From contig NZ_CP142208.1 of assembly GCF_036865545.1 (NCBI RefSeq), positions 2,728,001-2,792,000 of the forward strand: 64,000 nucleotides of DNA. The letters are read 5' to 3'. The first letter of the stretch is position 1; every line of letters begins with the position of its first letter. This document shows, in pieces, positions 1-64,000 of the stretch. The translations under genes and the position numbers were made by a program. The notes beneath the pieces were generated by a model. That model was not told the DNA's origin, ran no database searches, and was given only the letters and a program-made list of their open reading frames with translations. The stretch comes from Erwinia sp. E_sp_B01_1 (GTDB taxonomy: Bacteria > Pseudomonadota > Gammaproteobacteria > Enterobacterales > Enterobacteriaceae).

Positions 1-104
1 GGCTTAACGGAAGCCACAACGTCGGCATGGGCAGAAGCAGTAAGCGAACCGGCTAATGCCAGAGAAGAAACCAGCGTCGTCAGGGTCTTTTTATTGTGTA
101 ACAT
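1..104 (-). CDS. znuA: ZnuA, periplasmic zinc-binding protein (N-terminal part only)
   Basis: Only the first ~34 codons lie in the window; the gene runs off the left edge. The translation starts MLHNKKTLTTLVSSLALAGS and continues as a typical Sec signal peptide: basic start, hydrophobic core, then an Ala-X-Ala cleavage region before ADVVASVKP. ZnuA captures zinc in the periplasm and delivers it to the ZnuB permease. It is divergent from znuC across a Zur box, the usual enterobacterial arrangement. The identification rests on this context plus the short N-terminus, so the protein itself is only partly evidenced. Confidence 0.85.
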   Translation of the reverse strand, partial: MLHNKKTLTTLVSSLALAGSLTASAHADVVASVK

Positions 105-133
105 AATTTTTCAATCCATCGTGATAAGTCGAA

Positions 134-155
134 GAAATGTGATATTATAACATTC
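134..155. promoter_or_regulatory. Zur operator between znuA and znuCB
   Basis: An AT-rich dyad with outer half-sites GAAATGT and ACATTC around a TATTATA centre lies between the divergent znuA and znuC starts. It matches the known enterobacterial Zur box of this promoter. When zinc is plentiful Zur would bind here and shut off both directions. Confidence 0.85.
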
Positions 156-181
156 TATTAATTCTGCAAGCCGTAATGTTT

Positions 182-934
182 ATGTCCTCATTGATTAAGC
201 TTGAAAAAATTTCTGTCAGCTTTGGTCAGCGCCGGGTGCTTTCGGACGTCTCGCTAACGCTGCAACCCGGCAAAATCCTGACCCTGCTCGGCCCGAATGG
301 CGCGGGCAAATCCACGCTTGTGCGCGTGGTGCTGGGGTTGATTCAGCCGGATAAAGGAACCATGGAGCGCCCGGCCCAGCTGCGCATTGGCTACGTTCCG
401 CAAAAAATTCACCTGGACGCGACCCTTCCGTTAACCGTTGAACGTTTTATGCTGCTGCGTGGCGGTGTCAAACGCGCTGATATTCAGCCAGCGCTCAAAC
501 GAGTGCAGGCCGCGCAGCTGCTTCATTATCCTTTGCAGAAATTGTCCGGCGGGGAGATGCAGCGCGTGTTACTGGCTCGCGCTCTTTTGAATCAGCCCCA
601 GCTTCTGGTACTTGATGAGCCGACCCAGGGTGTGGATGTGAATGGGCAAGTCGCGCTGTACGATTTGATAGATCAGCTGCGCCAGGAGTTGAATTGCGGC
701 GTATTGATGGTTTCCCACGATCTGCATCTGGTGATGGCCAAAACGGATGAAGTTCTCTGTCTGAATCAGCATATCTGCTGTTCAGGAACGCCAGAAGTGG
801 TTTCCAAACATCCGGAATTTATTTCGATGTTCGGTAGCCGCGGCGCTGAGCAGCTGGCAATTTACCGTCATCACCACAATCATCGTCACGATTTACAGGG
901 ACGCATTGTATTACGCAGAGGGCAAGGCCAGTGA
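182..934 (+). CDS. znuC: ZnuC, ATPase of the zinc ABC importer
   Basis: Cytoplasmic ATPase that powers high-affinity zinc uptake with ZnuA and ZnuB. Visible ABC motifs are Walker [10 protein letters not shown] near residue 37, signature LSGGEMQRV near 125 and Walker B LLVLDEPT near 145, with the switch His in MVSHDLH. The C-terminus carries the His-rich segment [10 protein letters not shown] typical of ZnuC. At 250 residues it matches the family. An in-frame ATG exists at 176, but 182 gives the start (MSSLIKLE) that aligns with other ZnuC proteins. The stop overlaps the GTG of znuB (GTGA), so the two are translationally coupled and share the upstream Zur box. Confidence 0.97.
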
Positions 935-1716
935 TTGAATTGCTTTTACCCGGCTGGTTTGCCGGATTCCTTCTGGCGCTGGCAGCAGGCCCGCTCGGCT
1001 CTTTTGTTGTCTGGCGTCGGATGTCCTATTTCGGCGATACCCTGGCCCATGCTTCTCTGCTTGGGGTCGCCTTTGGTTTGCTGCTGAACGTCAGCCCTTT
1101 TTACGCGGTGATTGCCGTGACGCTGCTACTTTCGTTGTTGCTGGTATGGCTGGAACGCAGGCCACATCTGGCGATTGATACGCTGCTGGGCATTCTGGCA
1201 CACAGCGCGCTGTCGCTGGGTCTGGTGGTGGTCAGTCTGATGTCGAATGTGCGCGTGGATTTGATGGCGTACCTGTTTGGCGATTTGCTTTCTGTAACCC
1301 CAACCGATCTTTACACCATTGCAGCGGGCGTTTTCATTGTGCTTGCCGTGCTGGCGCTGAACTGGCGTTCACTGCTGTCGATGACTATCAGCCCCGAACT
1401 GGCGCAGGTTGATGGGGTTAATCTTCAGCGTACCAAGCTGGTGTTGATGCTGGTGACGGCGCTGACGATCGGTGTGGCGATGAAGTTTGTTGGTGCTTTG
1501 ATTATCACTTCCCTGCTGATCATTCCTGCGGCCACGGCGCGGCGGTTTGCCCGTTCGCCAGAGCAGATGGCGGGAATTGCGGTGCTGGTGGGGATTCTGG
1601 CCGTCACGGCTGGCTTAAGTTTTTCCGCCTGGTACGACACGCCGGCAGGCCCATCGGTAGTGTTGGGAGCATCGGTAATGTTTATGCTGAGTATGATGAA
1701 GCGCCCTGCGGTATAG
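931..1716 (+). CDS. znuB: ZnuB, permease of the zinc ABC importer
   Basis: Inner-membrane channel subunit of ZnuABC. The 261-residue sequence is almost wholly hydrophobic with about eight membrane segments. It has the highly conserved stretches [20 protein letters not shown] near residue 21 and [20 protein letters not shown] near 185, as in ABC-3 family metal permeases. It starts with GTG, overlapping the znuC stop. It is the last gene of the znuCB operon; downstream lies a palindromic repeat and then ruvB on the opposite strand, so it converges with the ruv operon. Confidence 0.97.
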
Positions 1717-1787
1717 GTTTTTAAGGGCGAGGCGAGCAAAGGGCGAAATTGCTGGGGGATCTAAGGGCGGACTGCTGTGGCACCGCT

Positions 1788-1870
1788 GGCTGTTCATAAA
1801 GACGCAAACAGCATCGTCCCTGATAGCTCGGCTCGCCACGTCCATGTGGCGAGACGCTTTATTCACAGCC
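1788..1870. repeat. Nested palindromic repeat, copy A
   Basis: Copy A of a dispersed repeat seen again at 11337, 11584 and 19086. An imperfect outer inverted repeat (GGCTGT near 1788, ACAGCC ending 1870) encloses the conserved block GACGCAAA...GTCCCTGATAGCTC and an 8-bp perfect stem CTCGCCAC/GTGGCGAG at 1832-1853 with loop GTCCAT. GACGCTTTATT follows. It sits between the convergent znuB and ruvB genes. Function unknown; a small transposon-like or transcript-end element is an inference. Confidence 0.75.
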
Positions 1871-1932
1871 TTTGTTCCCCTCCCCTCAACTGTAGTGTTG
1901 TCGGTGGGAGGTTTCAGTGACTACTCTCTTCT

Positions 1933-2937
1933 TTATTCTTCGCGTGAAATCCCAAAGTGCTTATAGGCGTGATTTGTTGCCATACGACCACGCGGCGTAC
2001 GCTGGATAAAGCCCTGCTGTATCAGGTAGGGTTCCAGCACGTCTTCGATGGTTTCCCGCTCTTCGCCAATAGCAGCGGCGAGGTTATCCAGCCCTACCGG
2101 GCCGCCCATAAACTTGTCGATGATCGCCAGCAGCAGTTTACGGTCCATATAGTCGAAGCCTTCGGTATCCACACTCAGCATATCCAGCGCGCGGGAGGCG
2201 ACATCCCCGCTCAGGCTTCCTGCGGCTTTGACTTCAGAAAAGTCCCTCACGCGTCGTAGCAGGCGGTTAGCTATACGTGGTGTTCCACGGGCACGGCGGG
2301 CAATTTCCAGCGCGCCTTCTTCGCTCAGTGGCAGGCCCAGACAGGCGGCACTGCGTGAGACGATATGCTGCAGATCTTCCACCTTGTAAAATTCCAGGCG
2401 CTGCACGATACCGAAGCGGTCACGCAGGGGCGAGGTAAGGGATCCGGCGCGCGTCGTTGCACCAATCAGGGTAAAGGGTGGAAGGTCGAGTTTGATACTT
2501 CTTGCGGCGGGGCCTTCGCCAATCATGATATCCAGCTGGTAATCTTCCATTGCCGGATAAAGCACCTCTTCCACTACTGGCGAGAGGCGATGGATTTCAT
2601 CAATGAACAGCACGTCGTGGGGTTCAAGATTGGTCAGCATCGCAGCCAGATCGCCGGCTTTTTCCAGTACCGGGCCAGAGGTGGTGCGCAGGTTCACGCC
2701 CATCTCATTGGCCACTATATTAGCCAGCGTGGTTTTGCCCAGACCCGGTGGCCCGAAGATCAACAGATGATCTAGGGCATCGCCGCGCATTTTGGCCGCC
2801 TGAATAAAGATTTCCATCTGCTCGCGGACCACAGGCTGCCCGACATATTCCGTCAGCAGCTTGGGACGAATGGCGCGGTCAATGACCTCTTCTTCAGTGA
2901 TGGTTCCCGGCGAGACCAGGCGATCGGCTTCTATCAT
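1933..2937 (-). CDS. ruvB: RuvB, Holliday junction branch-migration motor
   Basis: Hexameric AAA+ DNA translocase that with RuvA drives branch migration of Holliday junctions during recombination and repair. Walker [10 protein letters not shown] lies near residue 63 and Walker B LFIDEIH near 112. The sensor segment GATTRAG follows near 158, and a winged-helix C-terminal domain includes the TPRGR motif. The length of 334 residues is close to the usual 336. It lies 7 bases downstream of ruvA in the same operon, so expression should follow the LexA box upstream of ruvA. Confidence 0.98.
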
Positions 2938-2944
2938 GCTTACC

Positions 2945-3562
2945 TCAAATTGCCGCGCGCAGTGCTTCGCGGATCAGCGTTTCACAATCGGCATCCGGAC
3001 GCCCTACTTTGCTGATCATCCGGCTGGCTTCCTGCGGTTTATACCCCAGAGATACCAGTGCGGCAACGGCTTCACTCTCTGCGTCGTTGGCAGCATCGTT
3101 TGGCTGAACTTCACTGGTCAGCGCAAATGGCGTATCGGCAGCAAACAGATCGCCATGCATGCCTTTAAAGCGGTCTTTCATCTCTACCACCAGACGTTCG
3201 GCGGTTTTCTTGCCCACGCCCGGCAGTTTCACCAGTGAGGCAATCTCTTCACGCTCGACGGCGGTGACAAACTGCTGAGCAGACATGCCGGAGAGGATTG
3301 CCAGAGCCAGCTTAGGCCCGACACCGTTGACTTTGATCAGCTCACGAAACAGCGCGCGTTCCTGCTTGCTGTTAAAGCCGAACAGCAGCTGGGCATCTTC
3401 GCGTACCACGAAATGGGTAAAGATGATGGTTTCCTGGTTCAGTTCAGGAAGCTCATAAAAACAGGTCATCGGCATATGCACTTCATAACCTACGCCATTG
3501 GCTTCCAGCAGGACCAGCGGCGGTTGTTTTTCCAGGATGTTGCCTCTAAGACGACCAATCAC
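2945..3562 (-). CDS. ruvA: RuvA, Holliday junction recognition subunit
   Basis: Tetrameric protein that holds the four-way junction flat and loads RuvB. The N-terminus [15 protein letters not shown] is diagnostic. Two helix-hairpin-helix motifs are visible near residues 72-90 ([14 protein letters not shown]) and 107-125 ([16 protein letters not shown]). A flexible linker leads to the C-terminal RuvB-binding domain near 155-205. It is 205 residues against 203 in E. coli. It is first gene of the ruvAB operon; the LexA-type palindrome at 3632-3647 lies about 70 bases upstream. Confidence 0.97.
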
Positions 3563-3622
3563 GTTTTTACCCCTTCTCTTTCAGGTAAGCTTTATATAAA
3601 TAAGAATGCGGAGGTTATAGCA

Positions 3623-3650
3623 TAAAAAAAGCTGGATGAATATCCAGCTT
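3623..3650 (-). terminator. ruvC terminator overlapping the ruvAB SOS box
   Basis: Read on the minus strand, two bases after the ruvC TGA, a perfect 9-bp stem AAGCTGGAT/ATCCAGCTT with a 4-base loop runs into seven T residues. This fits a rho-independent terminator for ruvC. Confidence 0.8.
3632..3647. promoter_or_regulatory. LexA (SOS) box for ruvAB
   Basis: CTGGATGAATATCCAG fits CTG-N10-CAG and closely resembles the known E. coli ruvAB operator (CTGGATATCTATCCAG). It lies about 70 bases upstream of the ruvA start and coincides with the stem of the ruvC terminator. Confidence 0.75.
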
Positions 3651-3651
3651 A

Positions 3652-4176
3652 TCAGGAACGAAGACGGCCACGCGCGAGGTTCAGTTGTCCTTCCCCTATG
3701 CGGGTGATGTTCTGGCTGAGGTGGCAGTGAGTGATGGCGATCGCCAACGCATCGGCGGCATCTGCCTGCGGGCTGGCAGAGAGTTTCAGCAGGGTTTTCA
3801 CCATATGCTGTACCTGGCTTTTTTCCGCGCTGCCGGTGCCCACCACGGTTTGTTTTACCTGGCGTGCCGCATATTCAAATACCGGTAAATCCTGGTTCAC
3901 TGCCGCCACAATCGCAGCCCCGCGTGCCTGGCCGAGTTTGAGGGCTGAATCCGCATTTTTCGCCATAAAGACCTGCTCAATGGCGAAATACTCAGGCTGG
4001 AACTGGGTGATGATTTCACTGACGCCAGCATATATCAGCTTCAGGCGGGACGGCAGATCCGTGACGTTGGTACGAATACAGCCGCTGCCAAGATAGGTTA
4101 ACTGGCGTCCGACCTGACGGATTACGCCGTAGCCGGTGATGCGTGAACCTGGATCGATACCTAAAATGATCGCCAT
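3652..4176 (-). CDS. ruvC: RuvC, Holliday junction endonuclease
   Basis: Dimeric RNase H-fold resolvase that cuts Holliday junctions held by RuvAB. The N-terminus [17 protein letters not shown] carries the first catalytic Asp. [20 protein letters not shown] near residue 65 carries the catalytic Glu, and the C-terminal [13 protein letters not shown] near 138 carries the last acidic pair. The ATG at 4176 is chosen over a GTG one codon earlier because it matches E. coli; the product is 174 residues. It is downstream of yebC, 43 bases away, in the same direction. Unlike ruvAB, no LexA box is seen directly upstream of it. Confidence 0.97.
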
Positions 4177-4219
4177 CACGCTTCTCCGGCCACGGGGTTA
4201 GTCTGTGCTGACAACGCCA

Positions 4220-4963
4220 TTAAAGGGTTGCCGCCACCTCGTCGGAGATCTCACCGTTATGGTAGACTTCCTGCACATCGTCGCAGTCTTCCAGCATATC
4301 GATCAGACGCATCAACTTAGGTGCAGTCTCTTCATCCATATCCGCTTTGGTTGACGGGATCATGGTCACTTCAGCAGATTCGGCCTTGAGGCCCGTCGCT
4401 TCCAGCGCATCTTTGACCTGACCCAGCGATTCCCAGGCGGTGAAGACGTCAATGGTGCCATCTTCATAGGTCACCACATCGTCTGCGCCCGCTTCCAGCG
4501 CCGCATCCATCACGGTGTCTTCTTCAAGACCCGGTGCGAAAGAGACCACGCCTTTACGGGTAAACAGGTAGGCTACAGAGCCATCTGTCCCCAGGTTGCC
4601 GCCGGTTTTGGTAAAGGCATGACGCACTTCAGAGACGGTACGGTTACGGTTATCACTCAGGCATTCCACCATGACTGCGGTGCCGCCGGGGCCGTAACCT
4701 TCATAGATGATGGTTTCCATATTGGTGTCATCATCACCGCCCACGCCGCGTGCAATCGCACGGTTCATGGTGTCACGCGTCATGTTGTTCGACAGCGCTT
4801 TATCCATAGCGGCGCGCAAACGTGGGTTAGAGCTGGCATCGCCGCCACCCAGTTTGGCGGCAGTCACCAGTTCACGGATGATTTTGGTGAAAATCTTGCC
4901 GCGTTTGGAATCCTGCGCCGCTTTACGGTGCTTGGTGTTAGCCCATTTACTGTGGCCTGCCAT
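4220..4963 (-). CDS. yebC: YebC/TACO1-family protein
   Basis: The 247-residue protein begins [20 protein letters not shown], the signature of the YebC/PmpR/TACO1 family. The conserved [23 protein letters not shown] lies near residue 85, shown here only as a landmark. Family members have been described as transcription regulators (PmpR) and, more recently, as factors that help ribosomes through difficult sequences. Which role applies here cannot be told from sequence. It lies between nudB and ruvC on the minus strand, as in E. coli. Confidence 0.95.
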
Positions 4964-4984
4964 AAATTCAATTCTCCATAAAGA

Positions 4985-5419
4985 CTAAATAACGAATTCT
5001 TCTATTGCCTGGCGGTTACTCCAGGACTTGGTGAGCCGGGCTGCTTCAGCAGGCGTAAGCCACTTCATTGCCAGATGCTCGCTTAGCGTCATCTCCCACT
5101 CGGCAGGCAACGCCAGGCTGAACCAGTGCTCACTGTTGTGCGTCACATCCGGCGCATAACGATGGCGGAAGTGGGCGAAGATTTCGAATTGTATCTGACG
5201 CTGGCAGTCAACTACTGTGAGCTGCCTGGCGTTGACATCAATTCCCAGCTCTTCCCGCACTTCCCGCACCGCCGTTTCCGCCAGCGTTTCGTCCGGTTCC
5301 TGGCTGCCGGTTACCGACTGCCAGAAGCTGGGATCGTCCCGACGCTGGAGCATCAGCACCCGCCCGGTATCTCGGGCGTAAATCACCACCAGTACCGATA
5401 CGGGATGCTTAAAGGCCAT
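4985..5419 (-). CDS. nudB: NudB, dihydroneopterin triphosphate pyrophosphatase
   Basis: Nudix hydrolase of folate synthesis that removes pyrophosphate from dihydroneopterin triphosphate. A Nudix box, GX5EX7REVREELGI, starts near residue 38 (GSQEPDETLAETAVREVREE). The early segment VLVVIYARDTGRVLMLQRRDDPSFWQ is typical of NudB. It is 144 residues long. The ATG directly follows the aspS TAA with no gap (TAAATG), so it is probably translated from the aspS message. The same pair is adjacent in E. coli. Confidence 0.95.
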   Translation of the reverse strand: MAFKHPVSVLVVIYARDTGRVLMLQRRDDPSFWQSVTGSQEPDETLAETAVREVREELGIDVNARQLTVVDCQRQIQFEIFAHFRHRYAPDVTHNSEHWFSLALPAEWEMTLSEHLAMKWLTPAEAARLTKSWSNRQAIEEFVI

Positions 5420-7213
5420 TTACTCTTTCTCTGAAGTCTGGTCAGCGGCCTGATACTTTTTCATCACTTCAATGCCCAGCTCGCCCAGCGAGGTTGGGTT
5501 AGCGAAGTTGGGTGCTTCGGTCATCAGGCAGGCCGCTGCGGTAGTTTTCGGGAAAGCGATAACATCACGGATGTTATCCGTGCCGGTCAACAGCATCACC
5601 AGACGATCCAGACCGAAAGCCAGGCCTGCATGAGGCGGCGTTCCGTACTTCAGCGCATCCAGCAGGAAGCCAAATTTCTCGCGCTGTTCCTGCTCGGTAA
5701 TGCCGAGAATACCGAACACGGTTTGCTGCATCTCGCCCCTGTGAATACGGACTGAACCGCCACCCACTTCATAACCGTTGATCACCATATCGTAGGCATT
5801 AGCGATAGCGGTTTCCGGCACGGATTTCAGCTCGTCCGGCGTCATATCTTTTGGCGCAGTGAACGGATGGTGCATGGCAGTCAGACCGCCCTCGCCGTCC
5901 TCTTCGAACATCGGGAAGTCGACAACCCACAGAGGGGCCCATTCGTTACCGTTGGTGATGTTCAGGTCGCGGCCCAGTTTCAGGCGCAGCGCGCCTAAAG
6001 CATCGGCTACCACTTTGGCGCTGTCAGCACCGAAGAAGATGCTGTCGCCATCAGCGGCGTTGGTACGTTCCAGAATCGCTTCAACGATCTCAGCGGTCAG
6101 GAATTTAGCCACCGGGCTGCTGATGCCTTCCAGGCCTTTAGCACGCTCGTTGACTTTCATCCACGCCAGGCCTTTGGCCCCGTAGATTTCAACAAATTTG
6201 GTGTACTCATCAATCTGCTTGCGGGTGAGAGTCGCACCGCCAGGGACACGCAGCGCAGCCACACGGCCTTTGGCATCGTTAGCCGGGCCGGAGAAGACTT
6301 TGAACTCCACCTCTTTCAGCAGATCCGCAACGTCCACCAGCTCCATAGGGTTACGCAGGTCTGGCTTATCGGAACCGTAACGACGCATCGCTTCTTCGAA
6401 GGTCATCATCGGGAACGCCCCGAGATCCACGCCTTTCACATCCTGCCATAATCCACGCGCCAGCTTCTCCATGATCTCACGCACCTGTGGCGCGGTCATA
6501 AAGGAGGTTTCAACATCGATCTGGGTAAATTCTGGCTGACGGTCAGCACGCAGATCTTCATCACGGAAGCATTTAACAATCTGGTAGTAACGATCGAAGC
6601 CGGACATCATCAGCAGCTGTTTGAAGAGCTGAGGTGATTGCGGCAGCGCATAGAATTTACCTTTGTGGACGCGGCTTGGCACCAGGTAGTCACGCGCACC
6701 TTCAGGCGTGGCTTTGGTCAGCATTGGCGTTTCAATGTCCAGGAAGCCGTGATCGTCCATAAAGCGGCGCACAAAGCTGGTGATTTTGGCACGGGCCTTC
6801 AGGCGCTGAGCCATATCAGGGCGACGCAGATCCAGATAGCGGTATTTCAGGCGCGCTTCTTCAGTGTTGGCGTGATTAGAATCCAGCGGCAGAGGTTCTG
6901 AACGGTTGATGATGGTCAGATCGGTGGCGAAGATTTCGACTTCACCGGTGGCCATGTCGCTGTTTTTATTTTTCTCATCACGGGCGCGGACGGTGCCGGT
7001 AAGCTGAATGCAAAATTCGTTACGCAGTTCAGAGGCCAGTTTGAAGGCATCCTGACGATCCGGATCGAAAAACACCTGCACGATGCCTTCGCGGTCACGC
7101 ATATCAATAAAGATCAGGCTACCCAGGTCGCGGCGGCGATTGACCCAACCGCAGAGTGTCACTTGTTGGCCTACGTGAGACAGGTTGATCTGCCCGCAAT
7201 AATCAGTACGCAT
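5420..7213 (-). CDS. aspS: Aspartyl-tRNA synthetase
   Basis: Class II synthetase that charges tRNA-Asp. The N-terminal OB-fold anticodon domain contains [20 protein letters not shown]. Motif 2 appears as [18 protein letters not shown] near residue 217 and motif 3 as [15 protein letters not shown] near 530. A bacterial GAD insertion lies between them. The open frame extends nine codons upstream, but ATG at 7213 ([15 protein letters not shown]) aligns with E. coli and has an upstream GGAT. The product is 597 residues against 590 in E. coli. It heads the aspS-nudB unit; the 290-base gap upstream separates it from divergent yecD. Confidence 0.98.
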
Positions 7214-7504
7214 AACGATATCCTTTAAACTTCGCCGCATCGCCGCAGCATGATTCAGTGTTCAGCCTTGCAAAGCGATCCACTCTTACAAAGCTATGCT
7301 GCCGCGAAAAAAGGCGGCCATTATAATGGAAAAAGCCCGGCGCGATAAGAGCTGTAACCCCATCTGGCCTGACCTTTTCCCGCTTAATTGATCTCAATTC
7401 ACTCACTTCTCACAAAAGCTAACAAATTTCAGCCGTTGCGAACATTGTCGTGGGGGCCTATCACCCGTAATCTCACTGATTTCCCCCTTTTGACCGGAGA
7501 GACT

Positions 7505-8068
7505 ATGTTGGAATTAAATGCGGGCAAGACTGCACTGGTATTAATTGATTTGCAGGAAGGCATTCTGCCTTTTGCTGGCGGTCCTTATGCTGCTTCAGAT
7601 GTGGTAGCCCGTTCTGCGGTGCTGGCTGAAAAATTCCGTTCGGTAAACGCTCCTGTGGTGCTGGTCCGCGTGGGCTGGGCAAAAGATTTTGGCGATGCGC
7701 CAAAACAGCCTGTGGATGTCAGCCACGGCGGTGCACTGCCAGAAAACTGGTGGGATTATCCGGTAGCTCTGGGTAAGAAAGACGGCGATATTGAAGTCAC
7801 CAAGCATCAGTGGGGCGCATTCTACGGCACCGATCTTGAGTTGCAGCTTCGTCGTCGCGGCATTGATACCATCGTGCTGGGCGGTATCTCAACCAACATC
7901 GGCGTGGAATCCACCGCGCGTAATGCCTGGGAGCTGGGCTTCAATCTGGTGGTGGCTGAAGATATCTGCAGCGCCGGCAGCACCGAAGAGCACAACGGCA
8001 GCTTTAAACACATCTTCCCGCGTCTGGGTCGTGTGCGTAACTCTTCAGAAATCCTTTCCGCGCTGTAA
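7505..8068 (+). CDS. yecD: YecD, isochorismatase-family protein
   Basis: The 187-residue protein has the isochorismatase-like cysteine hydrolase fold: [14 protein letters not shown] near residue 10, with the first catalytic Asp, and [20 protein letters not shown] near 135. The family normally has a nucleophilic Cys where the second motif reads NIGVE, so this protein carries Gly there. E. coli YecD, as recalled, has the same change. Hydrolase activity is therefore doubtful and the substrate unknown. ATG 7505 follows CCGGAGAG; an upstream in-frame ATG at 7388 is rejected because the extra residues match nothing in the family. Confidence 0.93.
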
Positions 8069-8074
8069 TCTCCC

Positions 8075-8105
8075 AACCCGCCGGTCAGCGATCCTCCGGC
8101 GGGTT
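8075..8105 (+). terminator. Hairpin after yecD
   Basis: A perfect 10-bp stem AACCCGCCGG/CCGGCGGGTT lies six bases after the yecD stop. The following bases are not a clean T tract, so termination is likely but not certain. Confidence 0.5.
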
Positions 8106-8161
8106 GCGCTCTCTTCACTCACTCGCTACATTTCAGGCAGGTCGCCAATCCGGAAACGCCG

Positions 8162-8986
8162 ATGAAACCTTTTTATCTCGGACTGCCGCAATGGCAGCAT
8201 CCGCAGTGGAAAAAATTGGGTATGAGTACCCTCGAAGATTATGCGCAGTACTTTAACTGTGTGGAAGGCAACACCACGCTATATGCGCTACCGCGTCCTG
8301 AAATTGTTCAGCGCTGGCGCGATATGACCAGCGATGAGTTCCGCTTCTGCTTTAAATTCCCCGCCACCATCACTCATCAGTCTGCCCTGCGTAACTGCGG
8401 CGATTTGACGGCTGAATTTTTCGCTTTGCTTGAACCTCTGGCCCCACGTATTGGTCAGTACTGGCTTCAAATGCCTGGAAAATTCGCTCCCGCCGATTTG
8501 CCCGCGCTTTGGGCCTTTCTTGATGCCCTGCCAGCGTCGTTCAGCTATGGTGTGGAAGTCCGCCATCCCGACTTTTTTGCCAAAGGGGAAGCGGAGCTGG
8601 CGCTGAATCGCGGATTACATCAGCGAGGCGTGAATCGGGTCATCCTGGATACCCGTGGAGTCCACTCCGCCAGGCCCACCAGTCAGGCCGTTATTGACGC
8701 ACAGCGCAAAAAGCCTAAGTTGCCGGTCCATGCCGTGATGACCGCCGATAAGCCCATGATCCGTTTTATCGGCAGCGATGATGCTGAAGCCAACCTGGCA
8801 TGGTTTCAGGCCTGGCTGACCAGGCTGCCGCAGTGGTGTGAACAGGGGCAACCCTGGCTGTTTCTCCATACGCCGGATATTGCCCAGGCACCTGAACTGG
8901 TGCAGTACCTGTGGAAGGCTCTGCAACAGGCGCTGCCTCAGGTGGGCGATCCGCCAGACTGGCCGCAGCAGGCACACCTTTTCTGA
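8162..8986 (+). CDS. yecE: YecE, DUF72 family protein
   Basis: DUF72 proteins form a TIM-barrel-like fold of unknown biochemical role. Landmarks here are FYLGLPQWQHPQWKK at the start, YAQYFNCVEGNTTLYALP near residue 27 and the family segment FRFCFKFPATITH near 60. A later conserved segment, YGVEVRHPDFF, lies near 129. At 274 residues it agrees with E. coli YecE (272). It follows yecD with a hairpin between, so it may have its own promoter. The start has a weak ribosome-binding site, but no better alternative ATG is seen. Confidence 0.93.
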   Translation: MKPFYLGLPQWQHPQWKKLGMSTLEDYAQYFNCVEGNTTLYALPRPEIVQRWRDMTSDEFRFCFKFPATITHQSALRNCGDLTAEFFALLEPLAPRIGQYWLQMPGKFAPADLPALWAFLDALPASFSYGVEVRHPDFFAKGEAELALNRGLHQRGVNRVILDTRGVHSARPTSQAVIDAQRKKPKLPVHAVMTADKPMIRFIGSDDAEANLAWFQAWLTRLPQWCEQGQPWLFLHTPDIAQAPELVQYLWKALQQALPQVGDPPDWPQQAHLF

Positions 8987-9089
8987 GGCTAAGCCTAAGA
9001 TAAATCCTTAACTATGGCGGTCACGCACTGACAGCCAGCGCTTTCACCGCTATGATGAGGCCAGTTATTTATGTGCTTTTGGAGTTGGG

Positions 9090-10335
<1,246 letters not shown>

Positions 10336-10336
<1 letters not shown>

Positions 10337-11301
10337 TGGATTTCGGTAATTTTTACCAGCTTATTGCAAAAAGCCCCCTCTCCCACTGGCTGGAGACGCT
10401 GCCGGCACAAATTGCTGCCTGGCAGCGCGAGCAGTTACATGGACATTTCAAAAACTGGGATCGTTCAGTAGAGCATTTGCCTTCACTGAAGCCTGAGACG
10501 CTGGATTTACTCCACAGCGTAACCGCCGACAGCCCACACCTTAGCGAGCGTCAGCGTGGCGGCATTGAGAGTTTGCTGCGCAATCTGATGCCCTGGCGTA
10601 AAGGCCCCTATTCGTTATACGGCGTGAATATTGATACCGAATGGCGTTCGGACTGGAAATGGGAGCGCGTATTACCCCATATCTCCTCGCTTGCGGGCAG
10701 GACGGTGCTGGATGTCGGCTGCGGCAGCGGCTATCACATGTGGCGGATGATTGGAGCGGGTGCCAACCTTGTGGTTGGAATTGACCCGATGCAGTTGTTC
10801 CTGTGCCAGTTCGAAGCGGTTCGTAAACTGTTAGGCGACGATCAGCGTGCGCATTTACTGCCGTTGGGCATTGAGCAGCTTCCGGAACTGAAAGCCTTTG
10901 ATACCGTGTTTTCCATGGGCGTGCTTTACCATCGTCGTTCTCCTCTGGACCATCTTTTACAGTTGAAAAATCAGTTAGTGAGCGGCGGCGAACTGGTGCT
11001 GGAGACGCTGGTGGTGGAAGGCGGCGATCGTGAAGTGCTGGTACCCGGTGAGCGTTATGCGCAGATGCGTAACGTCTACTTTATTCCTTCAACTGGCGCC
11101 TTAAAGAGCTGGCTGGAAAAGTGCGGCTTTGAAGATGTCCGCATTGTGGATTACTCCGTCACCAGCACCGACGAGCAGCGCCGCACCGACTGGATGACCA
11201 GCGAATCACTGGCGGAATTCCTCGACCCGAACGACCCAACCAAAACCGTCGAAGGTTACCCGGCACCGCTCCGCGCCGTGCTGGTAGCAAGGAAACCTTA
11301 A
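10336..11301 (+). CDS. cmoB: CmoB, tRNA U34 carboxymethyltransferase
   Basis: Transfers the carboxymethyl group from carboxy-SAM made by CmoA to 5-hydroxyuridine 34 of tRNA. The Rossmann motif [18 protein letters not shown] sits near residue 118, and [20 protein letters not shown] near 91 belongs to the substrate-binding part. It is 321 residues against 323 in E. coli. The start overlaps the cmoA stop by one base. Downstream is a 573-base gap filled with palindromic repeats; in E. coli an anaerobic reductase pair (torYZ) lies in this position, and here gldA takes it. Confidence 0.97.
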
Positions 11302-11336
11302 GGTCAGGTCAAAACCGGTGATGTGCAAAGGCGTCA

Positions 11337-11431
11337 CCAGGAAGCACGTTATCCGAGACGCCGTGAACCCGGTCCCTGGGGGCTTTGCTGCCGCGTCCAT
11401 GCGGCAGAAACTCGGCTAACGTGCTCCCAGG
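11337..11431. repeat. Nested palindromic repeat, copy D
   Basis: Copy D, the most diverged of the four copies that keep the core. Outer arms at 11337-11357 and 11411-11431 pair over 21 positions with 4 mismatches (shared core AGCACGTTA). The inner stem CTGCCGC/GCGGCAG at 11388-11407 carries the conserved loop GTCCAT. The left interior (GACGCCGTGAACCCGGTCCCTG) resembles copy A at matching positions. It lies 36 bases after the cmoB stop and could act as its transcript end. Confidence 0.6.
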
Positions 11432-11467
11432 CTCCACCCTTCATTTTCAGTGCCGATTTGTGGTTTA

Positions 11468-11548
11468 GCGGATAAACAGGTCAAAAGCTGGTTGTGGTTG
11501 AGTGATTACACAAAGCAAAAGTGGGTTGGTTTTGACCTGTGTATCCGC
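11468..11548. repeat. 19-bp inverted repeat between copies D and B
   Basis: GCGGATAAACAGGTCAAAA at 11468-11486 is matched in reverse complement at 11530-11548 with one mismatch, leaving a 43-base loop. A third partial copy of the CAGGTCAAAA arm stands at 11305-11314, just after cmoB. It is placed exactly between repeat copies D and B. From 11680 to gldA nothing else was recognised. Confidence 0.7.
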
Positions 11549-11583
11549 CTCGCTCCCGGCGAAACTGAAGCTAACGGGAAGGG

Positions 11584-11679
11584 AGAGTGGGCTGATAAAC
11601 AAAGCGTCCCGGCACATGGACGTGCCGGGCCGAGCTGTCATGGACGACGCTTTTTGCGTCTTTGTGTTCAGCCCACTCT
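11584..11679. repeat. Nested palindromic repeat, copy B
   Basis: Copy B lies in the opposite orientation to copies A and C. A perfect 12-bp outer inverted repeat (AGAGTGGGCTGA, 11584-11595 and 11668-11679) encloses an 8-bp stem CCCGGCAC/GTGCCGGG at 11608-11629. The loop read on the minus strand is GTCCAT. The minus strand also reads GACGCAAAAAGCGTCGTCC, the same block as in copies A and C. Confidence 0.8.
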
Positions 11680-11874
11680 TCCTGACCTGCCGCCAGCCCT
11701 CCAGACAACCTGCCTTTAAGTCCCCCTCTCACTGACCTGCCACCAAGCCATCCAGACCTGCTAATCTCAATGAGAATGCGTATTTTTTCACAAACCCTTT
11801 TTTTAACAAACGCCTTAGCGCTATTCAGTCCAGTATGGAGTCAGCCCGTTTCAATTAACTGAAAGGAGTCCCAC

Positions 11875-12972
11875 ATGAGTAAATTCGTTTTCTCTTCACC
11901 GCGGAAATATGTCCAGGGTGCAGGTGTGATGGCACAGTTAGGTGAGTATGTTGCAGAACTTGGTAACAATGCGTTTGTCGTGGCAGATGAAATTGTCTGG
12001 GGATTAATCGGCAAAGACGTTCAGGGATCCCTGAAACAAAGTCAGATTGAGTTTCACTACGAACAGTTTAAAGGTGAAGCTTCCAGTAACGAAATCACCC
12101 GCCTGGCAGAACTGGCAAAAAAAGGCGGTGCCAGCCTGGTGATTGGCCTGGGCGGAGGTAAAACGCTGGATACGGTAAAAGCCGTGGCCGATGAACTTAA
12201 ACAACCGGTGGTGATCGTGCCTACCATTGCCTCCACCGATGCTCCCTGTAGTGCCCTTTCCGTGATCTACTCCGATACCGGCGTCTTCGAAAGCTATCGC
12301 TTCTACAGCAAAAATCCCGATTTAGTGCTGGTCGATACCCAGGTATGTGCCAGGGCACCGGTGCGTCTGTTTGCATCAGGTATTGCAGATGGCCTGGCTA
12401 CCTTTGTGGAAGCGCAGGCGGTAAAACGCTCGCACAGCAAATCAATGGTCAACGGCGACCCAACCATTGCCGGTATGGCCATTGCCGAAGCCTGTGAGAA
12501 AACGCTGCTGGCTTACGGCTATAGCGCCTACCAGGCGGTTGAAAAGAAAGTGGTCACGCCCGCCGTCGAAGCAGTAGTAGAAGCCAATACCCTGCTTTCC
12601 GGGCTGGGCTTTGAAAATGCGGGTCTGGCCGGGGCCCATGCGATTCATAACGGCTTCACCGCCATTGACGGTGAAATCCACCACCTGACGCATGGTGAAA
12701 AAGTGGCCTACGGCACCTTAACGCAGATGGTACTGGAGCAGCGTCCAGATGAAGAAATTGCTCGCTATATTCGTTTCTATCGCTCCATCAAAATGCCAAC
12801 CACGCTGAAAGAGTTGCATCTTGAAAATGAAAGCTGGGAAAACCTGGTGAAAGTGGGGGCGCTGGCCAACAGTGAAGGCGATACGCTGAAAAACCTCAAT
12901 CCAAATCTGAATGCTGAAGACATTGCCAGCGCAATTCTGGCCGTGGATGCATTCAGCCAGACGGTGAAATAA
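11875..12972 (+). CDS. gldA: Glycerol dehydrogenase
   Basis: NAD- and metal-dependent enzyme interconverting glycerol and dihydroxyacetone (iron-type alcohol dehydrogenase family). The NAD-binding segment is VIGLGGGKTLDTVKAVAD near residue 92. The metal ligands are visible as Asp in GIADGLATF near 171, His in GAHAIHNG near 254 and His in HLTHGEKVAYG near 271. It is 365 residues against 367 in E. coli. ATG 11875 follows GAAAGGAG. It stands alone, bounded upstream by the repeat-rich gap and downstream by a terminator. Confidence 0.96.
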   Translation: MSKFVFSSPRKYVQGAGVMAQLGEYVAELGNNAFVVADEIVWGLIGKDVQGSLKQSQIEFHYEQFKGEASSNEITRLAELAKKGGASLVIGLGGGKTLDTVKAVADELKQPVVIVPTIASTDAPCSALSVIYSDTGVFESYRFYSKNPDLVLVDTQVCARAPVRLFASGIADGLATFVEAQAVKRSHSKSMVNGDPTIAGMAIAEACEKTLLAYGYSAYQAVEKKVVTPAVEAVVEANTLLSGLGFENAGLAGAHAIHNGFTAIDGEIHHLTHGEKVAYGTLTQMVLEQRPDEEIARYIRFYRSIKMPTTLKELHLENESWENLVKVGALANSEGDTLKNLNPNLNAEDIASAILAVDAFSQTVK

Positions 12973-13023
12973 ACGCGTCATTCAGGATAAAGTCAGCGCA
13001 GCAGGCTGGTGCTGTAAATTCAG

Positions 13024-13051
13024 GGCGGCTGGGGCAATTCAGCCGCCTTTT
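13024..13051 (+). terminator. gldA terminator
   Basis: A 7-bp perfect stem GGCGGCT/AGCCGCC with a 10-base loop is followed by TTTT, about 50 bases after the gldA stop. Confidence 0.85.
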
Positions 13052-13123
13052 AAATCATCCGATCACAGCCGCTCTGCCTCTGTGGCTCCTTCTGAAAGCA
13101 CGTCCCCGGCCAAAGAGTGCTGT

Positions 13124-13959
13124 TTACTTTTCCCAGTATTCAAAGCGGTAAGCCGCGCTGATATTGCGGTTAACTTCCCCCTCAGCGAACACTTCGGTTT
13201 CATGAGAATAGCTCAGCGTGCAGTTACCGCGCTCATCCCAGAGCTGACATTCATCCACCGTCACCATTTCGCTGTTGTCAGAATGGGTGGTTGTCGTCAG
13301 TCGCTGCTCACGGTCCTGCTTATCGTAAGACCAGGTCATTTTGCTGTTAGCGGACAACGAAGCCACCAGCTGATTCTTACTGTTCCACTGATAGAGATAT
13401 TCACCGTTAGCCTCGGTATCGGAACCCCTGGCCACGCTTTTTATCAGCCGCAGTTGCGGATCGAAAGTGTTGGTGGTCTCAGTGAAACCTTTTTTCCCCT
13501 GAGCATAAAAGCATCCGTAGCGCTGGTAATAATGCCTCTGGGGCTGACCAGATAATCGATGGTGCCCTGCTTACGGTTGACCTCAACGGGTTTGCCCTCT
13601 TTAACCACATACACCGACATATCGTACACGGCCTGCCAGCCACCTGAAGCCCTGGCAATGCTCTGAACCATCCGCAGCATCAACGCGCCTTCATTCTTGT
13701 CGTAGCTGATATCTGCTCTGATTAGCGCGCCACAGCGGTCAAACTGCCCCAGAATGCGCTTCTGCTGATTGACGTCTTTGCCGAACTCCCCCACCACCAC
13801 CTGCTTAACCGGCCCTTTCGCGGTCCCCCCCAGCATCATAAGACTGTTACTGTCATTGATCTGCTGTGACTGTGCCGGACAAATCTCTGCCGCAAAAGCG
13901 GCGACTGACAGCGCTACCCACAAAGCTAAACACCCTGCGCCCGGCATGATGATTTTCAT
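13124..13959 (-). pseudogene. YnfC-like exported protein, split by a frameshift
   Basis: Two adjacent minus-strand frames form one protein of roughly 278 residues when joined near 13494. The first part starts at ATG 13959 with a signal peptide (MKIIMPGAGCLALWVALSVA) cut near AAFAA. It contains GGTAKGPVKQVVVGEFGKD and runs to FMLRGKK. The second continues FTETTNTFDPQLRLIKSVARG and ends in AAYRFEYWEK. The layout and the repeated YxYDxxxxxxxxT elements recall the E. coli YnfC lipoprotein family, but there is no lipobox Cys at the expected place. The join falls on A6 followed by GG, in phase as A AAA AAG, so indel error, true decay or -1 slippage are all possible. Role unknown. Confidence 0.65.
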
Positions 13960-14033
13960 GAACAATCTCGTCGAAGAAGTAAGGGGATCACTTTCAGTGT
14001 AAAGGCTATTTTCACCCTGCGGCAGATCGGGAT

Positions 14034-14063
14034 GAAAAAAAGCCCCACCAAAATGATGGGGCC
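14034..14063 (-). terminator. cutC terminator
   Basis: On the minus strand a stem AGGCCCCAT/TGGGGCT region with a short loop runs into seven T residues, about 50 bases after the cutC stop. Confidence 0.8.
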
Positions 14064-14115
14064 TGGTACTTGCAAACATCACGTCGTTACTGGCGTGCTG
14101 CGCGGCAAAATCGGC

Positions 14116-14871
14116 TCAGGCGACTCTTACCGGAGAACTGAGTGACAGGGAAATTTTCATCGCTTCCACCATATCACTGTCCACGCAGGTACGACTGAAT
14201 TCATCGGTTTCGGCCGCAGAATTCATAGAGACACCGGCTTTGCGATAGCGCATCGGAGAGGAGACTCTCTGGCTGGCCGAGCTGTGAACTTCGCTCAGGC
14301 CCGCATCAATGAACTTCTGCAAATTGCTGAGGCGAACACCAGCCCCAGCCATAATAATAGGACCGCGCGTGAGCATATTAAGTTCCTTCAGCAACGCTAA
14401 TCCACTTTCGGCACTTTGTTGCTGACCGGAAGTCAGGATCCTGGCCACGCCTAAATCCGTCAGTTGCTGCAGGGCCATCAGAGGACTGTGGCAAAGATCA
14501 AAGGCCCGGTGAAAAGTCACCTGCATGCCTTCGCACAGCGCCATAATTTGCTTCATTCTGGGCAAATCTATATGCCCGTCCACATCCAGTATGCCTACCA
14601 CCACCCCAGGAAAACCCAGTTCACGGATCAGCGCGACATCAGATTTTATTTCGTTGAATTCACTGTCCGTAAAACAAAAATCGCCGCCTCTTGGGCGCAC
14701 GATAGGATGCACAGGCAAGGTCAGGATTTTGCGCGCCTGCTTCAGGCTCCCGGCTGACGGCGTTATTCCGCCCTCTGCGGGCGCAGCGCAAAGCTCTATC
14801 CTGTCGGCACCTGCTTTCTCAGCAGCCAAAGCACAATCTACTCCATAGCAGCATACTTCCAGTTTTAACAT
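14116..14871 (-). CDS. cutC: CutC family protein
   Basis: TIM-barrel protein historically linked to copper homeostasis; the biochemical role is unsettled. Landmarks are [20 protein letters not shown] at the start, [18 protein letters not shown] near residue 24 and [13 protein letters not shown] near 57. [10 protein letters not shown] lies near 119 and [12 protein letters not shown] near 175. It is 251 residues against 248 in E. coli. It lies between the ynfC-like gene and yecM, where E. coli also has cutC-yecM, but here a plus-strand aminotransferase gene interrupts the pair. Confidence 0.95.
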
Positions 14872-14971
14872 TCCATCCTCCCGTTAATGACTGCTGGCTG
14901 GTTGTGTAAACCTTTTCAGATGTTTAGTCTGTTTTCATACTCTAAGATTTATAGTAACGGGAATCCCTGAC

Positions 14972-16131
14972 ATGGCTTGCAATTTTAATGAACGGATCGA
15001 TCGCCGTCACAGCGATAGCCTTAAATGGCATAAATATGGTGATCAGGATATCCTCCCGCTTTGGGTGGCAGACACCGATTTTCGTTCACCAGAATGTATA
15101 ATTGACGCGCTAAAGCAGCGGGTGGAGCACGGTGTATTTGGATACGGCAAGCCGCCTGCCGAGCTAATTGACGTAGTCATCGCCCGCCTGGCTGAGCGCT
15201 ATCAGTGGGAGATCAAACCCGAATGGATAGTGTTTCTGCCTGGCGTTGTCAGCGGCCTTAATCTTGCCGTGCGCGCTTTTACTGAAGTGCATCAGACAAC
15301 CCTCGCCCCAACACCGATCTATCCGCCATTCCGCTCAGCTTCTGCGCTTGCCAACCGCAAACAGTTAAATGCTCAGCTCAGGCTTGAAGAGCAGCGCTGG
15401 GTGATGGATCTCGCCGCCCTTGAGCCACAAATGACCGGCAACGAAAAGCTGTTAATGCTGTGCAATCCCCAAAACCCTGGCGGCACAGTTTATCGCCGCG
15501 AAGAGCTGGAGGAGCACTGGCGCTTTGCCCGTCGGCATAACCTGATAGTCTGTTCGGATGAAATCCATTGCGATTTAGTGCTGGAACCCGGCGTCAGGCA
15601 TATTCCGTTTGCCAGCCTCAGCGAAGATGCGGCGCAGCGTTCAGTCACGCTGATATCCCCTTCCAAGACCTTTAATATCGCCGGGCTGGGCGCTTCCCTG
15701 GCGATTATCCCTAATCCTGAACTGCGCAAACGCTTTATTAACGAGCGCCAGGGCATTGTGCCCGGTGTGGATGTGCTGGCTTATGTGGCGGCCACGGCTG
15801 CCTGGCGTGACGGACAGCCCTGGCTGGATGAGCAGCTTGAGTATCTGCGCAACTCACGCGATTTTCTCACACAAAGGATCAATGCTATCGACGGCCTGTC
15901 GGTGGTGGCACCGGAAGCAACCTATCTGGCGTGGATTGATGCCAGTCAGTTGAAAGTCGCCAGCCCGGCACTCTTTTTGAACGACACGGGCTGGGATTCT
16001 CACCCGGTCGTGATTTTGGCGACGATGGTTTCGTGAGATTCAATTTTGGCTGCCCACGGGCCTTAACTGAAGAAGCGTTGCGGCGTATGGAAAACGCCGT
16101 GAAATCGCTACCCCGTCAAAACACCTTATAG
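14972..16131 (+). pseudogene. MalY/PatB-type cystathionine beta-lyase or aminotransferase, frameshifted near its end
   Basis: PLP-dependent class I/II enzyme of the MalY/PatB branch. Landmarks are LPLWVADTDFRSPECI near residue 28, LCNPQNPGGTVY near 163, the DEIHCDLVL motif near 191 and the PLP-lysine segment SPSKTFNIAGLG near 227. The frame stops early at 16036, but adding one T to the T5 run at 15973-15977 restores FFERHGLGFSPGRDFG, then DDGFVRFNFGCPRALTEEAL. The protein then runs to a TAG at 16129-16131, which is the expected family C-terminus. The restored end abuts the yecM stop. It sits between cutC and yecM, where E. coli has nothing, so it is likely acquired. It may be intact if the missing base is a sequencing error. 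Confidence 0.8.
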
Positions 16132-16692
16132 CTCGCTTTCTACTATCTCTTTCAGGCTCCAGGGATGGAACTTGATGGTAACGCTGCCGTCGGTTATAGC
16201 CAGCGTGGGATTTGGCAGGCGTTCTCCTTCCCCCTTTGGCGAACTGGTTTTAATGGATATCCCCTGCTGAGTCAGTCCTGCATCTGAACACAGGGCCAGC
16301 GCACGCGCACCGAGTTGTTCCACCTCACCCCTTAGCACCACCTCAACATGCTCCCATCCTTCGTGCCTGTAGAGCCGGTTTCCTGGCCAGGGTAGTTCAA
16401 CAACGCTTATCTTCCACGGCCCTACATTCAGGGGCGACTCCAGTTCAAAAAGGGCCACAGGACGACCATTGATCTCTTTCTCGGAAAATAGCGCCCCATG
16501 CTGCATAAATCCGGCTTTCCAGCGCTCTGCGGTGGTCACCTGATGACAACGCACCGCAATGTGATCCACATCAAGACCCGCCAGATCCAATGCCAGCCGG
16601 TCCGCCAGATCGTAAAGGGATTGTAAAAAACGTGGCAAATCATTAGCCAGATCGTTCAGTTCTTCTGCATTTTTGCCTTTAAACAGCGACAT
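16126..16692 (-). CDS. yecM: YecM, predicted metal-binding protein of the VOC fold
   Basis: The 188-residue protein matches E. coli YecM along its length. Landmarks are DLPRFLQSLYDLADRL near residue 18, DHIAVRCHQVTTAERWK near 43, VVELPWPGNRLYRHEGWEHV near 107 and a C-terminal KTSSPKGEGERLPNPTLA. The paired His and Glu residues fit a vicinal-oxygen-chelate fold with a metal site; the reaction is unknown. It converges with the aminotransferase gene, the two stops lying side by side. It starts at ATG 16692. Confidence 0.93.
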   Translation of the reverse strand: MSLFKGKNAEELNDLANDLPRFLQSLYDLADRLALDLAGLDVDHIAVRCHQVTTAERWKAGFMQHGALFSEKEINGRPVALFELESPLNVGPWKISVVELPWPGNRLYRHEGWEHVEVVLRGEVEQLGARALALCSDAGLTQQGISIKTSSPKGEGERLPNPTLAITDGSVTIKFHPWSLKEIVESEL

Positions 16693-16779
16693 TCTTTCAC
16701 CTTACTGTAATTTGTCTAACCATTGTTTTGCGACCCCAGTCTATTACCGGTCCAGCTTAACTGGTGAATAGCCTGCTTA

Positions 16780-16858
16780 AACTGAAAAAATTGCCTCCGA
16801 ATGGCAATTATCAAAACAAGTTCCCAGTTTCGACTGGTTCAGGACCAGCTTTTTATTT
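16780..16858 (+). ncRNA. Candidate small RNA with terminator, yecM upstream region
   Basis: In the gap between yecM and the small ORF there are two successive stem-loops on the plus strand. The first is AATTGCC/GGCAATT (16789-16809, 7-bp perfect stem). The second is CTGGT/ACCAG (16834-16848), followed directly by CTTTTTATTT. Nothing upstream on this strand needs a terminator, since yecM runs the other way, so a short independent transcript is possible. No convincing promoter was found. The rest of 16693-16995 is AT-rich and shows nothing else. Confidence 0.3.
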
Positions 16859-16995
16859 AGAAAATGCGCCTTAACTTTCTGTTTTAGTTTAGTTAAATTT
16901 ATACAATGCGACTATTCTTAAATCCCGCGCAATACGTTGTAGGGTATTCTGGATTCTTATAGATTTATTCCGACCCTCATACAAGGAAAAGCAAA

Positions 16996-17133
16996 ATGCT
17001 TATGTTAATTTTATGTGCAGCGCTGATTGCGATGATGGGGTTTGCTCTGGTTCGCCATTGGAAGGTTCGTAATGACAAAAATACCATTGCAAGTCCGCAT
17101 CGCCCTCACCGCGCAGCCCGTCGCCGTACCTGA
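16996..17133 (+). CDS. Small membrane protein, 45 residues
   Basis: Short frame MLMLILCAALIAMMGFALVR followed by a strongly basic tail (HWKVRNDKN, then many Arg and His to the end). An AAGGA sits 8 bases before the ATG. One membrane segment (residues 2-20) and a positive C-terminal tail fit a single-span inner-membrane protein with the tail in the cytoplasm. A GGCGGAAA/TTTCCGCC hairpin follows the stop. No family was recognised. The ribosome-binding site and clean hydrophobic/basic division support it, but the shortness leaves doubt. Confidence 0.5.
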   Translation: MLMLILCAALIAMMGFALVRHWKVRNDKNTIASPHRPHRAARRRT

Positions 17134-17348
17134 TTACTCTGGCGGAAAACAGTCACAGCACTGCTTTCCGCCGCCATTCCCCTCATCTTCCCCTCCTGTA
17201 TGCAGGTTCCTGGATAACTGAACCGGAAATACAGTATACTTTTCCCCTTATTTTTTAAGCGGTGCCATTATACAAATTTCTGTTGTATGGCGTCGTGAAA
17301 GGTGATGGTCTGCGCACCTGCAGACTTTTTAGCATATAAGGTAACCCG

Positions 17349-19079
17349 GTGAATATTCAGGCTCTTCTCTCAGAAAAAGTCAGTCAGGCGATGATCGCAG
17401 CAGGGGCGCAGGCCGACTGCGAACCGCAGATACGTCAGTCAGCTAAAGCCCAGTTTGGCGACTATCAGGCAAATGGCATTATGGCCGTTGCCAAAAAGCT
17501 GGGCATGGCGCCCCGACAACTGGCAGAAGAAGTCCTCAAACATCTCGATCTCACGGGCATCGCCAGCAAAGTTGAAATCGCCGGACCGGGCTTTATTAAC
17601 CTGTTCCTCGATAAAAACTGGCTTTCCACCCAGATAGATAAAGTCTGCGCTGCGCCACGTCTCGGCGTTGAGCCCGTCACTCCGCAGACTATCGTCATCG
17701 ACTACTCCGCGCCGAACGTGGCAAAAGAGATGCATGTCGGTCACGTGCGTTCAACTATCATCGGTGACGCTGCGGTGCGGACTCAGGAGTTCCTGGGGCA
17801 TAAAGTGATCCGCGCTAACCACGTTGGCGACTGGGGCACGCAGTTCGGGATGCTGATCGCCTTCCTGGAGAAGCAGCAGAACGAGCAGCATGAAGAGATT
17901 GCGCTGTCCGATCTGGAAGCCTTCTACCGTGAAGCTAAACGTACTTATGATGAAGATCCGGTCTTTGCCGAGCGTGCGCGTGGCTACGTGGTAAAACTGC
18001 AGGGTGGCGATGAATATTGCCGAGCCATGTGGAAAAAGCTGGTGGACATCACCATGGCGCAAAATCAGATCATCTACGATCGCATGAATGTGACGCTGAG
18101 CCGCAAAGATGTGATGGGTGAGAGCCTGTATAACGACATGTTGCCGGGCATCGTGGAAGACCTGAAAGCCAAAGGTCTGGCCGTGGAAAGTGAAGGTGCC
18201 ACCGTAGTCTTCCTGGATGAATACAAAAACAAAGATGGCGATCCGATGGGCGTGATCATCCGTAAAAAGGATGGCGGCTACCTCTACACCACCACGGATA
18301 TTGCCTGCGCCAAATACCGCTTTGAAACGCTGCATGCCGATCGTGTGCTTTACTACATCGATTCCCGTCAGCACCAACATCTGATGCAGGCATGGACGAT
18401 TGTCCGTAAAGCCGGATACGTGCCCGAGTCTGTCTCTCTGGAGCACCATGCGTTTGGCATGATGCTGGGCAAAGATGGCAAGCCGTTTAAAACCCGTGCT
18501 GGTGGTACCATCAAACTCTCTGACCTCTTGGATGAAGCGGTAGAACGCGCCACCAAACTGGTCGGCGAAAAGAACCCCGATATGCCTGCCGATGAGCTGA
18601 AGAAGCTGGCGAACAGCGTGGGTATCGGTGCAGTTAAATATGCCGATCTCTCCAAGAGCCGCACCACGGACTATATCTTCGACTGGGATAACATGCTGGC
18701 CTTTGAGGGCAACACCGCGCCTTACATGCAGTATGCCTATACCCGTGTGCTGTCGGTATTCCGTAAAGCGGGGATTGATGAGTCTGGCGTCACCGGCGCA
18801 ACGCAGATCGCTGAAGATCGTGAAGCGGCGCTGGCCGTTCGTTTGCTGCAGTTTGAAGAAACCATCACTCAGGTCGCCCGTGACGGTACGCCACATGTAA
18901 TGTGTGCTTACTTATACGATCTGGCCGGTCTGTTCTCTGGTTTCTATGAGCACTGCCCTATCCTCTCCGCTGCTGATGAAGCGACAAAACAGAGCCGCCT
19001 GAAGCTGGCCCTGCTCACCGCGAAGACCCTGAAGCAGGGTCTGGATACCCTGGGTATCGACACTGTAGAGAAGATGTAA
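17349..19079 (+). CDS. argS: Arginyl-tRNA synthetase
   Basis: Class I synthetase charging tRNA-Arg. The HIGH-like motif is seen as [20 protein letters not shown] near residue 120. The DALR anticodon-binding domain occupies the last ~150 residues, beginning near [20 protein letters not shown]. It starts with GTG at 17349 ([15 protein letters not shown]), which aligns with E. coli, with AGGTAACC upstream. It is 576 residues against 577. It is transcribed alone; a nested palindromic repeat begins 7 bases after its stop and may terminate it. Confidence 0.98.
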
Positions 19080-19085
19080 AACGCC

Positions 19086-19289
19086 AAAAGGACGGAGAAA
19101 TCCCTCCTTTAAGGTTGTTAATTGAACGCAGGCTCAGGGAGCATATGCCTCTCACAAAGACGCAAAAAGCGCCATCCCTGCCAGCTCAGCACGGGCCGTC
19201 CGTGGCCCGTGATGCTTTGTTCAAGGCATATGCTCCCATCGCTTCGGGGTTCGTAAGCCGTCTGAAAGGACTGAGAACTCCGTCCTTTT
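19086..19289. repeat. Nested palindromic repeat, copy C (longest)
   Basis: Copy C shows three nested perfect inverted repeats. The outer is AAAAGGACGGAG (19086-19097 and 19278-19289), the middle GGGAGCATATGCC (19137-19149 and 19225-19237) and the inner ACGGGCC/GGCCCGT (19191-19210), with loop GTCCGT. Between middle and inner lies CACAAAGACGCAAAAAGCGC, the conserved block. It fills nearly the whole argS-flhE gap, where both genes end. Confidence 0.85.
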
Positions 19290-19301
19290 AGTTATACCAG
19301 T

Positions 19302-19697
19302 CTATTTCTGGCGATAGTTCACCATCACCGCATTGCTTATAACCCGGATTGAGCGGTTAAGCCGCCCTGTGCCCTGAAAACCGTAAACGAAATGCAGCGG
19401 CTCTGTGGCGCTGACATCGGTCAGCCCGCGCGTGGTGCCACTGGCGCCGTCGAGTTCTGCGCAACGGTTTTGCGCACAAAGGTAGACCACCATTCCGGAG
19501 GGTGCCGGGCTACTCAGCTCGTAGCGCCAGGCTATCTGCGTGATGTTCCCGGCCACCGGTTCGGTTGGGGTCAACGCCGGAGATGTGGCCTGAGCACCCC
19601 GGTTTTGCAGTGCCGGGCCGCTGCTGCTGGCGTGCCAGGCATTGTCTGCCATCGCCATCGCAGGCAGCAGTAACAGACTAAGCAGCAGCGTCTTCAT
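19302..19697 (-). CDS. flhE: FlhE, periplasmic flagellar accessory protein
   Basis: The 131-residue exported protein starts [20 protein letters not shown] with a clear signal peptide cut near Ala-Met-Ala-Asp. The mature part has NITQIAWRYELSSPAPSGMVV and a Cys pair (LCAQNRCAELDG), with SGTTRGLTDV following, as in FlhE. It limits proton leak through the flagellar export apparatus and affects swarming in Salmonella and E. coli. The ATG at 19697 overlaps the flhA TGA by one base (TGATG), so it is the last gene of the flhBAE operon. Confidence 0.93.
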   Translation of the reverse strand: MKTLLLSLLLLPAMAMADNAWHASSSGPALQNRGAQATSPALTPTEPVAGNITQIAWRYELSSPAPSGMVVYLCAQNRCAELDGASGTTRGLTDVSATEPLHFVYGFQGTGRLNRSIRVISNAVMVNYRQK

Positions 19698-21775
19698 CAC
19701 GCACCACCAATGGTGGAAGTCATGCGGATCTGACGGTTATCGGTCAGCTCCATATTCGAAATCACCATCAGCTGCGGCATATTGCGGCGCAGGAAGCGGG
19801 CCAGCAAGGCGCGCAGCGGATGATTGACCAGCAGCACCGGCGGTGCCCCCAGCGATTCCTGATGATCAAGCGCGCCCTGAGCCTGGGCCAGTAACCGATC
19901 GGCCAGACCCGGCTCCAGACCGCCACCGCCCTGCAGGGCCTGCAGCAACAGACGTTCCAGCGTGGAGTCCAGCCCGATAACCTGCACTTCACCGCCGCCA
20001 GGGAACCACTGCTGGGTGATAGCACGGCCCAGCGCTACACGAACCACGGAAGTCAGCTCCTGCGGATCTGTCTGCACCGGTGCATGTTCTGCCAGCGTCT
20101 CAATAATTGTGCGCATATCGCGAATAGAGACACGCTCTGACAAGAGATTCTGCAGCACTTTATGCAGCGTGGTCAGGCTAATCAGACCCGGGATCACATC
20201 TTCAGTCAGCTTAGGCATTTCCTGCGTCACACGATCCAGAAGCTGCTGCGCTTCCTGACGTCCAAACAGATCGCTGGAGTACTGAGCAATCAGGTGGTTC
20301 AGGTGCGTTGCCACTACCGTACTGGCTTCCACCACGGTGAAGCCCTGAATCTGTGCCTGCTCTTTCAGCGCGCTGTCAATCCAGGTCGCCGCCAGGCCAA
20401 AGGCCGGATCCACTGTCGGTTCACCAGGCAGCGTGCCTGCTGCCGTGCCAGGGTTGATCGCCATCCAGCGGCCAGGATAAGCATCACCGCTGCCGATTTC
20501 CACGCCCTTCATCAGAATGCGGTAACGCGCTGGCGGCAGGTCCATGTTGTCACGGATATGCACCACCGGCGGCAGGAAGCCCATCTCCTGCGCAAACTTT
20601 TTACGGATACTGCGGATACGGCCCAGCAGCTCGCCGTCCTGCATGTTATCAACCATCGGGATCAGGCGGTAACCCACTTCCATCCCCAGCGAATCTTCCA
20701 GCTGCACGTCGGTCCAGGAGGCTTCGATATTCGATGAGGTTTCAACGTGTTTAGTCTGAACCTGGGGTTCCGCTTTCGGCTGGCTTTCTTTGCCGCGGAG
20801 ATACCAGGCCAGGCCCAGCAGCGCTGCGGTAAACAGCAGGAACACCAGATTGGGCATTCCGGGAACCAGGCCTAACAGCCCCAGTACACCGGCGCTGAGC
20901 ATCATTACGCGAGGGTTTTTGAACAGCTGGGTGACCATCTGTTCGCCAACGTCTTCATCGGTGCCGACGCGGGTGACGATAACACCGGCAGCGGTGGAGA
21001 TAACCAGCGCAGGGATCTGAGCAACCAGACCGTCACCAATGGTCAACAGCGTGTAGCTCTCTGCCGCATGACCCACGTCCATTCCGTGCTGGATCACCCC
21101 GACAAGCAGGCCGCCCACCACGTTGATCACCATGATCATAATCCCGGCGATGGCATCACCACGCACGAACTTACTCGCACCGTCCATCGAACCGTAGAAG
21201 TCCGCTTCCTGGGTCACATCAGAACGGCGTTTTTTCGCTTCATCTTCGCCAATCAGACCGGCGTTAAGGTCAGCATCGATCGCCATCTGTTTACCGGGCA
21301 TCCCGTCCAGGACGAAACGCGCGCCAACTTCTGCAATACGGCCAGCACCTTTGGTGATAACCATAAAGTTGATAATAACGAGGATGATAAACACCACGAT
21401 ACCGATGGCGAAGTTACCGCCCACCAGGAAGTGGCCGAATGCTTCCACTACCTGCCCCGCAGCACCCGCCCCCGTATGCCCTTCCATCAGGATGATACGG
21501 GTGGAGGCAACGTTCAGCGCCAGGCGCAGCAACGTTGAGAACAGCAGAATGGTAGGGAATGCCGCGAACTCCAGCGTTTTCTGGGTGAACATCGCCACCA
21601 GAAGCACCATGATTGAGAGCGCAATATTAAACGTGAACAGCAGATCCAGAATGAAGGGCGGCAGAGGCAGCACCATCATCGACAGGATCATCAGGATCAA
21701 TACCGGTCCGGCCATCACCTGCCATTGAGTATCTTTAAAGTTCGGTAACCGTAGTAATGCGGCCAGATTCCCCAT
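19697..21775 (-). CDS. flhA: FlhA, flagellar type III export gate protein
   Basis: Core membrane component of the flagellar export gate; it couples proton flow to protein export. It is 692 residues, the same as E. coli. The N-terminal half has eight membrane segments with conserved TLLRLALNVASTRIIL near residue 90 and the cytoplasmic loop GARFVLDGMPGKQMAIDADL near 150. The C-terminal ~350 residues form the cytoplasmic ring that receives chaperone-substrate complexes. It starts at the last base of the flhB stop and overlaps flhE at its end, so the operon is tightly packed. Confidence 0.98.
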   Translation of the reverse strand: MGNLAALLRLPNFKDTQWQVMAGPVLILMILSMMVLPLPPFILDLLFTFNIALSIMVLLVAMFTQKTLEFAAFPTILLFSTLLRLALNVASTRIILMEGHTGAGAAGQVVEAFGHFLVGGNFAIGIVVFIILVIINFMVITKGAGRIAEVGARFVLDGMPGKQMAIDADLNAGLIGEDEAKKRRSDVTQEADFYGSMDGASKFVRGDAIAGIMIMVINVVGGLLVGVIQHGMDVGHAAESYTLLTIGDGLVAQIPALVISTAAGVIVTRVGTDEDVGEQMVTQLFKNPRVMMLSAGVLGLLGLVPGMPNLVFLLFTAALLGLAWYLRGKESQPKAEPQVQTKHVETSSNIEASWTDVQLEDSLGMEVGYRLIPMVDNMQDGELLGRIRSIRKKFAQEMGFLPPVVHIRDNMDLPPARYRILMKGVEIGSGDAYPGRWMAINPGTAAGTLPGEPTVDPAFGLAATWIDSALKEQAQIQGFTVVEASTVVATHLNHLIAQYSSDLFGRQEAQQLLDRVTQEMPKLTEDVIPGLISLTTLHKVLQNLLSERVSIRDMRTIIETLAEHAPVQTDPQELTSVVRVALGRAITQQWFPGGGEVQVIGLDSTLERLLLQALQGGGGLEPGLADRLLAQAQGALDHQESLGAPPVLLVNHPLRALLARFLRRNMPQLMVISNMELTDNRQIRMTSTIGGA

Positions 21776-22920
21776 CAGTCTTCTTCTCTTGTGGCAAAGT
21801 CCAGTGCTTCCGGCACAGGTAAATTGTCAGGTCTTTTCGGGGCCAGGCCTCCTTCCAGCTTCCAGCGGCGGAGTTGCCATACCCAGGCCAAAACTTCTGC
21901 TACAGCGGCATATAACGTTCCCGGAATATGCTGCCCAATTTCACTGTGTCGATACAATGCACGCGCCAGCGGCGGTGCTTCTAAAACAGGTATACGGTGC
22001 TCTTTGCCCAGTTCACGGATGCGCAGGGCAATTTCTCCTGCGCCTTTCGCTACCACTTTAGGCGCACTCATTTTACGTTCGTCATACTGCAGCGCGACGG
22101 AGTAGTGCGTCGGGTTGGTCACAATCACATCCGCCTTTGGCACATCAGCCATCATGCGGCGTCGGGCTGCAGCACGCATTTGCTGACGGATCCGTCCCTT
22201 AACGTGCGGGTCGCCTTCCTGCTGCTTGTGCTCATCACGAATGTCCTGACGCGTCATTCGCAGGTTTTTGAAGTAGCTGTATAGCTGCCAGAAAACGTCA
22301 AAACCGACCATGGGCGACAGGCCCAGTACGATAAGCACGCTGCACATGGCGATCATATTCAGCGCGCTGGCCAGCGCGGTATAAGGTGATTCGCTGATCA
22401 GACGCAGCATATTTGGCCAGTTATGGCTGATATAAACCCAGGTCACGCAGCCAACCAGAATCGCCTTCAGCACCGCTTTGACCAGTTCTGCCGCCGACTG
22501 GGCGGAGAACAGACGCTTTAACCCTTTCAGCGGGTTCATCTTGCCCAGGTCAAATTTGATCGCTTTGCCGCTGATCACTAAACCGCCCAGCAGCATCGGC
22601 GCGGCGATAGCCACCAGCACCAGGCCTGCCATCATCGGCAGCAGCGCGAAGACGCCCTGCACCACCAGGTTACTCATCAGGTGGAACATCTGGCTGGTAT
22701 CGCTGACCACGGAATGGTTGAATTTAAGGCCGTCAGCCAGTAAAGCGCCGACTTTCTGCGCCATTGTTCCGCCGCTCATCCACAGAATGCTTAATCCCGT
22801 CACCAGCATCAGCACGGAGGTCAGCTCGCGCGAACGCGGTATTTGCCCCTCCTCTCGTGCTTTTTCAAGTCGGTGAGGGGTAGCGGATTCGGTCTTTTCC
22901 TCGTCGCTATCCTGAGACAC
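21775..22920 (-). CDS. flhB: FlhB, flagellar export specificity switch
   Basis: Export-gate protein that switches secretion from rod/hook to filament substrates. It starts MSQDSDEEKTESATPHRLEK, with four membrane segments up to about residue 210. The autocleavage motif NPTH lies near residue 269 in ADVIVTNPTHYSVALQYDER. It is 381 residues against 382. It heads flhBAE. The 207-base gap to cheZ should hold its FlhD4C2-dependent promoter, but no confident site was picked. Confidence 0.98.
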   Translation of the reverse strand: MSQDSDEEKTESATPHRLEKAREEGQIPRSRELTSVLMLVTGLSILWMSGGTMAQKVGALLADGLKFNHSVVSDTSQMFHLMSNLVVQGVFALLPMMAGLVLVAIAAPMLLGGLVISGKAIKFDLGKMNPLKGLKRLFSAQSAAELVKAVLKAILVGCVTWVYISHNWPNMLRLISESPYTALASALNMIAMCSVLIVLGLSPMVGFDVFWQLYSYFKNLRMTRQDIRDEHKQQEGDPHVKGRIRQQMRAAARRRMMADVPKADVIVTNPTHYSVALQYDERKMSAPKVVAKGAGEIALRIRELGKEHRIPVLEAPPLARALYRHSEIGQHIPGTLYAAVAEVLAWVWQLRRWKLEGGLAPKRPDNLPVPEALDFATREED

Positions 22921-23035
22921 GGCAACTTACCTTCAGGTCAAAATTTCAGTGGGTAGCATGACAAACTGGCGGGGGAATAATGAGGCGAGTAAACGCAAAA
23001 AAAGGGGGTTATTTAGCGGATGGTAGAAAACAGGA

Positions 23036-23072
23036 ACAAAAACCGTCGGGGCGGCATGATACCGTCCCGACA
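23036..23072 (-). terminator. Terminator of the chemoreceptor-cheRBYZ operon
   Basis: On the minus strand, about 55 bases after the cheZ stop, a 10-bp stem (GTCGGGACGG against CCGCCCCGAC, one mismatch) with a 7-base loop is followed by GG and five T residues. Confidence 0.85.
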
Positions 23073-23127
23073 GTTTACTTACTGGCTGATGTTTAATACA
23101 GATTCTGACACGGGGCCAGAAGCAGGC

Positions 23128-23772
23128 TTAAAACCCAAGGCTATCCAGCAAATCGTCAACCTGATCCTGGTTAGCAACCACGCCAGGCGCGGTGCCATTA
23201 ATCTGTGGACCGTTCAGCAGGCTGTCTTCATCTTTCTTCGGACGGGCAGGCTGATCGGGCATGTTCTCCAGCAACACCATCAACAGCTGGCGTTCAATCT
23301 CCTGGATAACATCCATCATGCGCTTGATCACCTGGCCGGTGAGATCCTGGAAATCCTGCGCCATCATGATTTCAAGCAGTTGCGCATTGGTGAATGAGGT
23401 GTGTTCTGGCACGGACTCCAGGTAACCACGAGTATCCGAAACCAGTGAACGGGCATCAGCCAGTTCGATGGGGTTTTCAAACCACTCATCCCAGCGTCCC
23501 TTCAACTCTTTCGCACCATTCTCGATCACTGTCTGACGCGGCTGAGCAGCTTCCACGCAGTTGAGGGCACGTTCAGCCGCCTGCGCGGTCATTTGCACTA
23601 CATAATCCAGACGATCGCGGGCGTCCGGAATGGCTTCTGCTGCTTCAGCAATCGCCTGATCCAGCCCCAGTTCACGCAGGCTGTCGCGCAGCATCCGCGT
23701 CAGCGAGCCAATTCGGGAGATAATCTCCTGGGCCGAGGCCGCGTCGGTACTTGGTTTCGGAATTTCGCTCAT
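23128..23772 (-). CDS. cheZ: CheZ, CheY-phosphate phosphatase
   Basis: Dephosphorylates CheY-P to end the tumble signal. It is 214 residues, the same as E. coli. A long helical hairpin holds the catalytic Gln in [19 protein letters not shown] near residue 147. The extreme C-terminus [12 protein letters not shown] is the CheY-binding peptide. It is the last gene of the receptor-cheRBYZ unit, 9 bases after cheY. Confidence 0.97.
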
Positions 23773-23781
23773 CTCGGCTCC

Positions 23782-24171
<390 letters not shown>

Positions 24172-24213
24172 ACTTACTCCTGTTTTTTGTAGCCCCGCGG
24201 GACGGGCGCTGCT

Positions 24214-25263
24214 CTAAATACGTAATGCCTGTCCGGCGCTAATTTTTGCCAGCATGTGCTGACTGATTTGGTGGAGATCCACCACTTCACTGGCGCCGCC
24301 GAGGGCAATAGCCTCACGCGGCATGCCAAATACCACACAACTTGCTTCGTTTTGCGCAATGGTCCAGGCTCCCGCCTTGTTCATTGCTAACAGCCCTGCT
24401 GCACCGTCGTTACCCATGCCGGTAAGGATTACCCCTACGGCGTTACGCCCTGCGAACTGTGCAACAGATTTAAACAACACATCGACCGACGGCTTGTGAC
24501 GATTAACCGGCGGACCTTCATTCAGTTTCACCTGGTAGTTAGCCCCACTGCGGGACAACTCCATGTGCATGGCACCCGGTGCGATATAGGCATGGCCGGG
24601 GAGAATACGCTCGCCATCTTCGGCCTCTTTCACCGTGATCTGGCAGAGTTTGTTCAGCCGCTCTGCAAAAGAGCGGGTAAAACCTGGTGGCATATGCTGA
24701 GTAATCAGCAGCGCCGGGCTGGTAGCCGGTAAAGGCTGTAACACATGCCTGATCGCTTCTGTGCCGCCGGTCGAAGCGCCAATGGCGATCAGCTTTTCGC
24801 TACTCAGTAACGGCCCCGCTTTCAGCATCGCTGGCGCAGGCTGTGAGCCACGGGCGTGAAGCTTTGCCCTTGAGGCGGCCCGCACTTTGTCAGCGATCGT
24901 CTGGCTGTAGGCCAGCATTCCTTCGCGAATACCCAGCGAAGGTTTGGTGACAAAATCCACCGCGCCCAGTTCCAGCGCCCGCAGCGTCACTTCCGATCCT
25001 TTCCCCGTCAGGGAGGAGACCATCACCACCGGCATCGGACGCAGCCTCATCAATTTCTCCAGGAAATCGAGGCCATCCATGCGGGGCATTTCAACATCCA
25101 GAGTCAGCACATCCGGGTTGAACTCTTTGATCATATCCCTTGCCACCAGCGGATCCGGGGCTGAGGCCACCATCTCCATATCTGAATGGCTGTTGATGAT
25201 CTCGGTCATCAACTGTCGCATCAGTGCGGAGTCATCAACGCATAACACTCTGATTTTGCCCAT
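24214..25263 (-). CDS. cheB: CheB, chemoreceptor methylesterase/deamidase
   Basis: Removes methyl groups from receptor glutamates to reset sensitivity. The N-terminal receiver has Asp10/Asp11 and phospho-acceptor Asp56 ([16 protein letters not shown]). The C-terminal esterase shows the catalytic Ser in [13 protein letters not shown] near residue 164 and His in ITQHMPPGF near 190. The catalytic Asp lies in [11 protein letters not shown] near 286. It is 349 residues, as in E. coli. The ATG overlaps the cheR stop, so methylase and esterase are made together. Confidence 0.98.
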
Positions 25264-26135
25264 TATCTTTCCTTAGTCAGTCCATAGACTGTCTGGCCAC
25301 GCAGGTAAAACTCTTTACTGATCTGGCTGAAGTTCTCTGAGTGCCCGGCAAACAAAATACCGCCAGGCTTCAACAGAGGTACAAAACGGCGCAGGATCTT
25401 TTCCTGTGTTTCTTTATCGAAATAAATCATCACATTACGGCAGAAAATGGCGTCAAACTGTCCCGGTAATGCCCAGTCGTTGCCCAGTAAATTCAGCTGC
25501 GCATAGGTAATTGAGTTAGCCAGCTCAGGCCGTACCCGCACCATTCCGGAGTGCGGGCCTGTTCCCCGGAAAAAGAAGCGTTGCAGCTGCTGTGGAGACA
25601 GCGTGCGAAGCTCTTCCTGCCGGTAGACGCCGGCCAGGGCTTTTTCCAGCACTTGTGTATCAATGTCGCTGGCGTGGATCTGAAATTTTCCAGGCCCGGC
25701 ACCCAGCGTTTCCGCTAACGTCATGGCGATGGAGTAAGGCTCCTCGCCAGTGGAAGCTGCCGCACACCAGACGCTGAAATTGCCGCTGCGCCGTTTCGCA
25801 TGATCCGCCAGGATCGGAAAGTGGTGCGCTTCGCGGAAAAATGCCGTCAGGTTGGTGGTCAGGGAGTTGATAAACGCCTGCCACTCAGGGCTGTTAATGT
25901 CATTTTCCAGGATAGCCAGGTAACGACCGAAGTCATCAATGCCCAACATCCGTAACCGCCTCACCAGGCGGTTGTAAACCATTTCTCGCTTGTGATCGGC
26001 GAGTACGATGCCAGCGCGCTGATAAATTAATTGGCTGATACGCTTAAAGTGCGTATCGGATAACGGCAGACGCTGCACCATTTGTGACAACAGCGTTGCG
26101 TTTTCCTGCGGTGCTAACAACGTCGATTTTTTCAT
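25263..26135 (-). CDS. cheR: CheR, chemoreceptor methyltransferase
   Basis: SAM-dependent methyltransferase acting on receptor glutamates. The SAM site is visible as [21 protein letters not shown] near residue 124. [20 protein letters not shown] near 228 is the family signature, and a small beta-subdomain should bind the receptor NWETF tail. It is 290 residues against 286. It follows the chemoreceptor array, 86 bases after the first receptor gene and ahead of cheB. Three of the four upstream receptors carry the NWETF docking peptide. Confidence 0.97.
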
Positions 26136-26221
26136 GTAAGGCCGCCCTGCAAAGAACTGATTAAGGGGTTAAAAGCATTCTTATTTTCCCTGTATGCCGG
26201 TCAGGCAACCTGGACTACCGC

Positions 26222-27769
26222 TTAAACATCAGCAAATGAGAAGCGTTTTACCGCTCCCGTCAGATGTTCAGCTTGTGCTTCAAGTGCATCTGTAGCTGTT
26301 GCCGCTTCCTCTACCAGCGCGGCATTCTGTTGTGTCACCTGATCCATCTGGCTTACCGCAAGGGCTACCTGCTCTATCCCCCGGCGTTGTTCCTCAGAAG
26401 CTGAGGCGATCTCGTTCATGATGTCGTCGACTCTGGTCACTGACTTCACGATTTCATCCATGGTTTCGCCCGCAGAAGCTACTAAAACTGCCCCCTGATC
26501 CACCCGGGTTACCGAAGCATCAATCAGCACTTTTATCTCTTTAGCCGCCTGAGCGCTGCGCTGGGCCAGGTTACGCACTTCACCCGCCACCACAGCAAAC
26601 CCCCGACCCTGCTCACCTGCACGCGCTGCTTCAACTGCCGCATTCAGGGCCAGAATATTGGTCTGGAATGCAATGCCATCGATCACACTGGTGATATCGG
26701 CAATCTTTTTCGAACTCACCGCAATGTCACTCATGGTGGTGACCACTTTTGCCGTCAGCGATCCGCCTTTGTTCGCCGTTACCGAGGCTTGTTTTACTAC
26801 CACTGCGGCCTGAAGCGCATTTTCGGCGTTGGCACTGACCGTGGCCGTCAGCTGCTCCATACTGGCTGCCGTTTCTGCCAGCGAAGATGCCTGCTGCTCA
26901 GTACGTGAAGAGAGGTCGGTATTCCCCGCCGCAATCTCACGAATGCCCACCTGCATGGCGTTACTGCCATCGCGCACGCTACTGACGGTTTCTGCCAGTG
27001 CCACCTGCATCTCATTCAGGCTGTTGAACAGCTGGCTCAGTTCGTTGCGCCCTGCCAGGGTAATGCGGCCCGCCAGATCCCCGGATGCAATACGCCCGAA
27101 GTGGCTGCGCATCACCGCCAGCGGGGCGATAACTTCTTTACCTACCCACCAGATACCGGCCGTTGTTACCAGCAGGGACAACATCACCGAACCACCAAAG
27201 ATGATTTTCGACAGGGTATAAAATCCTTTACTGGCGTCAGTTGCATGTTCACGCAACGTATCGATATGCTTCATCCAGACTTTGTACTGCGTCTGAAAAT
27301 TCTCCTGTTTCTTCTGCGTAGGAGAATCGAGGTAGGCCTGCACCTCGCCAGCGTCCAGATAGTGACCTAATCCCGTCAGTTCTTTGGCGTAAATGTCATA
27401 ATCGCTCTGCATCCCCTTTTTCAATTCCTCCCCTTCAGGGGTGATGGCGGGGATAGAATCGAATTCCTTATATGCTTTATCGGCAGCATCCAGATCTTTC
27501 TGAGCCATTTTTAACAAGATTATTACTTGTTCCCGCGAGACGTTCATCGCAGCTCGCGTTCCGGCCCGGCTTAACGTGACGCGCGCGCTCAGTAATGACG
27601 CCCAGACTTCACCCAGCGCTTCCCGTTGATGGCCGCTGATCTCAACGTCATTTAAATTTTTTGCATCCAGACGGAAAGAGTTAAAGGACAACCCTCCGCC
27701 GACGATCTGCATCATGCAGAGCACGGCCAGTAACACGATAATTGTTGTTGAGATACGAATCCGGTTCAC
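26222..27769 (-). CDS. Methyl-accepting chemotaxis protein 1 (Tar-like, no NWETF tail)
   Basis: A transmembrane receptor of 515 residues with two membrane segments (about residues 9-33 and 190-213) around a four-helix periplasmic domain. A HAMP domain and a long signalling hairpin with tip [20 protein letters not shown] follow. The ligand-site segment [17 protein letters not shown] has the Arg spacing of the Tar/Tsr family but not the Tsr Asn; SPTQKKQE near residue 150 is Tar/Tap-like. It ends [11 protein letters not shown] and lacks the C-terminal NWETF peptide of its three neighbours, so methylation probably depends on them. It is the receptor closest to cheR. Confidence 0.9.
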
Positions 27770-27786
27770 TTTTACTCTCCTTGTAC

Positions 27787-27806
27787 AACCGCCCCTGAGG
27801 GCGGTT
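27787..27806 (-). other. Hairpin between receptor genes 2 and 1
   Basis: AACCGCCC/GGGCGGTT forms a perfect 8-bp stem with a 4-base loop in the 47-base gap after receptor 2. There is no T tract, so it is more likely an mRNA-end stabiliser or attenuator than a full terminator. Confidence 0.5.
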
Positions 27807-27816
27807 TAAGCTCATC

Positions 27817-29496
27817 TCAAAATGTTTCCCAGTTGTTTTCAGCCGTGGCTGATTCCAGGGCTTTTCGTGTCACTCCGACAGGCGATAACAGCGGTTTTTT
27901 CACCGGCGTAGTGACATTAACGGCTGCGCTGGCTTTTTCTTTACTGATTTGGAACACCGCCACGGCCTGGCTGAGCCTGCTCGCCTGCGCTTCCAGCGCT
28001 GCGGCGGCCCCGGCCGACTCTTCCACCAGAGCGGCGTTCTGCTGCGTGACACGATCCATCTCGGTCACTGCCGTCCCTACCTGCTCAATTCCTTTACTCT
28101 GCTCATCAGAAGCGGAGGCAATTTCGCCCATGATGTCGGTCACCCGTGTGACCGAACTGACAATGTCCGCCATGGTTTCACCGGCGCTTTCCACCAAGGC
28201 TGAACCGGCATCCACACGGGACACAGAGTCTTCGATCAGTAATTTGATCTCTTTTGCAGCCTGCGCGCTGCGCTGGGCCAGGCTACGAACTTCACCCGCT
28301 ACCACGGCAAAACCACGCCCCTGCTCGCCTGCTCGTGCGGCTTCGACAGCGGCGTTTAACGCCAGGATATTGGTCTGGAAGGCGATGCCGTCAATCACGC
28401 TGGTGATATCAGCAATCTTCTTGGAACTGCCGGCGATGTCGCTCATGGTTCTCACCACGCCATCCACCACTTTGCCGCCCTTCTCTGCCGTGCCGGAGGC
28501 GCTGAGGGCCAGCTGTGAGGCCTGACGTGCATTCTCGGCATTCTGCTTAACGGTGGCGGTTAACTGCTCCATGCTGGCTGCGGTTTGTTCCAGCGCGGCA
28601 GCCTGCTGCTCAGTACGGGAAGAGAGATCGTTGTTACCGGCAGAGATTTCACTGGCACCGGTATAGATTGAATCAGAGCCCTCGCGAACATGGCTAACGG
28701 TGCGCACCAGGGATTGCTGCATATCCAGCAGGCTTGAGGCTAAATCGGTCATTTCGCTCTGCCCTTCCACCACTATCGTTTTGGTCAGATCGCCATCGGC
28801 AATACGGCGGATATGCTCGATATTGGTTTTCAGCGGGGCGAGCAAAATATTGAAGATGCCTTTCCAGCTCACCACTATTACCGTCAGCGTCACCACCAGC
28901 ACGCCCAGCAGCAGCCAGATCGTAGTGCGATAGGCATTATGGTTGGTGAGGATGGCTTTAGCGGTCAGGGCGTTATTGGCGTCCAGCCAGGCGTCATAGG
29001 CCTTACCCAGCTGATCCTGATAGCTCTGCGTAGGCTGAGTGACGGACTCCTGAAAACGATCGGTGGTCATCATGACGGCCAGGTCACCCAGCGCCTGACG
29101 ATACTGCTGGTAGTTTGCCTGCAGCGTTTTGACGTTTTCCTGCGCCTTCCCTTCTTCGGTCAGGGTGGCATTAAATTTCTCCATCGCTTCGTCGCCTTCC
29201 TTCAGCTCCGAATTCCCCAGCGCGACCAGTTCACTGACCGAGGGCCCTGCTCCCGTATTGGTCATGTCCATCAGATAGCGCATTCCTGCCCTGTTAAGGG
29301 AGTTACGCGCCTGAACCAGAGAGATCCATGAGGTGCCCATATACTGCTGCAGTTCGCGGAGATGCTGGTTGTAAGCAAAATTTGTTTTGTCGTCATTGAC
29401 GGTTTTATAAAACAATCCGCCCGTTCCCAACTGCAACAGGGCAAATAACGTCAGTACCCCTACCAGACCCGTAACCACCTTCACACGCTTTAACAT
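27817..29496 (-). CDS. Methyl-accepting chemotaxis protein 2 (Tsr-like)
   Basis: A chemoreceptor of 559 residues when started at ATG 29496 ([20 protein letters not shown]); the frame extends seven codons upstream without reason to use them. The periplasmic domain carries [18 protein letters not shown] and [18 protein letters not shown], both holding the residues that bind serine in Tsr. The signalling tip [20 protein letters not shown] is present, and it ends ENNWETF, the docking peptide for CheR and CheB. A sigma-28 promoter lies about 70 bases upstream. Serine is the likely ligand, by inference. Confidence 0.92.
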
Positions 29497-29564
29497 AACT
29501 ACTCCTTGATATTCCATTTACACGCAAAATCATGCTGCCCGTCCGGGGCTTCCATTGGCTTTGA

Positions 29565-29591
29565 TTATCGGCACCTGTAACCGGATCTTTA
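29565..29591 (-). promoter_or_regulatory. Sigma-28 (FliA) promoter for receptor 2
   Basis: On the minus strand TAAAGATC, 11 bases, GCCGATAA matches the FliA consensus TAAAGTTT-N11-GCCGATAA in 14 of 16 positions with exact spacing, 69 bases before the receptor start. Confidence 0.85.
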
Positions 29592-29693
29592 TTGTGGGAT
29601 TAGGGATATTATTCGGAGAATTACGGACTGGATGAATTTTGAAGGGGGTACGGACGGTGACAGCAGAGCGCTGCCACCGTAATTACTGCTTAA

Positions 29694-31364
29694 TCAGAAG
29701 GTTTCCCAGTTGCTGTCAGACGTTGCCGGAGCAGCGGTCTTCAGGGCAGCGGCTTTTGCCGGCTTATGTGAAGCGACCCGGTGCTGCGCGGGGGCATTTA
29801 CAGCCTCTTTGCGCACCCGGAACACGGCAACTGCCTGTGACAGACGGCTCGCCTGCTCTTCAAGGGCCGCCGCAGCCGCAGCGGACTCTTCCACCAGCGA
29901 GGCGTTCTGCTGAGTCACACGGTCCATCTCGGTAACCGCCGTGCCAACCTGGTCGATCCCTTTGCTCTGCTCATCCGAAGCAGAAGCAATCTCACCCATG
30001 ATATCGGTCACACGGGTGACCGCACTGACGATATCCGCCATGGTTTCCCCTGCGCTTTCTACCAGCACCGAACCGGTATCCACACGGGCTACAGAGTCTT
30101 CAATCAGGCCTTTAATCTCTTTAGCAGCCTGCGCGCTACGCTGAGCCAGGTTACGCACTTCACCTGCGACGACTGCAAAGCCACGACCCTGCTCGCCTGC
30201 ACGGGCGGCTTCCACCGCGGCGTTCAGCGCCAGGATATTGGTCTGGAAAGCGATACCATCGATCACGCTGGTGATATCAGCAATTTTCTTGGAGCTGCCG
30301 GCAATGTCGTTCATGGTTTTCACCACGCCATCCACCACCTTGCCGCCCTTCTGCGCGGTTTCAGAAGCGCTGAGCGCCAGCTGAGAAGCCTGACGGGCGT
30401 TCTCGGCATTCTGCTTCACGGTAGCCGTCAACTGCTCCATGCTGGCTGCGGTCTCTTCCAGTGACGCTGCCTGCTGCTCGGTACGGGATGAGAGATCGTT
30501 GTTGCCTGCGGAAATTTCACTGGCACCCGTGTAGATAGCGTCGGAGCCGTCACGGACATCGCTTACCGTGCGAACCAGAGACTGCTGCATCTCACGCAGG
30601 TTTGCAGCCAGTTCGGTCATCTCGCTACGGCCTTCCACCAGGATTGACTGGGTCAGGTCACCGCTGGCGATATGACGAATATGCTCAATGTTGCTTTTCA
30701 ATGGACGCAGCAGGATTTTATAGATGCCGCTCCAGGCCAGCATAATCACTGCCAGTAAAATCAGCGCCACCGCCAGTAACGTCCACAGCGTGTGGTAATA
30801 AGCCTGCTCGTTAGCCTTGATGCCTTCAGAGGTCAGGCTGTTGTTGGTTTCCAGCCAGGCGTTATAGGTTTTCTCAAACTGATCCTGATAACTCTGGGTA
30901 GGCTGCGCGATAAAGCCATCAAACTGCCCGGTCTGCAACATGCCGACCAGCGCGGTCAGCGCATCGTGCAGCTGCTGATAGCCTGCCTGCAACTGCTTGA
31001 CGTTTTCAGCCGTTTTGCCCTCTTCCGACAGGCTGGCATTGAATTTCGCCAATGACGCATCGGCAACATCCAGATTCTGCTGCGCCAGCACCAGAAGATC
31101 TTTTACGGTTGAACCGGACCCCATCTGGTTAGCATCCTGCAGATAACGGATCGCCGCGCGGTTCAGCGTGTTACGTGCCTGCACCAGCGAAACCCACGAA
31201 GTGCCCATTGACTGCTGCAGAACCCGCAGCTTCTGATTGACGGCAAAATTATCCCGATCGCTTTTCACCGTCTGATAAAACAGAGTGCCGGTACCTGCCT
31301 GCAACACCACGAACAGCACCAGCAGGCTGACCAGGCCGGTGACAACTTTAATACGTTTAAACAT
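29694..31364 (-). CDS. Methyl-accepting chemotaxis protein 3 (Tsr-like)
   Basis: A chemoreceptor of 556 residues from ATG 31364 ([20 protein letters not shown]). The periplasmic segment [18 protein letters not shown] and [18 protein letters not shown] again keep Tsr-type serine contacts. The cytoplasmic hairpin is nearly identical to those of receptors 2 and 4, so the array grew by duplication with divergence mainly in the sensor domain. It ends DSNWETF. No sigma-28 promoter was found directly upstream; it may be read from the promoter before receptor 4. Confidence 0.92.
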
Positions 31365-31413
31365 AACTACCTCTGAACGGGGCCAATGCACCAGGGTTAT
31401 GGGGCTTAATTGC

Positions 31414-31443
31414 GTTCATCCGCTGATTGCTCAGCGGATGAAC
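31414..31443. other. 13-bp perfect hairpin between receptors 4 and 3
   Basis: GTTCATCCGCTGA, TTGC, TCAGCGGATGAAC forms a perfect stem with a 4-base loop in the gap between the two genes. No T tract follows on the minus strand, so it would stabilise mRNA ends or attenuate rather than terminate cleanly. Confidence 0.65.
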
Positions 31444-31488
31444 TCAGGAACTTTTACACGCACGCACTCCCTTACGTTCGCTGCTGAC

Positions 31489-33153
31489 TCAGAAGGTTTC
31501 CCAGTTATTTTCTGAGGTGGCAGGTAGCGCTTTTTTCGCCGTCGGCTGAGCAGCACGGCTTACCGTAGCGGCTCTGACGGGTTGGATCCCCTGCTCTTTA
31601 CGCACACGGAACACCGACACTGCCTGAGTCAGGCGGCTGGCCTGATCTTCCAGTGCCGCAGCGGCCGTAGCGGATTCTTCTACCAGTGAGGCGTTCTGCT
31701 GGGTCACACGATCCATCTCGGTAACCGCCGTGCCAACCTGATCGATTCCTTTGCTCTGCTCATCCGAAGCGGAAGCAATTTCACCCATGATGTCGGTCAC
31801 GCGGGTTACCGCATTCACGATGTCACTCATGGTGTCACCGGCGGTGGCCACCAGCTGAGTACCGCTGTCCACACGAGTCACAGAGTCTTCGATCAGGCTC
31901 TTGATCTCTTTGGCTGCCTGCGCGCTGCGCTGGGCCAGGTTACGCACTTCGCCAGCTACCACGGCGAAACCACGTCCCTGCTCGCCAGCACGCGCTGCTT
32001 CTACTGCGGCGTTTAACGCAAGAATGTTGGTCTGGAAGGCGATGCCATCGATCACGCTGGTGATATCAGCGATTTTCTTGGAGCTGCCGGCGATGTCGCT
32101 CATGGTTTTCACCACGCCATCCACTACCTTGCCGCCTTTCATTGCGGTTTCAGAGGCGCTTAATGCCAGCTGCGAAGCCTGACGGGCGTTCTCGGCATTC
32201 TGCTTCACGGTAGCCGTCAACTGCTCCATGCTGGCTGCGGTTTGTTCCAGAGAAGCCGCCTGCTGCTCAGTACGGGCAGAAAGATCGTTGTTACCCGCCG
32301 CGATCTCGCTCGCACCGGTATAAATCGCATCAGAACCATCGCGCACGTCGCTGACTGTCCGCACCAGCGCCTGCTGCATCTCTTTCAGGCTGGTTGCCAG
32401 CTGGGCCATCTCATTTCGCCCTTCCACTTCAATGGTATGGGTCAGATCGCCTTCAGCGATATGGCTGATATGGCTGATACTGGTTTGCAGCGGCGTGATT
32501 AACACCTTGCGCAGACCGACCCAGCACAGCGAAATCAGCGCCACTACCAGCACCATCACGGTGCCAATCACCCACAACATTTTGGTGTAGGCCGCTTCGT
32601 TCGCTTCCACACCCTGAACGGTGATGATTTTCTGCGCGTCACGCCACTGGGTATAAGCTGCCTGCATATCATTCTGCTTCTGCTCAATATCCAGCTTGAA
32701 CATCTCAGTCAGCTGTTTGCTTTCCATCAGCTGCAGCATCTGTCCCAGCGTTTTGGAATAGATCCCGTAGTTATTTTCCAGCGCGGCGATCACTTCAGGT
32801 GAGAGCCCTTTGGTGTTCGGGATAGATTTATACAGTTCGTAAGATTTATCGGCATCCGCCAGCAGTTTTTTCCCCTGGTCACTGATAGTGGTCAGGGAGG
32901 CGCTGTTGATGCTGTTTGCTGTTTCACTCTGCAAACGCAGCATGCCCCGGTTCAGGGTGATGCGGGTCTGGTTCAGAGCAATCCACGCGTCGGTGAAAGC
33001 CGCCACGTTGTCACTGGAGTTCTGAGCAATGGAAAAACTATCTTTGTCGCTGATCAGCGCGCGAATAAATACTCCACCCGATATCAGCTGCATAGAGCCG
33101 AAGATCAGGAGAACCAGCAGAAGACTGGTCACTACTTTAATGCGTGTAAACAT
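31489..33153 (-). CDS. Methyl-accepting chemotaxis protein 4
   Basis: A chemoreceptor of 554 residues starting [20 protein letters not shown]. The periplasmic domain has [18 protein letters not shown] and [17 protein letters not shown], which depart from both Tsr and Tar contacts, so the ligand cannot be guessed. HAMP and the signalling hairpin with [20 protein letters not shown] follow, ending ENNWETF. It is the first gene of the receptor array, just after cheW and a terminator, and has its own near-perfect sigma-28 promoter. Confidence 0.92.
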
Positions 33154-33192
33154 AGGGAACCCTTGGTGTAAGAAAGTGGGACAACACCAGAT

Positions 33193-33219
33193 TTATCGGC
33201 GCTGCATGCCGAAACTTTA
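33193..33219 (-). promoter_or_regulatory. Sigma-28 (FliA) promoter of the receptor array
   Basis: On the minus strand TAAAGTTT, 11 bases, GCCGATAA is a perfect match to the FliA consensus. It lies 40 bases upstream of receptor 4 and after the cheW terminator, the position of the tar promoter in E. coli. Confidence 0.95.
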
Positions 33220-33314
33220 TGTGAGCGAGGCGGGTTATTTTAGTTACTAAAACCTGCAATTTAGGTGCTCACGATATATTCCACTATCTCCTTGTGGGTA
33301 TTATCCCGGACTAC

Positions 33315-33343
33315 AAAAAAAGCCGGTCATCAGAGACCGGCTT
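33315..33343 (-). terminator. Terminator of motAB-cheAW
   Basis: On the minus strand AAGCCGGTC/GACCGGCTT with a 6-base loop runs into seven T residues, 20 bases after the cheW stop. Confidence 0.9.
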
Positions 33344-33364
33344 TACTACCTCAAGGAAGCTGGA

Positions 33365-33862
33365 TCAGGCGCTACGCAGGGTATCGACCAGAGCCATCTC
33401 TTCGCTGTTCAGCAGTTTTTCGATGTCGACCAGAATCAACATACGTTCGCCCAGCGCGCCCAGACCGGTCAGATATTCGGTCGACATGGTGACCGCAAAT
33501 TCCGGTGAAGGACGGATCTGATCGGTGGTCAGTGACAGCACGTCAGAGACGCCATCCACCACAATACCGACCACGCGCTGTTCCAGATTCAGAACGATAA
33601 CCACGGTGTTTTCGTTGTAGACCACATCGGGCTGCGCGAACTTCAGACGCAGGTCGATAATCGGCACGATCACACCGCGCAGGTTAGTCACACCCTTAAT
33701 AAAAGCCGGGGTGTTTGCAATGCGGGTGACCTGGTCATATCCCCGGATCTCCTGCACTTTCAGAATATCAATGCCGTACTCTTCGTCACCCAGTGTAAAC
33801 ACCAGAAACTCCTGGCCTACGGTTTCGCCAGCAAGTTTAGTGACAGTTGCCATTCCAGTCAT
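33365..33862 (-). CDS. cheW: CheW, receptor-kinase coupling protein
   Basis: Links chemoreceptors to CheA in the signalling array. The 165-residue SH3-like protein carries [20 protein letters not shown] near residue 18 and the receptor-contact segment [16 protein letters not shown] near 61. [15 protein letters not shown] lies near 97. It is close to identical to E. coli CheW apart from the C-terminus. It follows cheA by 24 bases and is followed by a strong terminator. Confidence 0.98.
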
Positions 33863-33886
33863 AGTTCTACCCTTAATCGGTTAAAT

Positions 33887-35881
33887 TCAGGCCGCGGCTC
33901 CCGCCACACGCTTTTCACGGTTGAGAGACTGCAGTGCCGAGACATCGACAATCAGCGCCACGCTGCCATCACCCAGGATGGTCGCCGCCGAAATGCCCGG
34001 CACTTTGCGATAGTTGCTTTCAAGGTTTTTCACCACAACCTGGTGCTGACCAATCAGCTGATCCACCAGCATGGCGTAACGCTTACCGGCGCTTTGCAGG
34101 ATCACAACGATGCCCTGCGTGGCTTCGGTTTTCGCGCCCTGAACATCAAATACGTTCCACAGTTCAACCAGCGGCAGGTATTCGCCACGGACTTCAAGCA
34201 CACGTTCGCCACCCGCCAGCGGGTGCAGATCGTCAGCCAGCGGCTGAAGAGATTCCATGACGGCGTTGAGCGGCAGAATAAAGACTTCATTTGCCACGCG
34301 AACGGACATGCCATCAAGGATTGCCAGCGTCAGCGGCAGCAGGATACGGATCGTCGTGCCCTTGCCCTGCCTGGACGAGATTTCAACATGACCACCCATC
34401 TCCTGGATGTTCCGTTTCACCACGTCCATGCCCACGCCACGTCCGGAAACGTCAGTCACCTGCTCCGCCGTTGAGAAGCCAGGCGCAAAGATCAGCATGC
34501 CCACTTCTTCGTCGGTCATGTTTTCGGAGACCGGCAGTCCGGAAGAGAGCGCTTTCGCCAGAATACGTTCACGGTTCAGGCCGGCACCGTCATCGACCAC
34601 TTCGATGCAGATGTTGCCGCCCTGGTGTTCTGCGGAAAGCGTCAGGTTACCCACGGCATGTTTGCCTGCGGTTATACGTTTTTCCGGGGTTTCAATACCG
34701 TGATCCAGGCTGTTACGCACCAGGTGCGTTAACGGATCGATAATGCGTTCAATCAGGCTCTTATCCAGTTCGGTTGAGCTACCCATCAGGGTCAGTTCCA
34801 CCTCTTTGCCCAGCTTGCTGGCCAGGTCACGAACCAGACGCGGGAAGCGGCTGAAGACATACTCCATCGGCATCATACGGATAGACATCACCGATTCCTG
34901 CAGATCACGGGCGTTACGCTCTAACTGCCCCATGCTGTTCAGCAGATCGCCGTGTGCCACCGGGTCCAGCTCACCGGAACGCTGAGCCAGCATCGACTGT
35001 GTAATCACCAGTTCGCCGACCAGGTTGATTAACTGGTCTACCTTTTCTACCGCAACGCGGATACTGGTCGATTCGCTGGCTTTCGTAGCCGCCGCTTTCT
35101 TCGGTGCTTCGCGTTTCGCTGGCGTGATGTCGCTGACGGTTGCCAGCGGTGCTACCGGCTCTTCTGCCGCTTCCACTACATCCACTGCCGGTTCGGCAGC
35201 AGCCTGCGGTGCAGCACCGGCAGGCAGAAACTTGATTTGCGACTCTTCAATCACAAAACAGAGTACCGCCGTGATGTCATCCTGACTCACGGAGGAGTCC
35301 AGCGTGACTTCAACAGAAGTCTCGCCTTTGATCACGTCAGAGACGGTGCCCAGATTACCCAACTCTTCCAGCATCAGCGGAATTTCTGTGGGTTTCAGAT
35401 CCACCAGAGCCAGTCTCAGACCAGCCGCTGCCTGGGCTGCCGGGGTGTTGACCGGGGCCAGCGTTTTCGCCGGTTCGATCGTTTCACCTTTGGCTTCTAA
35501 CGCTAACTGACGCAGCGCCTGACAGATATATTCAAACGTCGCGGCATTAGGTTCCGTGGCGGTTTTATAGGCATCCAACTGTTCCTGCATAATATCCTTG
35601 GTTTCCAAAAACAGGTTGATGATATCGGTGCTTAACTGCATTTCACCGCGTCGTGCGCCGTCCAGGATGTTCTCCAGGATATGCGTGGTTTCCTGCAACA
35701 CAGTAAACCCGAAAGTACCCGCTCCGCCTTTAATCGAATGGGCTGCCCGGAAAATAGCGTTAAGCTGCTCCGAGTCTGGTTCCTGCGGGTCTAATCCCAG
35801 CAGGTGTTGTTCCATGTCGGCCAGTAATTCATCGGCTTCATCGAAAAACGTTTGGTAAAAATCGCTGATATCCATGCTCAC
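33887..35881 (-). CDS. cheA: CheA, chemotaxis histidine kinase
   Basis: Kinase that phosphorylates CheY and CheB. The domain order is Hpt with His48 in FRAAHSIKGGAGTFG, a CheY-binding P2 domain (about 160-230) and a Pro/Ala-rich linker. A dimerisation domain follows (ESTSIRVAVEKVDQLINLVG near 280), then the ATPase domain with HLVRNSLDHGIE, DDGAGLNRERILAK and GRGVGMDVVKRNI, and the CheW-like regulatory domain. It is 664 residues; the linker regions are slightly longer than in E. coli (654). It starts with GTG at 35881 (MSMDISDFYQ), as in E. coli. Confidence 0.98.
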   Translation of the reverse strand: MSMDISDFYQTFFDEADELLADMEQHLLGLDPQEPDSEQLNAIFRAAHSIKGGAGTFGFTVLQETTHILENILDGARRGEMQLSTDIINLFLETKDIMQEQLDAYKTATEPNAATFEYICQALRQLALEAKGETIEPAKTLAPVNTPAAQAAAGLRLALVDLKPTEIPLMLEELGNLGTVSDVIKGETSVEVTLDSSVSQDDITAVLCFVIEESQIKFLPAGAAPQAAAEPAVDVVEAAEEPVAPLATVSDITPAKREAPKKAAATKASESTSIRVAVEKVDQLINLVGELVITQSMLAQRSGELDPVAHGDLLNSMGQLERNARDLQESVMSIRMMPMEYVFSRFPRLVRDLASKLGKEVELTLMGSSTELDKSLIERIIDPLTHLVRNSLDHGIETPEKRITAGKHAVGNLTLSAEHQGGNICIEVVDDGAGLNRERILAKALSSGLPVSENMTDEEVGMLIFAPGFSTAEQVTDVSGRGVGMDVVKRNIQEMGGHVEISSRQGKGTTIRILLPLTLAILDGMSVRVANEVFILPLNAVMESLQPLADDLHPLAGGERVLEVRGEYLPLVELWNVFDVQGAKTEATQGIVVILQSAGKRYAMLVDQLIGQHQVVVKNLESNYRKVPGISAATILGDGSVALIVDVSALQSLNREKRVAGAAA

Positions 35882-35885
35882 GGGA

Positions 35886-36925
35886 TCACCTCTGCTGTGA
35901 GTCGCGATCGGTCTGCGCCGCAGGTGCCGGGGTCACAGGTGGTGCTGCGCCTGTTGCTGCCGGAGTTCCTGCTGGCTCAGCCACTGAAGGTTGAGGGTCT
36001 GGTGTTTTTGTGGCATCGGTGGGTAACACCGGCGCGACGATTTTGCTAAGACTGCCCGTATCGCTGTCGCTGATTTGCACAGCGTCGCTTTCCGAGTTCT
36101 CTTTCTCTATTTGTTTTTCAGTATCATGGTTCAATACCAGCAAACTGATTCGGCGGTTAACGGCATCATTCGCCCCGCGATTTTTTAATCTCATGGTGTC
36201 GGCCATCCCTACCACTCGCAGCATCTTGCCGCTGTCCAGTCCACCCATCACCAGCTCACGACGTGAGGCGTTAGCCCGATCGGTGGAAAGTTCCCAGTTA
36301 CTGTATCCGCGGTCACCATTGGCATACTGAAAATCATCAGTGTGGCCGGCGAGGCTGATACGGTTCGGGATATCGTTAAGAATCGGGGCGATAGCGCGTA
36401 AAATATCGCGCATATACGTCTCGACCTCTGCACTCCCTGTTTTAAACATTGGACGGTTCTGGCTGTCGATAATCTGGATGCGCAGTCCCTCCTCCACCAT
36501 ATTGATGATCAGATGAGGACGCAGGGCTTTCAGCCTTGGGTCCGCTTCGATCAGCTGGTCGAGTTTTTCACGCAGCCGGTTGAGGCGAATCTCATCCAGT
36601 TTGCGTTTCTGGGCATCCATATCCACCACTTTCCTGACTTCCCCTTCCTTCTGGGTAGGGTCATTACCGCCACCAGGGATCACACTCGTACTGTCGCTGG
36701 AGCGTGGCCCGCCGGTCACGGCAACTTTCAGTGGCGTCTTAAAGTAATCGGCAATTTGCGTCAAACCCTTAGGGTCAGAAACGGCAATCAGCCACATCAC
36801 CAGAAAAAAAGCCATCATTGCGGTCATAAAGTCGGCATAAGCAATTTTCCATGAGCCATGCCCGCCCTCATGCCCTTTATGCTTTTTTTCCTGACAACAA
36901 TAATGGGATGATTGTTATGCTTCAT
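35886..36925 (-). pseudogene. motB: MotB, flagellar stator protein, frameshifted near its N-terminus
   Basis: Stator subunit that anchors MotAB to peptidoglycan and carries the proton-accepting Asp. The natural start is ATG 36925 ([14 protein letters not shown]), 3 bases after the motA stop. After A7 at 36883-36889 the frame is off by one and stops at TTATGA; adding one A gives [20 protein letters not shown], joining the long frame that begins [13 protein letters not shown]. The critical Asp is in YADF, and the OmpA-like domain has [20 protein letters not shown] near residue 215. All else is intact for 313 codons. A true break would abolish motility, so a sequence error or slippage is the first thing to test. 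Confidence 0.88.
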
Positions 36926-36928
36926 GCG

Positions 36929-37816
36929 TTATGCGTCCTGATCCGAGGTCTGTTTCGCCGGTGATTTTGCGTTACGGACATGCTCCTCCAGCTCGGTAAA
37001 GGATGGTCGCTCGGTTGAGTAAAGCGTTTTACGGCCAAATTCAACGGCGATCTGTGGCGCATAGCCATTCAGGCTGGAGAGCAATGTCACTTTTATGCAC
37101 TGCAACATCTTGGTCTGTTCAGCACACTTCTGGCGAAGAACCCCGCCCAACGGCGAGATAAATCCGTAAGCCAGCAGGATCCCCAGGAAGGTTCCGACCA
37201 TCGCATGAGCAATCAACTCGCCCAGTACTGCCGGTGGCTGGTCTGCCGAAGCCAGGGTATGCACAACCCCCATTACCGCCGCCACGATACCGAATGCCGG
37301 CAGGGAATCCCCCATCGTTTGCAGCGCCGTTGCCGGCACTTCGCACTCGTGTTCGTAAGTTTCAATCTCTTCGTCCATCAGCGCTTCAATCTCAAAAGCG
37401 TTCATGTTGCCGCTGACCATCAGACGCAGATAATCGGTAATGAAGTCGACTAATCTTTTATCGGCAAGAATGCGCGGGTAATTAGAGAAAATTTCACTGT
37501 CCTGTGGGCTTTCAATATCCGCTTCCAGTGACAGCATCCCCTGCTGGCGGGATTTAGCCATCAGACGGTAGAGCAATGCCATCAGATCCATATAGACGGC
37601 TTTATTATATTTTGCGCCGCGCATTAATAATGGCAGGGCCTTAAAGGTCGCTTTAATCGCCTTGCCGCTATTACCCACGATAAATGCGCCAATACCGGCA
37701 CCACCGATGATTAACAGTTCAGAAGGTTGATAAAGCGCACCAAGGTGGCCCCCCACCATGGCATAGCCACCCAACACCGACCCGACTACCAGGATATAAC
37801 CCAAAATTATTAACAC
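36929..37816 (-). CDS. motA: MotA, flagellar stator proton-channel protein
   Basis: Inner-membrane partner of MotB. It is 295 residues, as in E. coli. Four membrane segments are visible (about 1-20, 33-50, 170-190, 200-222). The cytoplasmic loop holds the rotor-contacting charged residues around RLMAKSRQQGMLSLEADIE near residue 88, and the conserved PALA-type region GDSLPAFGIVAAVMGVVHTL lies near 168. It is first gene of the motAB-cheAW unit. The intergenic gap carries the flhDC terminator; the likely sigma-28 promoter lies inside flhC. Confidence 0.98.
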   Translation of the reverse strand: MLIILGYILVVGSVLGGYAMVGGHLGALYQPSELLIIGGAGIGAFIVGNSGKAIKATFKALPLLMRGAKYNKAVYMDLMALLYRLMAKSRQQGMLSLEADIESPQDSEIFSNYPRILADKRLVDFITDYLRLMVSGNMNAFEIEALMDEEIETYEHECEVPATALQTMGDSLPAFGIVAAVMGVVHTLASADQPPAVLGELIAHAMVGTFLGILLAYGFISPLGGVLRQKCAEQTKMLQCIKVTLLSSLNGYAPQIAVEFGRKTLYSTERPSFTELEEHVRNAKSPAKQTSDQDA

Positions 37817-37892
37817 AATAGTTCCTTACGTCCGGTGACGTGTGGGTTTTAGTTTAACCAGAGTATTTCAGGTCGTTTCACCAGGCATGGGC

Positions 37893-37923
37893 AAAAAAAA
37901 AGCAGCGGTTATTAACCGCTGCT
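37893..37923 (-). terminator. flhDC terminator
   Basis: On the minus strand AGCAGCGGTT/AACCGCTGCT with a short loop runs into nine T residues, about 27 bases after the flhC stop and about 80 bases before motA. Confidence 0.92.
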
Positions 37924-37949
37924 GGATTCATTCCACCTGGTGAGCAATA

Positions 37950-38528
37950 TTAAACGGCTTGTTTAACCTGTTCATCCAGCAGTTGTGAAATGTTATCGGC
38001 AGGTTCTGCCAAAAGTTTACGTCTTTTTACCGCTCTGGATGGCGGCTGGCACAGGCTGCAGACAAAGCTGCCAACAGGCTGGTGCGCATGATTAATAAAG
38101 CTTCCGCCGCAGCATTTGCAGTCGGACAATTCGAGCATACCGCTCTCAACAAACCGGACCAGGGTCCAGGCGCGGGTCAGCGCCAGCAGCGGGCCTTCGT
38201 CCTGTTGCGGACACTGTTCAAGATAGAGGCGGTACGCTTTGATTACCGCGTCCACACCCTTACTCAACCCGCTTTTCAGCAGGAACTGCCAGGCATTACA
38301 GAACATCGAAGAGTGGATATTCTGTTCCCAGGTCATAAACCAGTCGGTAGAAAAAGGCAGCATGCCTTTAGGTGGCGGACTCCCGCGCAGTTCTTTATAT
38401 AATTTAATTAAGCGACCGCGACTTAACTGAGTTTCGCTTTCTAACATTTGCAGACGTGCGCCCAGCGTAATTAATTCCATCGCCAGTTGAATATCACGCG
38501 CTTCCTGCACAATACTTTTTTCGCCCAT
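37950..38528 (-). CDS. flhC: FlhC, flagellar master regulator subunit
   Basis: Forms FlhD4C2, which activates class II flagellar genes. The 192-residue protein starts [20 protein letters not shown] and contains [20 protein letters not shown] near residue 23. The zinc-binding Cys cluster is visible as [11 protein letters not shown] and [11 protein letters not shown] near 138-160. The start overlaps the flhD TAA by one base (TAATG). A strong terminator follows, and the sequence encoding its last residues contains a sigma-28 promoter for motA. Confidence 0.97.
37993..38019 (-). promoter_or_regulatory. Intragenic sigma-28 promoter for motAB-cheAW
   Basis: On the minus strand TAAACTTT, 11 bases, GCCGATAA matches the FliA consensus in 15 of 16 positions with exact spacing. 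It lies inside the 3' end of flhC, about 180 bases before motA. A FliA promoter inside flhC driving motA is known in E. coli. Confidence 0.85.
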
Positions 38529-38881
38529 TAACTGGCCCTCTTCTTGGGCAATTCCTGGTCTTTACCAGAGACGTTACGTAATAAACGACTGGAGAGCAGG
38601 ATACCGGTGTGGATTTGTTGCAAATCGTCCACGCGGGATTCCTGAGTTAACCGGGTAATAGTATTGTGGTCGTTGAAACGGAACTGACAAACCAGTTGAT
38701 TGGTTTCGGCCAGCTTCACCATTTCAGGCAATGTTAACTGAGAGAGTGCATCAGCCATTTGTTCATCGATACCCAGACGGAACATTGCCGACGCTTTTTC
38801 CTGGTTAATAAGGCGTTGCGCAAGCAACAAATAAGACAAGTTGATATCGTAAATATGTTTGAGTAATTCTGATGTACCCAT
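38528..38881 (-). CDS. flhD: FlhD, flagellar master regulator subunit
   Basis: Partner of FlhC. It is 117 residues from ATG 38881 ([20 protein letters not shown]), which aligns with E. coli and has GGA upstream; the frame is open nine codons further, but those residues are not family-like. [15 protein letters not shown] holds the conserved Cys, and [20 protein letters not shown] is diagnostic. It is translated with flhC through an overlapping stop/start. It has a long untranslated leader and a perfect CRP site upstream, so carbon status should feed into motility. Confidence 0.97.
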
Positions 38882-39768
38882 TTTCATTCCATCCATTCTG
38901 ACTGACACTACTTAAACGTTACGGATTGCGCCGCTACCAGGTTGCTGTTGTTTTCTCAAGTGGCAAAAATTTAGTGGCAGAAGCCAAACGTTCGCGAAGC
39001 TGTCAGCGACCTTGAGGGCGCAAACAGAAAGTAGTCATAAAACCCATTTTGCCAGTTACTTCGTCCATTTCTTTTTCGCGACCCCCTGTGGGAATCCCGG
39101 AGTTTTCTGAGTGCCCTTTAGGACTATTCCGAAAACAACGCAACTTTATCCCCTCTGATTTAGACATACAACGAGAGCCAGCTAAAATTTTAGATAAAGT
39201 GTGATCCAGATCACACTTTTCCCGGTTTTTTTTAAAAATGACCCTTTAGTAACGCTGTTGATTAGCTCAATAAACAGCCAAAATCAGCCTGTTTTGTTAA
39301 TTTTTTACATTATGTAAACATTTTCAAATGAAAATGATTCCCTTTACGAGTATTACGCCGCTGAGAAGCGATATTTTGATCTGAAGCAGAATTTAACACT
39401 ACTTAAAATAATAAAAGCAGTGTTTTTAGCTGATATATAGGGGTGTGGCGTGATATAAAAGTAATCACTCAGGGGTAATATCAGCGGGGTGTATGGAATG
39501 TTAAATGTGACAGACCGCATGTTTTTGGCAGGAAGCGATAGTGTTTCGTAAGCCTTGCCAGGCTTGTGTTAAGAGGGTGCAAAGGGGTGTAACGGACAGT
39601 TACATAAGTGACGTGAATGTTTAAGTCGGGCTGAAGCTCTCTTAACTAATATCGGCAGTGAGAAATGCATCTTTAGGAAAAAGTCATTTTTTTCGTTATT
39701 TTTCTTATAAATGGCTCTTAATCTGCCCTTAAGCCAGCCCTGAATTACTCTTTTAAGACCTGTGTCGC
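38882..39768. promoter_or_regulatory. Long flhDC control region
   Basis: About 890 bases without a credible gene separate flhD from the otsA terminator. Besides the CRP site there is a perfect 15-base palindrome TTTACATTATGTAAA (39304-39318). A dyad TGTAAC-N5-GTTACA lies at 39588-39604, and a short hairpin AGCCT/AGGCT is at 39551-39565. Many phased A/T tracts occur, as expected for H-NS binding. In enterics flhDC integrates many inputs over such a leader; which regulators use these dyads is not evident. Confidence 0.6.
39200..39215. promoter_or_regulatory. CRP-cAMP site upstream of flhD
   Basis: TGTGATCCAGATCACA is a perfect palindrome with the CRP half-sites TGTGA/TCACA, extended on both sides by AAG/CTT. 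It lies about 320 bases before flhD, comparable to the E. coli activating site upstream of a long leader. Confidence 0.92.
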
Positions 39769-39795
39769 AAAAAAAAGGGCGATCCAGGATCGCCC
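39769..39795 (-). terminator. otsBA terminator
   Basis: On the minus strand GGGCGATCC/GGATCGCCC forms a 9-bp stem with a 1-base centre (or a shorter stem with a normal loop) followed by eight T residues, 20 bases after the otsA stop. Confidence 0.9.
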
Positions 39796-39814
39796 TTGTT
39801 TATGCTGGCATAAA

Positions 39815-41245
39815 TTATGCTAGTCGTGGAAAGGTGGCGACCTTGTGGGCCTCCCCCTTCTCTTTAGTGCGTAGCGGAACGGCCTGCAAATCCTTCAGAT
39901 AAGTTTTACGCCAGTGGGTGATATCGTTCCTGCGTAATACCGCCATCATGTCGTTATAGCGGGAAATACGCTCGTTTAATGGCATGGTTGCGGCCTGGTT
40001 CAGGGCAGCAGCAACTTCATCGCGATCGTAAGGGTTCACAATCAGCGCAGAAGTCAGCTCATTGGCCGCCCCTGCAAAGCGAGACAGTACCAGCACACCA
40101 GGATCTTCCGGGTCCTGAGCCGCCACATACTCTTTAGCGACCAGGTTCATCCCGTCACGCAGCGGCGTCACTAACCCGATATCAGTCAGGCGGAAAATTT
40201 TCATCAGCAGCCGACGGTCGAAATGCTGATTAAGGTAGTACAGCGGTGTCCAGCCCAGGGTGCCATACTTGCCGTTAATCCGCCCTGCTTCCGTTTCCAG
40301 CTGGTGACGGATGTCCTGATAAGCCTGCACATCACCGCGTGAGGTCGGGGCAATCTGCGAATACCTGATTTTCCCGTGATGCTCCGGATAGTTTTCCAGC
40401 AGCGCCTCATAGGCGAGGAAACGCTCAGGCAAACCTTTCGAATAATCCAGACGCTCACAGGCAATAATATTTTTCGCATCACCCAGATCTTTCTTCATCG
40501 CCGCCATCTTCGGCGGCAACGGCCCTTCGGCCATCTCTTTGATACTGTCCGGCTCTATACCAATAGGGTAAACCTCAGTAGCAAAATGGTGGCCGAAGGC
40601 ACAATGCTGTTTACCGCTGGTCTGCAATTGCGTCATCAGGGACAGAGACTCCAGGAAGGCTGTGCGGTCACTTTCTGTCTGGAAGCCCAGCAGATCGTAA
40701 TCACACATCATTTCCAGCAGTTCATTGTGAGGCGGTAGCGCGTTGAATATTTCCGGGGTGGGGAACGGGATATGCAGGAAGAACCCGATGCGATTGGTCA
40801 CGCCCAGCTTACGCAGTGCGGCAGCAAAAGGCAGCAGATGATAATCGTGGATCCACAGCACGTCATCAGGCTTCAGTAACGGCAGCAGGCGCTTCGCCAG
40901 CATGGTATTCACGTTACAGTAGCCATCCCAGGCTTCACGCTGGAAGTTTACCAGGTCAAGACGGTAGTGGAAGGCTGGCCAGATTACGGCGTTAGAAAAT
41001 TGCAGATAATAAAGGTCATAATCATTTTGATTTAACCCGAACGAAGCATAGGTAACGTTATCCTGTTCAAACATATCCATTGCTTCGTCATCTTCACCAA
41101 TCTCATTGATTTCGCCGTTCCAGCCAAACCACAGTCCACCGGTGGTTTTCAGCGCATCCATAATGCCAACGGTCAGACCGCCAGCACTGGCTTTTGACCC
41201 ATCGGGTATAGCGATGCGGTTAGATACGACTACTAAGCGACTCAT
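39815..41245 (-). CDS. otsA: Trehalose-6-phosphate synthase
   Basis: GT20 glycosyltransferase joining UDP-glucose and glucose-6-phosphate to give trehalose-6-phosphate. The N-terminus MSRLVVVSNRIAIPDGSKAS holds the substrate loop. WIHDYHLLPF lies near residue 128 and RLDYSKGLPERFLAYEALL near 262. TPLRDGMNLVAKEYVAAQD is in the C-terminal nucleotide-binding half. It is 476 residues. ATG 41245 lies inside the end of otsB (26-base overlap), so it is coupled to it. Trehalose protects against osmotic stress and drying, useful on plant surfaces. Confidence 0.97.
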   Translation of the reverse strand: MSRLVVVSNRIAIPDGSKASAGGLTVGIMDALKTTGGLWFGWNGEINEIGEDDEAMDMFEQDNVTYASFGLNQNDYDLYYLQFSNAVIWPAFHYRLDLVNFQREAWDGYCNVNTMLAKRLLPLLKPDDVLWIHDYHLLPFAAALRKLGVTNRIGFFLHIPFPTPEIFNALPPHNELLEMMCDYDLLGFQTESDRTAFLESLSLMTQLQTSGKQHCAFGHHFATEVYPIGIEPDSIKEMAEGPLPPKMAAMKKDLGDAKNIIACERLDYSKGLPERFLAYEALLENYPEHHGKIRYSQIAPTSRGDVQAYQDIRHQLETEAGRINGKYGTLGWTPLYYLNQHFDRRLLMKIFRLTDIGLVTPLRDGMNLVAKEYVAAQDPEDPGVLVLSRFAGAANELTSALIVNPYDRDEVAAALNQAATMPLNERISRYNDMMAVLRRNDITHWRKTYLKDLQAVPLRTKEKGEAHKVATFPRLA

Positions 41246-42029
41246 AACCATGACTCCTTACTGACGTTGATTCGTCTTGATCTAGTTGTAATAGTGTTTG
41301 CTCAAGCCAGTGGTAGACAGCTGGCACATCCGGCAACCGGTGTGCGGCAACGGTCTCACCCTCTCCCACTTTGATGGCTACACCGTCCATGGCATTGATA
41401 ACGTTGAACCCGGCTTCATCGGTTAAATCGTCACCAATAAATACCGGAATTCTTCCGGCAAAAGGGGGCTGCTGCATAAATGCTTCAATCGCTGCCCCTT
41501 TATTCACGCCTTTCGGCTTCAGTTCCACGACACATTTGCCCGGTTGCAGAGCCAGCATCGGGAAACGTTCGGTCATTGACTGTGCCAGCGCCAGCACCTC
41601 CTGTTGAAAATGTTCCGCACGCCGATAATGCAGCGCGAAGGCCATTCCTTTGGTTTCAAGTTGCGTGTCCGGCATTTTAGCCATGGCTTCACTCAACAAG
41701 GCGGCGAGAGAACTGGCCACGTCATCCGGCAGTGAAAGGCGTTCAATCTGATTCTGAGCGTCACGGCGTTCTGCGCCATGTACGCCAGCCAGCGGGAAAT
41801 GCAGAGGTGAGGCCAGGGCATCCAGTTCAGCCATCGGTCGGCCAGAAACCAGTGCCACCGCGCCCTGAGATAACTGACTTAAGCGGTCGAGGTTAGCGAT
41901 GACCTGCTCAGGGATAAACACTTCATCCGGGCGGGACTGGATCGCCGCCAGCGTTCCATCCACATCAAAGAAAAATGCATAGCGTCCACTGGCGGATAAC
42001 TGAGGCCAGGGTTCGTTCTGGATGTTCAA
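41220..42029 (-). CDS. otsB: Trehalose-6-phosphate phosphatase (TTG start)
   Basis: HAD-family phosphatase that finishes trehalose synthesis. The nucleophile motif is YAFFFDVDGTLAAI near residue 20. GVHGAERRDAQ and GKCVVELKPKGVNKGAAI are family landmarks, and the last HAD motif is PVFIGDDLTDEAGF. The frame is open back to 42176, but the start is called at TTG 42029 because a perfect AGGAGG stands six bases before it and the protein then matches the ~266-residue E. coli enzyme. It is first gene of otsBA. Confidence 0.92.
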   Translation of the reverse strand: MNIQNEPWPQLSASGRYAFFFDVDGTLAAIQSRPDEVFIPEQVIANLDRLSQLSQGAVALVSGRPMAELDALASPLHFPLAGVHGAERRDAQNQIERLSLPDDVASSLAALLSEAMAKMPDTQLETKGMAFALHYRRAEHFQQEVLALAQSMTERFPMLALQPGKCVVELKPKGVNKGAAIEAFMQQPPFAGRIPVFIGDDLTDEAGFNVINAMDGVAIKVGEGETVAAHRLPDVPAVYHWLEQTLLQLDQDESTSVRSHGYESLSSRI

Positions 42030-42371
42030 AGTATTCCTCCTGATTGAGTGTGTTACGGCGATACGTTCATCGGGCTTTTCATCAGTCCGACTCACGTTGG
42101 CGGGGTCAGATGGCGTATCTGATTCACCTACAACGCACGAGGAAACCGCAATAATATCAAGATAGAGTATAGACACCGATCCCGGGTTTGCCAGGAAATA
42201 CGCGGCTTAAAGCCCATTTCCGGTTAGCCAGACTGTCAAATTTGCCGGAAAAAAGACATAGGAGAAAGGCGAAATATCGCGGGGAAAGACTCGGAAAAAG
42301 TAACAGTGAGTTGCCAGTGACAGAGGGGAGAAAAGGCACAGGCGGAGTTCCCTCCGCCTCGGGTCAGTTGC
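42030..42371. other. Gap between otsB and the HD-GYP gene
   Basis: It contains the otsB ribosome-binding site AGGAGG near 42036-42041. At the other end is a hairpin GGCGGAG/CTCCGCC (42341-42358) that reads on the minus strand into CTTTTCTC, a probable terminator of the HD-GYP gene. The otsBA promoter must lie between them; no confident -10/-35 or RpoS-type element was chosen. Confidence 0.5.
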
Positions 42372-43553
42372 TCAGGCAACGGGCCTCATCCATAGCGCAT
42401 TGACGTCTGTGTCTTTCCATACCCTGGACTCTTCCGGGCCGGTGATGCTGTCCCAGCAGAAGCGATCGGCCAGATCGACTATCTCAGGGGGAAGCGAGAG
42501 GTTAGTGGTCAGAGAATAGAACACGCAGACTTTAGGCTGCAACAGCGAGTCGCCAGCCTGTTCGGCCACCACGGCAATCCGCCCTGAGGCAAGGCGCACC
42601 AGCGATCCAACCGGATAAATACCCACCGCTTTTACAAAGGCGTAAAACACTTTGCGATCGAAATGTCCTTCCCAACTGGCCATCTGATGCATGGCACTGG
42701 CCGGGTTCCAGCCCTCTTTGTAGGGCCGGTTAGAGGTGACGGCATCATACACATCACAGACCGCCGCCATACGCGCCAGCAGCGAAATCTCTTTACCCTT
42801 GAGCCGGTGCGGATAGCCGCTGCCATTCACCTTTTCATGATGGTGCATGGCCACGTCGACCAGGTCTTCCGCGCCGCCGCTTCTTTCCAGCAGATCGGCG
42901 CCTGCCAGTGGATGCTGTTTCATGATCTCAAACTCGGCATCGGTCAGCTTGCCAGGCTTGTTGAGAATATCCAGCGGTATGGCGGCCTTGCCCACATCAT
43001 GCAACAGCCCGGCTGTGCCTGCGCGCCGGACCTGTTCCTCTTCCAGCTCCAGCTGCCGGGCCAGAGAAACCATCAGCGCACAGACCGCAACCGAATGCAG
43101 ATAGGTATAGTCATCATGCGTTTTAAGCCGCACCACGCTCAACAATGCCGCAGGATGGCGACTGATAGAGCCGCTGATCTCATCCACCAGCGGCAGTGTC
43201 CCGCCCGTGTCGATAGTCCGTCCGAGGCGGGCATCGCTGAACATGTCCATCACCTGCCCTTTAGCGTGCAGGCAGATGGCTTGCGCCTGTTCAACTTCTT
43301 CGTACATGCTTACCGCGCCACGCGTGGCGGTAGCCGGTTCTGATTGCTCGCCCGTGTCGTTTTGATCCGGCCCACGGCCTTTACTCAAATCTATCCAGAC
43401 GTCTTTGATGCCGTTTTCGGCAATTACCTGAATCTGTACGTCGTCGGTCAGCAGCATGGCGTTACGCACCAGCGGATGTTTCAGCCAGAAAACCTCCAGC
43501 TTGTGCACATACATCCCGATGCGCAGCTCCTGTACCTGAATTCGCTTTATCAT
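42372..43553 (-). CDS. HD-GYP domain phosphodiesterase (probable c-di-GMP hydrolase)
   Basis: The N-terminal ~130 residues are a DUF3391-like domain (MIKRIQVQELRIGMYVHKLE, VFWLKHPLVRNAMLL). It is followed by an HD-GYP domain: HSVAVCALMVSLARQLEL, GLLHDVGKAAIPLDILNKPG with the HD pair, MHHHEKVNGSGYPHRLKGKE with the GYP motif, and ARMAAVCDVYDAVTSNRPYK. All metal ligands appear present, so hydrolysis of cyclic di-GMP is expected. It is 393 residues, with no membrane segments. A sigma-28-like promoter about 40 bases upstream ties it to the flagellar regulon, which fits a role in keeping c-di-GMP low during swimming. Confidence 0.9.
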   Translation of the reverse strand: MIKRIQVQELRIGMYVHKLEVFWLKHPLVRNAMLLTDDVQIQVIAENGIKDVWIDLSKGRGPDQNDTGEQSEPATATRGAVSMYEEVEQAQAICLHAKGQVMDMFSDARLGRTIDTGGTLPLVDEISGSISRHPAALLSVVRLKTHDDYTYLHSVAVCALMVSLARQLELEEEQVRRAGTAGLLHDVGKAAIPLDILNKPGKLTDAEFEIMKQHPLAGADLLERSGGAEDLVDVAMHHHEKVNGSGYPHRLKGKEISLLARMAAVCDVYDAVTSNRPYKEGWNPASAMHQMASWEGHFDRKVFYAFVKAVGIYPVGSLVRLASGRIAVVAEQAGDSLLQPKVCVFYSLTTNLSLPPEIVDLADRFCWDSITGPEESRVWKDTDVNALWMRPVA

Positions 43554-43590
43554 CTCCTGCCTCGTCTGCCTGTTCCTCCATTCAGCACTG

Positions 43591-43617
43591 GTATCGGCTC
43601 TGATGGTAAAACCTTCA
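43591..43617 (-). promoter_or_regulatory. Probable sigma-28 promoter of the HD-GYP gene
   Basis: On the minus strand TGAAGGTT, 11 bases, GCCGATAC matches the FliA consensus in 13 of 16 positions with exact spacing. The predicted transcript start is about 30 bases before the gene. Confidence 0.6.
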
Positions 43618-43773
43618 ATAGTTACTCCTCACGGTTATGGCATTTACTTAATTTTTACATTTACCCCCCCCGATCCCGGCGGGCAATGCGCCCTGGCTCC
43701 CCAGGGGCAGCTATACTGGTCTTTGCGTTTTACCAGGACGCCGATGTGTAACTAAACCGACGAAGAGGTGAAA

Positions 43774-44520
43774 ATGCTGATCAAACGAAAAAGAACCCGA
43801 ACCCATACTGAGGATCGCCATCTGGCGCTGGTACTGGCGACCACGGCAGGAACCCTGAACGCCATGGCCCTGGGTGCCTTTGGTTTTTTTCCTTCACATA
43901 TGTCAGGGAACACCTCGCAACTCTCCTCCGAAGTGTCGACCTCTGATTTAAGTGACCTGCTGCTGCTGGCCTCCATCATCACCGCTTTTGTGCTGGGCTC
44001 CTTCACCTCGCGCCTGCTGGTCATCTGCGGCATCAGAAATACCCTCAGAACCATATTCAGCCTTATTTTGCTGCTTGAAGGCGTAATGCTGATCCTCGCT
44101 TCAATATTTGAGATCTTCTTCTATTCAGCAAAAAACAATCATGAAGCGGTGGTATTTTTAGGTTTCCTGATGGGGATCCACAATGCCACCTCAACTCAAC
44201 TGTCCGATGGCCGGGTACGTTCCACCCACATTACCGGGACGCTGACCGATGCGGGTATTGCTCTCGGCTCGATCATGATGACGCTGGCCAGACGCGATCC
44301 CTCAAAGCAGGTCAGCGCTCAGCGAAAACAGTTTTTTACCCACTTAATCACCATCAGTTCCTTCCTGACCGGGGGCATTGCAGGCCTGCTGCTGTTTAAG
44401 CTGTACGGTTTCCATTCCATGATTGCCGTGGGGATTTTTCTGGTGCTTATCGCCTCCAGTGCTATCGCTCTGACGTTGTACACCGTGAAAAAAAGGGCCC
44501 TCTTCCCCCTGCGGGGATAA
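43774..44520 (+). CDS. YoaK family (DUF1275) membrane protein
   Basis: A polytopic protein of 248 residues with about six membrane segments. Family landmarks are ATTAGTLNAMALGAFGFFPSH, MSGNTSQLS near residue 45 and FLMGIHNATSTQLSDGRVRS near 130, followed by THITGTLTDAGIALG. The function of DUF1275 proteins is unknown; transport has been suggested. The start is taken at ATG 43774, five bases after AGAGG; a GTG two codons upstream overlaps that site. It stands alone between the HD-GYP gene (divergent) and umuD. Confidence 0.85.
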   Translation: MLIKRKRTRTHTEDRHLALVLATTAGTLNAMALGAFGFFPSHMSGNTSQLSSEVSTSDLSDLLLLASIITAFVLGSFTSRLLVICGIRNTLRTIFSLILLLEGVMLILASIFEIFFYSAKNNHEAVVFLGFLMGIHNATSTQLSDGRVRSTHITGTLTDAGIALGSIMMTLARRDPSKQVSAQRKQFFTHLITISSFLTGGIAGLLLFKLYGFHSMIAVGIFLVLIASSAIALTLYTVKKRALFPLRG

Positions 44521-44583
44521 GCAGCAGCCGCTTTGAGATCTGCCTGCCGGATGGATTGCCCTGCGTTGCACGTATCACCCTGT

Positions 44584-44607
44584 CCCGGAGAGAAATTTTT
44601 CTCCGGG
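44584..44607. terminator. Hairpin after the YoaK-family gene
   Basis: CCCGGAGA/TCTCCGGG forms a perfect 8-bp stem with an AT-rich loop, 64 bases after the stop. There is no T tract on either side. Confidence 0.4.
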
Positions 44608-44742
44608 CAGCAGGGATCCCAGCCTGACGTTTTGGTTAAGGCAGCCCTTACCTGAGATTTCTCCGACTAAATTCCCTGCCTTTTCAGACGCTTTCCGGAA
44701 TTTACTGGCAGATAACTTGCCCGAAAGCGCTTTTTACCGTTA

Positions 44743-44758
44743 CTGTATATAAACACAG
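44743..44758. promoter_or_regulatory. LexA (SOS) box of umuD
   Basis: CTGTATATAAACACAG matches CTGT-N8-ACAG exactly and is 18 bases before the umuD ATG, so LexA would cover the promoter. Confidence 0.93.
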
Positions 44759-44776
44759 TGATATTGAGTAACGACC

Positions 44777-45196
44777 ATGAGCATTTATAAACTGGCCGAT
44801 AACCTTCCTTCTCTTGCGCTTCCCCTGTTTGTGGAGCGCGTTGCCTGCGGCTTTCCCAGCCCTGCCGCCGACTATGTGGAATCCAGGATCGATTTGAATG
44901 AGTTGCTGGTCAGTCGCCCCAGCGCCACCTACTTTATCCGCGCCGCCGGGAATTCGATGATCGAGAGTAATATTCACGACGGGGATCTGCTGGTAGTGGA
45001 CAGCTCGCTGAAACCACGGCATGGCGATCAGGTGATTGCCGCCATAGATGGCGAATTCACCCTGAAGAAACTGCAGCTCACTCCCTGTATCAGGCTGCTG
45101 GCGATGAATCCGGACTACCCCGCTATCAGCCTTGATGGCGAAGAGGAGCTGAACGTGTTTGGTGTGGTGACCTATATCATCTATTCCGCCAGGTAA
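44777..45196 (+). CDS. umuD: UmuD, self-cleaving subunit of DNA polymerase V
   Basis: After RecA-stimulated self-cleavage, UmuD' joins UmuC to form the error-prone polymerase V. It is 139 residues, the same as E. coli, with cleavage site Cys24-Gly25 (RVACGFPSP), catalytic Ser60 (AAGNSMIES) and Lys97 (GEFTLKKLQ) in identical positions. It is thus probably active. umuC is not next to it but lies 14.7 kb away at 59890. A short palindromic repeat and a TetR gene follow instead. Confidence 0.96.
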   Translation: MSIYKLADNLPSLALPLFVERVACGFPSPAADYVESRIDLNELLVSRPSATYFIRAAGNSMIESNIHDGDLLVVDSSLKPRHGDQVIAAIDGEFTLKKLQLTPCIRLLAMNPDYPAISLDGEEELNVFGVVTYIIYSAR

Positions 45197-45234
45197 GCTT
45201 TATTCGATCGTAAGCCACAGCAAGCAGGCAATTG

Positions 45235-45326
45235 GTCACCACAGTGACTTCAGGTTTTTGGCAAAGTGCAGGCTCAGGCTCCCATCGCTTCAGGATTCGT
45301 CAGCAACCTGTAGTCACTCTGGTGAC
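45235..45326. repeat. Core-less derivative of the palindromic repeat, copy E
   Basis: The left end GTCACCACAGTGACT (45235-45249) and right end AGTCACTCTGGTGAC (45312-45326) are inverted copies with one mismatch, and each can also fold on itself. Between them stand GCAGGCTCAGG and then GCTCCCATCGCTTCAGG. These are the sequences that flank the middle arms of copy C (GCAGGCTCAGG at 19128 and GCTCCCATCGCTTCGGG from 19232). The whole GTCCRT core and the middle arms are absent. Confidence 0.7.
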
Positions 45327-45361
45327 TTTAGCTTCCCATTACCTCCTTTCTGTGGCATTTT

Positions 45362-45377
45362 GGAAACAATCGTTTCC
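45362..45377. promoter_or_regulatory. Likely operator upstream of the TetR gene
   Basis: GGAAACAATCGTTTCC is a dyad of form GGAA-N8-TTCC ending 13 bases before the TetR start. The same form recurs at 46019, before the hydrolase gene. Confidence 0.6.
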
Positions 45378-45390
45378 TTAGTGAGCTACT

Positions 45391-46002
45391 ATGAATTCCT
45401 CATCTCTTACCAAAAGCCAGACCAAAGAGCGCGGCAGACCCAGAGCCTTTGATACGGATCTGGCGCTGGATAATGCGATGCTCCTGTTCAGACGCAAAGG
45501 CTTTCACGCTTCCTCTGTCGCAGAATTAAGCGAAGCGATGAACCTCACGTCCGGAAGCATTTACAAGGCTTTTAAAGATAAGCAGACCCTGTTTCTGCAG
45601 GTATTTGAGCGCTACACCTCGCAGCGGAATGCGTTACTGCTTCAGCGCCTTGCAAAGTGCCCCAACGGGCGTGAAAAGCTTGCGGAAGTTCTGCGCTTTT
45701 ATCTCGAATCCGCCCGGGATGTGGAAGGAAGACGGGGTTGTCTGGTGGCGGGCAGCGCTACTGAAGCGCTGGATGAGCCGCTCACCGCGCTGGTGCAGCG
45801 TGCCGTGATGCGTAATAAGGGCTTTCTTGCCTCGCTGCTCACCGAAGGCCAGCAGGACGGATCGGTCTCCCGCAGCCTGAGCGTTGAGACCGCTGCAGAA
45901 CTGCTTCTGTGCCTTACCCTTGGCTTGCGTGTGGCAGGTAAAATGCAAAATATCGCCGACCAGGAAGCCACCATAGTGCTGGCTATGAAACTGCTCGATT
46001 AA
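45391..46002 (+). CDS. TetR-family repressor
   Basis: A 203-residue regulator. The N-terminal helix-turn-helix is typical: ALDNAMLLFRRKGFHASSVA then ELSEAMNLTSGSIYKAFKDK (residues about 27-66). The C-terminal ligand domain has GCLVAGSATEALDEPLTALV near 112, as in regulators of small electrophile or hydrolase genes. It precedes an alpha/beta hydrolase gene by 77 bases, and both genes have a GGAA-N8-TTCC dyad upstream. Autorepression and control of the hydrolase are inferred. Inducer unknown. Confidence 0.88.
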   Translation: MNSSSLTKSQTKERGRPRAFDTDLALDNAMLLFRRKGFHASSVAELSEAMNLTSGSIYKAFKDKQTLFLQVFERYTSQRNALLLQRLAKCPNGREKLAEVLRFYLESARDVEGRRGCLVAGSATEALDEPLTALVQRAVMRNKGFLASLLTEGQQDGSVSRSLSVETAAELLLCLTLGLRVAGKMQNIADQEATIVLAMKLLD

Positions 46003-46018
46003 AAAATTTACCCATTTA

Positions 46019-46034
46019 GGAAATGAATGATTCC
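46019..46034. promoter_or_regulatory. Likely TetR operator before the hydrolase gene
   Basis: GGAAATGAATGATTCC fits GGAA-N8-TTCC, inside the longer dyad TTAGGAA-N8-TTCCTAA. It lies 46 bases before the hydrolase ATG. Confidence 0.6.
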
Positions 46035-46079
46035 TAATTAAATGCCGGGGTTATCACCGGTCACCCAATGAGGTCTGTT

Positions 46080-47021
46080 ATGAATACCAGAAACGACGCT
46101 GTAAAGACTTTATCCCTTCGCCAGGCTGAGGCACAACCCGCCGCGCGCCCTGTCATCGGGCTGGACGGCTTTAGCCACAGGTACGCCACCGTTGACGGCG
46201 TCAGGCTGCATTACGTGACGGGCGGAAATCCTGAGGGAGAAAGCCTGGTGCTGCTGGCGGGCTTTCCACAGAGCTGGTATGCCTGGCGAAAAGTCATGGC
46301 ATTACTGGGCCAGACTTACCAGATTATTGCGCCGGATCTGCCAGGCCAGGGGGATTCTGACCGTCCTGAAAGCGGTTATGATACCTGCGCCCTGGCGGAG
46401 AAAGTTCACGGGCTGCTGAGCCTGCTCAAGGTGCAGCACTATTATCTGGCCGGACATGATGTCGGGGCCTGGGTTGCCTGGCCTTATGCTGCCCTCTACG
46501 GCAATGAGGTCAAACGCCTGGCCTTACTGGATGCCGGTATCCCCGGTATTACCCTGCCGGATGCATTGCCCGCCACGCCGGATAAGGCGTGGAAAACCTG
46601 GCACTTTGCCTTCCATACTATTCCGGATCTGCCAGAAGCGCTGATTGCCGGACACGAACGGGTCTACATTGAATGGTTTTTAAAAAGGAAAACCGCCTGC
46701 CCGGATGTTTTCTCCGCTGAGGAGATCGATGAATACCTGCGGGTGCTGATGCTCAACGGCGGCTTACGCGCAGGCCTGGCGTATTACCGTTCTGCCCCAC
46801 TCTCCGCCGCCCGAAACAAGGAGCTGCAAGCCAGAGGGAAACTTAAAATGCCCGTGCTGGCTGTCAGCGCCAGTGAAGGATCTATTGCCGATATGGCCTC
46901 ACCGCTGCGGCCTTTTGCTGAAGATGTGTCGGGCGTACTGGTGCCGCACTGCGGACACTTCCTGCCGGAGGAACAGCCTGAGGCGATTGCCAGCGAACTC
47001 AGCAAGTTTTTTATTCAGTAA
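46080..47021 (+). CDS. Alpha/beta hydrolase, epoxide-hydrolase/dehalogenase type
   Basis: A 313-residue alpha/beta hydrolase. The oxyanion segment is LVLLAGFPQSWYAWRKVMAL near residue 55. The nucleophile elbow is LAGHDVGAWVAW near 125, with Asp rather than Ser, as in epoxide hydrolases and haloalkane dehalogenases. The catalytic His lies in VPHCGHFLPEEQPE near the end. ATG 46080 follows GAGGT at good spacing and is preferred over ATG 46068. It has no signal peptide. It is probably controlled by the TetR protein encoded just upstream, so a detoxification role is likely. Substrate unknown. Confidence 0.85.
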   Translation: MNTRNDAVKTLSLRQAEAQPAARPVIGLDGFSHRYATVDGVRLHYVTGGNPEGESLVLLAGFPQSWYAWRKVMALLGQTYQIIAPDLPGQGDSDRPESGYDTCALAEKVHGLLSLLKVQHYYLAGHDVGAWVAWPYAALYGNEVKRLALLDAGIPGITLPDALPATPDKAWKTWHFAFHTIPDLPEALIAGHERVYIEWFLKRKTACPDVFSAEEIDEYLRVLMLNGGLRAGLAYYRSAPLSAARNKELQARGKLKMPVLAVSASEGSIADMASPLRPFAEDVSGVLVPHCGHFLPEEQPEAIASELSKFFIQ

Positions 47022-47331
47022 TCTGTTCTGAACGCGTCAGTCCCTCTGGCGCGCTCAGAAAAAGCATTCTGCCCTGCTGATAAATATTATTAAGCACCGG
47101 AAGATAATCCACCTTTACGCCCTCCCTGACTATTTTATTGCGCAGCCAGATAAGCTCGCCGGATAAATCAGCACTGAAGTTTTTATTGCACTGCGCGTTG
47201 TGCAACCACTTAAGTAAAAAACGGCTGGTCTGAGCGGGTGTAGTAATTAAAACCTGACGTTCATATATCCGCACTGCAATAATAATGCAGTAGTAAAAAT
47301 GCAGGCGATTAAGTAATTCATTGCCGTTCAT
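47011..47331 (-). CDS. Hypothetical protein, about 106 residues
   Basis: Minus-strand frame starting MNGNELLNRLHFYYCIIIAV and ending in PEGLTRSEQITE, overlapping the last 11 bases of the hydrolase gene. It has one hydrophobic stretch early on, then a mixed, lysine- and arginine-containing body. No family was recognised. It could be a real orphan or a chance frame; the AT-rich codon use differs from the neighbouring oxidase gene, which hints at foreign or non-coding sequence. Confidence 0.4.
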   Translation of the reverse strand: MNGNELLNRLHFYYCIIIAVRIYERQVLITTPAQTSRFLLKWLHNAQCNKNFSADLSGELIWLRNKIVREGVKVDYLPVLNNIYQQGRMLFLSAPEGLTRSEQITE

Positions 47332-47440
47332 TTTTTTCAACCCTGTAAAGACGGATGGTACGACACGAATAAGCACCTGAGGTCTTATTTCCCCATCCTT
47401 ACTGATTAATAAACTGAAGTGTGTGACTTAACTGAATGAT

Positions 47441-48790
47441 TCAGCCTTCTTTCCCGGCTCTGAACTCCTGCCAGCGGATCACTGAATTGATCCCCATCCA
47501 TGCCACCGGGTTGGGTGGAATGCGTTTCGGATCGGCCTGGCCGCAGTAGCTCTGTAATGAATCAGAGCGGGTTTGTGTGGCCAGTTCGGCTGTCATGATC
47601 CCTGCCAGGGTACTTTTCACCGTGCCCAGTCCATTTTCACAGCAGGCGGAAAAGAGATTTTCTTCAATTTCGCCAAACGCCGGGACGCTGTTTACGCTCA
47701 GACAGAGTCTGCCAGCCCAACTGTTTTCAAAAGGCAGGTTTTTCAGTTCAGGATGACGTGCATCCAGTGAAAGACGTTGCTCTGCCGCGATTTTTGCCAC
47801 GCGCTCAGACGATACCCTGATACTTGGGTCGTAGGTGAACCTGGTACGAATAACAATGCGCGACTCCCCGCGATCGGTGGTAATTTTACGCAGCGTGGCC
47901 CCCATAGGATCGGCAGGCAGCAATGCCCAACTCTCCTGCCCGGTCCCCCTGCCGCCTGGGGCGTGACCATCAAAGCCCCGCGTCATAGAAGCGTAGGTAA
48001 AGATGTGCATTAACCGGCCTTTGAAGTGACCAAAATCTTCGATATGTCCATTTACCCCAAGAATAACTTTATCCGCCGTCACCGTGCCTTGTGGGGTAAA
48101 GGCGCGCCATTGTTTACCTGCCCGGCTCAGCTGAACCACCGGAGAGTGTTCATATAATGCTATTTTATTCGCCAGTCCGGCAGCCAGGTCGCGGATATAT
48201 TGCGCTGGGTGAATCATTACCGCACCGGGCGTATAAAGGCCGTTGTGGTAATAAGCAGAACCGGTAATCTCTTTCATTTCATTTCGGTCTAAACATTTGT
48301 AGCTTTCGCCTATTTTCCCCAGGGATATGGCGTAACTGGCATTCATTTTTTCGCCGCGTTCAGAAGCCGAGGCATTAATTTTTCCGCTGGGATTAAAGGT
48401 CCGCGGCGACATGCCATATTCTTCCGCTGCATTACGGGCAAAAGCAATTGCCAGGCGGTTCTGGGCTATTTCAAAGGTGGTCGCCTCAGCCCCTCCGGTG
48501 GCATACTCCCCGGTAGAGAGGCTGTGGGGAACATCAATCATAAAACCGGAATTGCGTCCCGCCGGGCCGGTGGCGATTTCATGCGCATCGACCACCACAA
48601 TTTTTTCTCCGGGACGCAGCTGTGCCAGCCTGCGTGCAGCGGAAAGACCGGCAAAGCCGCCGCCGACAATCAGCCAGTCGGCGTTGATATCCCCCGATAA
48701 CGAATTAACAGGCGTGTTACGCTGGGAAATGGCTTCCCATCCCGATCTGCCGGTATCAACCGGCAAGCGGCGAATAATGTGGTTGCTCAT
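47441..48790 (-). CDS. FAD-dependent amino/imino acid oxidase
   Basis: A 449-residue DAO-fold flavoprotein. The FAD-binding start is ADWLIVGGGFAGLSAARRLA near residue 38, with GPAGRNSGFM near 76 and a C-terminal FAD segment SACCENGLGTVKSTLAGIMT near 383. The layout resembles PuuB (gamma-glutamylputrescine oxidase) and D-amino acid or hydroxyproline oxidases. It is the last gene of a three-gene minus-strand operon; its ATG overlaps the aldehyde dehydrogenase TGA. Such enzymes make an imine or aldehyde that the partner dehydrogenase could oxidise. Substrate not determinable from sequence. Confidence 0.85.
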   Translation of the reverse strand: MSNHIIRRLPVDTGRSGWEAISQRNTPVNSLSGDINADWLIVGGGFAGLSAARRLAQLRPGEKIVVVDAHEIATGPAGRNSGFMIDVPHSLSTGEYATGGAEATTFEIAQNRLAIAFARNAAEEYGMSPRTFNPSGKINASASERGEKMNASYAISLGKIGESYKCLDRNEMKEITGSAYYHNGLYTPGAVMIHPAQYIRDLAAGLANKIALYEHSPVVQLSRAGKQWRAFTPQGTVTADKVILGVNGHIEDFGHFKGRLMHIFTYASMTRGFDGHAPGGRGTGQESWALLPADPMGATLRKITTDRGESRIVIRTRFTYDPSIRVSSERVAKIAAEQRLSLDARHPELKNLPFENSWAGRLCLSVNSVPAFGEIEENLFSACCENGLGTVKSTLAGIMTAELATQTRSDSLQSYCGQADPKRIPPNPVAWMGINSVIRWQEFRAGKEG

Positions 48791-50292
48791 CAGGCTGCTC
48801 CACCTTTCTGGCCTGCAGAAAGATCAATCCAGAGGGTTTTTAACTCAGTGTACTGATCGTGCGCATGGACTGATTTGTCACGCCCGCCAAAACCAGACTC
48901 TTTATAGCCGCCAAACGGCGTGGTGGCATCGCCTTCACCAAAGCAGTTAACGGTGACCGTTCCGGCACGGATGGCTTTCGATAGCGTCAGTGCATTACGC
49001 AGGTTACCGCTGTAGACCGAGGCTGCCAGGCCGTAAGGCGTGTCATTGGCCAGTTCAATCGCTTCTTCCAGCGTGTTGAAGGTGGTTACGGCCAGCACTG
49101 GGCCAAAAATCTCTTCCCTGAAAAGTTTGCTGTCGCGCGTCACCCCATCAATAATTGTCGGCTGTACATAAGCGCCCTGCCGGGTATCTCCACCAGATAA
49201 GATCTTCAGCTTTTCCAGGCGGGCCTGATCCAGGTAGCTGCTGACTTTGGCAAAATGCGTTTTGTTAATTAATGCACCGAGGCGAATGGTGGGATCCAGA
49301 GGGTCGCCCATTTTCCACTCATCCATCTGTGCCAGCATGGCTTCCAGCAGCGGCTTTTTGATGCCTTGCTGCACCAGCAGACGGGAAGTTGCTGAACAGT
49401 TCTCACCCATGTTCCAGAAAGCCCCGTTAAGAATATGGGCCGCCACGCTGGCGAGATCTTCTGCATCATCCAGCACCACCGCCGGGTTTTTGCCGCCGCA
49501 CTCAAGCACCACCTGCTTGAGGTTTGACTCAGCCGCATAATGCAAAAAACGCCTGCCCGTTGCCGTTGAGCCGGTAAAGCTGACCATATCAATATCGGTA
49601 TGCAGCCCCACGGGTTCGCCCACCTCTTTCCCTGTTCCGGTCACCACATTCAGCACGCCTGCCGGGAGGCCGGCTTCGAAGGCCAGTTCTGCTACCCGCA
49701 GCGCCGTCAGCGAGGTATCTTCTGCCGGTTTAACGATCACCGAACAGCCGGCGGCCAGTGCCGGGCCTATTTTCCAGGCCAGCATCAACAGGGGGAAATT
49801 CCACGGCAGCACGCAGCCCACTACGCCAACAGGCTCACGGATAATCATCGCCATCGCGTTATTGCCCACCGGGGCGGTCTGGTCATACAACTTATCGATC
49901 GTTTCTGCATGCCAGCGCAGCACATTCAGGGTTTCTGGCACATCAACCGTCAGGCACTCGTTGACCGGCTTGCCGCTGTCGAGGCTCTCCATCACCGCCA
50001 GTTCCTGACTTTGCGCCTCCAGCAGGTCGGCGAGTTTCAGCAGAACTTGCTTGCGTTCACCCGGCGACTGAAGACGCCAGCGGCCGTCATTGAACGCCTC
50101 GCGGGCGTGGCTTACGGCCAGATCCACATCGCGGGCATCGCAGGCGGCGATAGTGGTCAGTAGTTCTCCATTTGCCGGATTAGTGGTGGCAAAGGTTTTG
50201 CCAGACTGCGCCGGACAGGCGCAACCGTTGATAAAAGCCTGCTGGGGTAAAGTCAGGTTTTTGGCTATTAACTGATAATCAACAGAACTCAT
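48790..50292 (-). CDS. NAD(P)-dependent aldehyde dehydrogenase
   Basis: A 500-residue aldehyde dehydrogenase. The cofactor segment is VLPWNFPLLMLAWKIGPALA near residue 160 and the glycine motif FTGSTATGRRF near 239. The active-site Glu lies in VVLECGGKNPAVV near 264. The active-site loop reads NMGENCSATSRLLV near 298, with the nucleophilic Cys present. It is similar to PuuC and semialdehyde or betaine-aldehyde dehydrogenases. It is the middle gene of the operon: 11 bases after the DapA-like gene and overlapping the oxidase gene, so it presumably oxidises an aldehyde formed by one of them. Confidence 0.9.
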   Translation of the reverse strand: MSSVDYQLIAKNLTLPQQAFINGCACPAQSGKTFATTNPANGELLTTIAACDARDVDLAVSHAREAFNDGRWRLQSPGERKQVLLKLADLLEAQSQELAVMESLDSGKPVNECLTVDVPETLNVLRWHAETIDKLYDQTAPVGNNAMAMIIREPVGVVGCVLPWNFPLLMLAWKIGPALAAGCSVIVKPAEDTSLTALRVAELAFEAGLPAGVLNVVTGTGKEVGEPVGLHTDIDMVSFTGSTATGRRFLHYAAESNLKQVVLECGGKNPAVVLDDAEDLASVAAHILNGAFWNMGENCSATSRLLVQQGIKKPLLEAMLAQMDEWKMGDPLDPTIRLGALINKTHFAKVSSYLDQARLEKLKILSGGDTRQGAYVQPTIIDGVTRDSKLFREEIFGPVLAVTTFNTLEEAIELANDTPYGLAASVYSGNLRNALTLSKAIRAGTVTVNCFGEGDATTPFGGYKESGFGGRDKSVHAHDQYTELKTLWIDLSAGQKGGAA

Positions 50293-50303
50293 GGCCGCTC
50301 TCC

Positions 50304-51203
50304 TTACCCTACCGTAACGGCAGCAACGTTACGTTTTACATCGTCAATGACGCTTTGCAGCTTTTCCTTCTCCTGCTCAGCCAGCGGCAACAACGGTGAA
50401 CGCACATCGCCAACCGGCAGGCCTTTCAGCTCGCAGCCATATTTAATCGACTGCACGAATTTCCCACCATCGAGGTAGTTCATCAGCGGCATCAGGGCAG
50501 CCATGATTTTGCGCCCCTTATCGAAATCTTTTTCCACCACGCAGGCTTCATAAAGGGCAACATGCTCACGCGGAATAAAGTTTGAACCGGCACACACCCA
50601 GCTGCGTGCGCCCCAGGCGAAGAATTCCAGCGCCTGATCGTCCCAGCCGCAGGCCAGTGCGATATGGGGGAACTTCAGCGCCAGCAGGTGCAGGTTGTTC
50701 ATGTCACCGGAGCTTTCTTTGATCGCCACGACGTTGGGAGAACGGCTGACTTCCGTGAAATACTCCTCGCCCATGCTGATTCCCATGCGGCCCGGGTAGT
50801 TGTAAAGCATGACTGGCAGGCCCGCAGCTTTATCTACGGTCAGCGCGTGGTGGGCATTCTCTTTCTCAGTCGGGACGGCATAGGGAGGTGAGGTTACCAG
50901 GATGGCATCAGCTTTGATCTCTCTGGCATGTTTGGCGTAAAACACGGCATCTTCAGTGCGTGTAGCGCCCGTGCCCACAATCAGCGGCAGGCGATTGCCA
51001 ATCACTTCACGCGCCAGCCCGGCCAGCAACGTGCGCTCTTCAGCACTCTGCGAATAATATTCGCCGGTAGACCCGCCGATAATAATGCCCTGCACCCGCG
51101 CTTCAATCAGCGACTCCAGCACATCTGCAAAACGCTTACGATCAATCTCACCTTCAGCGTTATAGGGGGTGACCGCAGGGGTTAAAATGCCATCGAATTT
51201 CAT
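50304..51203 (-). CDS. DapA/N-acetylneuraminate lyase-family aldolase or deaminase
   Basis: A 299-residue TIM-barrel Schiff-base enzyme. Family motifs are GGSTGEYYSQSAEERTLLAG near residue 44, the conserved Tyr in VMLYNYPGRMG near 135 and the Schiff-base Lys in VVAIKESSGDMN near 165. It is not DapA itself by context. Members of this family act on hydroxy-imino acids (hydroxyproline route), deoxyglucarate and sialic acid. The start is ATG 51203 after GGAGAG; the frame is open 17 codons upstream, but the better ribosome-binding site decides. It is first gene of the operon. Confidence 0.85.
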   Translation of the reverse strand: MKFDGILTPAVTPYNAEGEIDRKRFADVLESLIEARVQGIIIGGSTGEYYSQSAEERTLLAGLAREVIGNRLPLIVGTGATRTEDAVFYAKHAREIKADAILVTSPPYAVPTEKENAHHALTVDKAAGLPVMLYNYPGRMGISMGEEYFTEVSRSPNVVAIKESSGDMNNLHLLALKFPHIALACGWDDQALEFFAWGARSWVCAGSNFIPREHVALYEACVVEKDFDKGRKIMAALMPLMNYLDGGKFVQSIKYGCELKGLPVGDVRSPLLPLAEQEKEKLQSVIDDVKRNVAAVTVG

Positions 51204-51591
51204 TACATCTCTCCAGGTTTTAATTTTCATCCCTTTTACTCCAGGGACCGGCAAGCCTTGTGGCGTTTGTTAAATATTTGCATGCAAAAAATTGCGCGGT
51301 CAACGTGTGCTATTTTTTTGCCCCTTCAGGAAATAAGACGGAAATACCCAACAATAGAATGTTTTAACTGCGTAAAATAAATTAACTGATAAATATCAGT
51401 GGTATACACCATTTAATTGGTAGTGATATTTTTCTATTATATTTTTTAAACCGATCACAATTCTCACTGATGACCTCGCCAACCCCGTTTACAGCGCCGC
51501 CAAATACGCTTAATCCTAATGCAGGGTTTTAACGGGATATTAACAATGACCAATAAGCCATCGCGCAATTTTGGTAAGAGGTTCAGGTGAA
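51204..51591. promoter_or_regulatory. Divergent control region between the catabolic operon and yddG
   Basis: About 390 AT-rich bases between two divergent starts. A near-palindrome TGGTATACACCA at 51400-51411 has the form recognised by GntR/FadR-type regulators, but no such regulator gene is in the window. No clear -10/-35 pair was chosen. Confidence 0.35.
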
Positions 51592-52500
51592 ATGACACAG
51601 AAGAAGGCAACAATGATTGGTTTAATTGCCATCGTTCTCTGGAGCGCAATAGTCGGGTTAATCCGTAGCGTCAGTGAAGGATTTGGCGCGGTCGGTGGCG
51701 CAGCGTTAATTTACACGCTCAGCGCTGTACTGCTGATATTCACCGTTGGCTTGCCAAAACTCAGCACTTTTCCACGCGCCTATTTAATTTTCGGTAGCCT
51801 GCTGTTTGTCTGTTACGAACTTTGCCTGTCGCTCTCTCTGGGATTTGCCAATACCCGCACCCAGGCCATTGAAGTCGGCATGGTGAACTATCTCTGGCCC
51901 GGCATGACCATCCTGCTGTCGGTGCTGATCAACAAACAAAAAACCAGCCTGGTGATTATCCCCGGCCTACTGCTGTCGGTGGCGGGTATAGGGCTGGTAC
52001 TTGGCGGCGGCAATGGATTTTCTTTCCGGGAGATGAGTGAAAATATTTATTCCAATCCCCTGAGTTACGGGCTGGCCTTTACCGGCGCTATCATCTGGGC
52101 GGTGTATTGTGTCGTCACCAGTAAAATTGCCCGTGGCTGCAATGGCATCACCCTGTTTTTTACGCTTACCGCCATGACGCTATGGATTAAATATCTCTCC
52201 GCGCCGCAGGTGCCTTTTAACGTCAGCCTGCACGGGATCATCAGTCTGGTCCTCGCAGCCTGTGCGATGGGATTTGGCTACGCGGCCTGGAATACCGGGA
52301 TCCTGCACGGCAACGTCACCGTTCTTGCTACCGCCTCCTACTTTATTCCGGTGATTTCCGCCCTGCTGGCGGCCCTTATATTGGGTTCAGATCTCTCCGT
52401 CTCCTTCTGGCAGGGGGCTGCCATGGTCAGCTTCGGCTCTTTTATCTGCTGGTGGTCAACGCGGTTGCGTACTGCGGTAAATATCAAACAAGAAGTGTAA
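51592..52500 (+). CDS. yddG: YddG-type amino acid exporter (EamA/DMT family)
   Basis: A 302-residue inner-membrane protein with ten membrane segments. It starts MTQKKATMIGLIAIVLWSAI, with VGLIRSVSEGFGAVGGAALI and the conserved AIEVGMVNYLWPGMTILLSV near residue 93. YAAWNTGILHGNVTVLATAS near 225 is almost the E. coli YddG sequence. YddG exports aromatic amino acids in E. coli. ATG 51592 follows AGGTGAA; seven extra upstream codons are not conserved. It lies divergent from the DapA-like operon and 87 bases before an MFS gene. Confidence 0.88.
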   Translation: MTQKKATMIGLIAIVLWSAIVGLIRSVSEGFGAVGGAALIYTLSAVLLIFTVGLPKLSTFPRAYLIFGSLLFVCYELCLSLSLGFANTRTQAIEVGMVNYLWPGMTILLSVLINKQKTSLVIIPGLLLSVAGIGLVLGGGNGFSFREMSENIYSNPLSYGLAFTGAIIWAVYCVVTSKIARGCNGITLFFTLTAMTLWIKYLSAPQVPFNVSLHGIISLVLAACAMGFGYAAWNTGILHGNVTVLATASYFIPVISALLAALILGSDLSVSFWQGAAMVSFGSFICWWSTRLRTAVNIKQEV

Positions 52501-52587
52501 TCACAGTGGCGGGGTAGGCTCCGGTAAATAACCCTTTTACGGACGCCCTCCCACTTATCCATAAACAGAAAAAAGACAGGGGCTGAT

Positions 52588-53970
52588 ATGTCTGCAACAG
52601 TTTCCATCGAAGATGTACCTTTGAACAGATTTCATAAAATATTAACTCTCCGCTCCGGGGGCGGGTCTTTCGTTGACGGTTATGTATTAAGCATTATCGG
52701 TATTGCCATGACCCAGGTTTCACCGGCTCTGGGCCTGACCGCATTCTGGGAAGGGATGATTGCCGCGTCGGCATTAATAGGGATCTTTTTTGGCGGATTC
52801 TTTGGCGGGCTTCTTACGGATAAGCTGGGCCGCCGCCTGTTATATTTCGTTGGCCCCACGCTGTTTATCGTCTGTTCAGTCAGCCAGTACTGGGTCGAAA
52901 GTGGTATCACGCTGTTTGTTCTGCGTTTTATGATCGGGGTTGCCGTGGGGATTGAATACCCGGTCGCCACCTCCTTCCTGGTGGAATTCTTACCTAAAAA
53001 ATATCGCGGCCCCCGCCTGGCTGCACTGACCCTGTTATGGTTTGCAGGGGCGGCTACCGCTTACATTCTGGGTGAAGCGATCATGAATTTCGGCGGCGCA
53101 GAAGCCTGGCGATTAGCGTTATCCAGTACCGCCATCATTGGTGCGCTTCTGTTTATTATCCGTCTCGGCACGCCTGAATCTCCGCGATGGCTCATTGGTA
53201 AGGGCCGGCGGCAGGAAGCGGATCGCGTCATTAAACAGGTTTATGGCCCCGACTTTGGCCTGGCTAACCTGCCCGAACAGAGCGACGGTGTGAAACGTAC
53301 CCTCAGCGATTTACTGCATTCCGGCTACGGAAAACGACTGGTTTTCATCAGCCTGTTCTGGACCTGTTCAGTGATCCCGGTATTTGCGGTATATGCTTTT
53401 GCACCAAGGGTGCTGCAGGCGCTGCATCTCAGCGGTAACTGGGCCTCTTACGGATCGGTGGCGATTACCATGCTGTTTGTGGTGGGCTGTATTATCGCCA
53501 CGCGCCTGGTGAACACCATGGGCCGTCGCAGCCTGCTGATTCACAGTTTTCTCTGGTCCGGCATTGCACTGATGCTGTTGGGCTTACTGCGTGACGGGCC
53601 CTCCTGGGTTATCTTACTGATGTTTGGCGCTTACGCGCTGTTTATCGGCGGTGCGCAGGTATTGCAGCTGGTCTACCCCAATGAAATTTTCCCCACCGAT
53701 ATCCGCGCAGCCGCCGTAGGTATAGGGACGTCAATGTCACGCATAGGCGCGGCAGTAGGGACTTATCTGGTGCCGGTTTCACTGCAATCTATCGGTATCG
53801 GATCCACCATGTATATTGCCGCAGGCATCACGCTGGTTGGCCTGATAGTTGCCTGGATGCTGGCACCTGAAACCCGCTCTCTCGATCTCAATCAGGCTTC
53901 GGCACTCCCGGATACTGAGGAGACTCCCTCGCGTATTAGCCTGGGCGAACCGCGGAGAAATTATCCCTGA
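52588..53970 (+). CDS. MFS transporter, sugar/aromatic-acid porter type
   Basis: A 460-residue transporter with twelve membrane segments. It has the MFS motif GGLLTDKLGRRLLYFVGP near residue 75, RFMIGVAVGIEYPVATSFLV near 113 and PESPRWLIGKGRR near 196. VYPNEIFPTDIRAAAVGIGT near 370 is also typical of the sugar porter/metabolite:H+ symporter group. It follows yddG on the same strand. Neighbouring UbiD decarboxylase and regulator genes suggest it imports an aromatic or organic acid, but this is inference from position only. Confidence 0.85.
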   Translation: MSATVSIEDVPLNRFHKILTLRSGGGSFVDGYVLSIIGIAMTQVSPALGLTAFWEGMIAASALIGIFFGGFFGGLLTDKLGRRLLYFVGPTLFIVCSVSQYWVESGITLFVLRFMIGVAVGIEYPVATSFLVEFLPKKYRGPRLAALTLLWFAGAATAYILGEAIMNFGGAEAWRLALSSTAIIGALLFIIRLGTPESPRWLIGKGRRQEADRVIKQVYGPDFGLANLPEQSDGVKRTLSDLLHSGYGKRLVFISLFWTCSVIPVFAVYAFAPRVLQALHLSGNWASYGSVAITMLFVVGCIIATRLVNTMGRRSLLIHSFLWSGIALMLLGLLRDGPSWVILLMFGAYALFIGGAQVLQLVYPNEIFPTDIRAAAVGIGTSMSRIGAAVGTYLVPVSLQSIGIGSTMYIAAGITLVGLIVAWMLAPETRSLDLNQASALPDTEETPSRISLGEPRRNYP

Positions 53971-54005
53971 CTGGGCCGGCTCCGTATGCCCGCATACGGA
54001 GCGCA

Positions 54006-55037
54006 TTATGATTTCAGGAGCTGTTCAACTTCCCGACGGCGCTTACGGTAGGTGGCAGGCGTTTCGCCATACTGCTTACGAAACCAGCTGATCAGGTGCG
54101 AGGCGTCAGCAAAACCGCTGGCGCTGGCAATGGCATTGATGGTGTAACTGGAGTTCGCCATCAGCTTACGGGCATGTTCCAGCCTTAACTTACGCCAGTA
54201 AGCTGAAGCTGTTTCACTGGTTCCGACTATAAATGCGCGATTCAACTGACGGGCGGTCACGCCCAGAAAGTTGGCAAGGCTTTCCAGCGGGGTCGGTATG
54301 TCCAGGTGATGCTTCATAAATTCGATCGCTCTTATCACCAGATCGCTCTCATAAACCGCCTGTTCCCCCTCTTTCTCGCGACGTTTTTTGCTGGATTTTC
54401 TGCCCGGGTCTTCATCCACCAGCAGGTACTTCAGGCCTTTCTGCGCGCGGATCTCTCCGCAATGCCAGCGAATCAGATCGGCGGCTAAATCAATGGCTGT
54501 GCCGCCAGGGCAGGTGATGATGCCGCGGTCGTTGATATAGCTTTTATCAATAACCGGTTTTGCCAGCGGAAAACGCTGGCGGAACTCGTCACGGGTGGTG
54601 AAATGAATGGCAACCTGCCTTCCGTTCAGTAATCCGGCGTTGCCCAGAATAAAAGAGCCGCTGCAAAGCGTGATAATGGGTACTTTGCGCGCATGTAATT
54701 TGCGTACGGCCTCCAGCACGGAAGGCGGGGGATTACGCGTTTCCTGCAGTAATCCCCCCGCCAGCACCACATAATCCCAGTGCGCATCCAGATCCAACGG
54801 CGCCGTCGGCGTGACGGGTAAGCCACAGCTGGCAGTCACAGGCTGGTTATCCCAGGTCATCCATTCCCACTGACAAAAAATCTGCCGGCTGGTAAAGGAT
54901 TCATCCGCAGCAAAACGCAGCGACTCCACCAGCCCGGCCAGAGAGATCAACGTGAAGTGATTCATCAGTACAAACCCCACACGCAAATCTGGTTTGATGG
55001 GGGGCACATCGGCATTTACCGCATATTGTGGGCACAC
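54006..55037 (-). CDS. GlxA-type regulator (DJ-1/PfpI domain plus AraC HTH)
   Basis: A 343-residue two-domain regulator. The N-terminal ~190 residues form a class I glutamine amidotransferase-like DJ-1/PfpI domain (LRVGFVLMNHFTLISLAGLV, IITLCSGSFILGNAGLLNGR). The C-terminal ~100 residues form a double AraC helix-turn-helix (LESLANFLGVTARQLNRAF, then INAIASASGFADASHLISWF). It starts with GTG at 55037 after AGGAG; no nearer ATG exists. It lies between the convergent MFS gene and the upstream ubiD-like gene, both plausible targets. Confidence 0.88.
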   Translation of the reverse strand: MCPQYAVNADVPPIKPDLRVGFVLMNHFTLISLAGLVESLRFAADESFTSRQIFCQWEWMTWDNQPVTASCGLPVTPTAPLDLDAHWDYVVLAGGLLQETRNPPPSVLEAVRKLHARKVPIITLCSGSFILGNAGLLNGRQVAIHFTTRDEFRQRFPLAKPVIDKSYINDRGIITCPGGTAIDLAADLIRWHCGEIRAQKGLKYLLVDEDPGRKSSKKRREKEGEQAVYESDLVIRAIEFMKHHLDIPTPLESLANFLGVTARQLNRAFIVGTSETASAYWRKLRLEHARKLMANSSYTINAIASASGFADASHLISWFRKQYGETPATYRKRRREVEQLLKS

Positions 55038-55104
55038 GGGGATTCACTCCTGATCGCTCTCAGCTCTGTCTGGTCCGCCGGGCAGACCCTGTTTTCACGC
55101 CGGG

Positions 55105-56577
55105 TTAACCGGCATCTTTCGGCCAGTTAGCCAGCACCCTTTCCTGTAACTCTGCTGAGTAAGCCTCAGCGAAAGAGGAGTGGCGATGACGGCCAACAGG
55201 TTGCAGCGTATCGTAAACTATTTTTGGCCCGCGCCTGGCCTGATACTCTGCTTCTGTATAGCACTGTGGCAGACGCACCACAGGCTGGTCTTCGAACACC
55301 ACACGGCGACCAGTAGGATGCACTCGTGTGGAAATGGCCCAGACCACATCCTTCAGTGACGTCGGGTCGATATCATCATCCACCAGGAATACTTTGGGAA
55401 TAAATAACATCGCCCCGGTTTTGAACAGCACCTCTCCGACACGCTGAGCAAACTCTTCGCTGGAGAGGCCCGGCAACTTATCGCGCCAGTTTTCCGGCAC
55501 AATCACCAGAAACCAGTGAACAGCAGCGCCTTCAGGTATCCATACCGTAGTGACGGGCAGTTGGGCAGCCCGCAGATGAGTCAGCGCATCAGCAGCGATC
55601 CCTATCGCCCAGAGAGTATGTGACTCATCAGCCGGACGCCCTGCCACCACCAGTGGCCAGATGGGATCGTCCCGGTAGGTGATCGTCTCAACATGGAAGG
55701 TTGGCTGTGCGGAAGAGCCGGTGCCCAGATACCCGCCATATTCACCATAGGGGCCTTCCTGGCAATCGCGGGTGAGTGAGACATGCCCTTCAATGACGAT
55801 CTCGGCGCTGGCAGGAACGTCCAGATCGATGCTGACCGCTTTCACCAGTTCAACCGGTTCGCCCGCCAAAGTACCAATATAATCCACTTCATTGGCTTCA
55901 GCCGGGATTGGGATTCCGGAAACGCAGGAAATAGCGGGGGCCGGTCCCTGCACTAACGCGTAAGGCATAGGTTCGCCCTTCTCCACCCATTCGGCCCAGA
56001 TCTGACCGATATGCTGGCTGGGGACCATCAGGCCAACCATTCTCTTCCCGTCGACCTTCATCACGCGGGCAATCGACCAGTTTACCCAGCGCCCGTCAGG
56101 GGTTTTAACAATCAGCGTTCCCCAGGTATTGGCGTACCGTCCGCCATCGTGCTCGTGGGCAAAGGGGATGGGAAACCGATCCAGAGTGGCTTCTTCGCCC
56201 TGCAGAATGTTTTGCTGGCAGGCAGCGGCAGAGGATTTAACCAGTACCGGAGGAATAATGGGAAGATGGCGTGCCGCTGACAGCGCATTGACGATTTCAG
56301 GGCCGGATGACTTTGCCGCCAGCCCCAGAGAAAGAGCGACCCGCGCATAGGGCATATCCGCATTTGAAGAGAGCGCAGCGGGCGCACCAAAAAGGCGGAA
56401 GCCGGCTTCCACACCCTGAATATTTTCAAACAGGGGAGCAGGCGACTGTATTTCATAACTACGGCGAGTGATGGCTCCCGGCTCGTAATCACCATCGACT
56501 TCGCGCCGGATATGCATGATGTCGCCCATCTCATCCAGCGCGGCAATATAACTTCTCAGGTCTTTAAAATAGCTCAT
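55105..56577 (-). CDS. UbiD-family prenyl-FMN decarboxylase
   Basis: A 490-residue UbiD-family enzyme. Landmarks are MSYFKDLRSYIAALDEMGDI at the start, SPAPLFENIQG near residue 45 and NWSIARVMKVDGKRMVGLMV near 170, part of the prenyl-FMN/metal site. RDCQEGPYGEYGGYLG near 275 holds the catalytic Glu residues. The family reversibly decarboxylates aromatic or unsaturated acids. This one is not the ubiquinone UbiD by context: it is divergent from a MarR regulator and next to an MFS transporter. No UbiX-type flavin prenyltransferase is in the window; it would have to be supplied from elsewhere. Confidence 0.87.
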   Translation of the reverse strand: MSYFKDLRSYIAALDEMGDIMHIRREVDGDYEPGAITRRSYEIQSPAPLFENIQGVEAGFRLFGAPAALSSNADMPYARVALSLGLAAKSSGPEIVNALSAARHLPIIPPVLVKSSAAACQQNILQGEEATLDRFPIPFAHEHDGGRYANTWGTLIVKTPDGRWVNWSIARVMKVDGKRMVGLMVPSQHIGQIWAEWVEKGEPMPYALVQGPAPAISCVSGIPIPAEANEVDYIGTLAGEPVELVKAVSIDLDVPASAEIVIEGHVSLTRDCQEGPYGEYGGYLGTGSSAQPTFHVETITYRDDPIWPLVVAGRPADESHTLWAIGIAADALTHLRAAQLPVTTVWIPEGAAVHWFLVIVPENWRDKLPGLSSEEFAQRVGEVLFKTGAMLFIPKVFLVDDDIDPTSLKDVVWAISTRVHPTGRRVVFEDQPVVRLPQCYTEAEYQARRGPKIVYDTLQPVGRHRHSSFAEAYSAELQERVLANWPKDAG

Positions 56578-56704
56578 CTGCTGTTCCTTTATGCCTTATT
56601 ACCTCAAAAGCCCCCTTTCCCGTGACCGGGTCAGAACCGCTTTTCCACTACAAATCAGGCTGCTGCAAACCTTCCAGCCCTTCCCTACACCGGGCGATCG
56701 TGCT

Positions 56705-56739
56705 ATTGTTTATACACGAACTGTTTGTGTTCAAACAAT
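56705..56739. promoter_or_regulatory. Likely MarR operator between the ubiD-like and marR genes
   Basis: The outer inverted repeat ATTGTTT...AAACAAT (35 bases overall) encloses a second dyad GAAC-N7-GTTC in the divergent promoter region, 31 bases before the MarR start. This is typical placement for a MarR-type autorepressor also controlling the divergent gene. Confidence 0.55.
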
Positions 56740-56770
56740 ATCTATCTCACTTTTTTAGTCAGGGCAAACC

Positions 56771-57259
56771 ATGGCAGAAAACACTGAATTAGTTCTGGCG
56801 GCACCTCTGTGGCCAAACGGCGCATCGGCGCTGATGCACCTGGTCCGTCGCGCAGGTCAACGCTCCACGGCCACCTGGTCGGCAACTGTGACTACCGGTT
56901 TGTCAGCGGTTCAGTACGCTATTCTGGTGGTGCTGGCTGAAATGGAGAGCTGCGATCAGCAAACGCTGGGAAGCCGGGCCGGATTTGATAAGGCAACGGG
57001 CACCTACGTTATCGATCGCATGACGCAGGCAGGCCTGATCGTCACAGATTCCGACCCGACTAACCGCCGCAGGAAACTGGTCTCCCTCACCCCGGACGGG
57101 CAGAGCATGCTGGAGAAAATGACCGGCGAGGCGCAGCAGGCGGAGGCTTTACTCACCGCTCAGATGACCGTGGCAGAGATTGCAGATCTCAAACGCCTGT
57201 TAAGTAAGCTGACCGGGGTGCAGGACAGAGCAGAAGCGGACAGGATAATGGGGAAGTAA
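56771..57259 (+). CDS. MarR-family regulator
   Basis: A 162-residue winged-helix protein. The DNA-binding region includes LSAVQYAILVVLAEMESCDQ near residue 45. GSRAGFDKATGTYVIDRMTQ near 72 is followed by AGLIVTDSDPTNRRRKLVSL, the wing, with the family's DxRxxR-like DPTNRRR. It is divergent from the UbiD-type decarboxylase gene across a 193-base gap with a nested dyad. MarR proteins commonly respond to phenolic acids, matching a decarboxylase target, but the ligand is not known. Confidence 0.88.
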   Translation: MAENTELVLAAPLWPNGASALMHLVRRAGQRSTATWSATVTTGLSAVQYAILVVLAEMESCDQQTLGSRAGFDKATGTYVIDRMTQAGLIVTDSDPTNRRRKLVSLTPDGQSMLEKMTGEAQQAEALLTAQMTVAEIADLKRLLSKLTGVQDRAEADRIMGK

Positions 57260-57737
57260 CCCTCAGTTGCGCCCCGCACTGCCGCACATTCTGATTTTAT
57301 CCTGCCCCCCTTCTTCATCGCTTTTTTGCCAGGCTCCAGATAATCACGGGGATCGCTGGAACCTGGGTTTTCCCGCAAAGGCCCCACTCTTAACAAAATC
57401 TGATGAGAACATCGGGGATGTGAGCCTTAGCATGTTTTTTTTACTTTCACGGCGTGATAATCGCGCTTTCAGATTTTCGCCACTATCCATTAATCTTCTG
57501 AACGATTAGGGTGTGAGCAGCTTAAGCGGCATCTCCCGTGAAGAGCATAAAATCAGCATGGCGCACTTTTCTTTGTCCCGGAAAAGGGATGCATACATTA
57601 TTCCTTGTTACCTGTAGGTAACCCGTTCCTTCCAGTGAAACGGGCCGTTTTGTCTGGCCTGCTAAGCCGATCCGTCATCCGGTACCCATGAGTGCTGCTG
57701 ATGACTTGCGCGTCCAATTTCTGAACCGAGGTTACCT
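57260..57737. promoter_or_regulatory. Upstream region of the Ig-repeat gene with two hairpins
   Basis: No gene was recognised in these 478 bases. Near the end GTTACCTGTAGGTAAC (57607-57622) forms one hairpin. CCCGTT/AACGGG (57622-57644), followed by CCGTTTTGT, forms a terminator-like second. The arm AGGTAACC (57616-57623) is exactly complementary to GGTTACCT at 57730-57737, the bases just before the ATG of the next gene. Pairing there would hide its ribosome-binding site. Confidence 0.45.
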
Positions 57738-59678
57738 ATGTCACAAACTAATGACTACCGCGCTGTCCGCCTTGAATCTCTTTTTCAGGCCGCCGTCAGC
57801 GATTTTGCCGTGTCCGAAACGGCTGCTTCCGCGGCCACCAGCCGCAGTTCACTGTCTGATACTGTTACGTTAACGGAAAATACCAGCAGCGCTGTGCTGG
57901 CAGCGGAAAGCACCCTCAGTGCGCCAGTGCTGCATACTTTTGCCGCCGCCGCACCGGATACTGATGCGCCAGCGGCGCTGAGGCCTTATGAACCGATCGC
58001 CGCTGACGGCATAATCGCCGCCTGGGAAGCAGGCAAGACTATACACCTGCGCGGCCAGGCCCCCGGTGAAGCAGGATCTACGGTGACCCTGGCCTTCAAC
58101 GATCAAAGCTGGGTAAGCACGGTGAACAAGTGGGGCTACTGGAACGCATCAATGCCGCCTGCGGTACTAAAAGGCCTGGAGGATGGTAATTACACTCTGA
58201 AGCTCACGATTACCGATAAAGCAGGCAACAGTACCGATACTTCAGTGGATTTCGGCGTCTATGTTGATAAAACCCTCAAGCCCACAGTCACGGTCGATGC
58301 TGTAAGCGGTGATAACGCGGTTAACGTAGCGGAAAGCATTTACGGGGTGGATATCAGCGGCACCTCAACCCATATGGCCAGCGGCAGTAAGATCATCCTG
58401 AAGCTGGGCACCACCACCGTTCTCACTTCAGCAAACAGTGATGGCAGCTGGACAGGTCACTTCAGCGCCGATCAGCTGCACGCTCTGCAGGATGGCGTCT
58501 ATGGCCTGGCTGTCACCGCGGTCGATCCTAACGGCAAAACCAGTACCGTGACTCACGACATGACGCTGATCACCCATATGAGCAGCGTCCCTTCGATTCA
58601 CTTTGATAGCGTCACTGCTGACAACGTGATTAACCTTACCGAAAGCCAGCAGGATCTCCTGTTCAGCGGCTCGCTCTCTGCCATTGCAGCAGGTCAGGAG
58701 CTGGTGCTTAAAGGCGCCGACGGTAAAGAGCATCATGCGACGATCGATGCGCAGGGGCACTGGCAACTGCTGGTTACTGCCGCCGATATGCCGGGCTTTA
58801 TCCAGAATGGTGAGATCCATGCGTGGTACTTTGACGGCGCTAAAAATTACACCGACATGACTCATGAGCTGAATATCGTCACAGGATTTATTCCGGTGTA
58901 TTGCGAGATGGATATTGGTGGCGACATGACGCTGAATTTCCAGGAGGCGCAGAAGGATTTGAGTTTCTATATGGAAGGCGTGAATGAACTGGAGATCAAC
59001 GGCAAAACCTATCAGCCGGATCACGGCATGATCACTCTACCCAGCGCCGATCTGCTTGAGCTGGCAGAGGGCCCGGTCACCGCTAACGCACACCGCTGGG
59101 ATGAATATGGCAATACCGACACGCGCACGCTGACCGATTTCTTCAACGTGGCAACCCATAACCTGCCGACGCTGACGCTGAATACGCCGTTTGATGACAA
59201 AGTGATAGATGCTGATGACGTGAATACCTGGCATCTGCTTCAGGGCAGCTCGACCCATCTCGATCAGGGCAGCATTGTTACCCTGACGCTGGGCGATCAA
59301 AGCTACAGCTCGACGATCAAGGCCGACGGCAAATGGGCGCTGACCATTCTCGCCGGAGAGCTGGCGCCGCTGGATGACGGTGATTATGCGCTGAAAGTCA
59401 CCGCCCATGACAGCGCCGGGAATACTGCCTCGGCCAGTGAAAATGTCACGGTGGCCTCACATTCGACCCCGTTAAATATGGATGAGCTGCTGGCGTTTTA
59501 CTCGCCTGTAACAGAGAGCGATACGGCTGGCATAAGTACGGTTGCGGCTTCTGTCGGGGATCATGAGGCTGCTGCTGCGGTTTCTGCTCCGGCTACCTCA
59601 ATCGACAGTAACCTGGTGGCCGATTCGCCCTACACGCTCGCTGACCATCTGTTACAGCACAACGCAGTGCTGGTTTAA
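57738..59678 (+). CDS. Ig-like repeat protein, probable type I secretion substrate
   Basis: A 646-residue acidic protein with no Cys-rich or membrane regions and no N-terminal signal peptide. After an Ala/Ser/Thr-rich head (about 1-85) come five ~95-residue beta-sandwich repeats (about 88-178, 182-279, 284-381, 386-472, 477-574). They share the pattern LxGxxxxxxxGxxVTL, then GxW, then LxDGxYxLxVTAxDxAGN; the fourth is degenerate. The tail (575-646) ends NLVADSPYTLADHLLQHNAV plus two hydrophobic residues, recalling the uncleaved C-terminal signals of type I-exported adhesins. No transporter genes are adjacent. It could be a short adhesin or the remnant of a giant one. Confidence 0.7.
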   Translation: MSQTNDYRAVRLESLFQAAVSDFAVSETAASAATSRSSLSDTVTLTENTSSAVLAAESTLSAPVLHTFAAAAPDTDAPAALRPYEPIAADGIIAAWEAGKTIHLRGQAPGEAGSTVTLAFNDQSWVSTVNKWGYWNASMPPAVLKGLEDGNYTLKLTITDKAGNSTDTSVDFGVYVDKTLKPTVTVDAVSGDNAVNVAESIYGVDISGTSTHMASGSKIILKLGTTTVLTSANSDGSWTGHFSADQLHALQDGVYGLAVTAVDPNGKTSTVTHDMTLITHMSSVPSIHFDSVTADNVINLTESQQDLLFSGSLSAIAAGQELVLKGADGKEHHATIDAQGHWQLLVTAADMPGFIQNGEIHAWYFDGAKNYTDMTHELNIVTGFIPVYCEMDIGGDMTLNFQEAQKDLSFYMEGVNELEINGKTYQPDHGMITLPSADLLELAEGPVTANAHRWDEYGNTDTRTLTDFFNVATHNLPTLTLNTPFDDKVIDADDVNTWHLLQGSSTHLDQGSIVTLTLGDQSYSSTIKADGKWALTILAGELAPLDDGDYALKVTAHDSAGNTASASENVTVASHSTPLNMDELLAFYSPVTESDTAGISTVAASVGDHEAAAAVSAPATSIDSNLVADSPYTLADHLLQHNAVLV

Positions 59679-59744
59679 GCTACCGGTTCAGAAAATCCGT
59701 ATAGCTGACCTGCCAGAGCAGACCTCTCTGCTCCGGCTTAACAA

Positions 59745-59765
59745 GCCAGCCTGTCGCAGGCTGGC
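59745..59765 (+). terminator. Hairpin after the Ig-repeat gene
   Basis: GCCAGCCTG/CAGGCTGGC forms a perfect 9-bp stem with a 3-base loop, followed by CTTTCC. It lies 66 bases after the stop and before the umuC SOS box. Confidence 0.6.
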
Positions 59766-59818
59766 CTTTCCACAAATCTTCCCCTCTTCATCTTGATCCT
59801 CCGGCCTGCTGAAATATA

Positions 59819-59834
59819 CTGTATATAATCACAG
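59819..59834. promoter_or_regulatory. LexA (SOS) box of umuC
   Basis: CTGTATATAATCACAG matches CTGT-N8-ACAG exactly and differs at only two positions from the umuD box at 44743. Confidence 0.92.
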
Positions 59835-59854
59835 TTAAAAAGGAGGCCTTTATT

Positions 59855-59905
59855 ATGTCAATTATCCCTCAGTCCACAGGCAAAACCTCATGTTTGCCCT
59901 TGTAG
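59855..59905 (+). CDS. 16-residue leader ORF overlapping umuC
   Basis: MSIIPQSTGKTSCLPL followed by TAG. It has a strong AAGGAGG nine bases before its ATG, sits 21 bases after the SOS box, and its stop lies 13 bases inside umuC. Ribosomes ending here could reinitiate at the umuC ATG (59890), which has no good site of its own. It takes the place umuD holds in E. coli and may be what remains of a deleted umuD. Confidence 0.45.
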   Translation: MSIIPQSTGKTSCLPL

Positions 59906-61152
59906 ACGTCAACAGTTTTTATGCCTCTTGCGAGACGGTATTTCGTCCCGACCTGCTGGGGCGTCCAGTGGTGGTGCTTTCCAATAACGATGGCTGTGTC
60001 ATTGCCAGAAATGCGGAAGCCAAAAGGCTGGATATCAAGATGGGGGCACCGTTTTTTAAGATGCGCGAAGAGATCCAGCGGCACAACGTGGCGGTGTTCT
60101 CTTCCAATTATGCCCTCTATGCCGATATGTCAAACCGGGTAATGACCACGCTGGAAGAGATGGCGCCCGCAACAGAGATTTACTCCATTGATGAAGCCTT
60201 TCTTGATGTCACCGGTATCAGTAACTGCATGTCGCTGGAGGCGTATGGCCACCAGGTGCGGAACCGCATCTGGCAGGATATCCATTTGCGGGTAGGCGTG
60301 GGGATTGCGCAAACCAAAACCCTGGCCAAGCTGGCTAACTTTGCCGCCAAAAGGTGGACTAAAACCAATCATGTACTGGATCTCTCCTCTCCTGACCGCC
60401 AGCGTAAATTAATGGCTTTACTGCCTGCCGCAGAAGTCTGGGGCGTGGGCCGTCGGCTGTCGAAGAAGCTGGACGAATTAGGGATTAAAACGGCGCTGGA
60501 ACTGGCCGACAGCCCGGTAGCACTGATCCGTAAACATTTTGGGGTAGTGCTGGAGCGCACGGTGCGGGAATTGCGCGGCGAATCCTGCCTGCATCTGGAA
60601 GAGATGACCTCAGCCAAACAGAATATCCTCTGTTCTCGCTCGTTTGGCAGCCGGATTACCGAATATCAGGATATGCATGAAGCCATCTGCAATTATGCCG
60701 CGCGGGGTGCGGAGAAACTGCGTGGCGAGCGGCAATACTGCCGGGAAATCAGTGCCTTTATCCGCACCAGCCCGCACGATCCGGCGCACCCTTATTTCGG
60801 CAATGCCGCCAGTTGTAAACTGCTGACGCCCACTCAGGACAGCCGCGACATTATCAATGCCGCCATCCAGTGCCTGGATAAAATCTGGCGCCCCGGCTAT
60901 CGCTATATGAAAGGCGGCATTATGCTGGGGGATTTTTTCGATCAGGGTGTGGCGCAGTTGAATCTGTTTGATCAGTTTCAGCCCAAAGCCAACAGTGACA
61001 AACTGATGGAGACGCTGGATATGCTGAATAAGTCAGGAAAAACAAAAATCTGGTTTGCCGGTCAGGGGATCCAGAAAACCTGGTCAATGAAGCGTGAGAT
61101 GCTTTCTCCGGCTTATACCACGAGGTTTTCTGAGCTACCGATAATCAAATAA
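59890..61152 (+). CDS. umuC: UmuC, catalytic subunit of DNA polymerase V
   Basis: Y-family translesion polymerase that works with UmuD'. It is 420 residues against 422 in E. coli. Catalytic Asp6 lies in MFALVDVNSFYASCE and Asp101-Glu102 in YSIDEAFLDV. The helix-hairpin-helix region is WGVGRRLSKKLDELGI near residue 180. The beta-clamp motif QLNLF is at 356-360, exactly as expected. All key residues are present. Its own LexA box is 56 bases upstream and umuD is 14.7 kb away, an unusual arrangement. It starts inside a short leader frame. Confidence 0.97.
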   Translation: MFALVDVNSFYASCETVFRPDLLGRPVVVLSNNDGCVIARNAEAKRLDIKMGAPFFKMREEIQRHNVAVFSSNYALYADMSNRVMTTLEEMAPATEIYSIDEAFLDVTGISNCMSLEAYGHQVRNRIWQDIHLRVGVGIAQTKTLAKLANFAAKRWTKTNHVLDLSSPDRQRKLMALLPAAEVWGVGRRLSKKLDELGIKTALELADSPVALIRKHFGVVLERTVRELRGESCLHLEEMTSAKQNILCSRSFGSRITEYQDMHEAICNYAARGAEKLRGERQYCREISAFIRTSPHDPAHPYFGNAASCKLLTPTQDSRDIINAAIQCLDKIWRPGYRYMKGGIMLGDFFDQGVAQLNLFDQFQPKANSDKLMETLDMLNKSGKTKIWFAGQGIQKTWSMKREMLSPAYTTRFSELPIIK

Positions 61153-61400
61153 ATTATAGCCTTAAAGAAAATTAATTAAGCTTTACTGCCATTATCGGCC
61201 AGCAGCATTACAAATGATTAAACCCGGAATATCGGGCATCAACCAGACAGCCCCGGCTAACAGACGTTAGCGATAAAGGAATAAATACGGCAGTTCATTT
61301 TACAGCCGGTGGCTCACAGCGCTAATCCGCTGCCTGGCACCGTAGCTATAATGAAAAACAGGTGCGGAAGGCGCACCGGCAGATACTATGAGGTGAAGGT

Positions 61401-61709
61401 TTGATTAAATACTGCGTGTTTTACCCGGCAACTGAAAACGGTCACTTTGATCACGACTACTACCGCGACGTTCACTTGCCGCTGATTAAAGAGAGAATGG
61501 GCGATCTGCTGCTCTCTTACAGCATCGATAAGATCCTCTCAAATCCTGACGGTTCCCCTGCTCCCTATGTGGCGGCTTGCTACCTTGTGTGCCACTCGGT
61601 GGAAGATTTGCAAAAAGGCATGGCTGACCACGTGGATGAAATCGTCGGAGACGTGAAAAACTTCACCAATATCACCTCGGTGAAGTGGATTGCCGAAGTG
61701 GTTGTGTAA
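61401..61709 (+). CDS. EthD-family protein (TTG start)
   Basis: A 102-residue ferredoxin-like dimeric barrel protein. It begins IKYCVFYPATENGHFDHDYY after the initiator; the DYYRDVHLPLIKERMG segment near residue 20 is the EthD motif, with its conserved His. Relatives are small accessory or degradative proteins of poorly known role. No ATG is available; TTG 61401 follows AGGTGAAGG at a workable distance. It stands alone before a two-way terminator shared with hemB. Confidence 0.8.
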   Translation: MIKYCVFYPATENGHFDHDYYRDVHLPLIKERMGDLLLSYSIDKILSNPDGSPAPYVAACYLVCHSVEDLQKGMADHVDEIVGDVKNFTNITSVKWIAEVVV

Positions 61710-61732
61710 CCCGCCGCTTCAGGCATAAAAAA

Positions 61733-61759
61733 ACCGGCCACCGGGCCGGTTTCTTTTTA
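61733..61759. terminator. Two-way terminator between the EthD-like gene and hemB
   Basis: ACCGGCC/GGCCGGT forms a perfect 7-bp stem with a 4-base loop. It is flanked by seven A residues on the left and TTCTTTTT on the right, so it can stop transcription from both convergent genes. Confidence 0.9.
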
Positions 61760-61772
61760 GCAGGAGGTCAGA

Positions 61773-62750
61773 CTACAGCAGCTTCTTCTCGGCAAGCTCA
61801 AGCGCGAAGTAGCTGAAAATCAGATCGGCCCCGGCGCGCTTAATGGCACCCAGGCTCTCCAGCACCACATCACGTTCGCTGATAGCGCCCGCCTGTGCGG
61901 CAAACTTGATCATCGCATACTCGCCGCTCACCTGATAAGCCGCCAGCGGCAGGTCAGTATGGTCACGCACGTCGCGGATAATATCCAGATAAGCCCCGGC
62001 AGGCTTCACCATCAGCGCATCAGCGCCTTCGGCCTGATCGATCAGGGATTCGCGCAGCGCTTCGCGGCGGTTCATCGGGTTCATCTGGTAAGTTTTACGA
62101 TCGCCCTTCAGCGAGGTGCCCGCAGCTTCACGGAACGGGCCGTAGAAAGATGACGCGAACTTAGTGGAGTAGGACATGATTGCCGTGTCGGTAAAACCGG
62201 CGGCATCCAGCGCGTGACGAATTGCCGCCACCTGGCCATCCATTGCCGCTGAAGGGGCAATAAAGTCCGCACCGGCATGCGCCGCAGCAACAGCCTGCCT
62301 GCCCAGGTTGATCAGCGTGGCGTCATTGTCCACGCCGTGATCGTGCAGCACACCACAGTGGCCGTGCGTCGTATATTCACAGAAACAGGTGTCGGACATC
62401 ACAATCATTTCCGGCACCGTCTCTTTGCAGATCCGCGACATCCGGGAAACCAGGCCATTTTCCTGCCAGGAATCGCTGCCGTCAGCATCGGTATGGTGCG
62501 AAATACCAAACGTCATTACCGAACGGATCCCGGCTTTAGCGATGCGTTCAATCTCATACGCCAGCCGCTTTTCGGGAATACGCACCACGCCAGGCATCGC
62601 CTGGATAGCTTTGTAATCATCAAGGCCTTCCTCAACGAAAATGGGCAGAGCCAGATCGTTGATGCTCAGTGATGTTTCCTGAAACAGGGTGCGAAGGGAT
62701 GGGGTCTGGCGCAGACGTCTTGGACGTTGGTTCGGCGTATAACTGGACAA
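61773..62750 (-). CDS. hemB: HemB, porphobilinogen synthase
   Basis: Condenses two 5-aminolevulinate molecules in heme synthesis. The zinc Cys cluster is [14 protein letters not shown] near residue 119. The two Schiff-base lysines lie in [17 protein letters not shown] near 195 and [14 protein letters not shown] near 247. It is 325 residues against 324 in E. coli. It begins [20 protein letters not shown]. It converges with the EthD-like gene and is divergent from the antiporter gene. Confidence 0.98.
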
Positions 62751-62976
62751 AACAACCTCGGTTTAGCGGAGAATCACCGGCGAATAACCGCGCCAGTGAG
62801 AAAAGAAAGTGAGTCCGTTAACAGTATACCTCTGAGCGCCTGCTGACAATGTTTGCGGCCCCCGCCCCGCTGATTACGGCACAGAATGTCTATGTGGCTG
62901 AAAGTTTTCAACAGCATATCCTCCCGGTTCGCTTTTAGCGTCCATACTAAGTGGGGTTATAGCAACAGGAGTAATG

Positions 62977-64000
62977 ATGGGATTTCTTGGCTGGACCGCC
63001 GCAACGGGCGGACTTTTATTATTGATGTCACTGGCTTCGGGCTGGATAAACCGCGGCCCGGTGACCGCATTTGCGTTATATCTGGCGGCAGGCATTATCT
63101 GCGGGCCGTGGGTGTTGGATCTGTTAAAGGTGGACATTGCCGCCCATCCTGAAGTGGCTAAAAACCTCACTGAAATTGCCATGGCGGCCTCGCTGTTTAT
63201 CACCGGGCTCAAGCTCAGGCTGCCCTTGAGAAGCCAGGGCTGGCGCATGGGGCTGCGCCTGGCATTTCCTGGAATGCTACTGACCGTGGCAGGCGTGACG
63301 CTGGTTGCCCACTATCTCACCGACTTGTCCTGGACGCTGTCACTGGCGTTTGGCGCGATTGTTGCGCCCACTGACCCGGTGCTGGCAAGCCTGATCTCGG
63401 TGAATGACGCCAGGGATGACGATAACCTGCGCGTGTCGCTCTCCAGCGAGGCGGGAATGAATGACGGCACCGCCCTTCCCCTGCTGATGCTGGCCGTGAT
63501 GCTGCTGACCACGCAGGGCGACTTCACGCTGGTTGATTTCGGGCAGTGGGCGCTGATTGATGTGGTATGGGCGATAACCGGCGGGCTGGGAATTGGTTTT
63601 GTACTGGGAAGATTCGTTGGGCAATACATTACTCATCTGCGTCATACGTATCAGGATGTGGCGCCGAACGACTTCCTGGCACTGGCGCTGATTGCCCTGA
63701 GCTATGCCGCCGCTCAGGCGCTGGATGCTTCAGGCTTCCTGGCCGCCTTTGCTGCCGGTGTAGGGCTGCGACGCGCCGAAATGCGGGTGATTTACCGTCA
63801 GCCAGCGGATGATTTCAAAGACAGCGAAAATCGTCCCCCCGCGGAAGTGCTGGTTAATCCGCATATCCGTCATGAGGCGGGTGAAACAAACCCGGCCAGC
63901 ACTGTGGGTCTGGTGGTGGGCGATGCCCTCTCCTTTGGTGACACGGTTGAGAGGTTATTTGCCGCCGGGATAATTATCGTGCTGGGTGTGACGCTGGCTC
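62977..64000 (+). CDS. Cation:proton antiporter, CPA1/NhaP type (C-terminus beyond window)
   Basis: Open to the right edge with 341 codons visible. It starts MGFLGWTAATGGLLLLMSLA and holds GLKLRLPLRSQGWRMGLRLA near residue 70. The ion-site segments are GAIVAPTDPVLASLISV near 128 and SSEAGMNDGTALPLLMLAVM near 153, typical of Na+ or K+/H+ antiporters with the conserved Asp residues. Many membrane segments are visible. ATG 62977 is chosen over ATG 62974, since it gives five bases after AGGAG. The window ends inside a membrane segment. Confidence 0.88.
   Translation, partial: MGFLGWTAATGGLLLLMSLASGWINRGPVTAFALYLAAGIICGPWVLDLLKVDIAAHPEVAKNLTEIAMAASLFITGLKLRLPLRSQGWRMGLRLAFPGMLLTVAGVTLVAHYLTDLSWTLSLAFGAIVAPTDPVLASLISVNDARDDDNLRVSLSSEAGMNDGTALPLLMLAVMLLTTQGDFTLVDFGQWALIDVVWAITGGLGIGFVLGRFVGQYITHLRHTYQDVAPNDFLALALIALSYAAAQALDASGFLAAFAAGVGLRRAEMRVIYRQPADDFKDSENRPPAEVLVNPHIRHEAGETNPASTVGLVVGDALSFGDTVERLFAAGIIIVLGVTLA

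What the first reader, a model, noticed from the sequence alone, without database searches (positions are those of the whole stretch)
1788..19289. Dispersed nested-palindrome repeat with a conserved GTCCRT loop and compensating stems
Copies at 1788-1870, 11337-11431, 11584-11679 and 19086-19289 all lie between genes. All have an inner stem whose sequence differs (CTCGCCAC, CTGCCGC, CCCGGCAC, ACGGGCC) yet stays perfectly paired, closing the same hexaloop GTCCAT or GTCCGT. Copies A, B and C share the flank GACGCAAA-(N)-AGC and GAYGCTTTRTT, and outer arms again differ but pair. Paired change with a fixed loop suggests selection on the folded form, in DNA or RNA. I do not recognise it as ERIC, REP or BOX.
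Basis: partly seen in the sequence, partly recalled or inferred. Interest (0 to 1): 0.75.

Follow-up and report, generated by a model that had tools for sequence, protein, structure and literature searches.

The report
Mobile repeat with paired CsrA-type hairpins
The scattered DNA repeat in this window belongs to a known family of small mobile sequences (YPAL/RU-2) found at gene ends, and one strand of it encodes two RNA hairpins that match the preferred binding site of the global regulator CsrA, a pattern kept in distant bacteria although much of the rest changes.

Summary
The repeat is real: A, C and D are one family, B a diverged subfamily of the same fold; the genome has 44 model hits. It is a catalogued repeat: the printed YPAL/RU-2 sequence aligns end to end with D (123 against 57±6 for shuffles). 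26 of 40 copies lie between convergent genes. At D a terminator hairpin is duplicated; of 30 loci examined at that site 28 lack a model hit.

Not found in print here: on the other strand the fixed loop reads AYGGAC, and a second hairpin carries another A-N-GGA-X loop. The published high-affinity CsrA/RsmE site is an ANGGAX hexaloop on a stem. A model with both loops blanked still finds elements with ANGGAX in 59 of 60 (loop I) and 55 of 60 (loop II) fetched hits, and as a pair in 22 of 26 rows outside the order. Stems covary.

I infer a two-site CsrA-binding RNA module on a mobile repeat. Binding, expression of that strand and the mobilising enzyme are untested. Rfam's Ysr224 lies on the opposite strand, and insertions show no strand bias; both argue against a simple host sponge.

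The parts
1776..1884 (-). Copy A (YPAL-type element core; ANGGA strand is -). Hairpin I loop 1840-1845, hairpin II loop about 1816-1821
   Evidence: R1 hit G000:C1:2729776-2729884:-, 98.6 bits; blastn; sequence
11331..11439 (-). Copy B, second subfamily, ANGGA strand -. Hairpin I stem 11388-11407, loop 11395-11400; second GGA loop about 11372-11377 (closing pair C/C, not standard)
   Evidence: R2 hit G000:C1:2739331-2739439:- 48.8 bits; R1 44.8 bits
11576..11685 (+). Copy C, ANGGA strand +. Hairpin I stem 11608-11629, loop 11616-11621 (ATGGAC); hairpin II loop 11640-11645 (ATGGAC). Inverted to B, starts about 250 bp apart
   Evidence: R1 hit G000:C1:2739576-2739685:+ 115.9 bits
19110..19266 (-). 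Copy D, ANGGA strand -, RU-2-like ends included; model core 19134-19242. Hairpin I loop 19198-19203, hairpin II loop 19174-19179
   Evidence: R1 hit G000:C1:2747134-2747242:- 117.4 bits; alignment to printed RU-2; ends read from that alignment
19087..19113 (.). Left copy of the duplicated hairpin (terminator-like, read by eye) at D
   Evidence: 23 of 27 identity to the right copy; relatives G022 and G048 show one such hairpin and no element here
19265..19291 (.). Right copy of the duplicated hairpin at D, followed by T-run
17349..19079 (+). 576-aa ORF upstream of D (looks like argS; name recalled, the family search failed)
   Evidence: its 3' part was the query for the filled/empty comparison

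Best explanation
The copies are members of the YPAL/RU-2 family of small non-autonomous mobile repeats. Shown: they lie at gene 3' ends, mostly between convergent genes; at some sites a whole hairpin is duplicated on both sides; one strand folds as a closing stem plus a compact junction with two hairpins; both hairpin loops are A-N-GGA-X, usually on a C-G closing pair, while stems, N and X change. Inferred: when that strand is transcribed it displays two CsrA/RsmA sites about 24 nt apart, which one CsrA dimer could bridge, so each transcribed copy acts as a local CsrA-binding site or decoy in a 3' region. If all 44 model hits kept both sites, that would be nearly 90 sites. Because strand orientation at insertion looks neutral, I think the module was first kept for the element's own benefit (RNA protection or control of its spread), with any host regulation secondary.
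For: RU-2 as printed aligns with D end to end, 123 against 56.7±6.5, max 80 in 500 shuffles. Covariation. In 79 distinct 73-nt cores loop I is A 79, G 79, G 76, A 79 and loop II A 79, G 78, G 79, A 79, with N and X variable (17 of the 79 came from a pattern that fixes loop II). Loop-blind model R2: 59/60 and 55/60 exact ANGGAX, GGA in 59/60 for each loop (60 of the listed places, one a training place). Outside the order: 22 of 26 rows from 18 genomes have both loops. Published CsrA/RsmE high-affinity consensus: ANGGAX hexaloop directly on a stem, N and X looped out, C-G closing (PMC4005645, passages); CsrA sites generally come in pairs (PMC4333381, passages). CsrA and CsrB genes present. A conserved A.G mismatch in the closing stem (A 83 of 86, G 84 of 86) resembles the tandem-GA noted for TwoAYGGAY. 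Location. Duplications and empty sites.
Against: No binding or expression data here. Rfam's Ysr224 is on the opposite (UCC) strand, so that catalogued transcript would not show GGA loops. No strand bias in tandem contexts: 4 sense, 7 antisense and 13 sense, 12 antisense. Strand evidence from wobble pairs is weak: in the core 37 G-U against 12 A-C, but 30 of the 37 come from two pairs; over all 37 pairs of the 38-row alignment only 27 against 20; 40 against 3, 26 of them from one pair and aligned by a model of this strand. Some copies lack a perfect site: L090 loop I begins with C, L008 loop II lacks N. B's second loop has no standard closing pair.
Confidence: 0.6

Rival explanations
1. The fold matters as DNA: single-stranded or cruciform hairpins with fixed loops are recognised by the enzyme that moves the element, and the likeness to CsrA sites is coincidence.
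For: The elements are mobile repeats with target duplication; long outer stems; no strand bias at insertion; weak wobble evidence for an RNA strand.
Against: N and X vary as the CsrA code allows. A Y1 (single-strand) transposase has no match in this genome despite 44 model hits and does not track the repeat in the genus: 6 of 23 genomes with hits, 6 of 14 without. Other transposase families were not searched.
Confidence: 0.2
2. It is simply a 3'-end stabilising or terminating RNA structure; the loops are kept for another RNA-binding protein or for the fold.
For: Position between convergent genes (26 of 40; 26 of 61 in other genomes); YPAL might influence stability of upstream transcripts (PMC2229807, passages).
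Against: Two ANGGAX loops are kept with different stems across families; that this hexaloop is not a stability motif is recalled.
Confidence: 0.15
3. RNA-mediated spread (a bacterial SINE-like element): variable target duplications of 3-26 bp and a conserved RNA fold would fit target-primed reverse transcription.
For: Variable duplications; long hairpin duplications; conserved fold.
Against: This genome has no reverse transcriptase match (PF00078), and RT does not track the repeat: 7 of 23 genomes with hits, 7 of 14 without.
Confidence: 0.05

Closest known systems
YPAL / RU-2 (Yersinia palindromic sequence, De Gregorio 2006, not held; Delihas 2007, passages)
   Same: Length, terminal sequences, internal hairpins, intergenic place, target duplications at dyad symmetry
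   Different: Named in the passages for Yersinia and Erwinia carotovora (one survey table also gives a few in E. coli); PMC2759123 holds no mention of CsrA. Here: many more genomes, subfamilies, inverted B/C-type pairs, the CsrA-type loops
Ysr224 (Rfam RF02770)
   Same: Elements in three other genomes score above its cut-off (L145 74.7, L146 83.6, L158 71.5); expressed copies reported in Yersinia ruckeri (PMC12112432, passage)
   Different: C and B score only 17.2 and 14.8 against a cut-off of 70; Rfam models the opposite strand with another consensus structure
TwoAYGGAY RNA (Rfam RF01731, clan CL00106)
   Same: Two AYGGAY hairpins and tandem-GA in a stem; proposed CsrA-binding RNA (PMC4333381, passages). 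A neighbour of an element in L120 scores above its cut-off (45.3 against 43)
   Different: Window copies do not reach the cut-off; not called a mobile repeat in the passages seen
CsrB/CsrC, RsmX/Y/Z (CsrA-sequestering sRNAs)
   Same: Several A(N)GGA sites; CsrB shares an Rfam clan with TwoAYGGAY
   Different: Single genes with many sites; here two sites per dispersed mobile copy, promoter unknown

Membership tests
YPAL/RU-2 | Sequence relationship to the printed 168-nt RU-2, including both ends | tested here: met
   D: 123 against shuffles 56.7±6.5, max 80. C 105, A 98, B 80 by the same alignment; shuffles were run for D only, so B is not settled by this test
YPAL/RU-2 | Intergenic place | tested here: met
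   26 of 40 convergent, 11 tandem, 2 divergent, 1 unclear (simple ORF calls; some short ORFs overlap copies). Window background 7 of 57 neighbouring ORF pairs convergent
YPAL/RU-2 | Target duplication of 3-26 bp at or next to dyad symmetry | tested here: met
   10 of 40 loci above the 99% null: 8 duplicate a hairpin of 20-27 bp, 2 (L006, L008) lie in longer repeats; 30 of 40 not above the null, two of them (L020, L027) suggestive. The stretches compared suit D-type ends best
YPAL/RU-2 | Filled and empty sites | tested here: met
   37 genomes matched the query, 30 loci were held and examined: 2 filled (own, G050), 28 without a model hit; G022 and G048 with one hairpin. Diverged remnants could be missed (L270 looks like one by eye)
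CsrA-binding RNA | A(N)GGAX loops on stems, in pairs | tested here: met
CsrA-binding RNA | Binds CsrA and is transcribed on that strand | not testable with these tools
   No expression or binding data; Ysr224 is on the other strand
Ysr224 RF02770 | Score above the Rfam cut-off | tested here: not met
   C 17.2 and B 14.8 bits; no window match at gathering
TwoAYGGAY RF01731 | Score above the Rfam cut-off | tested here: not met
   No window match at gathering
REP/RAYT system | Y1 (RAYT-type) transposase in the genome | tested here: not met
   No PF01797 match in G000
ERIC, BOX | Sequence match to the published consensus | not tested
   Not aligned; PMC2229807 separates YPAL from ERIC by termini (passages)

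The most novel reading that the evidence does not exclude
A superfamily of mobile intergenic repeats, spread across the class (Gammaproteobacteria, as Pantoea is a named holder) and including YPAL/RU-2, Ysr224 and perhaps TwoAYGGAY, carries a conserved two-site CsrA/RsmA-binding RNA module, so that genomes hold tens of dispersed CsrA decoys or 3'-end CsrA sites that buffer free CsrA and rewire its network whenever copies move.
Probability: 0.45. Interest if true: 0.85.

Novelty: new variant of a known kind. Interest (0 to 1): 0.7.

Why it matters
CsrA activity is usually explained by a few sponge RNAs such as CsrB. If tens of mobile copies per genome also bind CsrA, models of the CsrA network miss a large and fast-evolving pool of sites, and a repeat family of unclear function gains a testable role. 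It would also join three separately catalogued items (YPAL/RU-2, Ysr224, TwoAYGGAY).

Tried and rejected
Reverse transcriptase or Y1 transposase as mobiliser: neither has a match in this genome, and neither tracks the repeat in the genus. Host sponge selected by strand: no orientation bias. Plasmid or phage origin: copy C matches 23 of 72,556 plasmid records, all Pantoea; one distant core (from L286) finds none in plasmids, phages or E. coli genomes; one pattern finds 2 viral contigs, not read further. A multiple alignment of the C-type neighbourhood gave only partly shared, tandem-like flanks and was not pursued. The first loop-blind alignment misplaced loop II and was replaced. An IS1182-type mobiliser (recalled) was not tested. 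Paper searches: CsrA with repetitive element, intergenic and GGA motif: 0 papers; Pantoea/Erwinia palindromic intergenic repeat: nothing pertinent among the 15 of 98 listed; CsrA with YPAL: 0; CsrA with miniature inverted-repeat: 1, an Rfam update that does not link them in the passages shown. The library lacks most subscription papers, among them De Gregorio 2006, so absence in print is not established.
Full report
What is there. The four places were read. A, C and D align; B does not share their flanks. Each folds better than nearly all shuffles. Copy C has 40 blastn hits in the 4.80 Mb genome. A covariance model from 38 of 94 copies, kept as non-redundant (R1), has 44 hits there at E<=0.001, of which 43 are listed, at distinct places. 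B finds 7 further strong matches and one marginal (E 0.74). Six of the eight strong B-type copies, B included, start 253-373 bp from a C-type copy and are inverted to it.

Structure. On 38 rows 94.0% of 1406 cells pair, 27 of 37 pairs have changes on both sides, and the score is 0.491 against 0.171±0.010 for shuffles (0 of 500 reach it) and at most 0.096 for slid versions. The structure was derived from these sequences, which favours it over the slid versions.

The loops. Of 102 distinct elements 86 have a 73-nt core and 79 of these are distinct: 33 own, 29 from two genomes of the genus, 17 named. In the 79 both loops are A-N-GGA-X almost without exception while N and X vary. The 16 elements dropped are mostly a longer Pantoea form, two truncated copies and four of other length; among these L090 and L008 have an imperfect loop. 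The 17 named ones came from a pattern that fixes loop II. I therefore built R2 from 9 diverged rows with both loops blanked. R2 hits 55 of 394 genomes of the order at E<=0.001 (15 of 114 genera) and 20 of 369 of the class at E<=0.0001, 18 of them outside the order. Of the places listed (a capped list, about 150 by my estimate) I fetched 60, chosen by hand for spread over genomes: loop I is exact ANGGAX in 59, loop II in 55, and GGA lies in the loop in 59 of 60 for each. One of the 60 (L195) is a training place. Outside the order I read 26 rows from all 18 genomes: 22 have both loops, and L290, L306, L308 and L309 do not (L288 was dropped as same order). With the loop-aware R1 the hits were 23 of 37 genomes of the genus at E<=0.001 and 34 of 295 of the order at E<=0.0001. 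Named holders are Pantoea species, Mixta theicola and a Plautia stali symbiont and Pantoea plasmid records.

Why CsrA. PMC4005645 (passages) defines the high-affinity CsrA/RsmE site as an ANGGAX hexaloop placed directly on a stem, with C-G closing and N and X looped out. The repeat keeps these positions and frees N and X. CsrA and CsrB are encoded in this genome. TwoAYGGAY, proposed as a CsrA-binding RNA with tandem-GA (PMC4333381, passages), shares clan CL00106 with CsrB, and a neighbour of an element in L120 matches it. In the window four of the five ANGGA hexaloop hairpins with 6 or more pairs are A-D. That count by itself is weak: 60 first-order simulations give 1.2 on average with a maximum of 5, and another loop class (CGC) also has 5.

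What it is. PMC2759123 prints RU-2 (passages); D aligns with it along its whole length. PMC2229807 (passages) gives YPAL/RU-2 target duplications of 3-26 bp at or next to dyad symmetry, empty and filled sites, and a possible effect on upstream transcripts. Here 26 of 40 own copies lie between convergent genes, against 7 of 57 neighbouring ORF pairs in the window, a rough background; in 61 loci from other genomes it is 26, with 25 tandem, 4 divergent and 6 unclear. At 10 of 40 loci the flanks share a repeat above the 99% null; 8 of these are hairpins. The 3' part of the 576-aa ORF before D was found in 37 of 37 genomes of the genus, and 30 loci were held: 2 hold an element (own and G050), each between two hairpin copies, 28 have no model hit, and G022 and G048 have a single hairpin. 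Whether G050 is the same or an independent insertion is open.

Against. Ysr224 is modelled on the other strand. Insertions in tandem contexts show no preference for the GGA strand (4 against 7; 13 against 12). The wobble-pair evidence for the strand is weak: 37 G-U against 12 A-C in the core, largely from two pairs, and 27 against 20 over all pairs. No expression, binding or mobility data were available. The genus of the window was not established.

Noticed in passing
window 11331-11685; L142, L121, L126, L127, L130, L133, L149, L150: Two different subfamilies of the element often sit as inverted pairs, about 160-375 bp start to start, so transcription from either side would yield one GGA strand.
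   Followed up: partly
L120 1294-1364 (-): A TwoAYGGAY (RF01731) match lies next to a YPAL-type element in inverted orientation.
   Followed up: partly
L053, L054, L055, L061, L066, L069, L073, L074, L077, L080: Longer copies in Pantoea records with an inserted stretch that carries a further hairpin, with an ANGGA loop in nine of ten (L080 reads AGAGAT).
   Followed up: no
L038, L091, L092 (genome G006): Tandem arrays of three elements with a period of 157-159 bp.
   Followed up: no
L003, L005, L015: Tandem-like flanking repeats around C-type copies.
   Followed up: no
G052 (same genus): 64 Y1 transposase matches, many without internal stops, in a genome without a hit for this repeat.
   Followed up: no
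L112 1501-1752 and 2652-2769: A weak CsrB-like match (23.3 bits, below cut-off) lies about 0.9 kb from Spot 42 RNA; it might be CsrC, not resolved.
   Followed up: no
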